IMG/VR virus record: IMGVR_UViG_3300021962_000392
Span: 1 to 31,976 of that record
Length of the DNA stretch: 31,976 bases
Direction: 5' to 3' (one strand)
Origin: a virus
Both the position numbers and the translations under genes were made by a program. Each line of letters starts with the position of its first letter. The stretch's first letter is position 1. Below the pieces are notes generated by a model. The model was not told the origin of the DNA. It was given only the letters and a program-made list of their open reading frames with translations, and made no database searches. Shown one piece after another: positions 1 through 31,976 of this stretch.

Positions 1-146
1 ATTCAGTTCTACAAATAATCAGGATCGTATCATTGTAGGTAATGATTGCAATTGGCGTGTTATAGTCACATCAATGCCAGCAGTAAGTTTACAACCTGGT
101 AAATTGGCACAATTCTCTGGTGAAGTGCAGTTGTTGGAGGTAGTAA
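1..146. repeat. Terminal overlap, left copy
   Basis: These bases reappear at 31831-31976. Only positions 127 (g here, a at 31957) and 142 (a here, g at 31972) differ. Both are third codon positions of Val codons in the tail gene that spans the junction, so the protein is unchanged. The repeat lies inside a gene in mid-operon, so it looks like the overlap of a circular or circularly permuted assembly rather than a physical terminal repeat. Confidence 0.9.
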
Positions 147-151
147 AATGA
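1..151 (+). CDS. Tail-tip/minor tail protein, 3' part of the gene begun at 31202
   Basis: The reading frame (codons starting at 2, 5, 8 and so on) is the continuation of the gene that starts at 31202 and runs off the right end. Joined across the circle, the gene is 780 nt and encodes 259 aa. It ends at TGA 149-151, overlapping the next gene's ATG by 4 bp (ATGA), which indicates translational coupling. It is the first gene after the tape measure, the position of lambda gpM-like tail-tip proteins. The function is inferred from position; no domain was recognised. Confidence 0.8.
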   Translation, partial: FSSTNNQDRIIVGNDCNWRVIVTSMPAVSLQPGKLAQFSGEVQLLEVVK

Positions 152-1005
152 GTACTATAATTGGTGCTGTCGCTGACACGTCGATCGAACATGGCATTCT
201 CATTGATCTTGTTATTCCAACAGAAGTATATATTGAGAATGCATCCACTGCTATGGGTATTGTGACTCTAACGTTTACTAATCCAGGATTTGTACCGTTT
301 GAGTCTGGCACAACTATTACCGTTGCTGGAATAACTCCAGATAGTTATAATGGTACATACATCGTTATTGATTGCACATCAACTCAATGTACTGCATTTG
401 GAAGCGGTAGTGGTACATATGTAGAAGGTGGTCAGGCAAAGGGAAGTGATCGTCGTTGGTATATATCTAATTGCTATAATCCAATACGATACAACGGCAA
501 AGATTATCTTGCATTAGGTGGTTTCTTAGAAATCTCTAATCTACAACAAGACCTATCACCAACTAATAACGAGATATCTGTTAGTTTGTCGGCAATTCCA
601 CCTGAATATATTGAGAATATCATTGGACAACCAATTAAAGGTGGTGCAATTAGGGTGTATAGAGTATTCTTTGATCCTGCCACAAAATTGATTAAGAAAG
701 TAGATGGAGTTCTACAAGTATTTCGTCGATATAGTGGTGTTATTACTAATTGGGGTATTAATGAAGATATTCAAGATGGCAACAGTGGTGGTGTTGAAAT
801 AACATACACTATTGGTATTCAATGTAGTTCTATATTAGGTGTTCTTGAAAATAGAATTGCTGGTCGTCGAACTAATAATAATTCATATCAACAACGATGG
901 TATGAAAAGAATATAACTGATGCTATCACATCTGATTTAAGTTTCAGCCGTATTGAGCAACTGAAAAATGCAAGTTTTGACTTTGGTAAACCATATAAAA
1001 AATGA
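148..1005 (+). CDS. Tail-tip (gpL-like) protein with an inserted adhesin-type domain
   Basis: This 285-aa protein is the second gene after the tape measure, where lambda-type phages encode gpL-like tail-tip proteins. Its start overlaps the upstream stop (ATGA), and its own stop overlaps the next start in the same way. Residues about 36-98 look like an insertion: the segment contains ITVAGITPDSYNGTY and closely resembles a segment of the second fibre (about nt 9030-9210, VTVAGMTPSGYNGTY). Without it, the flanks (the first ~35 residues and 99-285) read like an ordinary tail protein. The tail role follows from synteny. The insertion is seen directly as similarity between the two proteins; a surface-binding role for it is inference. 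Confidence 0.7.
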   Translation: MSTIIGAVADTSIEHGILIDLVIPTEVYIENASTAMGIVTLTFTNPGFVPFESGTTITVAGITPDSYNGTYIVIDCTSTQCTAFGSGSGTYVEGGQAKGSDRRWYISNCYNPIRYNGKDYLALGGFLEISNLQQDLSPTNNEISVSLSAIPPEYIENIIGQPIKGGAIRVYRVFFDPATKLIKKVDGVLQVFRRYSGVITNWGINEDIQDGNSGGVEITYTIGIQCSSILGVLENRIAGRRTNNNSYQQRWYEKNITDAITSDLSFSRIEQLKNASFDFGKPYKK

Positions 1006-1448
1006 TTAAACTAATTGATAGAGGTGATCTTAATATAGTATCATCATTACTATACGAATTCTTGTCTGAGACAAGTTATTCAAATCATACTAATGATATT
1101 GACATGCAACATCTGAAAAGACTTGCATTCTCTATTATTCAAATTGGATGGGGTTGGTTATACATCGTCGACGGTGTTCCAGTTGGTATGCTATTAGCAG
1201 TTAAAGAAGCTAATGTATGGATACCAACTAAATCGTCGTTAAGAGAATTAGTGTGGTATGTAAAGCAGGATTACCGTGGTACTGTAGGTGCTGGAAAATT
1301 ATTTGTTAAATATTGTAGTACTGCTGAGAAGTTGTTATCGGCAGGTGAAATAGACGGATATTTCACAACTCGAATGGGTACTACTACTGATTATGATTTG
1401 GAGTCTCGAGGATTTCGTTTAACTGAAAAGTTATATTTAAAGGATTAA
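1002..1448 (+). CDS. GNAT-like N-acetyltransferase embedded in the tail operon
   Basis: This 148-aa protein has a GNAT-type layout: an N-terminal helix, a central strand with VDGVPVGMLLAV (about residues 57-68), then LVWYVKQDYRG (about 83-93) followed by a helix with GAGKLF. That segment corresponds to the acetyl-CoA-binding V-x-x-x-x-R-G-x-G-x-G/A region, here in degenerate form (YRGTVGAG). It occupies the slot where lambda has gpK (NlpC/P60 peptidase plus JAB domain), between gpL-like and gpJ-like genes, and is coupled to its upstream neighbour by ATGA. The family call is from motif shape. The substrate, and whether it is packaged or modifies a tail or host component, is unknown. Confidence 0.6.
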   Translation: MIKLIDRGDLNIVSSLLYEFLSETSYSNHTNDIDMQHLKRLAFSIIQIGWGWLYIVDGVPVGMLLAVKEANVWIPTKSSLRELVWYVKQDYRGTVGAGKLFVKYCSTAEKLLSAGEIDGYFTTRMGTTTDYDLESRGFRLTEKLYLKD

Positions 1449-1451
1449 GAT

Positions 1452-4400
1452 ATGCCTGCATTTACGGCCATAGCGGTCTATATTGTTGGAGCGATTGGAG
1501 TCACAGGTTTAGCAGCCACGATTCTGTCTTCTGTCATTGCCACAGGATTGGCAATGGTCACAAGCCGTTTAATCAATGGCAACCCTGGAGGTGGAGGTGG
1601 AGGTGGTCAGGAGAGTCAAGGAACTCGTGTTCAACTTGCACCTGATACCTCTAATAAAATACCTGTTGTATATGGAGAAGGATTTCTTCCTAGCATTGTG
1701 ACAGATGCCTATTTGCATGATGAAAACAAGTGGATGACCTATGTTATGGTCATTGGTGAAACACATAATCAATATGCTCTATTTACTGGTAGTGTTAATG
1801 CTACTAATAGTAGACTATATGTGACTGGTGCTCCAGAAAATGGTACTGGTACTCTACATGTTGGTATGACACTATACAACACAGCTGGTGGTAAGATTGG
1901 TGTTGTTGAAGAATGGTTAGATGGTATCTACGGTAGTATTGGTACTTATAGAATATCTTCACCAGTTGAAACCGCTTCATCTACTATTACTGGTGATTAT
2001 GTATATACAGTAAAAGACATCTACTGGAACGATAATCGACTTGTATTTGATGGTACTAATAAAGGTGGTCCAGTTATATCTGGTAAGAAGTATGTAGATA
2101 ATCTACCTTACAATCCTGAAACTGGTGCTAAGAACGAAGAAGATCATACTGATACTAACTTTAAAGATCACGCTGAAGTGTATGTATATGCACGCAATTC
2201 TACAAACACTAGTGCATTAGGAGTCGCTTCTCCTAAACCTGCATATCAAGTTGTTGCTACAGGTAAAGAATGGAAAGCACCAAACCTTCCTGGTGCTGAA
2301 CGTATGGAAGGTTTAATCTTTGCTGTTGTAAAAATAAAGTATGATGCTGAAAAGGGATTCACTGGTATTCCAAGTATGACATTCCATTTGCACAACAGTC
2401 TTGATAATCCTGCTGTTGTTCTATATGACTATATGCGTAGTGATCGTTATGGTGCATTTATTGGAAACGCATCTATTAATGATGAAGCTCTTGGTGACTA
2501 CGCAAACTTCTGTAATGAGTTAGTATCCTATCAACCATTTGGTAGTAGTGCTCCTGCTACAACACAAAAACGTTATACTATTAATGGTTTAATAGATACC
2601 AACAGTAATGTAATGGATAACATTAATACCATTGCAACTAATGGTGGTGCGTGGTTAGCTTATGATGTAAATCTTGGCCAATGGAAAATAATTCCAAAGC
2701 GTGGTGTAGAGTATAATGCTAGTTATCCTAATAGAAAAATACCTGCATCTCTTCTGAGATTTACTGACGACAATATTATTGGCGGTATCCAAATCAATTC
2801 AACACGTCTTGATGATTTGTATAATATGTCAGACATCGAATTCTTTGATGCAAAACTAAAAGATCAAAGAGGATTTCGTTCGATTGAAATCAACTCAACA
2901 GAACGAAATTATAATGAACCTGACAATTCACTTCGTCTAACACTTGATCTGTGTAATAGCAATGTACAAGCAGAACGAATTGCTAATTTAGAATTAAAGC
3001 AAAGTCGTGATGATCTCATTGTTGGATTTAAAACAACACATTATGGATTACAAGTTGCTGCTGGCGATGTAATACAATTAGAGAGTAGTCTATATGGTTG
3101 GGGAGATCCAGTATTTCCTGGTGGTAAAAAGTTTCGTGTTCTAACCGCTAAAGAAGTTGAAGATGCGGGTGGTGGTTTGATGGCTGAAATCACAGCTCTT
3201 GAATATAACGCTGATGTGTATAGTGATGAAAGTATTTCAGAATTTATCACAAGCAGAAATATTGGTATTATTCCACGAGATAGTAGTGTGAATATACCTG
3301 CACCTATTGTTGTACCAGTACAAGGTGGTGTGAATAGTACTGGTGGTGTTCCTAACTTTAAGTTAAAGATTGAATTGCCAAAAACTGGTGGACCATTCGA
3401 CGAAATTCAATTATGGTATAGTGAAGGTGATGACTGGGCTGGTGTAGGTGGTGATATGAGATTTATGGCTCAAGCAAATGGTAATAATATTTGGGTCGTA
3501 GATTGGTATGGACCAGGTGTTGTTCGAAGTGAAACAGATTCTGGAGTAGCAACAACTATTAGTGGTTGGAATAGTACTCTAAGTCGAGCATATGGTGGTG
3601 ATTATGGTATTCCAGACGGTACATCTATTCAGGCATTCGGTGCATTTGCAAGTTCTTACTATGGTAATGGTCAGACTGGTTATTATACACTAAATCAGAC
3701 AGTACCAAATAATACTGCTCGTATCATCTGTAGTGGTACTGTAAACGCAAGTGAGATTCAGGGTTCTGTTGCAAATGATCAACTCACTATTACTGCTCAT
3801 TCTGGTGAACCACTAGCCGATCAAAGTTTATTGCAGTTTGGTGTAGAGAGTTGCGCAATCACATCTGCTAAAATTGTAGGTACAAGTTTATATGTATATG
3901 AACTAAGCGGTACCCTTGTACCTCATGCGGATACTGGTACTCAAATCGTTGGTAATGGTTTATTACCATTCACACGAATTAAGAAACAACTTGAGAATAC
4001 AGAACCTGACGGAACTCCTGGTAAGAGAGGTGTATATGAACTAAACATTGCGCAATCACAACAGGACATGATGAAGATTAAAGGATACTGGCCTAACTTG
4101 TTGAATAACACTATTATCTTAAATCAGATAAGTGGAACAACTGGTGGTGTTGGTGTATATACACTAAACAAGGGTGCTAATATCGCTGGTACTGCGGTTG
4201 GTTATGCTAAATATCCATATCCAAAGCCATCAACTTATGAGTACTTAAAGAGTATTAAACCAGAACCTGGTAGTTCGTTGTTGTTTAATCAAAACGATGT
4301 TCGTGATACATTCATTAGTAGTTTACCAGCTAACGGACTAAACAAGAAATATTTCGTAAAAGCTCGTCTTGGTATTGCAGGTTCATACGGTCCATTCTCT

Positions 4401-4685
4401 GAATTAGGTGAAGTGGATCTTGAACCGCCAGTAGTTTACTGGAATCCTGATTCTGCTTCTGCGTTAAATATCAAAGAAGAACTTGTCAAGATGGATTTTG
4501 GTAAGTTCACTATTCCACGCAATGGATTATGGTTGATGAGAACAGCTATGGTATTAGATGGTGGTATTATTAAGACACCTCAAGGTGATTCATTTAACCT
4601 TGATTTAGGTGACTTAACCGAGGAAAGTACAATTCTGGCAAACGATTTGATTCAGGACTTTACATTTGACCCTCCAGAATATTAA
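1452..4685 (+). CDS. gpJ-like central tail-tip/host-specificity protein
   Basis: At 1077 aa this is the size of lambda gpJ-class proteins. It starts with a hydrophobic, glycine/alanine-rich segment (residues about 5-40), as in gpI/gpJ-type N-termini, then has a glycine run at about 47-53. The middle (about 330-600) reads like the tail-hub region, with a conserved-looking segment on loading, reference frames and residue arrays. Accessory segments resembling phage-virion decoration domains occur near residues 110-195 (TGSVNATNSRLYVTG...) and 760-920 (ICSGTVNASEIQ..., YTLNKGANIAGTAVGYA). The C-terminus includes fibronectin-III-like stretches. It lies between the tail-tip genes and the fibres, which supports host recognition at the tail tip. 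Exact domain limits were not determinable by eye. Confidence 0.75.
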   Translation: MPAFTAIAVYIVGAIGVTGLAATILSSVIATGLAMVTSRLINGNPGGGGGGGQESQGTRVQLAPDTSNKIPVVYGEGFLPSIVTDAYLHDENKWMTYVMVIGETHNQYALFTGSVNATNSRLYVTGAPENGTGTLHVGMTLYNTAGGKIGVVEEWLDGIYGSIGTYRISSPVETASSTITGDYVYTVKDIYWNDNRLVFDGTNKGGPVISGKKYVDNLPYNPETGAKNEEDHTDTNFKDHAEVYVYARNSTNTSALGVASPKPAYQVVATGKEWKAPNLPGAERMEGLIFAVVKIKYDAEKGFTGIPSMTFHLHNSLDNPAVVLYDYMRSDRYGAFIGNASINDEALGDYANFCNELVSYQPFGSSAPATTQKRYTINGLIDTNSNVMDNINTIATNGGAWLAYDVNLGQWKIIPKRGVEYNASYPNRKIPASLLRFTDDNIIGGIQINSTRLDDLYNMSDIEFFDAKLKDQRGFRSIEINSTERNYNEPDNSLRLTLDLCNSNVQAERIANLELKQSRDDLIVGFKTTHYGLQVAAGDVIQLESSLYGWGDPVFPGGKKFRVLTAKEVEDAGGGLMAEITALEYNADVYSDESISEFITSRNIGIIPRDSSVNIPAPIVVPVQGGVNSTGGVPNFKLKIELPKTGGPFDEIQLWYSEGDDWAGVGGDMRFMAQANGNNIWVVDWYGPGVVRSETDSGVATTISGWNSTLSRAYGGDYGIPDGTSIQAFGAFASSYYGNGQTGYYTLNQTVPNNTARIICSGTVNASEIQGSVANDQLTITAHSGEPLADQSLLQFGVESCAITSAKIVGTSLYVYELSGTLVPHADTGTQIVGNGLLPFTRIKKQLENTEPDGTPGKRGVYELNIAQSQQDMMKIKGYWPNLLNNTIILNQISGTTGGVGVYTLNKGANIAGTAVGYAKYPYPKPSTYEYLKSIKPEPGSSLLFNQNDVRDTFISSLPANGLNKKYFVKARLGIAGSYGPFSELGEVDLEPPVVYWNPDSASALNIKEELVKMDFGKFTIPRNGLWLMRTAMVLDGGIIKTPQGDSFNLDLGDLTEESTILANDLIQDFTFDPPEY

Positions 4686-4699
4686 AAAGGATTTGAAAT

Positions 4700-7600
4700 A
4701 TGGCATTACAATTACGCCGAGGAACTAACCGTGAAAGGTTAGGTATTACACCTTCACAAGGTGAGATTATATTTGTTGTTGATAGTCAACTTGCATTTAC
4801 TAATGTGATTACTATTACAGGTGGAAGTTTAGTCACGTCATCTGCACCACATAAACTACTGGTTGGAGATGCAGTAAAATTTATTGACAATTCAGAACGT
4901 GGCTTCGTTGAGAACGCTGTCTATTATGTATTATCTGATGGCTTAACTGATACTGCATTTAAGTTGAGTTTAACCAAGAACGGTGTTGCAATTACCACCT
5001 TTACTAGTGGTGAAGGATTAACACTTCGTCTTGCAGTTGGTCCTACTGATGTGTATGGTATACCATTTGGCTACTCAATCAATCCGTTATGGGTAGGTGA
5101 TGCAGCTACTGTTGGAGGTTTACCTGCTGGTGCAAGTACGCTTGATGAATTAAGTGATGTTGACATTGGCATTCATGATCTTGATGGTATTCCGTTAGAT
5201 GCATTTCAACACCTAGAATATGATGGTGCCACTAACACATGGCGAAATGTGAGTAGTATGGTTATTCCACCTACATATGTAGATCACAATGGTGCTACAC
5301 AATCTACAGTATTAGATGTAAGATCTACAACTGATAGTACTTCATCTACTACTGGTGCAATTAAAACTGCGGGTGGTCTTGGTGTTGGGAAGGCACTATA
5401 TGTTGGTACGGTGATGAGAGTTGGTAGTTCGACAGATAGTACTACTAAAGATACTGGTGCATTAGTTGTACAGAATGGTGGACTTGGTGTAGAAAAAGCA
5501 ATCGTTGCTGGTACTTCTATTACTGCTGGTACTTCTTTAGCAGCTGGTACTTCTCTATCTGTTGGTACATCAGGAACCGTTGGAACAGATTTAACTGTAG
5601 GTGGTGATCTTGCAGTTAATGGCGGTGATATTACTTCAACATCTGGTGTTGCTTCGTTGTTTAACACTGGTGTGACCACACTGAATATTGGTGGTAGTAG
5701 TAGTACTATTAATACTGGTGGACAACTTAATGTTGGTGGAGACATTAAGGTAGGTGGTGGTGATATTCGTAGTAGTGATGGTGTAGTCAATATGACACTC
5801 ACATCAAATACTTTAACCACATTTGCTGGTGATATTAAAGTAAATGGCAACACTATTCAGAGTAGTACTGGTGTAGATACAATTCAACTATCTAATAGTG
5901 ATGTGACTATTCTTGGTGATTTAAAGATTACTGGTAATGACATCATTTCATCTTCTAATCAGACTGCAATTACTCTATCAGGTACTGATGTTAGTATGCC
6001 TAATTTATTGACTGTAGCTAATGAAGTACTCTTAACAGGAAGTCAACCATTCGTAAGTTTCAATACTACTAATAGTCAAGATGGTGTGAATACAATTCGT
6101 GGTATTCGTGGTAATGTTTCACTTGATGACAAATGGTTCGTAGGTGCTGGTAGTAGTGGTGATGATGATGGCTACTTAATGCTTGCTATCAGTGATAACG
6201 GTAATGATCCAGGTACTGGTGAAAAGATTATTGTTAGAAAATATGGTGGTAGCGGAACTGCACATGCAACACCATGGGATGTAGATACACCAATCGTTGC
6301 TGAATTAGAATTGCTTGGTGTTGATAGTAATACACGAGTTCCTAATAAGTTATATGTAGGAAGCGATCTAATTGTAGATACTAATACACTAATCGTGGAT
6401 GCTACTGCTAATAAAATTGGTATTGGTGGTGATGTAGATACTTCATATCGTGTAAATGTGACTGGTGGTATTCAAGTAAGTGGTGATATTAACATTAACG
6501 GTGGTGAAATACGATCTGATGTTTCTACATTTGGTATTCTGCCATCTAATGTATCTACAATTAATATTGGTAGTACTACATCAGTTTCTGAAATCTTGTC
6601 AACTGTTGAAAGTAGCAGCCAAACAACTGGTGCGTTAAAAGTAGCAGGTGGCGTAGGTATTGTTAAACATCTGCATGTTGGTGGTTCTATTTCAGTTGAT
6701 AATACTAATACTTCTACTGATGTATATAGTGGTTCTATTCAGACTGATGGTGGTTTAGGCGTTGTTGGAACATCACATTTTGGTGGTATGCTCTCTGTTC
6801 ATAACTCTGCAGTCGTTGATGTTGATCTCTCTGTTGGTGGAAATTTAACCGTCACTGGTGACTTAACGGTTAATGGTACTACAACCACACTTAATACAAA
6901 CACACTGGAAGTAGAAGATAAGAATATTGTAATTGCAAAAGGTGTCACAACTAGTGCTGCAGCCGATGGAGCAGGTATTACAGTTGGTGATGGTGCAGGA
7001 ATTGCAACTTTCAATTATCAAAACAGTACAACTCGTTGGGTTGCAAGTACTGGTGTGAATATGCCTGGTGCTCTTATTGGTAATGTTGACATTGCACGTG
7101 GCGGTGATGATAATACTATCACTACATCTTCTGGTAATCTAATCTTAGATGCTGCTACTAATACTATTCAAGTAAATGCTGACATCACACAAGTTGGTAC
7201 TCTTACAAATGATGGTATTGTTGTAGATAACATCACAATCGGTGTAGCAACTGATAATACTATAACAGCTACAATTGGTGATCTTGTTATTGCATCTGAA
7301 AATGGTGACATCTTAATTTCACCAGAAGGTCAACTAACTGTTGGTGGTCCTACAACTATTAATGGATATACACTCATTACGAGTGATTTAGAAGTAGGTG
7401 ATTCTAACATCGACAATTTAAGTATCAACGCACAAGTAGATACTGATCTTGTGTTTAGACAACCAACTACTGGTATTCGTGGTGTAGTATTCAATACAGG
7501 AAATAATGATTATGCTGGTATTCGTGGTGGTCAGATCGGTTCTGATCAAGGATACTTAGAAATTGCAACTGGTGATAACGGTACTGAACCAATCTATGTT

Positions 7601-8119
7601 CGTCAATACAGCACTGGTGGAAATTTCGCTGCTGGAACTTCACCAACTAGAACTCTAAAATTGTTAGATGAAAGTGGTAATACAGTTCTACCCGGCAACT
7701 TAACCCTTGGCAGTAATGGATACATTTACAGTAGCACAGACCTAGCACTTGATTTAACTGGTGCTAATGTACGAGTAGTTGGTAATTTAGATGTTGGAAG
7801 TTATTCTACTCTGTCTTCATTCACTCTTACAACTAGTACTACAACAGCTAATCAAGTGTTGAATAGTTTTGATGTATCAACCGGCAAAACTGCTAAATAC
7901 ATTGTTCAAGCAACTAGTGGTAGTGATATTCATGTATTTGAATGTTTAGTTATGCATAATGGCACAACTGCATATATTACTACATATGGTGAAATGATGA
8001 GCAACTCTAGTTTAACTACAGTGAGTGCTGACATTTCTGGATCACTAGTAAGATTGTTGGTCACTCCAACAAACGCATCAACAGTATACAAAGTCACTAA
8101 GACAAGTATCGCAGCTTAA
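4700..8119 (+). CDS. Long tail fibre with beta-repeats
   Basis: This 1139-aa protein is rich in Gly, Ser, Thr, Val and Asp. It has at least four copies of a degenerate repeat of the type TGAxxxxGGLGVxKxLxVG, encoded near nt 5340-5405, 5450-5515, 6625-6690 and 6715-6790, and several GDIKVNGNxIxSS-type repeats. Such repeats form trimeric beta-rich shafts in phage fibres. Around nt 6900-7060 is another fibre-type segment (VEDKNIVIAKG... then DGAGI). The C-terminal ~95 residues (from about nt 7830, FDVSTGKTAKYIVQATSGS) resemble a globular tip found in cyanophage-type fibres. The start has a good RBS (aaaaagga) after the gpJ-like gene. It is most likely a receptor-binding or side fibre. Confidence 0.8.
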   Translation: MALQLRRGTNRERLGITPSQGEIIFVVDSQLAFTNVITITGGSLVTSSAPHKLLVGDAVKFIDNSERGFVENAVYYVLSDGLTDTAFKLSLTKNGVAITTFTSGEGLTLRLAVGPTDVYGIPFGYSINPLWVGDAATVGGLPAGASTLDELSDVDIGIHDLDGIPLDAFQHLEYDGATNTWRNVSSMVIPPTYVDHNGATQSTVLDVRSTTDSTSSTTGAIKTAGGLGVGKALYVGTVMRVGSSTDSTTKDTGALVVQNGGLGVEKAIVAGTSITAGTSLAAGTSLSVGTSGTVGTDLTVGGDLAVNGGDITSTSGVASLFNTGVTTLNIGGSSSTINTGGQLNVGGDIKVGGGDIRSSDGVVNMTLTSNTLTTFAGDIKVNGNTIQSSTGVDTIQLSNSDVTILGDLKITGNDIISSSNQTAITLSGTDVSMPNLLTVANEVLLTGSQPFVSFNTTNSQDGVNTIRGIRGNVSLDDKWFVGAGSSGDDDGYLMLAISDNGNDPGTGEKIIVRKYGGSGTAHATPWDVDTPIVAELELLGVDSNTRVPNKLYVGSDLIVDTNTLIVDATANKIGIGGDVDTSYRVNVTGGIQVSGDININGGEIRSDVSTFGILPSNVSTINIGSTTSVSEILSTVESSSQTTGALKVAGGVGIVKHLHVGGSISVDNTNTSTDVYSGSIQTDGGLGVVGTSHFGGMLSVHNSAVVDVDLSVGGNLTVTGDLTVNGTTTTLNTNTLEVEDKNIVIAKGVTTSAAADGAGITVGDGAGIATFNYQNSTTRWVASTGVNMPGALIGNVDIARGGDDNTITTSSGNLILDAATNTIQVNADITQVGTLTNDGIVVDNITIGVATDNTITATIGDLVIASENGDILISPEGQLTVGGPTTINGYTLITSDLEVGDSNIDNLSINAQVDTDLVFRQPTTGIRGVVFNTGNNDYAGIRGGQIGSDQGYLEIATGDNGTEPIYVRQYSTGGNFAAGTSPTRTLKLLDESGNTVLPGNLTLGSNGYIYSSTDLALDLTGANVRVVGNLDVGSYSTLSSFTLTTSTTTANQVLNSFDVSTGKTAKYIVQATSGSDIHVFECLVMHNGTTAYITTYGEMMSNSSLTTVSADISGSLVRLLVTPTNASTVYKVTKTSIAA

Positions 8120-8134
8120 TAAGGAAAATGAATT

Positions 8135-10159
8135 ATGAGCAATAAAAACTTTAGAGTAAAAAATGGATTAGACATCGGAGACGGCATCAGCATCTCTGAT
8201 GCTGGCGTGGTTGATGGTTTAGACACAGACAACTTAGATGAAGGCACTACTAATAGGTACTACACAGAAACTCGTGTAGATGCTAACTTTGCTACTAAAA
8301 CAACTACTTCTTTGGCAGAAGGAACTAATCTATATTACACAGATGCTCGCGCTCGTGGCGCAGTATCTGCAACTGATACTGGTGGCGATGGATCTCTTAG
8401 TTATAATTCTGGTACTGGTGTATTAACATATACTGGCCCCAGCCCTACAGAAGTGCGAGCCCACTTCTCTAGCGGCACAGGTGTCACAATTACCAACGGT
8501 TCAGTTGCCATTGGACAAGCAGTAGGCACAACTGATGATGTTGTTTTTGACACAGTAGATGCAAACATCACAGATGACAACTATGTGTTGGGACAATTGG
8601 TTGCAACTCGCAATACTGCTTATGTCCCTCCTGCCAGTGCATTAACAACAATAGCAGGACAAAACGGCATTGTGGTCAGTTCAAACTCAGGTGGACTTGG
8701 TTATGGTGCGGCTGTTGCTGTGCGTTATCATTCAGGTGACACTACTGCTGGCACTAACAATGCATCCGCTATTCAACAAAGTGGTGCAAGTGGCACAAGT
8801 TCAGCACCAGGCGGTGTAAGCATTAACCAAGTGTTAGGAGCCAACAACTTTGATGGTTATACTGCTGGCACCAGCAACAACTACGCAAGTCAAATTGCCA
8901 CTGCCAACCAAGGTGCTGGCACAACATCACTGCAACCACTTCAAGCACAGGCTTATGCTCGTCAAGCCTTTACAAACTCAACTACGGTCACTACAGCAGT
9001 CACAGGTGCGAGTGGCACAGGCACCACAGCAACACTAACATTCACAACACAAAACACAGCACCTTATACAGTGGGTCAAAGTGTGACTGTTGCTGGTATG
9101 ACACCAAGTGGATACAACGGCACATACACAATTACTGCGTCTACTACAAGCAGTATCAGTTATGCCAACGCAACAACTGGCTTTACAACAGGTGGAACAA
9201 TTGCGGCTGCAAATACGGTTACTGCCGCCGGCACTGGTTTCCGTATTCGTGGTTTTGCTAACTCAACTGCTATGACCCCAGCCAACAGATTCAACTTTAT
9301 GGATCTTACTGCCAGTGCGGCAACATTTAAGTCAAACGCTTACACATTTGCCAATGAAGTTATTACTGGTTCAACAGTGACTGCAACCAACTATATGACT
9401 TTGGCTTCAACTGGTATCACCATGGGCAACGTGGACGGTATCACCAACTTTATTAGAACAAGTGGTGCCAACACAGGCACACGACCAGTTGCCTTCTTGC
9501 GTAACTCAGTCACAGCCACAACAACTCCTGCTACAAACGATGGTGCAAGTTTTAGATTACAAGCCGCAGGTTCAAATGGCACAGGATACAACTTGGCACA
9601 AATATCAGGCACTTACAGCACAACTGGTGATACGTCAATCTCTTTTGATGTGGCCAATGGTGATCAAAATACCTCAACAATGACATCATTGCGTTTGCTG
9701 GAAACCAAACTCAGTGGCACTGTAATCAAAGCAGTGGCTACACCAACGGCAACACCTGGTGGAAACACACTAACTGATGTTGCAACATTTTCTGCAACCA
9801 AGATCTTAAACAGTGTGCCGCATCGTAGTGCTGTGACAACTGCGTCAATTGCTCGTGGATCTACATACACTCCAGCCGCAGGTGTCAATAACTTTATTGA
9901 ATTGACACTCACAGCAGGCACAGATCCTACATACATTGATGTTGACAACTTGACTGTTGCTGGCGAAGGTGGACACCAAGCTATCCTGGTTTACAACAAT
10001 TCTGGTTCAACTGTAGGTAATGGTGATTTGCGTATCCGTAATAATGGCACACAAATCAGTGATAACACAGGAACCACCGTTGCCAACGGAGCACGAATTA
10101 TATTCACAGTATATTGCGTAGGCAATTATGCTTCATGTGAATACATGACAGCCGCATAA
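8135..10159 (+). CDS. Second tail fibre, compositionally distinct
   Basis: This 674-aa protein starts with two copies of a fibre-type repeat (TTNRYYTETRV and GTNLYYTDARAR, residues about 38-80). The body is a Gly/Thr/Ser/Ala-rich stretch that includes a VTVAGMTPSGYNGTY segment, matching the insertion in the protein at 148-1005. From about nt 8430 the codon use changes: GGC, GCC, AAC, CAC and ACA become frequent, whereas the preceding fibre favours GGT, AAT and GTT. This suggests the C-terminal part was acquired from a different source, as expected for receptor-binding modules. The RBS aaggaaa precedes ATG 8135. Receptor binding is inferred from position and composition. Confidence 0.75.
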   Translation: MSNKNFRVKNGLDIGDGISISDAGVVDGLDTDNLDEGTTNRYYTETRVDANFATKTTTSLAEGTNLYYTDARARGAVSATDTGGDGSLSYNSGTGVLTYTGPSPTEVRAHFSSGTGVTITNGSVAIGQAVGTTDDVVFDTVDANITDDNYVLGQLVATRNTAYVPPASALTTIAGQNGIVVSSNSGGLGYGAAVAVRYHSGDTTAGTNNASAIQQSGASGTSSAPGGVSINQVLGANNFDGYTAGTSNNYASQIATANQGAGTTSLQPLQAQAYARQAFTNSTTVTTAVTGASGTGTTATLTFTTQNTAPYTVGQSVTVAGMTPSGYNGTYTITASTTSSISYANATTGFTTGGTIAAANTVTAAGTGFRIRGFANSTAMTPANRFNFMDLTASAATFKSNAYTFANEVITGSTVTATNYMTLASTGITMGNVDGITNFIRTSGANTGTRPVAFLRNSVTATTTPATNDGASFRLQAAGSNGTGYNLAQISGTYSTTGDTSISFDVANGDQNTSTMTSLRLLETKLSGTVIKAVATPTATPGGNTLTDVATFSATKILNSVPHRSAVTTASIARGSTYTPAAGVNNFIELTLTAGTDPTYIDVDNLTVAGEGGHQAILVYNNSGSTVGNGDLRIRNNGTQISDNTGTTVANGARIIFTVYCVGNYASCEYMTAA

Positions 10160-10170
10160 GGAATATAAAT

Positions 10171-10320
10171 ATGCCTATACACAGAGCAACTGGCCCCAGA
10201 GGCGGAAAAGGATACCAATATGGAAAGACCGGTAAAGTTTACCCCACCCGTGCTGGAGCAGTTGCTCAGGCTAGGGCCATTAGAGCCAGTCAGGCTAACG
10301 CCGCCAAGAAAAAGAAATAA
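10171..10320 (+). CDS. Small basic conserved-type phage protein (49 aa)
   Basis: The ORF runs ATG 10171 to TAA 10320, with aaggaa upstream. The product is basic, with RGGKGYQYGKTGKVYPTRA in the first half and AAKKKK at the end. The pattern GGxxYGKxGKVYPTxxxAxxQxxAIxAS is one I recognise from many short phage ORFs next to lysis or morphogenesis genes; its function is not known to me. It shares the GC-richer codon use of the upstream fibre. It lies between the fibre and the lysis-like genes. Confidence 0.7.
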   Translation: MPIHRATGPRGGKGYQYGKTGKVYPTRAGAVAQARAIRASQANAAKKKK

Positions 10321-10353
10321 TCTCGACGACATAGTTGTTGATAAGGAACTGTT

Positions 10354-10722
10354 ATGGACACGATCAGCACACAATCAATGGCTACGAGCACAAAGAGAAC
10401 AAGAGTTAGAAAACTTAAAAAGGAAACTGAAGCCGTGAGCCAGATAGACTCAACAGAAGCAAGATTAAGCACTCACGAGCAAGTGTGCTCCGAGCGTTAT
10501 AAGGCCATTGAAAATCGTATGGATAGTATAGAAACTCGTTTTGACTCTCTGAGTCGTGATCTTAAAGAACTCAAACAAACCAATGATCGGCAGTTTGGCG
10601 AGATCAAACAAATGCTGAGTGCTGCCAAAGATGAAAAGTTCAAGACCGTGATCACCGCTACTGCTACCGTTATTGTTGGCTTACTGGCCATGCTGGGATA
10701 TGTGATTACACATCTAAAATAA
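10354..10722 (+). CDS. Coiled-coil protein with C-terminal membrane anchor (lysis-associated candidate)
   Basis: This 122-aa protein has a basic N-terminus (residues 10-25). A long heptad-patterned coiled coil follows (about 40-90: CSERYKAIENRMDSIETRF and onward). One C-terminal transmembrane segment (about 97-118, VITATATVIVGLLAMLGYVI) ends the chain. This architecture matches XhlA-type haemolysin/lysis accessory proteins encoded beside holins. Its TAA overlaps the next gene's ATG (TAATG), and RBS aaggaac precedes its start. A lysis role is inferred from architecture and from the neighbouring holin candidate. A tail-associated membrane protein is the alternative. Confidence 0.6.
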   Translation: MDTISTQSMATSTKRTRVRKLKKETEAVSQIDSTEARLSTHEQVCSERYKAIENRMDSIETRFDSLSRDLKELKQTNDRQFGEIKQMLSAAKDEKFKTVITATATVIVGLLAMLGYVITHLK

Positions 10723-11168
10723 TGCCTAAGTATGAAGATTATGATGATACTAGTTTTCCACTTTCGGAAGCTGCTACGGCGTCTCTGTCTCGTCGTACTG
10801 AAACTATTAATAGTTCCACCTCTACTCTTAATAATGTTAGTGCTTCTATTGCTGCCACCGCGGGAGCGGCTAGCATCACTGCTGCTGGAGGTGCTCATTC
10901 TGAAATAGAGAATACCAACACAGATTGGGTAAACAACAAATGGCGACCAATGATGGGTTGGATGTATATGTCTATATGTCTATTTGACTTTATGATTGCA
11001 CCAATTCTCTGGAGTGTTATTCAAGCTCTTGGTAATGGTGGTAAAGTAGAACTACAATGGCAACCACTAACTCTTCAAGGTGCAGGTTTATTTCACGTTG
11101 CGATGGGTGCTGTGTTAGGTATTACTGCATTTGGTAGAACTAAAGAAAAATTAGAAAACAAATCTTAA
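10722..11168 (+). CDS. Holin candidate with two membrane segments
   Basis: The 148-aa protein has a Ser/Thr/Ala-rich soluble N-terminal half. A Lys-Trp-Arg-Pro motif (about residues 72-75) then introduces a first membrane segment (about 77-103, MGWMYMSICLFDFMIAPILW). A polar linker with QWQPLTLQGAG follows, then a second segment (about 120-137, GLFHVAMGAVLGITAF) and a charged tail RTKEKLENKS. The WRP motif before a TM and the charged C-terminus fit the GTA-type 3TM holin family in outline. It is translationally coupled to the coiled-coil membrane gene. No endolysin gene follows, which is unusual for a lysis cassette. Confidence 0.55.
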   Translation: MPKYEDYDDTSFPLSEAATASLSRRTETINSSTSTLNNVSASIAATAGAASITAAGGAHSEIENTNTDWVNNKWRPMMGWMYMSICLFDFMIAPILWSVIQALGNGGKVELQWQPLTLQGAGLFHVAMGAVLGITAFGRTKEKLENKS

Positions 11169-11174
11169 CGGCAC

Positions 11175-11194
11175 TTATTTACGAGAGTAAATAA
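11175..11194 (+). promoter_or_regulatory. GNRA-tetraloop hairpin at the ribosome-binding region of the HTH gene
   Basis: An 8-bp perfect stem (TTATTTAC 11175-11182 with GTAAATAA 11187-11194) closes a GAGA tetraloop. It ends three bases before ATG 11198 and occupies the place where a Shine-Dalgarno sequence should be; no strong SD is visible outside it. This predicts translational control of the downstream gene, but no T-run follows, so it is not a terminator. Confidence 0.55.
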
Positions 11195-11197
11195 AGC

Positions 11198-11944
11198 ATG
11201 AATAAAGATTTATGGACACATACACAAACAGCAGCTCAATATGGTACCAACGGTCCGTTGGGTAGTCCACGAAGTTGGCTGCGCAGATCTCTTGATGTTG
11301 CATCTCTTGATGATACAACATTTCAACCCGGTTCGCTTACTACTGGAGAGATCTCTATTGCTGGTGTATGGTATAAAACAGAAAATGGTTATGGTCTACC
11401 AATAACTGGTATGCATCGTGAACTGTTTAGATGGTTCGATATACCAGCACCAAGCAGTATAGCATCAAGTAGAACTACAAAAAATTTACACAGAGCAATT
11501 GGTGTTGCTGCAGCAGTTCCTCTGTCTGAAGTGCTACATTGGATTGCGGTATATAAAGAACATGGTGCCGCATTTACTTGGTGGAATACTCCTATCAATG
11601 CTGCTATACGAGCAGTTGATCCTACAGTTGGTCGAAGAGAACGAAGAAAACTAGATCACGCCGCAGTCTATAAGTTATTGGATGCTGGAAAAACACGAGT
11701 TGAAATCTCTAAGATATTGGAATTTCCAGCTGAGAATATTGACTATGTTATTAGAAAATGGCGAGCTGGTCTGCCTCTTGGTGAAAACTTTAAAAAGCCA
11801 AAGATAGATGCAGCTGCACTTCTGTCTGATTATGCAAACGGTTATAAGGCACGAGAACTTGCTGTTGTATATAACACATCAGAATCTTATGTATATAAAT
11901 TAATAGGCGAATCAAAGAAATGGCAAGACCTAAACCAACAATAA
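11198..11944 (+). CDS. Tandem helix-turn-helix DNA-binding protein (248 aa)
   Basis: The N-terminal ~145 residues are not recognised. The C-terminal part carries two HTH-like units: residues about 153-187 (AAVYKLLDAGKTRVEISKIL, then a second helix) and about 204-240 (AALLSDYANGYKARELAVVY, then SESYVYKLI). Repeated resolvase-like HTH units of this kind are usual in phage terminase small subunits, regulators and recombinases. A separate small terminase candidate exists at 20618, so a transcription or replication regulator is more likely. The gene lies downstream of the lysis-like genes, with a hairpin just before its start. Function is inferred from HTH shape only. Confidence 0.6.
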   Translation: MNKDLWTHTQTAAQYGTNGPLGSPRSWLRRSLDVASLDDTTFQPGSLTTGEISIAGVWYKTENGYGLPITGMHRELFRWFDIPAPSSIASSRTTKNLHRAIGVAAAVPLSEVLHWIAVYKEHGAAFTWWNTPINAAIRAVDPTVGRRERRKLDHAAVYKLLDAGKTRVEISKILEFPAENIDYVIRKWRAGLPLGENFKKPKIDAAALLSDYANGYKARELAVVYNTSESYVYKLIGESKKWQDLNQQ

Positions 11945-12204
11945 TATGTTCACACATGGAGTGTAATACACTATATGAAGTGTGTGATGCTGATGCAGTT
12001 TATGCTGTACTCTACCGAGGAAGAGCAATTAAAGTAAGGAAGAGTAATCCAGATGTAGCGTATCTTGGTTATAAGTACGGCAAGACTACTTTTCCAGAAG
12101 CAGGACATGCAATAAGATTAGCTGCAAAATTGAATGCTGCTCACAACACAGAAGATTTCAGCGTAGCTGTTTTGTCTGTTCAACGTATTGTACGAACAAA
12201 ATAG
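11920..12204 (+). CDS. Unrecognised small protein (94 aa)
   Basis: The gene overlaps the end of the HTH gene by 25 bp. The N-terminal MARPKPTIICSHMECNTLYEV contains two Cys and one His in the pattern C-x2-H-x2-C, without a clear second metal-binding pair. The middle is basic (RGRAIKVRK). No family was recognised. A later Met at 11956 would remove the overlap but also the Cys/His cluster, so I keep the longer start. The overlap suggests co-translation with the HTH protein. Confidence 0.6.
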   Translation: MARPKPTIICSHMECNTLYEVCDADAVYAVLYRGRAIKVRKSNPDVAYLGYKYGKTTFPEAGHAIRLAAKLNAAHNTEDFSVAVLSVQRIVRTK

Positions 12205-12222
12205 ACGGGCACTCCTACTGCG

Positions 12223-12230
12223 TATAAATA
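12223..12230 (+). promoter_or_regulatory. TATAAATA element (late-promoter-like -10)
   Basis: The sequence is TATAAATAAGGG, starting 19 bases after the preceding stop. The 9-mer TATAAATAA recurs near gene boundaries at 15324, 17907, 20587, 22512, 23987 and 27086. T4-type late promoters use TATAAATA as their only core element, but no gp55-like sigma was seen, so the promoter call is tentative. Here it would start a transcript at the structured segment that follows. Confidence 0.4.
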
Positions 12231-12328
12231 AGGGTACGATAGCTTGATCACTATCGAGACTGTACTCCGAGTATTGAGCCATTTTGAGCAGTCGAGCAGA
12301 GAGTCCGTCATGGGACTCTTTGTCTTTT
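12231..12328 (+). ncRNA. Candidate structured small RNA ending in a terminator
   Basis: This ~100-nt non-coding segment lies between a TATAAATA element and a rho-independent terminator. Three stems are visible. Stem 1 is CGATAG 12237-12242 with CTATCG 12251-12256. Stem 2 is GACTG 12258-12262 with CAGTC 12289-12293, enclosing TACT-CCG-AGTA. Stem 3 is the terminator at 12298-12321. No ORF of note lies inside. It could be a discrete phage sRNA or a structured 3' UTR of the upstream operon. Confidence 0.4.
12298..12328 (+). terminator. Rho-independent terminator
   Basis: A nine-pair stem (12298-12306 with 12313-12321, core GAGTCC/GGACTC, one G-T pair) with a six-base loop is followed by GTCTTTT. 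It would end transcription from the tail/lysis/HTH side before the control region. Confidence 0.75.
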
Positions 12329-12346
12329 CTGATGTAAAAATAGTAG

Positions 12347-12375
12347 TGTACATCTCCATGTGGATGATGTACAAT
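12347..12375 (+). promoter_or_regulatory. Promoter of the polymerase-like gene, overlapped by a palindrome
   Basis: TGTACA (12347-12352), a 17-bp spacer and TACAAT (12370-12375), with TG upstream of the -10, match the spacing and -35 of the four cassette promoters downstream. TGTACATC (12347-12354) and GATGTACA (12366-12373) are inverted repeats, extended inward by TCCA/TGGA, so nearly the whole promoter is one palindrome. A repressor or the phage polymerase could bind here. The regulated gene starts at 12405. Confidence 0.6.
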
Positions 12376-12404
12376 GATAAATAAACTTAACTTCGTGGCT
12401 CAAC

Positions 12405-13526
12405 ATGACCTATACACCTAACTTTTCTGATAAACGAGTTCGATCTCGCATAATCTCTGCAATCTCTTTTGCAAAGAAATATCTACGACAAGATAAACCA
12501 GTTTCTCTTGGTACTAGATGGATCCATCACAAGAATAATTTTGGTTGTGCTACTAATCCATTATCACAATATTGTCGAGATCAACTTCTCATCTGTGTTG
12601 ATGATAGATTCAATAAAGACCAGAAAATAACTAAGAAGTATATTCTTAATCAAACAGGTCTCGATCTACTAGAAAAAAAACTCGGTTTATTATCTAATAA
12701 AAAAACTCGTGTTATTTCTCTATCTAATATACACATACATACATATAGTGTATTACATCTTTCAGAGAAATTTAAATGTGAGTTAGATTCTGGTCTGGTC
12801 TATAAAGATAGCAGCCACAGATTATGGCATCCAATGCAAAGTTATCCACGAGCGGATAAAGAAGCAATCTTATCTTCTGCAGGATTAGTATATACATATG
12901 ATATTGTATGTTCTGCTCCGACATTATTACATCAATACTCTCAACAGATACCAGAGATTCTAGATAGTGATGGTACTTGGTTGCAGGGTCCAATGGATTT
13001 ATATCTGTTTCATTTAAGAGATTACATTAAAAACAGAAAAACTATTAGAAAAAGATTAGCTCAAGAATGTGGTGTAGACGAACAGATTATTAAACGACTA
13101 ATAAATGCACTATTTCAGGGTGGTGTTATTAGTTCATATCACAAGTCAGGTAGTTATGCAGAACTGAGTGGCGATATCTCTATCATCCAATTCTTACAAC
13201 AGCATCCAATTCTGGTAGGATTAAGAGAAGACATTAAAGTGATGTGGGAATATATATCACCAACTATGTACAGAAAGGTAATCAAAACAAAGAATGGAGT
13301 TATTAGAAAACTTCCAGTTTCTGGAAAACATAAAACTGCGCTGTATAGACAATTAGAAAGAAGAGTATTAGAAGTAGTTAAAGAGTACTTACATCGAACT
13401 GGAAATAAATGCTTTCTAGAACATGATGGTTGGTCTACTGAAAAACCAGTAGATTTAGTTGAGTTGCATTCCTCTATTCTGAAAGAAACTGGATTCGATA
13501 TTCTCTTCAGCACTAAAAAGATATAA
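12405..13526 (+). CDS. Candidate miniature single-subunit polymerase (T7 RNAP/Pol A-like palm motifs)
   Basis: The protein has 373 aa and is not closely similar to anything I know. Three motifs stand in the right order. Motif A-like YDIVCSAPTLLHQYSQ has D166, and D-x-x-C-S matches T7 RNAP around D537. Motif B-like GVDEQIIKRLINALFQGG has K230-R231 and G239, matching T7 K631-R632 and G640 in spacing. Motif C-like FLEHDGWST has H340-D341, compared with T7 HDSFGT at H811-D812. The Arg equivalent to T7 R627 is not seen and Tyr639 is replaced by Gln238. The protein is less than half the size of T7 RNAP. It could be an RNA or DNA polymerase or a primase, or the likeness could be chance. It is the only replication or transcription enzyme candidate here and sits beside repeats and its own promoter. 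The RBS is weak. Confidence 0.45.
   Translation: MTYTPNFSDKRVRSRIISAISFAKKYLRQDKPVSLGTRWIHHKNNFGCATNPLSQYCRDQLLICVDDRFNKDQKITKKYILNQTGLDLLEKKLGLLSNKKTRVISLSNIHIHTYSVLHLSEKFKCELDSGLVYKDSSHRLWHPMQSYPRADKEAILSSAGLVYTYDIVCSAPTLLHQYSQQIPEILDSDGTWLQGPMDLYLFHLRDYIKNRKTIRKRLAQECGVDEQIIKRLINALFQGGVISSYHKSGSYAELSGDISIIQFLQQHPILVGLREDIKVMWEYISPTMYRKVIKTKNGVIRKLPVSGKHKTALYRQLERRVLEVVKEYLHRTGNKCFLEHDGWSTEKPVDLVELHSSILKETGFDILFSTKKI
12727..12772 (+). repeat. Repeat A, inside the polymerase-like gene
   Basis: The core ATATAGTGTATTAC lies at 12743-12756. The segment 12743-12772 matches 13533-13562 directly (3 mismatches in 30). The segment 12727-12765 matches the reverse complement of 13581-13620 with one substitution and one indel. 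It encodes residues about 108-123 of the protein, so it is coding DNA shared with the non-coding region behind the gene. Confidence 0.8.
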
Positions 13527-13532
13527 TACATT

Positions 13533-13603
13533 ATATAGTGTATTACTTCTTACAGAGGAATTGGTGTGCTGATGAATCATCTGAAAGAAGTAATACACTA
13601 TAT
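13533..13603 (+). repeat. Large hairpin formed by repeats B and C
   Basis: Repeat B (13533-13555) pairs with repeat C (13581-13603) over 23 positions with a single mismatch and a 25-base loop. It begins seven bases after the stop of the polymerase-like gene. There is no T-run, so it is not a standard terminator. Possible roles are replication origin, protein-binding site or 3'-end protection. Confidence 0.75.
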
Positions 13604-13639
13604 GTATGTATGTTGTATATTATATAAGAAGAAATTTAT

Positions 13640-13759
13640 ATGAATCAGGTCTTAAAGAAAGAGATAAGAACTGGAAATCCTGATATAATAAGAACTGGAA
13701 ATCCTGATATAATAAGAACTGGAAATCCTGATATAATAAGAACTGGAAATTCCAGATAG
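13640..13759 (+). CDS. Micro-ORF encoding an octapeptide repeat (39 aa)
   Basis: The frame runs from ATG 13640 to TAG 13757-13759, with a weak purine stretch (aagaagaaa) upstream. After MNQVLKKE, the product repeats IRTGNPDI three times and ends IRTGNSR. The 24-bp DNA repeat length is a multiple of three, so an open frame comes easily, and the ORF could be a by-product of repeats that act as DNA. No known family; whether it is translated is uncertain. Confidence 0.3.
   Translation: MNQVLKKEIRTGNPDIIRTGNPDIIRTGNPDIIRTGNSR
13664..13750 (+). repeat. 24-bp tandem direct repeats (about 3.6 copies), iteron-like
   Basis: Identical units start at 13664, 13688 and 13712, each opening ATAAGAACTGGAAATCCTGA; a partial fourth copy starts at 13736 and decays after ATAAGAACTGGAAAT. 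Their position beside the polymerase-like gene, the hairpin and an AT-rich stretch is typical of iteron-type origins. The units also encode an in-frame peptide repeat. Confidence 0.85.
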
Positions 13760-14060
13760 AGATATGAAAGACCCAATACATATGTACCTCAAATAAAAAT
13801 CTCGTGTTATAGAAAATAGCAGAGAACTGAAACCTGTAGTATTACATCCTATCTCCTGTACATGCGGGACATCTATTAAATGAATACTCGTGTATTAGGA
13901 CCTCAGGTGACCTCAGGGATTTCGTGTTGATAGTTATACATCTCGAGAACGACGGCGAGTTTTGGTGCACCGGGACCAATATTTCATCAAAAAACATGCA
14001 TCCTGTATCATCCTGGATACACAATAGTTGACTAAATCTGTCAACTTCTGCACAAAGTTG
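13760..14060. other. Gene-free control region
   Basis: I see no credible gene on either strand here. It contains a direct repeat ACCTCAGG (about 13899-13906 and 13909-13916), a small stem CTCG...CGAG (about 13951-13970), GTATC...GATAC near 14005-14020, and a 7-bp inverted repeat AGTTGAC/GTCAACT (14026-14032, 14040-14046) just upstream of the first cassette promoter. A decayed cassette-like stretch GTAGTATTACATC lies at 13836-13848. It probably holds control or origin sequences. Confidence 0.5.
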
Positions 14061-14116
14061 TGTACAACACCAGAAAACTGTAGTATAATACATCTAACAG
14101 CAGAACAAAAGCTGTT
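14061..14116 (+). promoter_or_regulatory. Promoter-leader cassette 1
   Basis: TGTACA (14061-14066), 17-bp spacer, TATAAT (14084-14089). A hairpin follows six bases later: AACAGC 14096-14101 with GCTGTT 14111-14116. The shared leader tail with ACTCTTAAAGGAAA runs to the start at 14147. The hairpin begins where transcription should start, so the mRNA would carry a 5'-terminal stem. An inverted repeat at 14026-14046 lies upstream. Confidence 0.8.
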
Positions 14117-14146
14117 AAAACCTAAACTCTTAAAGGAAATCTTAAA

Positions 14147-14326
14147 ATGCATGCATCTCTTCGTGATCGTATCCAACAACACAGCCGTGAAGAAGTCTTC
14201 TTCTCATCTTTGTCTGACGGCCAACTTCAGTTTCTTTTCGATCTACTCAAAAACGGTATGGACGCTAAACGCGTACAACTAGCCGTTTGGAACCGTGAAG
14301 ATAGCACAAATCAGACTGCAGTATAA
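14147..14326 (+). CDS. Unrecognised small protein (59 aa)
   Basis: ATG 14147 to TAA 14324-14326, first gene of the first cassette operon, with AAAGGAAA upstream. The product is mostly helical in appearance, with LSDGQLQFLFDLLKNGMDAK in the middle and a polar tail. No family recognised. The strong promoter-leader suggests abundant expression, probably early after infection; the small size fits host-takeover proteins (inference). Confidence 0.7.
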   Translation: MHASLRDRIQQHSREEVFFSSLSDGQLQFLFDLLKNGMDAKRVQLAVWNREDSTNQTAV

Positions 14327-14359
14327 TAAACACATACACACACTAAACAGGAGAGAGAA

Positions 14360-14518
14360 ATGACTTTACTTGATATGATTCAAACTAACGCAAATGCCCG
14401 CAAAGTAGTTGATGAACTAAATGTAGCAGAGTTGATGGCCGCATTTAACATTACACTCACACAGGCCAAGCAGATCAAATATGTCAACGCATTGATCACA
14501 ATGAAAGAGGCCGCATAA
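14360..14518 (+). CDS. Unrecognised small protein (52 aa)
   Basis: ATG 14360 to TAA 14516-14518, preceded by the strong SD aggaga. It is predicted helical, with a segment LNVAELMAAFNITLTQAKQI that could be a small HTH. The TAA overlaps the next ATG (TAATG), so translation of the lipoprotein gene is coupled to it. No family recognised. Second gene of the cassette-1 operon. Confidence 0.7.
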   Translation: MTLLDMIQTNANARKVVDELNVAELMAAFNITLTQAKQIKYVNALITMKEAA

Positions 14519-14760
14519 TGAAACTTTACTCAAGTATTATACTCACTGCAGTACTAGGCACTTCTGGTTGTGCCCAAATTGCGCTGTATCATGACAGTGC
14601 TGATCCATGTCAGGGCCAATACTCTAGTCCTGAACGCAAACGAGAATTGGGTCGTCCAGCAGATTACAAGAATCCAGACTTCTGTAGATACGGTACTTTT
14701 TCAGGTCGGTTGCGGATTACAGATCCTACTGGACATACACTTGGCTACATTACTAAATGA
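14518..14760 (+). CDS. Small lipoprotein (80 aa)
   Basis: A signal peptide MKLYSSIILTAVLGTSGC ends in a lipobox-like TSGC with Cys18 as the predicted lipidated residue, so the mature protein would be about 63 aa in the envelope of a Gram-negative host. The mature part has two further Cys (in DPCQGQY and PDFCRYG). It is not proline-rich, which argues against a classic Rz1 spanin. A superinfection-exclusion or envelope role is possible. Its TGA stop is the first codon of a 25-bp segment repeated exactly at 15809-15833. Confidence 0.7.
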   Translation: MKLYSSIILTAVLGTSGCAQIALYHDSADPCQGQYSSPERKRELGRPADYKNPDFCRYGTFSGRLRITDPTGHTLGYITK

Positions 14761-14776
14761 ATACTTTTGTGCTATA

Positions 14777-14835
14777 TGTACATTGTATAAAAACTGATGT
14801 ATAATCTATCTAACAACAGCAATTCCGCTGTTGTT
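14777..14835 (+). promoter_or_regulatory. Promoter-leader cassette 2
   Basis: TGTACA (14777-14782), 17-bp spacer, TATAAT (14800-14805), then a 9-bp hairpin six bases later: AACAACAGC 14812-14820 with GCTGTTGTT 14827-14835, loop AATTCC. The leader tail ACTCTTAAAGG leads to ATG 14861. The stem differs from cassette 1 but keeps pairing, which supports selection for RNA structure. Confidence 0.8.
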
Positions 14836-14860
14836 TAACTTAAACTCTTAAAGGTAAATC

Positions 14861-15079
14861 ATGTCTTCTACAACTTCACAATTCCGTGTAATCTTTCACC
14901 GTCGGCCAGAACCTGGTGCACCGTTCCGCTGGACTATTGATGGTACCCTTGTCGATGCAACTGACGAAATCGATGCTGAATTGACTGCTCGTGTAAAAAT
15001 GAAACTCGATGGCAATTGGTACTTGCGTTCTATCGAAAATCTCTCAACCACCAACGAACTAAAGGACTTAATGAAATGA
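14861..15079 (+). CDS. Unrecognised small protein (72 aa)
   Basis: First gene of the cassette-2 operon, with AAAGG before the ATG. A beta-rich N-terminal half (QFRVIFHRR, PFRWTIDG) is followed by an acidic/helical part (DEIDAELTARVKMKL). No family recognised. Its TGA overlaps the next start (ATGA), giving coupled translation. Confidence 0.7.
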   Translation: MSSTTSQFRVIFHRRPEPGAPFRWTIDGTLVDATDEIDAELTARVKMKLDGNWYLRSIENLSTTNELKDLMK

Positions 15080-15243
15080 GCCGCATCTCTGAAACGCTAC
15101 TTGAAATAACCGAAATGCTACAGAGTGGCGTACCGCCTGCTACTGTAGCAGCAACTCTTGGCGTACCGTACGATTGGGTAAGTAGTACCTACACTATGAT
15201 GCTGTACGGAGAACCACCGCTTGACGACGAATACGAAGTGTAA
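15076..15243 (+). CDS. Small HTH-like protein (55 aa)
   Basis: The start is chosen at ATG 15076 because it overlaps the upstream stop (ATGA); a longer frame from 15016 would lie inside that gene. Residues about 19-40 (VPPATVAATLGVPYDWVSST) look like a helix-turn-helix of the resolvase or small-terminase type, followed by an acidic tail. It could be a small transcription regulator. No family assigned. Confidence 0.6.
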   Translation: MSRISETLLEITEMLQSGVPPATVAATLGVPYDWVSSTYTMMLYGEPPLDDEYEV

Positions 15244-15245
15244 TA

Positions 15246-15267
15246 CTTCAGTATACATATACTAAAG
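15246..15267 (+). promoter_or_regulatory. Short palindrome after the HTH-like gene
   Basis: AGTATA-CA-TATACT (15250-15263) is perfect, and CTT/AAG (15246-15248, 15265-15267) extend it past one mismatch. There is no T-run, so an operator or an mRNA 3' structure is likelier than a terminator. Confidence 0.4.
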
Positions 15268-15290
15268 TAAACATTTCTCGTGTGAAAAAA

Positions 15291-15322
15291 GTTGTACATA
15301 GTTGCACAAAACTGTGTACAAC
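15291..15322 (+). promoter_or_regulatory. Inverted repeat over the -35 of cassette 3
   Basis: GTTGTACA (15291-15298) and TGTACAAC (15315-15322) are perfect inverted repeats with a 16-bp gap; the right arm contains the -35 TGTACA. This is a plausible operator where a dimeric regulator would block or recruit RNA polymerase. Confidence 0.5.
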
Positions 15323-15370
15323 ATATAAATAAAGATGTATAATACATCTAACAGCAGCTGTTCTGCTGTT
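15315..15370 (+). promoter_or_regulatory. Promoter-leader cassette 3
   Basis: TGTACA (15315-15320), 17-bp spacer, TATAAT (15338-15343), hairpin six bases later: AACAGCAG 15350-15357 with CTGCTGTT 15363-15370. The leader tail CTTAACTCTTAAAGGAAAA leads to ATG 15399. The spacer contains TATAAATAA. It drives 15399-15811. Confidence 0.8.
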
Positions 15371-15398
15371 AAAATCTTAACTCTTAAAGGAAAACATC

Positions 15399-15620
15399 AT
15401 GGCTATTCTTCTTGTAAATGTACAAACAACTGTCGAAATCGAAGTTGATGACGCAGCACTTCACGAGGATTGTCTCATTGACGCAGCTCGTATCGAAGCA
15501 GAAGACATTCTTACAACTGCATTCTCTAACTACAACACTCGATTTACTCTTGCTGAACCGAAAACTCTTATTGTCAAAACACCAGACGTCGACGAAGGTG
15601 TTGATGTGTATGATCTATAA
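15399..15620 (+). CDS. Unrecognised acidic protein (73 aa)
   Basis: First gene of the cassette-3 operon with SD AAAGGAAAA. The product is acidic, with a beta-strand-like start (AILLVNVQTTVEIEV), a helix (LIDAARIEAEDILTTAF) and an acidic tail. It looks like a small alpha/beta domain. Some phage DNA mimics are acidic, but nothing specific supports that here. Its stop overlaps the next ATG by one base (TAATG). Confidence 0.7.
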   Translation: MAILLVNVQTTVEIEVDDAALHEDCLIDAARIEAEDILTTAFSNYNTRFTLAEPKTLIVKTPDVDEGVDVYDL

Positions 15621-15811
15621 TGGATGAAACACTAAATCGAAATACTCTGCATCGTATGCAACATCGTTTGCTACGACTGCAGGGTGCTGACAAATGGCAG
15701 TTCAAGGCAGAAACAGAGAAAATGCAACGAATGAGTGAAGCTGAAATGCGAGAGTATGTAGCTGCATCATGGTGGATTTACTGGAATAAAAACTCTACTA
15801 CTATAAACTGA
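15620..15811 (+). CDS. Unrecognised helical protein (63 aa)
   Basis: Second gene of the cassette-3 operon, coupled by TAATG to its neighbour. Basic N-terminus (RMQHRLLRLQG), a Glu/Met-rich helix (EKMQRMSEAEMREYV) and an aromatic end (SWWIYW). No family recognised. Its TGA is the start of the 25-bp exact repeat shared with 14758-14782, so cassette and upstream stop codon seem to have been duplicated together. Confidence 0.7.
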   Translation: MDETLNRNTLHRMQHRLLRLQGADKWQFKAETEKMQRMSEAEMREYVAASWWIYWNKNSTTIN

Positions 15812-15827
15812 ATACTTTTGTGCTATA

Positions 15828-15883
15828 TGTACATACACACCGACTTGTTGTATAATACATCAACAGCTGCAAAAACAGCTGTT
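15828..15883 (+). promoter_or_regulatory. Promoter-leader cassette 4
   Basis: TGTACA (15828-15833), 17-bp spacer, TATAAT (15851-15856), then a hairpin five bases later: AACAGCTG 15862-15869 with CAGCTGTT 15876-15883. The leader tail is nearly the same as in cassette 3. It drives a run of closely spaced genes from 15913 to the glycosyltransferase ending at 17867. Confidence 0.8.
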
Positions 15884-15912
15884 AAAATCTTAACTCTTAA
15901 AGGAAAACTTAA

Positions 15913-16134
15913 ATGCAAGATATTATTACAAAATCGAATGCACATATCGAGATCTTAAAAACTCGTATTGCTGCAACAACAAATAAAACAGCACCTCAAA
16001 CTCGACCAATTCCGACTGAGTTCTTTAACGACCTCATACCGTTTATGAATCGCGTTTCTAGTGGTAATTTCAAAAAAGTAGTAAGTTTCAACAACGGCTA
16101 TTTCACTGTAAGTTTCAAACGTCGCGGAGCTTAA
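15913..16134 (+). CDS. Unrecognised small protein (73 aa)
   Basis: First gene of the cassette-4 operon, SD AAAGGAAAA. An N-terminal helix (DIITKSNAHIEILKTRIAAT) precedes a proline-containing linker and a basic beta-like C-terminus (FKKVVSFNNGYFTVSFKRRG). No family recognised; the basic tail may bind nucleic acid (inference). One base separates it from the next gene. Confidence 0.65.
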   Translation: MQDIITKSNAHIEILKTRIAATTNKTAPQTRPIPTEFFNDLIPFMNRVSSGNFKKVVSFNNGYFTVSFKRRGA

Positions 16135-16135
16135 T

Positions 16136-16666
16136 ATGATTATATATGTAAAAACAAGCAAACATCGTTCTGCTGCAACTCTTGCAATCGATTCTGACGA
16201 CTTTAAAAATCTAGCAGACGAATACTGGCCAATCGCTGACGATGTTCAGAACGATGCAGATCGTTATTGGAAGTTTAAGTTGGCACTACGCGAATGTGGT
16301 GAGCTGCTCACCACATCTACGCCACCACAACTGACACTGATGTTAACGAAAGACAGATCGACTAACAACAGTGAAATCGACCGTATGATTTATGTACATG
16401 ATTTCGAAAAACTATGTACAGAAGTTGGTGCCGAACCGATTGCATCTGATGCAGCAGCATTTCAGACATTTAACTGTAAGCCAAACGACAACATGTTATA
16501 TTGTGCACGACTGTCAGTATTAGTCCACAACGAAGAAATCAGCGATTTCTTAGTTGACTTAGATATGCTACTACACAAGTACGATAAGACTGCATCAGCA
16601 GTCTCTAAAAATGCAGTATCAGAAACCGGTATTGATAAACTTATTAAAGAAATGGAAAACAAATGA
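16136..16666 (+). CDS. Unrecognised protein (176 aa)
   Basis: An acidic alpha/beta-looking protein with a strand-rich start (MIIYVKTSKHRSAATLAI), several helices, and a Lys/Glu-rich C-terminal helix ending IDKLIKEMENK. Cys residues are scattered without a metal-binding pattern. No family recognised. It overlaps the next gene by four bases (ATGA) and belongs to the cassette-4 operon leading to the glycosyltransferase. Confidence 0.65.
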   Translation: MIIYVKTSKHRSAATLAIDSDDFKNLADEYWPIADDVQNDADRYWKFKLALRECGELLTTSTPPQLTLMLTKDRSTNNSEIDRMIYVHDFEKLCTEVGAEPIASDAAAFQTFNCKPNDNMLYCARLSVLVHNEEISDFLVDLDMLLHKYDKTASAVSKNAVSETGIDKLIKEMENK

Positions 16667-17082
16667 AACTACGCAAAAACGCTGAACTACTACCCTACCT
16701 CGAGCGTTGGGCAAATAAATGGGTGGTGAGTGGATGGTTGCCATCCACAGCTGAAGTAATCGATGAACTTAACAAAAACTTTCCATTACCCGAATATAAC
16801 TTCGATACTGCAAGTCATTACTATGAACCACTAGAACTAATACATAATCGAGAAGTGTTTATCAACAAACGATGCAACATTGCAGCAGCATTCGCTATTG
16901 AAGAGGCTGCTCGTATGTATGCATCACGATTAGTCAAAGCCGGTGTTAATGTATTATATGTTGTATCACCAGAAAGTTATCGTTGGTCTCTTGATGAACT
17001 TGTAAGTAAAGTTCCTGATGGCAGAGCTATTCGTCATCTACAATGGGTTGCTGACAAAATCATCTATTCAGAATATCTATGA
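16663..17082 (+). CDS. Unrecognised protein next to the glycosyltransferase (139 aa)
   Basis: Coupled on both sides by ATGA overlaps, so made in step with the glycosyltransferase that follows. The N-terminus (LERWANKWVVSGWLPSTAEV) is Trp-rich; the middle is helical (INKRCNIAAAFAIEEAARMY). No domain recognised. The tight coupling suggests a partner or related function, but this is inference. Confidence 0.65.
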   Translation: MKLRKNAELLPYLERWANKWVVSGWLPSTAEVIDELNKNFPLPEYNFDTASHYYEPLELIHNREVFINKRCNIAAAFAIEEAARMYASRLVKAGVNVLYVVSPESYRWSLDELVSKVPDGRAIRHLQWVADKIIYSEYL

Positions 17083-17867
17083 GAACATTTATTATTCCTA
17101 CACTTGGTCGATTACACAATCAGATCACATATAACAACATGCCGGAATCTGTGCAGAAACGCACACATTTTGTTGTGCAATCACATGAAGCAGATGAAGC
17201 TATACATCTATTTGGTGCAGAATCTGTGCGTATCTTACCACCTTCCATTAATCGTATTGGTCCAACTCGTCAGTGGATTTGGGAAGAGTATCGCGGAACC
17301 GATCATGCAGTATTTGATGACGACATTAAAGTCACACATCGTGGAACTGGTAAGTATGTACTATCAGCTGAAGAAGATTGGAAACTTCTAGAATCAACTG
17401 TTGATTCTTGGCATAAGAGTGACAGACCCATCTGTAGTCTCGGTACGACATGGGCACCACCACCTCCTGATCCATTCAGTGATAATGGTCGTATTATGAC
17501 TAATTGGTGGTTCAGCGCAAATCTTACTCATCCACTTGATTGGACACGAGTACCAGCAGGTGAAGATCTTGATGTAGTACTACAAACACTCACAGCTGGA
17601 ATACAGAATAGAATATCATACGACTTTCTTGCTTCAGTTGGTGGCACAAATTCAGCTGGTGGATGTTCTACATGGCGAAACATTGATGTACATAATGAGA
17701 GTCAAAGAAAACTTGCAGCACTATGGCCAGACTTCGTAAAGATGTCTGAAAAAGATGTGAAAAGTGGACCATGGAAAGGACAGAAGAAAATCAATGTCAC
17801 TCTTCTCTGTAAAAAAGCATATAAGAGTTCTCAACGAAATTCTGTTGTTGACGATATATTTGCATAA
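17079..17867 (+). CDS. GT-A glycosyltransferase, TAGT-like (TET-associated) family candidate
   Basis: 262 aa. An N-terminal nucleotide-sugar-binding start (IPTLGR, residues 6-11), then IGPTRQWIWEEY (60-71) and VFDDDI (78-83, DxD at D80-D82, metal and sugar-nucleotide binding), and GEDLDVVLQ (161-169, E162-D163 as the likely catalytic or acceptor-side acid). The I-G-x-T-R-Q-W then DDD pattern is that of phage TET-associated glycosyltransferases, which act on modified bases in hypermodified phage DNA. The neighbours at 18807 and 19486 also point to base modification. It could instead glycosylate a protein. Last gene of the cassette-4 operon. Confidence 0.6.
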   Translation: MRTFIIPTLGRLHNQITYNNMPESVQKRTHFVVQSHEADEAIHLFGAESVRILPPSINRIGPTRQWIWEEYRGTDHAVFDDDIKVTHRGTGKYVLSAEEDWKLLESTVDSWHKSDRPICSLGTTWAPPPPDPFSDNGRIMTNWWFSANLTHPLDWTRVPAGEDLDVVLQTLTAGIQNRISYDFLASVGGTNSAGGCSTWRNIDVHNESQRKLAALWPDFVKMSEKDVKSGPWKGQKKINVTLLCKKAYKSSQRNSVVDDIFA

Positions 17868-17872
17868 AAATG

Positions 17873-17901
17873 TTTACTATACAACTCGATTATTGTATAA
17901 T
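17873..17901 (+). promoter_or_regulatory. Promoter of the MazG-like/modification operon
   Basis: TTTACT (17873-17878), 17-bp spacer, TATAAT (17896-17901), followed by overlapping TATAAATA words (17901-17914) and the SD AAAGGA before ATG 17925. It lacks the hairpin leader and the TGTACA -35 of the four cassettes, so it may be regulated separately. Confidence 0.6.
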
Positions 17902-17924
17902 ATAAATATAAATAAAGGATAAAC

Positions 17925-18320
17925 ATGAACACTTGGTATGATGATATAGCTGCAATGCATCAGCATTACGGCTTTGATATTTCTGAAATGAACTCAGAAG
18001 AACTGCAGAAGTTCTTAAACTTTCGTATTGACTTCTTAGCAGAAGAACTACAAGAACTACAAGATGCAGATAACGGCGACGATGCTGTTGATGCACTTAT
18101 TGATTTATGTGTGATTGCTATTGGTACACTACATCTCTATGGAGTTGATTCACAACTCGCATGGAAACGAGTACTCGATGCAAACATGCGTAAAGTGGTT
18201 GGTGTAAAGAATACACGACCACAACCTGGCAATCTGCCAGATCTGGTAAAGCCAGAAGGATGGAGGGCACCTCAACATGCCGATAATGTTGGTCTGTTCT
18301 CCAAAATCTATAACACTTAA
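17925..18320 (+). CDS. MazG-like all-alpha NTP pyrophosphatase
   Basis: 131 aa. The helix pair carries FLAEELQELQ (residues 37-46; E40, E41, E44) and DAVDALIDLCVIAIGT (53-68; D56, D60), the metal-binding acidic layout of MazG/phosphoribosyl-ATP pyrophosphohydrolase-like proteins; VLDANMRKV (83-91) fits the phage branch. It would hydrolyse a nucleoside triphosphate to the monophosphate. With a nucleotide hydroxymethylase homologue downstream, a role in supplying dNMP (for example dCMP) or removing the unmodified dNTP is plausible. Substrate is inference. It has its own promoter. Confidence 0.75.
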   Translation: MNTWYDDIAAMHQHYGFDISEMNSEELQKFLNFRIDFLAEELQELQDADNGDDAVDALIDLCVIAIGTLHLYGVDSQLAWKRVLDANMRKVVGVKNTRPQPGNLPDLVKPEGWRAPQHADNVGLFSKIYNT

Positions 18321-18333
18321 GAGAAAACTAAAA

Positions 18334-18810
18334 ATGAACACAAATACACGAGCTAATAATACAGATAACAAAGTCATTCGCGAATTTGACTATCACAAGT
18401 TATCAAAACAACAGACAACTCAACTCGTTGAATCTGCTCTGAATATGATTGACCTACACTTCAATTGTGATGGTGAATATCTCTCAACATGTAAAGATAC
18501 TGATAACTATACATACGCACCGTACAAGATCTTTGATAAGATTGAACCAATGTTCAGACATCTGTGTCAGGACGAAGCAGATACACGATTTCTTGATTAT
18601 GTGATTAACAATACAACAAAGCCATTTAAATGGTGGAAGTTTAATGGTGAGAGTGTTAATCTGAGTCAGGCACAACTACAATGGTGGAGTAAGCAATTCA
18701 AACGATACGGTATCGATAACGAATTCCTACATGAAGTAGAAGAACGTCCAGAAACTACAGCAACCGTTGCAGTCGCAAAATCACCACGATACAGCGAGTT
18801 ATTCGAATGA
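18334..18810 (+). CDS. Unrecognised protein in the modification operon (158 aa)
   Basis: Start set at ATG 18334, after the MazG stop, with gagaaaac upstream; an earlier frame start at 18277 lies inside the MazG gene. An Asn/Thr-rich N-terminus is followed by helices (LVESALNMIDLHF), an aromatic-rich part (PFKWWKFNGESVNLS, LQWWSKQFKRYG) and an acidic end. No family recognised. It overlaps the next gene by ATGA, suggesting its product is needed with the synthase homologue. Confidence 0.65.
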   Translation: MNTNTRANNTDNKVIREFDYHKLSKQQTTQLVESALNMIDLHFNCDGEYLSTCKDTDNYTYAPYKIFDKIEPMFRHLCQDEADTRFLDYVINNTTKPFKWWKFNGESVNLSQAQLQWWSKQFKRYGIDNEFLHEVEERPETTATVAVAKSPRYSELFE

Positions 18811-19496
18811 AAGTAGAAGACATCAGAAAACTATTCTCTGATGCCTATAAAGTCGGTACCGAGAATCCTACAGTTGAGATACTCGGTGCCTCTTTTGAAG
18901 CTGATGAAGCCGCAATCTTTGGTACTCCTGACCAAAACTATATTGATCGTGAAATCTCTTGGTATGAGAGCAATTCACGAAATGTAAATGACTTTCCTGG
19001 TGGCGCACCAACTATCTGGAAATCAGTAGCATCACCCGCGGGTATGATTAACTCAAACTACGGTTATCTTATTTGGTCACCGCAAAACGGCCGTCAATAT
19101 CTACGAGTACGACAAGAACTTGAAACCAATCCCGCTTCTCGTCGTGCTACCATGATCTATACACGACCATCCATGCATTATGATTACTATACAGACGGTA
19201 TGAGTGATTTCGTTTGTACTAATGCAGTATCATATTATATTCGTGATAATCTACTACATGCAGTAGTTCAAATGCGATCTAACGATGCTGTGTATGGTTA
19301 TAAGAATGATCGTGCATGGCAACTACATGTTATGGATCTTCTCTGCAAAGATTTGAAGATCTCTCGTGGTACTCTACATTGGCAAGTACAGAACTTGCAT
19401 GTATACTCACGTCACTATAAGTTTATCGAAGAATATGCAACCTTACACCACACCCCACCCAGGAAGAACACCAAAGGAAATAAAGATGGAAAATAA
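18807..19496 (+). CDS. Thymidylate synthase-family enzyme, likely dNMP (dCMP) hydroxymethylase
   Basis: 229 aa with the TS landmarks in order: EISWYES (49-55), NPASRR (108-113, phosphate-binding Arg pair), FVCTN (135-139, catalytic Cys137), MRSNDAVYG (156-164, R157-S158 and D160) and LHVYSRHY (197-204, H198 and Y200). In TS the base is read by Asn four residues after the conserved Gly; here Gly164+4 is Asp168, as in dCMP hydroxymethylases, where Asp replaces Asn. This suggests synthesis of hydroxymethyl-dCMP from dCMP and methylene-tetrahydrofolate, subject to my alignment by eye. TS-type activity cannot be excluded. The usual Pro-Cys-His is Val-Cys-Thr. Confidence 0.75.
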   Translation: MKVEDIRKLFSDAYKVGTENPTVEILGASFEADEAAIFGTPDQNYIDREISWYESNSRNVNDFPGGAPTIWKSVASPAGMINSNYGYLIWSPQNGRQYLRVRQELETNPASRRATMIYTRPSMHYDYYTDGMSDFVCTNAVSYYIRDNLLHAVVQMRSNDAVYGYKNDRAWQLHVMDLLCKDLKISRGTLHWQVQNLHVYSRHYKFIEEYATLHHTPPRKNTKGNKDGK

Positions 19497-19794
19497 TACA
19501 ACTGAAAACTATTCTTGTACAGTGCTACGAGAATGTATTGCACTACAAGTAAAGAAAGCTCATGACTATCAGAATGCAGCATCCTCTGTGAAGCAAATAG
19601 ACTACTATCCACACGGACTGCAGAGTATCTATGATATCTGCCACGCTAAAATGCTGCGTATACGATCACTAATGGAGAGTGGTGTTCAACCAGAAAACGA
19701 AGCACTTGAAGACTCATTCCGTGATCTTATCAACTACAGCAGTTTTGCTGTCTCCTATCTTCACAAGAAGATTCCGGGTCAAACAGATAAATAA
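19486..19794 (+). CDS. Nmad1-like (DUF1599) nucleotide-modification-associated protein
   Basis: Start at ATG 19486 with SD aaaggaa; an upstream frame start would sit inside the synthase gene. 102 aa, all-helical. VKKAHDYQNAASS, the central HAKMLRIRSL and DSFRDLINYSSFA follow the Nmad1/DUF1599 pattern (A-x-x-K-x-x-DY, then K-x-x-R-x-x-L, then D-x-x-x-D-L-x-NY). Proteins of this family accompany base-hypermodification genes in phages. It overlaps the synthase by 11 bp, so the two are co-translated. The biochemical role of the family is not settled. Confidence 0.65.
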   Translation: MENNTTENYSCTVLRECIALQVKKAHDYQNAASSVKQIDYYPHGLQSIYDICHAKMLRIRSLMESGVQPENEALEDSFRDLINYSSFAVSYLHKKIPGQTDK

Positions 19795-19798
19795 ACAT

Positions 19799-20101
19799 AT
19801 GATAACTTACTTCTCTTTCATGAGCCAAAACTGGAAAATTCAGGACATCGAACTAGACACCCACCTTGACTGGGTTGGACTGTGTGATCCAACAGATTAT
19901 ACTATTAGTATAGTATCTCATCAAAGAGAAGAAGCGACCTCTATAACACTTCTTCATGAGTTATTTCATGTGATGGAAAAAACTCTACATCTGGATCTCT
20001 CTGAAGAAGTTGTTGATACTCTTGCTGTAAGTACATATCACCTATTCAAGAGTAATCCAGATCTGTTAGAAAGAATTTATGGCAGCACAAAGAAAAATTG
20101 A
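19799..20101 (+). CDS. Small HExxH metallopeptidase-like protein (100 aa)
   Basis: Zinc-binding HELFH at residues 53-57 sits in LLHELFHVMEK, with Glu69/Glu70 after 12-13 residues (DLSEE) as the likely third ligand; this is a minimal zincin of the type seen in short phage metallopeptidase-like proteins. Start: ATG 19799 (100 aa); ATG 19820 is possible and neither has a good SD. No signal peptide. The target is unknown. Cleavage of a host or phage protein during infection is a guess; an endolysin role is not supported. Confidence 0.6.
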   Translation: MITYFSFMSQNWKIQDIELDTHLDWVGLCDPTDYTISIVSHQREEATSITLLHELFHVMEKTLHLDLSEEVVDTLAVSTYHLFKSNPDLLERIYGSTKKN

Positions 20102-20384
20102 TACCACAGTAGGAGACTGGAGTTGGAGTCACGAGAACTTCGCAACTAAATATACTGTAGATCCACAAACAGATTGTTGGGTTTGGAATGGTGCCTATCA
20201 TCCTGCTGGAGCCCTGTTTGGTGCCTATAAGAGAGGTACTAATCAGATGACTCAAGCTCGACGCCTAGCATACATGCATCTCCACAACGAGAGTATTGAT
20301 GGTACATTTATTAAATCAACCTGTAGGAACCTTCAATGTGTGAATCCAACTCACCACTATATCCACAAACTTCCAATTTGTTAA
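20079..20384 (+). CDS. HNH-like (HNH_3 type) protein lacking the first His
   Basis: 101 aa. CWVWNG (33-38), the basic QARRLAYMHLH (59-69), then CRNLQCVNPTHH (82-93) match the HNH_3 outline C-W-x-W ... R-x-A ... H-x-C-x-n-C-x-N-P-x-H. The first catalytic His (two before Cys82) is Ser80, while Asn89 and His92/His93 remain. Zinc binding by the Cys residues may survive. Many phages have an active HNH nuclease next to the terminase for packaging; here the changed residue suggests it may only bind DNA or be decaying. It overlaps the previous gene by 23 bp. Confidence 0.6.
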   Translation: MAAQRKIDTTVGDWSWSHENFATKYTVDPQTDCWVWNGAYHPAGALFGAYKRGTNQMTQARRLAYMHLHNESIDGTFIKSTCRNLQCVNPTHHYIHKLPIC

Positions 20385-20602
20385 GATGTATTCTACATGT
20401 AGATGCCTATACTAAAAATCATCCTCTAGAAGATACCATTGGATGTATAGCATTCTTTAATCAATTCGCACAAGAAGGCTTCTATGATGTAGATCTACAT
20501 ATGTATTCATTTCTTCTAGAAGAAGAAGATCATCTCCTATTCTATATTCAATACCCACGAGTAGCTGAACTCATGACTATAGAATATATAAATAAGATTT
20601 AG
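20336..20602 (+). CDS. Unrecognised acidic protein (up to 88 aa)
   Basis: The ATG at 20336 lies 49 bp inside the HNH-like gene; a TTG at 20378 (about 74 aa) would reduce the overlap to 7 bp. The reliable part starts around RCILHVDAYTKNHPLED. It is acidic and Leu/Tyr-rich, with YSFLLEEEDHLLFYIQYPR. No family recognised. The TATAAATAA word at 20587 lies in its last codons, followed by the SD of the terminase gene. Confidence 0.5.
   Translation: MCESNSPLYPQTSNLLRCILHVDAYTKNHPLEDTIGCIAFFNQFAQEGFYDVDLHMYSFLLEEEDHLLFYIQYPRVAELMTIEYINKI
20587..20594 (+). promoter_or_regulatory. TATAAATA element before the terminase genes
   Basis: TATAAATAAG occurs 24 bases before the small terminase start at 20618; AAAAGGAA just upstream of that ATG is its ribosome-binding site. 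It could be a late promoter for packaging and head genes, but it also lies in coding sequence of the preceding gene. Confidence 0.35.
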
Positions 20603-20617
20603 AAAAGGAATTTAACT

Positions 20618-21037
20618 ATGCAAGGTAAACATGGACCACAATGGGGTGAAGCCACCATTAGAGGCAAAGTCGTTGGTCGCGATCATACGGTTGTACCGCC
20701 AGAACAAGTAGAAGAATTAGCCATGATTGGCTGCAACGATTCTGAAATAAGAGACTTCTTTGGCATTGCCCACAACACTCTAACGTATAACTTTAGAAAT
20801 GAACTTCAAAAAGGTCGTCTGCAATTAAAGCAGCGTCTTCGCAGAGCGATGTTAGAGAATGCTATTGTGAAGGGCAATGTTGTAATGCAAATCTTCTTAG
20901 CAAAGAACATGTTAGGAATGAGTGATAATGGTATGGTAGGTGAGGTCACTATTCTTCCATGGACTGACACATTTGATGCAGCACCAGCAGATGATGATGT
21001 CAGCGATGTCAGCGATGTGTCCGCCGACAGCGTATGA
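20618..21037 (+). CDS. Terminase small subunit candidate
   Basis: 139 aa with a central HTH (QVEELAMIGCNDSEIRDFFG, about 34-53), a basic helix (NELQKGRLQLKQRLRRAML) and a segment on which small terminases often oligomerise (VVMQIFLAKNMLGMSDN); the end is acidic with a DVSDVS repeat. This build is typical of the DNA-recognition subunit of phage packaging motors. It lies three genes before the large subunit, separated by two short genes. Strong SD aaaagga. Confidence 0.75.
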   Translation: MQGKHGPQWGEATIRGKVVGRDHTVVPPEQVEELAMIGCNDSEIRDFFGIAHNTLTYNFRNELQKGRLQLKQRLRRAMLENAIVKGNVVMQIFLAKNMLGMSDNGMVGEVTILPWTDTFDAAPADDDVSDVSDVSADSV

Positions 21038-21180
21038 AACGACGCCTAATACTCATTGGAAGTATGTTGATCGTACTTCCGCTATTCTGGATTTCACTAT
21101 TCGGAGTAAGCAGACAGAATATAGATGAAATATATTCTCTATTAGAAACCCTTAAGAATGATAGTACAAAGAAAAGATGA
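21034..21180 (+). CDS. Small single-pass membrane protein (48 aa)
   Basis: ATG 21034 overlaps the small terminase stop (ATGA), with TGA at 21178-21180. A basic MKRR start leads into one hydrophobic segment (residues about 5-26, LILIGSMLIVLPLFWISLFG), then a polar, Lys-rich tail. N-in/C-out insertion is predicted by the positive-inside rule. An inner-membrane spanin, antiholin or host-interaction peptide is possible; the family is not recognised. Its position between terminase subunits is unusual. Confidence 0.6.
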   Translation: MKRRLILIGSMLIVLPLFWISLFGVSRQNIDEIYSLLETLKNDSTKKR

Positions 21181-21343
21181 TTATATACTACATCTATCTA
21201 CAACTTGGATAGATCAGGAAACAGTAAGAGTAGCGTTTTGGCGTGAGTGTGGTGATATAGATCTCACACCAGTAGAATTCTATCTACATCCAACCGAATT
21301 GGCAGCAGCAGTGGATAGCATCAATGATACACTATGCCGTTAA
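21158..21343 (+). CDS. Unrecognised small protein between the terminase subunits (61 aa)
   Basis: It overlaps the previous gene by 23 bp and the large terminase by 10 bp. Beta-like start (YILHLSTTWIDQETVRVAFW) and a helix at the C-terminal end. No family recognised. Tight packing between terminase genes supports a real gene, but there is no strong SD. Confidence 0.5.
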   Translation: MIVQRKDDYILHLSTTWIDQETVRVAFWRECGDIDLTPVEFYLHPTELAAAVDSINDTLCR

Positions 21344-22569
21344 GTGCAAAGCAAGAACTTATTGCTAACGATAGAACACGATTCAGAGTAGTCGTTGCTG
21401 GTCGTCGAGGTGGTAAGACATTTCTTGCAATGAGAGAACTTGCACGATTTGCTTCGGTACCACACTCTAATGTATGGTACCTAACAGGTAGTCGACAACA
21501 GGCTAAATCTCTAGTATGGAGTAAACTAAAAAAGAAACTCGTATCTCTACACTGGGTAAAGAGTGTTAATGAGAGTGAGTTGATTATTACCCTAAAGAAT
21601 GACAGCAAGATCTGTTTAAAGTCTGCTGAACAGGGTGATAATTTACGAGGTGAATCTCTTAACTTTATCTGCATAGACGAATTCTGCGATATAGATCTCG
21701 ATGAAGTATGGCACCAGATTCTGCGACCATCTTTATCGGATAAACTTGGTAGTGCTCTCTTTATTGGCACTCCTAAAGCTGGTAATCAGGCTGCACGAGA
21801 TCTCTATGATAACTATCTCACTAAAAAGGGTTGGGTATCCTATACATACACTACTGCTGAAGGTGGATTCGTAGATGCAGAAGAAATTGAAGCTGCACGA
21901 AGTGACCTATCACCAAAGGTATTCCAACAGGAATACGAAGCAACTTGGGTCAATTTTGCTGGTGTTATCTTTGGTGAATTCGGTGAGCATAACATTCGTG
22001 AAGTAGCTCCACTATCCTCACATGAACCACTCTGTATTGGTATGGACTTTAACAACACTCCAATGAGTGCTGTTATTGGTCGTCAAACTCGCGCTGGCAT
22101 TGAGATCGCAGATGAGATCTACATTGACAATAGTAATACAAGTGAAGTAATACAAGAGATTCGTAATCGTTATCCAACAAATCCTATTACCGTATTTCCA
22201 GATCCTGCTGGTGTTCAGCGTAAGACAAGTGCTGGTGGAAACACTGACATACGCCTACTTGAAATGGCTGGGTTTACAACACGCTATCATCGTCAACATC
22301 CACTTGTGAGAGATCGTATTAACACTGGAAATTCGTTGTTCTTCTTACGTACTGATGGTACTACACGATTTACTATAGATCCATCCTGCAAAAAGACTAT
22401 TAAGAGTCTTAAAAACTGGGCATATAAAGATGGTACTATGATTCCTGACAAGGACAGTGGATGGGACCATGGTTGCGATGCTCTTACTTACATGATCCAA
22501 TTCCTATATCCTATAAATAAAGGTACTACGACTGCACCTCAACGATTCGGTCATGCATTGCATAAATAA
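21334..22569 (+). CDS. terL: Terminase large subunit (ATPase/nuclease)
   Basis: 411 aa. The ATPase domain has Walker A GRRGGKT (23-29), Walker B FICIDEF (111-117, D115-E116) and a coupling-type FIGTP (143-147). The RNase H-like nuclease domain shows D238 (GMDFNNT), D290 (FPDPAG) and D378/D382 (WDHGCDALTY), the usual metal-binding acids. It cuts and pumps genome DNA into the capsid through the portal. Length is normal for the family. Its end holds TATAAATAA at 22512 and is followed by the portal after a 16-bp gap. Confidence 0.95.
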   Translation: MPLSAKQELIANDRTRFRVVVAGRRGGKTFLAMRELARFASVPHSNVWYLTGSRQQAKSLVWSKLKKKLVSLHWVKSVNESELIITLKNDSKICLKSAEQGDNLRGESLNFICIDEFCDIDLDEVWHQILRPSLSDKLGSALFIGTPKAGNQAARDLYDNYLTKKGWVSYTYTTAEGGFVDAEEIEAARSDLSPKVFQQEYEATWVNFAGVIFGEFGEHNIREVAPLSSHEPLCIGMDFNNTPMSAVIGRQTRAGIEIADEIYIDNSNTSEVIQEIRNRYPTNPITVFPDPAGVQRKTSAGGNTDIRLLEMAGFTTRYHRQHPLVRDRINTGNSLFFLRTDGTTRFTIDPSCKKTIKSLKNWAYKDGTMIPDKDSGWDHGCDALTYMIQFLYPINKGTTTAPQRFGHALHK

Positions 22570-22585
22570 AAAGAGGAACAAACAC

Positions 22586-23968
22586 ATGAATGAAATTCTA
22601 TCAGCTGCTTACAATAGAGCAACAACAAAAAACTATCTATACACACGACACCGTGATAGATGGTTATTCTTATTAAACTCCTATGTAGGTGGAGATGAGT
22701 ATCGTAAAGGTGCATATCTTACACGCTATCAACTTGAGAGTGATAGTGACTACAACCAACGACTAATCAACACTCCACTTGATAATCAGTGTAAGAGTAT
22801 TATTAGTCTATACATCTCATTCCTATTTCGTGAAGAACCAGACAGAGATCTCGGCAGTTTAGAGACTTCTCAATTTACACCACTTATTCTTGAAGACGCT
22901 GACCTTGACGGGCGTAGCATGAATGCATTCATGAAAGATGTAGCTATCTGGAGTCAGGTATTTGGTCACACCTGGGTTGCAGTTGCAAAACCTGATATTG
23001 GTGCTACGACTGCTGCTGATGAGATCGCTGCTGGAGTGCGTCCTTATATGTCTGTACTCACTCCACTCTCTGTAGTTGATTGGACCTGGAGTCGCAGTGC
23101 TAATGGTTCTTATTCACTCTCTATGATCCGATACATTGAAGAGATGAATGATACATCAACAACTATTAAAGAATGGACACGAGATATTATATCTACTACA
23201 GTAATCGCCCTAGATCGAGAAGAGGCAACTGACTATTACGAGGAAGTAAATGGTTTAGGTGTCATTCCATTCGTTCTTGTTTATAGCGAACGATCACCAA
23301 CTCGTGGTGTAGGTCTATCAATCATTAGCGATGTAGCAGATCAACAACGTGCAGAATATAATGAGATGAGCGAAGTAGAACAGAGTATTCGTCTTGATTC
23401 GCATCCATCTCTAGTAGCTACTGGAGAAACTGAGGTTGGCACTGGAGCAGGTGCACTTATTAGATTGCCTGAAAATCTTGATCCTAATCTAAAACCATAT
23501 GTACTTGAATTCTCTGGTGCAAGTGTAGAGTCTATCTATAATTCTATTGCACAACGCCGTCAAATGATTGATTCAATGACAAACGTTGGAAGTGTTCGTG
23601 CTACAGAAACTCGTGAGATGAGCGGTATCGCAATTGAAACTGATTTCCAGTTGCTAAATGCTCGTCTAAGTTCTCTTGCTGATAACCTAGAACTTGCTGA
23701 AGAAGGTATTTGGCAATGGATTGCATACTACTACGGCTTACAGTGGGACGGTGAGATTGAGTATCCATCTAACTTTGCTATTCGTAATACTGATAATGAA
23801 CTACAACGATTAGTATCTGCAAAAGCTGCTGTCACTGATGTAAATCTAGCCTCTGCTATTGATACTCAGATCGCTGTTCTACTTGGTCTTGACTTCGAAG
23901 AAACCTCTCCTGTACCTGAAGTTCTAGATGTAAGTGAAGTGGAAACCGATATTTCAGACGAAGAGTGA
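22586..23968 (+). CDS. Portal protein
   Basis: 460 aa, starting at ATG 22586, which has a good SD (aaagagga); a frame start at 22553 is inside the terminase end. It forms the dodecameric ring that DNA passes through. The N-terminal part (YNQRLINTPLDNQCKSIISL) and the later VGLSIISDVADQQRAEYNEM region have the feel of DUF4055-type/siphovirus portals, and gene order (large terminase, portal, scaffold, capsid) supports the call. The Asp/Glu-rich C-terminus is common in portals. Confidence 0.85.
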   Translation: MNEILSAAYNRATTKNYLYTRHRDRWLFLLNSYVGGDEYRKGAYLTRYQLESDSDYNQRLINTPLDNQCKSIISLYISFLFREEPDRDLGSLETSQFTPLILEDADLDGRSMNAFMKDVAIWSQVFGHTWVAVAKPDIGATTAADEIAAGVRPYMSVLTPLSVVDWTWSRSANGSYSLSMIRYIEEMNDTSTTIKEWTRDIISTTVIALDREEATDYYEEVNGLGVIPFVLVYSERSPTRGVGLSIISDVADQQRAEYNEMSEVEQSIRLDSHPSLVATGETEVGTGAGALIRLPENLDPNLKPYVLEFSGASVESIYNSIAQRRQMIDSMTNVGSVRATETREMSGIAIETDFQLLNARLSSLADNLELAEEGIWQWIAYYYGLQWDGEIEYPSNFAIRNTDNELQRLVSAKAAVTDVNLASAIDTQIAVLLGLDFEETSPVPEVLDVSEVETDISDEE

Positions 23969-23986
23969 TAGGTACAATTCCAGAAG

Positions 23987-23994
23987 TATAAATA
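23987..23994 (+). promoter_or_regulatory. TATAAATA element before the scaffold/capsid genes
   Basis: TATAAATAAAAC starts 19 bases after the portal stop, in the 87-bp gap before the scaffold. A 19-codon ORF (24000-24059) follows and overlaps the scaffold start by ATGA; it has no SD and may be a leader peptide or nothing. The element fits an extra promoter for the highly expressed capsid genes. Confidence 0.4.
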
Positions 23995-24055
23995 AAACTA
24001 TGAGTTCACTACGAGCTCACATTAACCATACGGCTAAGACCCGGCAAAGGACACA

Positions 24056-24724
24056 ATGACCGATACAAACATTGGCAATGTTGATGCAACTGAGGCAACA
24101 ACTGAATCAAATACTCAGGCTGAAAAAACTTATTCACAACGCGAAGTAGATGATATGATGGCTCGTACTAAGAGTGCGATTACCAAGAAAGTATTGTCTA
24201 AGTATGAGGATCTTGGAGATCCAGATACTGTTCGTGATATCATTGCTCAACATTCAAAACGCGAGCAAGATCTTGCACTGAAGCGGGGTGAGTTTGATAA
24301 AATTCTTCAGGAGATGGCGGCCAAGAAGGACGCAGAGATTCAGAAGAGGGATAGAGTCATTGAAGAGTTTAAGTTAAATAGTCCTATCATTGACGCAGCT
24401 GCTAAACTTCGTGCTGTTAATCCAAATCAGGTTAAGAGTCTTATTAGAAATAATTTGCGATTAAATGTTGATGGAGAACCAGAAGTTTTGGACAACGAAG
24501 GTAAAGTAAGATACGATGACGCTGGTCGTCCTCTGTCTGTTGAATCATTTGTAGGTGAATGGCTACATTCAAATCCACATTTCGTTCAACCTAGTCCATC
24601 GACTAGTGCTACTAAGAGTAGTGTCGCTGCATCAATGGATAAATTGGACATTAACAAACTTGATATGCGAAATCCAGAACATAGAAAAATCTATGCAGAT
24701 GCCGCTAAGAAAGGCATCCTTTAA
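24056..24724 (+). CDS. Capsid scaffolding protein
   Basis: 222 aa, highly charged and mostly helical: an acidic Thr/Asn-rich start, YSQREVDDMMARTKSAITKK, a long Lys/Glu helix (EFDKILQEMAAKKDAEIQKR), and a basic C-terminal helix (HRKIYADAAKKGIL) that would contact the capsid protein. It lies between portal and major capsid genes, the normal scaffold position. No protease Ser/His motif was seen, so processing may use host enzymes or none. SD caaagga. Confidence 0.8.
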   Translation: MTDTNIGNVDATEATTESNTQAEKTYSQREVDDMMARTKSAITKKVLSKYEDLGDPDTVRDIIAQHSKREQDLALKRGEFDKILQEMAAKKDAEIQKRDRVIEEFKLNSPIIDAAAKLRAVNPNQVKSLIRNNLRLNVDGEPEVLDNEGKVRYDDAGRPLSVESFVGEWLHSNPHFVQPSPSTSATKSSVAASMDKLDINKLDMRNPEHRKIYADAAKKGIL

Positions 24725-24739
24725 TAAAGGAATTATAAC

Positions 24740-25579
24740 ATGGCAAATACTACAGCCACAAACGAAGAACTCTTCGGTAAGTTAATCACAGCAGCTCAAT
24801 ACGCTGCTTACGAGCAAAGCGTTGCTCGCCAGTTAGTGACAGTGTTCGATGCACCACTAAACACTGGTAAAACTCTAGCTGTTCCAATTTGGGATTCTAT
24901 CACAGCTCAAATCATCACTGATGAGGCTGCTGCTACTCCTAAAAACACTGGTACAAGTTCTGTTGACATCAACTTGACTGAACACGTTGTTATGCACAGT
25001 GTCACTGACATGTTGCGTGACTCTGCCTACAGCAACGTTATGGCTCAACTTGGTGATCAGAGTGGTCGTGCTATCGCTGAATCGATGGACACACAAGCAT
25101 TCTCTAAGTTCTCTAGCTTAGGTGGTTCTGCTACTGCTATTGCGGTTGCTAACTTCGGTAAAGACGACATTATGGATCGCGTTGCTGACTTGCGTACAAA
25201 CAAGTTAAGTGGTGGTTTCGTAGCTGTTCTACACCCTAAAGTTGCAGCTAAATTGAAGAAGAGCCTTACTGCTGTAGATTCATACACAGCTTCTGGTGCT
25301 ACTGCTGATTCTATCTTGCAGAACTACTTCATTGCACAATTTGCTGGTTGCACAGTTGTTGAGTCTCCATTAGTACCTTACAACGGTACAACTGGTGTTG
25401 CTACTTGCGCAGTATTCGCTCCATCTGCTATTGGTCATGCAATGCGTGGTACAATCGGTTTAGAGACACAACGTCAAGCTGCTGCTCGTGCTACTGACAT
25501 TGTTCTTACAGCTGTTGCTGGTGCTTCCGTTCTTAATTCTGCTTATGGCTTTATTATGAACGTTGACTTGGTAGCCTAA
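24740..25579 (+). CDS. Major capsid protein
   Basis: 279 aa, directly after the scaffold, with SD aaaggaa. Codons and sequence show a typical HK97-fold capsid pattern: an N-terminal arm, a spine-like helix (SGRAIAESMDTQAFSKF) and a late P-domain strand set (GFVAVLHPKVAAKLKKS), with conserved-looking GTIGLETQRQ near the end. It would build the icosahedral head. Short for the family, as in small-genome siphoviruses. Confidence 0.85.
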   Translation: MANTTATNEELFGKLITAAQYAAYEQSVARQLVTVFDAPLNTGKTLAVPIWDSITAQIITDEAAATPKNTGTSSVDINLTEHVVMHSVTDMLRDSAYSNVMAQLGDQSGRAIAESMDTQAFSKFSSLGGSATAIAVANFGKDDIMDRVADLRTNKLSGGFVAVLHPKVAAKLKKSLTAVDSYTASGATADSILQNYFIAQFAGCTVVESPLVPYNGTTGVATCAVFAPSAIGHAMRGTIGLETQRQAAARATDIVLTAVAGASVLNSAYGFIMNVDLVA

Positions 25580-25603
25580 TCTAGATAACGCGAGAAGATC
25601 ACG

Positions 25604-26110
25604 ATGAGTTTCAATTATAATAATAGTACATTCATTAGCTTTGCTGATTTCAGCGAAGTTGAGAGTCGTGATCAACGCCTATTCGAAGTCAATGAAGATT
25701 TAACTGAAGTTGAAATTGAGAAGCTACTCTCAGAAGCGAGTATGCGTATCCTTACACAACTTCGTAATACTGATTGGTGGAAAGAGTATGTATTTGGTCG
25801 AGATGCTTCACTCCAGCGTGATATGCGACGCTTACCAAGTATAGATCCTACACTCATCAACGGTCGAGAACAGGAATTCAAGGATTTAAATATCTATTTT
25901 GCGTTAGCTGAATATGTATATCCGCGAGTTGCTGATTTCGGTAATGAAACTGATAGTGGCGTCGTAAAGATGAAATACTTCAGTGATCAGTATAGTAAAC
26001 TATTCAAAGAAGTAGTTGAGAGTGGTGATTGGTATGATTTTGACGGTGACGATACTATCGAAACCGCTGAAAAGAGTCCAGTTAAACTTAATTTGGTGAG
26101 AGTAAGATGA
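25604..26110 (+). CDS. Head-tail connector/adaptor protein
   Basis: 168 aa, first gene after the capsid, where HK97-type phages encode gp6-like adaptors. The N-terminal FADFSEVESRDQRLFEVN, the helices that follow and WKEYVFG suit that fold by eye, but no diagnostic motif is visible. It overlaps the next gene by ATGA. Function is mostly by position. Confidence 0.65.
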   Translation: MSFNYNNSTFISFADFSEVESRDQRLFEVNEDLTEVEIEKLLSEASMRILTQLRNTDWWKEYVFGRDASLQRDMRRLPSIDPTLINGREQEFKDLNIYFALAEYVYPRVADFGNETDSGVVKMKYFSDQYSKLFKEVVESGDWYDFDGDDTIETAEKSPVKLNLVRVR

Positions 26111-26499
26111 GAACAGAACTTCTAACATATCTATCTGCGAATCTGTCTGGTACTATTAAGGTATCGATGGAACTTCCATTCGAAGATAGTGGTACACCTC
26201 TATATGTTAAGAATGCTCGTAAAGTCTATCTCGCTGAACCAGAGAGCACCACTACACAATTACTGGCCCTACTTAACGGTCCAGACATTTCTGAGAAACA
26301 GTTTACGATTAAAGGTTATCTAACTGTTGATGCTAAAAATAGAAACGCTGATTTAGACAGTGCACTAACAGTTCTTGCTAACGCACGAACTGAAGCATCC
26401 ATTCCAAACTCTTTCAGAAAAGAGTTTGATTATACTACAACTATTGATGGATCTACGATGATCTATGAGTTTGAGTATAGATACAATAACATCGCTTAA
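26107..26499 (+). CDS. Tail terminator/head-tail joining protein candidate
   Basis: 130 aa, after the connector and before the tail tube. The C-terminal DYTTTIDGSTMIYEFEYRYN is a beta-hairpin-like end as in gpU-type tail terminators. Position and length support the call; no catalytic features. It would cap the tail tube and connect it to the head. Confidence 0.6.
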   Translation: MRTELLTYLSANLSGTIKVSMELPFEDSGTPLYVKNARKVYLAEPESTTTQLLALLNGPDISEKQFTIKGYLTVDAKNRNADLDSALTVLANARTEASIPNSFRKEFDYTTTIDGSTMIYEFEYRYNNIA

Positions 26500-26512
26500 G
26501 GAGCAATTAAAG

Positions 26513-27037
26513 ATGGCATACATCAACGCAGCCTCAAGTGCAGACTTTGTACGAGTTCTAGTTCGTGTTAATGATGGAACAGCACCTGCTGTTGCTGATT
26601 TCTACGCAACTGGTGCAGTGACAACTGCTACTCTAGAAGTACCTGCCTTACAGGACATTACAATTACTAATACACCTTCTACTTTCCGTTGGAAACAATT
26701 AGATACAGCATCTGAAAAAGTTGTGACATCTGTTTCTTCTAACACTATTAGTGGAAACCTTGTATTAGATCCAGCAACATTCTTCGGTACTGATCCAAGT
26801 GCTGAGAATGAGGCAACTGGTACAGCAACTGAAGAAGGTATCTTCGGTATGTCTAACAAGAAGACTCGTGTTGACGTTCTTATTGGTTTATCTGGTTTAA
26901 GTACTGGTGACCGCTATGTAATGGCAACTGGTTATTTCTCAAACGTAGCTCCAGCAGTTTCTGCTGATTCTCCAGTTTGGGTATCTCCAATCGGTCTTGA
27001 AATTGACGGCAACTATGTTGCTGGTACAATGGCCTAA
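26513..27037 (+). CDS. Major tail (tube) protein
   Basis: 174 aa from ATG 26513, preceded by the strong SD AAGGAG; a longer frame start at 26465 overlaps the upstream gene and is rejected. Beta-rich with Thr/Val strands (ATLEVPALQDITITNTPSTF) and a C-terminal DSPVWVSPIGLEIDG. It lies directly before a terminator and the chaperone genes, as tube proteins usually do. Its position before a terminator fits the need for many copies. Confidence 0.8.
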   Translation: MAYINAASSADFVRVLVRVNDGTAPAVADFYATGAVTTATLEVPALQDITITNTPSTFRWKQLDTASEKVVTSVSSNTISGNLVLDPATFFGTDPSAENEATGTATEEGIFGMSNKKTRVDVLIGLSGLSTGDRYVMATGYFSNVAPAVSADSPVWVSPIGLEIDGNYVAGTMA

Positions 27038-27057
27038 TAGAGTACTACACTCTAAAC

Positions 27058-27084
27058 AAAAGGAGCTTCGGCTCCTTTTGTTTT
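27058..27084 (+). terminator. Strong rho-independent terminator with UUCG loop
   Basis: AAAAGGAGC (27058-27066) pairs perfectly with GCTCCTTTT (27071-27079) around a TTCG tetraloop, followed by GTTTTG. It ends or reduces transcription after the tail tube gene, so the abundant head/tube mRNA is separated from the tape-measure operon. Confidence 0.9.
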
Positions 27085-27085
27085 G

Positions 27086-27093
27086 TATAAATA
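27086..27093 (+). promoter_or_regulatory. TATAAATA element after the terminator
   Basis: TATAAATAAC starts six bases after the terminator stem. It could restart transcription for the chaperone, tape measure and tail-tip genes. Evidence is the motif and its placement only. Confidence 0.4.
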
Positions 27094-27119
27094 ACTTTGT
27101 ACACGATTTGGAGATACCC

Positions 27120-27293
27120 ATGATTTTTGATGAACATTCAAGAAAAGATATTATTATAAGTCTCATTGCTGAAGCAGCAAAAGCTTCGGCTGAGATTAGG
27201 TGTGCTCAAAAAGATTTGATGCAGGCTGAGAGTCGTATGAAGTTTCTCTTAAGTGCTGTACATTACCTAAAACAGGAGATTTGTGATGAGTAA
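27120..27293 (+). CDS. Unrecognised helical protein before the tail chaperones (57 aa)
   Basis: ATG 27120 with SD ttggaga; TAA 27291-27293. A nearly continuous helix (IIISLIAEAAKASAEIRCAQ and onward) with heptad-like Leu/Ala spacing. It overlaps the chaperone G gene by 8 bp. A longer frame from 26997 lies within the tube gene and is rejected. No family recognised; the place suggests a tail-assembly accessory protein. Confidence 0.6.
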   Translation: MIFDEHSRKDIIISLIAEAAKASAEIRCAQKDLMQAESRMKFLLSAVHYLKQEICDE

Positions 27294-27588
27294 GAGTTTA
27301 AGTAAATTGGCAGCGAAGCCACAGTTGATTAAGATTGAGTTAGATACTCCAGAAATTATTGAGAAGTATGGTGAAGCTCTAGACTTCTATGTCTATGACC
27401 GCCAACCAATGGATCTATTTGTTCAAATTGCTACTAAGTTAAATAGTGATTATACAGGTGCTGTTGCACTTATTAATGATTTGATTCTTGATGAAAAAGG
27501 TCGTTCAATCTGCGGTGATGGTATGGTACTACCTCCTGATGTGACAAGTGCAGCAATTCAGAAGGTTATTGAACAACTGGGAAAGTGA
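27286..27588 (+). CDS. Tail assembly chaperone, gpG-like part
   Basis: 100 aa from ATG 27286 (SD aggaga); a GTG at 27283 is possible. The position between tube and tape measure, its small size, and the slippery G GGA AAG at its last sense codons before TGA are the hallmarks of the G/GT chaperone pair of lambda-like siphoviruses. Most ribosomes would stop at 27586-27588; a minority slip -1 and add the 85-residue T part from 27585. It chaperones the tape measure during tail assembly. Confidence 0.8.
   Translation: MSKSLSKLAAKPQLIKIELDTPEIIEKYGEALDFYVYDRQPMDLFVQIATKLNSDYTGAVALINDLILDEKGRSICGDGMVLPPDVTSAAIQKVIEQLGK
27579..27585 (+). promoter_or_regulatory. Programmed -1 frameshift site G GGA AAG
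   Basis: The heptamer GGGAAAG is in X XXY YYZ phase with the zero frame (CTG GGA AAG TGA). It is the same slippery sequence that lambda uses for gpG-gpGT. Slipping back one base moves ribosomes into GTG 27585 and the downstream frame. The stop codon immediately after the site may help stall ribosomes. Confidence 0.85.
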
Positions 27589-27842
27589 CCAACGAACAAG
27601 TTGTAGAAGGTAGCATTGAGTTAAACTACATCCTAGTATTAGATGCAATGGCAGAACGCTACGGCTGTCTGCCTAGCAGAATACTTGAGAGTAGTTCCAC
27701 AATAGATTTGTTCGTGTTTGATACTGCTGCCAGTTATAGAGCTGCGAAGGATCGAGAGTCAAGAGGGCTTAAGGATCCAAATGAAATACCAACATCTGTT
27801 CTCCTAGAGAAAGTGGAAAGGTTTAAGAATGCTAAGAGTTAA
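27585..27842 (+). CDS. Tail assembly chaperone, gpT-like extension (made by -1 frameshift)
   Basis: The 85-codon frame begins exactly where -1 slippage lands (GTG 27585, overlapping the G stop). It is read mainly as a 185-aa G-T fusion rather than from GTG. The text YGCLPSRILESS resembles the Y-G-x-x-P-x-x-I region of T-type parts. The final helix KVERFKNAKS ends at the next gene, which overlaps by 14 bp. Independent initiation at GTG cannot be excluded but has no good SD. Confidence 0.75.
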   Translation: MTNEQVVEGSIELNYILVLDAMAERYGCLPSRILESSSTIDLFVFDTAASYRAAKDRESRGLKDPNEIPTSVLLEKVERFKNAKS

Positions 27843-28125
27843 TATAAAATCGGATTTAGGTGCACACTTACAGGGTGTTGCTAAGATTCCAGATTCAGTC
27901 ATTAAAGATACATATAATTATTTTGTTGATGTGACACCAATCAGAACGGGTAATGCTCGTCGTTCTACACATCTACGAGGTAAGAGCATTGATCTAAACT
28001 ATCCATATGCAGATAAACTTGAGAGCGGCAGTTCTCCTCAAGCACCTCGTGGTATGTCAGCAGAAGCTGAAAAGTTTCTACAAAAGGCTATGGATAAAGA
28101 AATAGCCAAGAAAAAGGATAAATGA
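27829..28125 (+). CDS. HK97 gp10-like tail/neck protein
   Basis: 98 aa. TPIRTGNARRSTH (42-54) followed by YPYADKLESGSSPQAPRGM (about 61-79) is the pattern of HK97 gp10-like proteins (TPvdTG... then YAxxxExGxS.QAP.GM). Normally these are encoded between connector and tail terminator; here it lies between the chaperone and the tape measure, which is odd and suggests gene rearrangement. SD aaagg inside the previous gene. Confidence 0.7.
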   Translation: MLRVNIKSDLGAHLQGVAKIPDSVIKDTYNYFVDVTPIRTGNARRSTHLRGKSIDLNYPYADKLESGSSPQAPRGMSAEAEKFLQKAMDKEIAKKKDK

Positions 28126-28126
28126 T

Positions 28127-31100
28127 ATGAGTAGTATTAAAGCTGCCCTCATTCTAGATGATAAGCAATATCAAGCTGCAATTAAAAAAGCAACTGATAG
28201 TGCTGACACATTTGGAAAAACTCTTGAGAAGAGTGCAAACACTTCTGCTGATGCACTTAAGAATTTGAATACACATATTGGTGGTGTCACTACTAATATG
28301 GCGAAGTTGAATAGTGGTCTATCATCAGTAGCTGGAAGTGCTGGTAATCTTGCAACCGCTATTGCAGGTATTGGAATGGCGACATTCCTGACAAACATCT
28401 TTAATACAAGTAGTGCTGTTAAAGATATGAGTACAGCATTTGGTCTCTCAATAGAGTCTACTCTAGAATTGAAAGCTGGTTTCGATAAAGCTGGTTTAAG
28501 TTCTGAGCAAATGCAAAAGACACTTAACAATCTTGCGCTGAGTGCTGATGAAGCTCAGGGTGGAAGTGCTGGATTACAAGCTGCATTCGAAAAACTTGGT
28601 ATTAATGCTGATCAGTTGAGTAAGATGACTCTCGCTGAGAAACTGCAGGTAGTTTCTCGTACAATGCAAGAGAGTGGTGGTAGTACTGAAATGCTTCGTG
28701 CTGCTACCGATGTTCTTGGTAAGAGTGCATTACAACTAACTGGTAGATGGGATGATCTCTCATCTGGTATCGCAGCTGCTGATGGTACAATGGCTAGTAT
28801 GGCTACTAAGGTAGAGAACCTTGATGAAGCTAATAAGAAACTTGAACAGAGTGCTCAAAAAATCAAGGATGCGTTTGTAAATCTATTTGGAGATTCATTA
28901 GCTGATTTTGCTACGTTTATCACACAATCTGGAAATGCTGAAATTGCTGCTAAAGGTCTTGCAGTTGCTATGGGTCTTATCGCTGCAGCTGGTATTGCTA
29001 CAGCGATTGAAACACTTGTTGGTATGATTGGTTCTTTAGCTGCAGCATTTGGTCTTGGTGCTGGAGCTGCTGGTCTAGAAACAACTGCACTCGTAGCTAA
29101 CACAGCTTCACTTGCCGCTAACTCTGCAGCTCGAGCTGCGGGTCTTGCCGCTAAAGTAGCATCACTTGAAGCTACTATTGCTGAAGGTGTTGCATTAAGT
29201 GTAGAAGAAAAGTTAACATGGCGTCTTGCCGTAGCTAAAGCTGCACTCGCTGAAGCTAATGGTGTTGTCACCGCAAGTACTACTGTGCTGACAACTGCAC
29301 AAGGTGGTCTTGCTGCTGCTATGACTGGTACACTTGCTGCAATTGGTAAATTGGTTGCTGGATTAGTAGCTCTTGCTGCTCGTTTAGCAGTAGTAGTAGG
29401 AGCTGTTCTTGCTATTAATGAAGCATTTAAGTTCGCATTTAATGTAGATCCTATTGACTTCTTAGCTGGTAAGTTGGAAGCTCTTGTTAAAGATAACTTT
29501 CCAACTATGTATAAGTGGTTGGAAAAGATTGGTGAAAAACTTGGCATGATGCCAGGTAAATTGAATGATGTTGCTGCTGCTGCTAAACCTATTGTTGGTG
29601 GCGGTGAAGGTAAACGAGGTGGTGATGGATTTGTAGATCCACGATTACAGACTGGTGGTACTAATGCAAGAAAACCTGGTGATACTGAACAGGGTGGTGG
29701 ACCTGCAAAGCAACCTTGGTTAGCTCAAGTTGAAGCTCTTAAAGAGCAATATAAACTTGAAGGTCTTACTAATGAGCAAGCAAAGAAGAGATTGCAAACT
29801 GCCCAAGAATTAGTTGGTGTTGGAGCTGTTGAAGCTGCCGCTAGTTTAGGTGCTCTTGATTTCAAGTTAAAGAAAGAAATGGATCTTGCAAAGATCAACG
29901 CTGAAATCTCAAAAGCCAAGATGCAGATTGCTCAAGGTGATGATGCTACTAAGAAAACTGTTGGTGCTACACTTGGTATTATGATGCAACAGCGTGATGC
30001 AATCAGCAAGCGTGTTGATGATACTACATCGATTCTTACATCTACTGCTACTCTGAAACAATTAGAAGAAGATAGACTATACATCGCTGATCTTGAATTG
30101 AAGATGAAAGGTCAAATAAGAGGTATGGATTCAGCGATTGCTGATTTCAATAAGAGTGAAGATGAACGTAAGTTAGCATCTATTCAACAACAGATTACTG
30201 CTGAACAAGATGCTGCAGTAAAGCGTAAACAAGCACAACTTGGTAATAAGCCTATTACTGCTGATGAAGAAGCCGCTGTACGACAAAAGGTTGCTGATTC
30301 AATGAGTGGTCTTATTGAGAAGCAGAAAGAATTGAATGCAGAACAAACTAAAGCTGATGCCTATAAGTTTGCACTTGATTTACAAAATGCTGCAACGACT
30401 GAAGGTATCCGATTGCGAGCTGAGATGGCAGCACTAACAATGACTGAAGATGAGCGTAGTATTGCTGCTATTAAAACTCAGAATGCTCTACTTGCTGAAC
30501 AAGAAATTGCTCGTCGTCGCGCAAAGTTAGCTCCTGGAACTGATGTATCACAATCAGAGAAAGATGCTATATATGCTCAGGTTGCAAATGCTAATCAGGG
30601 ACAACTCGATCAGACACAGGCACTCATTGAAAAGAGTCGTGAATGGAGTACTGGTTGGGATAAGAGTCTTGCTGACTACGCAAGTAATGCTACTAACGCA
30701 GCTAAAATTGCTGATGATGCATTTAAGAATTTCAGCAAAGGAGCTGAAGACGCTCTTGTAAACTTTGTTATGACTGGTAAGTTATCATTTAAAGATCTTG
30801 CAAATAGTATGATTGCTCAATTTGCTCGCATACAAGCTCAGAAAATGATTAGCGGTTTGATGGGTGGTTTAACTGGTGGCGGAGGTGGCGGTGGTATCTT
30901 TAGTTCTATCATGGGTATGTTCAGAGCTAATGGTGGTCCAGTAAGTGGAAGTTCACCATATATTGTAGGTGAGCAAGGTCCTGAGTTATTCGTACCTCGT
31001 AGTAGTGGTACTATTATATCGAATGGAAATCTACAGGGTGGTTCGTCACAACCACAAAGTGTAGTTAACCAAATCAGTTATAGCATTCAAGCAACGGATG

Positions 31101-31198
31101 CACAGAGTTTCAAACAACAACTTGCACGAGACCCAAGTTTTGTTCATGCTGTAGTCGAACAAGGTCGTCGCAGCACCCCAGGTCCAGCAAGGAGATAA
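28127..31198 (+). CDS. Tail tape measure protein
   Basis: 1023 aa. Coiled N-terminal part (to about 270), then two long hydrophobic stretches (about 276-317 and 398-432), a Gly-rich linker (about 485-520), further Lys/Glu/Ala helices, a segment LSFKDLANSMIAQFARIQAQ (about 885-904) typical of lambda-type C-termini, and a final GPELFVPRSSG (about 950-960). Length sets the tail at roughly 0.15 micrometre using the usual 1.5 angstrom per residue. No peptidase or lysozyme motif was noticed inside it. Confidence 0.9.
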   Translation: MSSIKAALILDDKQYQAAIKKATDSADTFGKTLEKSANTSADALKNLNTHIGGVTTNMAKLNSGLSSVAGSAGNLATAIAGIGMATFLTNIFNTSSAVKDMSTAFGLSIESTLELKAGFDKAGLSSEQMQKTLNNLALSADEAQGGSAGLQAAFEKLGINADQLSKMTLAEKLQVVSRTMQESGGSTEMLRAATDVLGKSALQLTGRWDDLSSGIAAADGTMASMATKVENLDEANKKLEQSAQKIKDAFVNLFGDSLADFATFITQSGNAEIAAKGLAVAMGLIAAAGIATAIETLVGMIGSLAAAFGLGAGAAGLETTALVANTASLAANSAARAAGLAAKVASLEATIAEGVALSVEEKLTWRLAVAKAALAEANGVVTASTTVLTTAQGGLAAAMTGTLAAIGKLVAGLVALAARLAVVVGAVLAINEAFKFAFNVDPIDFLAGKLEALVKDNFPTMYKWLEKIGEKLGMMPGKLNDVAAAAKPIVGGGEGKRGGDGFVDPRLQTGGTNARKPGDTEQGGGPAKQPWLAQVEALKEQYKLEGLTNEQAKKRLQTAQELVGVGAVEAAASLGALDFKLKKEMDLAKINAEISKAKMQIAQGDDATKKTVGATLGIMMQQRDAISKRVDDTTSILTSTATLKQLEEDRLYIADLELKMKGQIRGMDSAIADFNKSEDERKLASIQQQITAEQDAAVKRKQAQLGNKPITADEEAAVRQKVADSMSGLIEKQKELNAEQTKADAYKFALDLQNAATTEGIRLRAEMAALTMTEDERSIAAIKTQNALLAEQEIARRRAKLAPGTDVSQSEKDAIYAQVANANQGQLDQTQALIEKSREWSTGWDKSLADYASNATNAAKIADDAFKNFSKGAEDALVNFVMTGKLSFKDLANSMIAQFARIQAQKMISGLMGGLTGGGGGGGIFSSIMGMFRANGGPVSGSSPYIVGEQGPELFVPRSSGTIISNGNLQGGSSQPQSVVNQISYSIQATDAQSFKQQLARDPSFVHAVVEQGRRSTPGPARR

Positions 31199-31201
31199 TA
31201 T

Positions 31202-31976
31202 ATGCCTATTAACTTTAATGGTTTATCTAATAAAACACCAATTCAAAAGTTTTTGGACAGTGCACAAAGCATTGAGTTTAGTCGCAATGATACTGTTGCT
31301 ACTAACGTAAGTCGTAGTGGTAGATTGATTACGCAAACTAGAAATACAGTAAAACCTTGGAGTTTCAAGGTTAAACCTGTTGACTACATGCCATGGCGAG
31401 ATTGGAGAGAAGAGATCGAACAACTCTTTATTCGCGATCGTCATACTGAATGGAAGATCCAATTGGGTGGAAATTCTGGAAGTGCTTGGTTAAGTGAGTA
31501 TATGGGAAATTCACCTCGTGATTTGGCTATTCTTACAACTCAACGACCACTCTCTGGTATTACTATGAAGAGTGCAACTGGAAATAAGATCACAATCGAG
31601 ATTGATCCAGAAATTGTTGTATCTGGAACTACAATCTTAAAGAGTGGTGATATACTACAACCAGCTGGTTCTGTCGCAGGTGGTGAAACTTATCGTTATC
31701 CGTATGTATGTGTATATGATGTGTTTGCATTAGAAGGTGTATTACTATATGAAGTGACCCTTAATCGTGGATTCCTTGATCAGAGCGGTTATGGTACACG
31801 TACAACAGTATCTAATCAAAATGTATGGACATTCAGTTCTACAAATAATCAGGATCGTATCATTGTAGGTAATGATTGCAATTGGCGTGTTATAGTCACA
31901 TCAATGCCAGCAGTAAGTTTACAACCTGGTAAATTGGCACAATTCTCTGGTGAAGTACAGTTGTTGGAGGTGGTAA
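31202..31976 (+). CDS. Tail-tip/minor tail protein, 5' part of gene completed at 1-151
   Basis: Starts at ATG 31202 three bases after the tape measure stop. The reading frame is open to the window edge and continues at position 1 after removing the 146-bp overlap, giving 259 aa. The product is beta-rich (WSFKVKPVDYMPWRDW, then WKIQLGGNSG), with no diagnostic motif. It is the first tail-tip gene after the tape measure, where lambda gpM sits; such proteins join the tube end to the tip complex. Confidence 0.75.
   Translation, partial: MPINFNGLSNKTPIQKFLDSAQSIEFSRNDTVATNVSRSGRLITQTRNTVKPWSFKVKPVDYMPWRDWREEIEQLFIRDRHTEWKIQLGGNSGSAWLSEYMGNSPRDLAILTTQRPLSGITMKSATGNKITIEIDPEIVVSGTTILKSGDILQPAGSVAGGETYRYPYVCVYDVFALEGVLLYEVTLNRGFLDQSGYGTRTTVSNQNVWTFSSTNNQDRIIVGNDCNWRVIVTSMPAVSLQPGKLAQFSGEVQLLEVV
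31831..31976. repeat. Terminal overlap, right copy
   Basis: Second copy of the segment at 1-146, differing only at 31957 and 31972. It marks where the linear sequence closes into a circle of about 31,830 bp. Confidence 0.9.

Follow-up and report, generated by a model that had tools for sequence, protein, structure and literature searches.

A compact A-type polymerase gene carrying a repeated DNA element: a candidate replication initiator-primase of small tailed phages

Which protein could start DNA replication in a tailed phage whose genome offers no other recognizable replication enzyme? The question is raised by a 31,976-nt stretch of viral DNA (IMG/VR virus record IMGVR_UViG_3300021962_000392; the whole stretch is called the window), which by Pfam and PHROGs resembles a tailed-phage genome, with TerL, portal, scaffold, capsid, tape measure, J-like tail protein and holin. 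An earlier note, made from the sequence alone, had proposed that one of its genes encodes a miniature single-subunit polymerase, and had named RNA polymerase, primase and DNA polymerase as options. The gene and its upstream boundary are as follows.

12405..13526, + strand: gene of the mini A-type polymerase P0001, an open reading frame of 373 aa with ATG start, identified by family alignment and structure models.
12296..12323, + strand: terminator-like hairpin upstream of the polymerase gene, separating it from the lysis/tail genes.

The start codon is supported, because the relatives described below open with the same M-Y-x-P-N-F motif. The promoter that had been ascribed to the gene is weakly supported: promoter-like matches were no better than those in shuffles.

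As a single query P0001 had no match in Pfam, PHROGs, PDB sequences or, by tblastn, INPHARED (50,697 phage records). In IMG/VR the single sequence retrieved two relatives, a three-sequence profile 12, and a profile of the catalytic half 57 loci, which encode about 48 distinct proteins. GTDB genome contigs, searched with the first (smaller) profile, yielded no relatives. Conservation was counted in an alignment of 48 distinct proteins from IMG/VR phage contigs, 27-56% identical to P0001. R139, Q145, Y165, D166, R215, K230, W281, Y314, E318, F337, H340, D341 and G342 are invariant (48/48). The polymerase motifs are located as follows.

12897..12920, + strand: motif A, YDIVCSAP (aa 165-172), with the catalytic D166 (Asp in 48/48) and the steric-gate position D+5, A171.
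13092..13121, + strand: motif B, O-helix-like, KRLINALFQG (aa 230-239), K230 in 48/48 and G239 in 47/48.
13419..13430, + strand: motif C, EHDG (aa 339-342), with H340, D341 and G342 in 48/48.

All three motifs on which the earlier note had relied, YDIVCSAP with D166, GVDEQIIKRLINALFQGG with K230 and G239, and HDGWST with H340-D341, were confirmed in the reading frame and at the positions given there, and their origin by chance is ruled out, since the residues are kept across the 48 aligned relatives. The ribose-excluding Glu (E710 position, D+5 in motif A) is found in none of the proteins; 45 have Ala and three Cys. The F762 position (K+4) is Asn in 43 of the 48 relatives, K-4 is mixed (mostly Glu or Pro, not Arg), and the O-helix Tyr is absent from the family alignment. 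The consensus 'RRxxTxKxGxxRxLPISSKQKW' precedes the helix leading to motif C and, compared by eye, resembles the PolA hairpin 'T..GRR..LP.I.S.N'.

Profile comparisons with classical polymerases were negative. Pfam DNA_pol_A (PF00476) had no match in the window record at E <= 10, nor in 24 further contigs at E <= 1. PDB profile searches with the P0001 family gave chance-level matches only, and hhalign found no significant match between the family profile and the single sequences of E. coli PolA, T7 DNA polymerase or T7 RNA polymerase. The superfamily link therefore rests on structure, on the motifs and on a bridge to the TV-Pols (see below).

The AlphaFold model of P0001 reached a pLDDT of 80 with 12 sequences and 92.4 with 48. 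Disorder is limited to residues 100-114, and the model divides the protein into three parts.

12405..12692, + strand: N-terminal domain, aa 1-96, in the model secondary structure of helix-helix-hairpin-helix order like a winged helix.
12702..12746, + strand: disordered linker, aa 100-114 (pLDDT < 50), which runs into the DNA element.
12750..13523, + strand: fingers/palm catalytic core, aa 116-373, from the AlphaFold model, Foldseek and VIA-align.

It had been set beforehand that lack of a palm fold would refute the polymerase reading. When this check was run, A-family polymerases outranked all other PDB entries as matches to two AlphaFold models. The Foldseek ranking was led by Klenow, KlenTaq, Bst and Pol theta (E ~5e-4 to 1e-2, probability ~1; Klenow/KlenTaq E ~1e-3), and mitochondrial RNA polymerases came next, after the DNA polymerase I-type enzymes. 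By VIA-align the top match was T7 DNA polymerase, at Z 12.0 with an rmsd of 3.6 Å across 221 residues (model residues 119-373 against chain residues 409-697), and A-type DNA polymerases filled the 50 best rows throughout. The catalytic D475 and D654 of T7 DNA polymerase fall within the aligned chain range; the comparison uses aligned ranges and rmsd, not superposition of individual residues. Among viral models the best matches were uncultured phage proteins (E 2e-9), followed by the Zamilon virophage DNA replication protein (E 8e-6). In the predicted layout strand 163-167 carries D166, the fingers-like helices 202-237 carry K230, hairpin 336-345 holds HDG, and R139 lies in strand 139-141, beside strand 134-136. 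The predicted palm fold and motif invariance support the polymerase-like identity proposed earlier. Sequence and predicted structure together support placing P0001 in the superfamily of DNA polymerase I and T7 RNA polymerase, as a minimal palm-domain enzyme near the TV-Pols.

A degenerate palm, kept as a fold without catalysis in an initiator, is a very unlikely alternative. The absence of the O-helix Tyr and of the arginine of the fingers RxxxK motif would speak for it. Against it stands the invariance, across 48 diverged sequences, of the two catalytic Asp, the Lys and the hairpin Arg, residues that a dead enzyme is not expected to keep. For the N-terminal domain the evidence is thinner: among relatives it gave weak wHTH Pfam matches only, and its proposed role as the DNA-binding part is inferred from predicted shape alone, without binding data.

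Compact A-type polymerases of mobile elements are not new: TV-Pols, CCPol-MP and divPolA1/2 have been published (PMC2579912, PMC7581432, PMC10061031, PMC11348598). With the TV-Pols (Iyer, Abhiman and Aravind 2008, PMC2579912), which include the primase-polymerase of the virophages Sputnik and Zamilon, the P0001 family shares a minimal A-superfamily core without exonuclease, the hairpin Arg (R139, 48/48), two palm Asp, an HDG-type motif C, and sequence relatives on plasmids and phages. It differs in length (~340-390 aa against 400-600) and in lacking the fingers RxxxK, an invariant R215 sitting 15 residues before the Lys instead. The fingers Asp is poorly kept (D198, 35/48), and a DNA element lies in the linker. 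Neither a D5-like helicase nor a resolvase/transposase neighbourhood was seen among the Pfam families listed for the window and three other full contigs. The TV-Pol thumb of two antiparallel helices has only short candidates in the model, helices 10-26 and 116-129. Because RxxxK and the D5 helicase are missing, we call the family TV-Pol-like and do not file it as TV-Pol. The earlier statement that P0001 is far smaller than known members held in part, as TV-Pols and the SCCmec CCPol are already compact (PMC2579912, PMC7581432) and the P0001 family is somewhat below them.

The sequence bridge runs through a plasmid. A search with MAP_030 of Microcystis phage Ma-LMM01, which by size and neighbouring transposases we take to be the TV-Pol of Iyer et al., retrieved a polymerase encoded by Polaromonas plasmid pH8NP1 (E 2e-4; back-search E 6e-5). 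The plasmid protein in turn matched the P0001-family profile (hhalign 98.6%, E 1e-15, 210 columns) and P0001 itself (blastp E 1e-9), both in very small searches. A direct bridge from MAP_030 to the P0001 family was not significant. The pH8NP1 polymerase (1787-3292 of locus L100) is annotated 'Clp protease N-terminal domain-containing protein' and is likely the plasmid's replication protein. A larger relative, a 716-aa open frame, was noticed in Desulfovibrio phage 7757 (L195, ~63609-64760), a cultured 142-kb phage with an unannotated record.

The CCPol-MP primase of SCCmec (PMC7581432, PMC10061031) likewise has an A-family core on a mobile element and adjoins an origin with repeats; priming starts at these repeats of its own SCCmec origin (PMC7581432). 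CCPol retains E174 and F225 and uses dNTPs only, whereas the P0001 family has Ala and Asn there, and neither MP/SSB nor helicase was found with P0001 (Pfam, window). DivPolA2 of Caudoviricetes (PMC11348598) is another A-type palm of phages; it has no exonuclease, and its globular N-terminal domain takes the place of the usual thumb, but it occurs beside a regular DNA polymerase. As a close relative it was rejected, no sequence relation being detected (AUR84708, hhalign probability 0.3%).

The earlier observation that no other replication enzyme is present held within the scope searched (contig completeness is unknown). Pfam on 44 window ORFs revealed no polymerase, primase or helicase (25 of 26 matched families inspected), and PHROGs on 20 window ORFs no replication enzyme. 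Pfam found none in three more full contigs either (88 ORFs, 18 families). DNA_pol_A is absent from all 25 contigs searched, and DnaB is missing in 24 of the 25, its sole carrier being a 101-kb contig. The window yielded no helicase, clamp, clamp loader, SSB, proofreading domain or Zn partner (Pfam for SSB; neighbours unmodelled).

These absences bear on the possibility that P0001 is itself the enzyme that replicates the phage DNA, a small A-type DNA polymerase with strand displacement that copies the whole ~32-kb genome. The best fold matches are A-family DNA polymerases, no DNA_pol_A was seen in 25 contigs and no other polymerase by Pfam in four, and Sputnik-type virophages depend on a helicase-fused TV-Pol (PMC2579912). 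On the other side, the searches turned up neither a helicase nor a clamp loader, an SSB or a proofreading domain, and the dNTP-selecting residues (E710 and F762 positions) are lost. Moreover, many phages of this size use host Pol III. We consider this alternative unlikely.

Some further genes and signals were noted in passing. A small Zn-ribbon-like ORF (...GLYC..C.KWI.WLS...) lies less than 700 nt from the polymerase in 17/49 loci (L008, L010, L013, L016, L018, L022, L023, L025, L048, L051, L057, L060, L080, L091, L094 and L098 among them) and is absent from the window; it may be a primase cofactor. At 17079-19496 of the window beta-glucosyl-HMC-glucosyltransferase/TAGT-like, MazG-like and thymidylate synthase-like genes are clustered, with a DUF1599 match, so that the phage probably hypermodifies its DNA. 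At 14049-15913 leader cassettes recur before small ORFs, with TATAAT-like boxes followed by a AACTCTTAAAGGAAA-like sequence (14119, 14837, 15373 and 15886); they are likely related early promoters accompanied by ribosome sites.

The gene also carries a DNA signal. A 16-22-bp element, TAGTGTAnnACAAGTC, lies in the codons of the disordered linker and again just behind the polymerase gene. The copies and the adjoining repeat are these.

12733..12766, + strand: in-gene copy with 16-nt core 12746-12761, TAGTGTATTACATCTT; 34-nt inverted match to 13580-13613 (97%), above all 60 controls.
13533..13562, + strand: second copy, 7 nt past the stop codon, a direct repeat 90% identical to 12743-12772.
13580..13613, - strand: third copy, inverted, forming a hairpin with 13533-13559 (repeat search and DNA fold).
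11963..11978, - strand: fourth copy, partial and inverted, within the upstream small ORF (repeat match).
13664..13750, + strand: 24-bp tandem repeat ATAAGAACTGGAAATCCTGATATA, ~3.6 copies (repeat search).

The hairpin formed by the 13533/13603 pair has a DNA-fold z of -9.8, and the tandem repeat is possibly part of the origin region. Thus the claim that the gene lies beside origin-like repeats held. GC skew, used as an origin marker, gave no signal at the polymerase gene.

The element is shared by the family. Its consensus in relatives is ATACCCTA(G/T)TGTATTACAAGTC, in the clade of the window ACATATAGTGTANNACAWSTC; the linker copy lies mostly at +285 to +400 and the second copy at the gene end. 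Linker and gene-end copies exceed all 60 controls in 31/49 loci, and about a third of the loci have no clear pair. Inverted copies upstream are also found in L050, L076 and L088. Most linker copies are in one reading frame, two are in another and four are inverted, and the gene-end copy often falls past the stop codon; because of this variation and position we conclude that the constraint acts on DNA (or RNA), not on protein.

Copies resemble each other more within a phage (0.79) than between phages (0.57; 0/5000 permutations). Paired copies stay identical for a median of 21 nt on the upstream side of the core, against 0 nt on the downstream side (26 pairs vs 1, p 4e-7). The window is an exception: its linker and direct copies share more downstream, and the upstream identity is shared with the inverted copy. 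Paired repeats of 40-50 nt, with identity upstream of the 16-nt core and ending at its 3' edge, were seen in L001, L008, L010, L012, L013, L018, L047-L051, L082 and others. Coding constraint may contribute to the upstream-only identity, because the sharp edge of the core coincides with the start of the structured palm. A diversity-generating retroelement was rejected as a reading of the paired repeats (short tract, near-identical copies, no reverse transcriptase seen).

Where the element occurs speaks to a second alternative, that P0001 is an RNA polymerase of the phage, comparable to N4 RNAPII or T7 RNAP, with the element serving as its promoter. These enzymes belong to the same palm superfamily, and T7 and N4 RNA polymerases have a small steric-gate residue, a trait they share with the P0001 family (Ala here, Gly in T7 RNAP). 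Mitochondrial RNA polymerases are among the fold matches, and the element read on the opposite strand, e.g. GTAATACACTA(T/G), may bear a faint resemblance to phage promoters. However, transcription promoters are expected ahead of many genes, whereas the element is found almost only in or beside its own gene. A scan of 565 kb gave 71 hits: 55 inside the gene or no more than 200 nt from its end, and 16 elsewhere, compared with 8 for shuffled sequence. P0001 shows no obvious T7-like N-terminal domain. This confinement also disfavours a phage-wide promoter in general, and we regard the RNA polymerase reading as improbable.

A third alternative accepts the polymerase but makes the repeats a separate matter, boundaries of recombination or of a mobile element or an autoregulatory operator, not an origin. 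In its favour, paired copies are alike within a phage, flank the palm-coding segment and are inverted in several phages. Against it, no recombinase is among the families listed for four phages, and the copies stay with the same gene across differing gene contexts. It too appears unlikely.

We favour, with moderate confidence, a different reading: that P0001 is a phage replication initiator-primase, which would bind and prime at the element and then hand over to the host. No activity has been measured. The N-terminal domain would bind the element in the linker and just behind the gene, which is inferred in the absence of binding data. The palm core would then make a primer at the element. NTPs are the probable substrate, given that Ala or Cys stands in place of the ribose-excluding Glu; both primer synthesis and NTP use are inferences. 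Finally, the host replisome may take over, a step inferred from absence, because the window revealed no gene for a helicase, a clamp or a replicative polymerase. In that case the origin would lie within the polymerase gene itself, as in lambda gene O. Lambda gene O has repeated DNA sites within the linker of the initiator's own gene; the P0001 family resembles lambda O and iteron initiators in this, and differs by adding a polymerase domain and a second site behind the gene. Of the options named earlier, primase/initiator fits best, its activity being inferred; it is preferred to an RNA polymerase acting genome-wide and to a DNA polymerase that replicates the phage alone because no other replication genes were found, the element is confined to the gene and its placement in the linker is lambda-O-like.

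Several points weigh against the initiator-primase, among them the missing pair in about a third of the loci and the lack of a GC-skew signal at the gene. The element copies are ~750-850 bp apart and do not form a tight iteron array, and CCPol requires MP to prime, whereas neither an MP-like SSB nor a Zn partner was found in the window.

A bolder version, which we think unlikely, would see here a new and minimal mode of replication start in tailed phages and make a single ~370-aa protein both origin-binding protein and A-type RNA primase, with the origin in its own linker and priming itself keeping the repeats alike. Nascent strands would start at the 3' edge of the element and switch between the two copies; such priming and copy switching would account for the identity of median 21 nt upstream of the core that stops at the core end.

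In the literature searched, the coverage of which was partial, we found no description of the P0001 phage family without helicase gene, or of its paired element; novelty is unproven. Small tailed phages often lack a recognizable replication gene, and the P0001 family provides a concrete candidate for one group of them. It extends the idea developed for TV-Pol and CCPol, that A-type polymerases act as primases, to phages without a helicase gene. Its steric gate predicts RNA or mixed primers, and the DNA element makes the question of the origin directly testable. P0001 is perhaps among the smallest complete A-type polymerases, and may be useful for defining what a minimal core requires.
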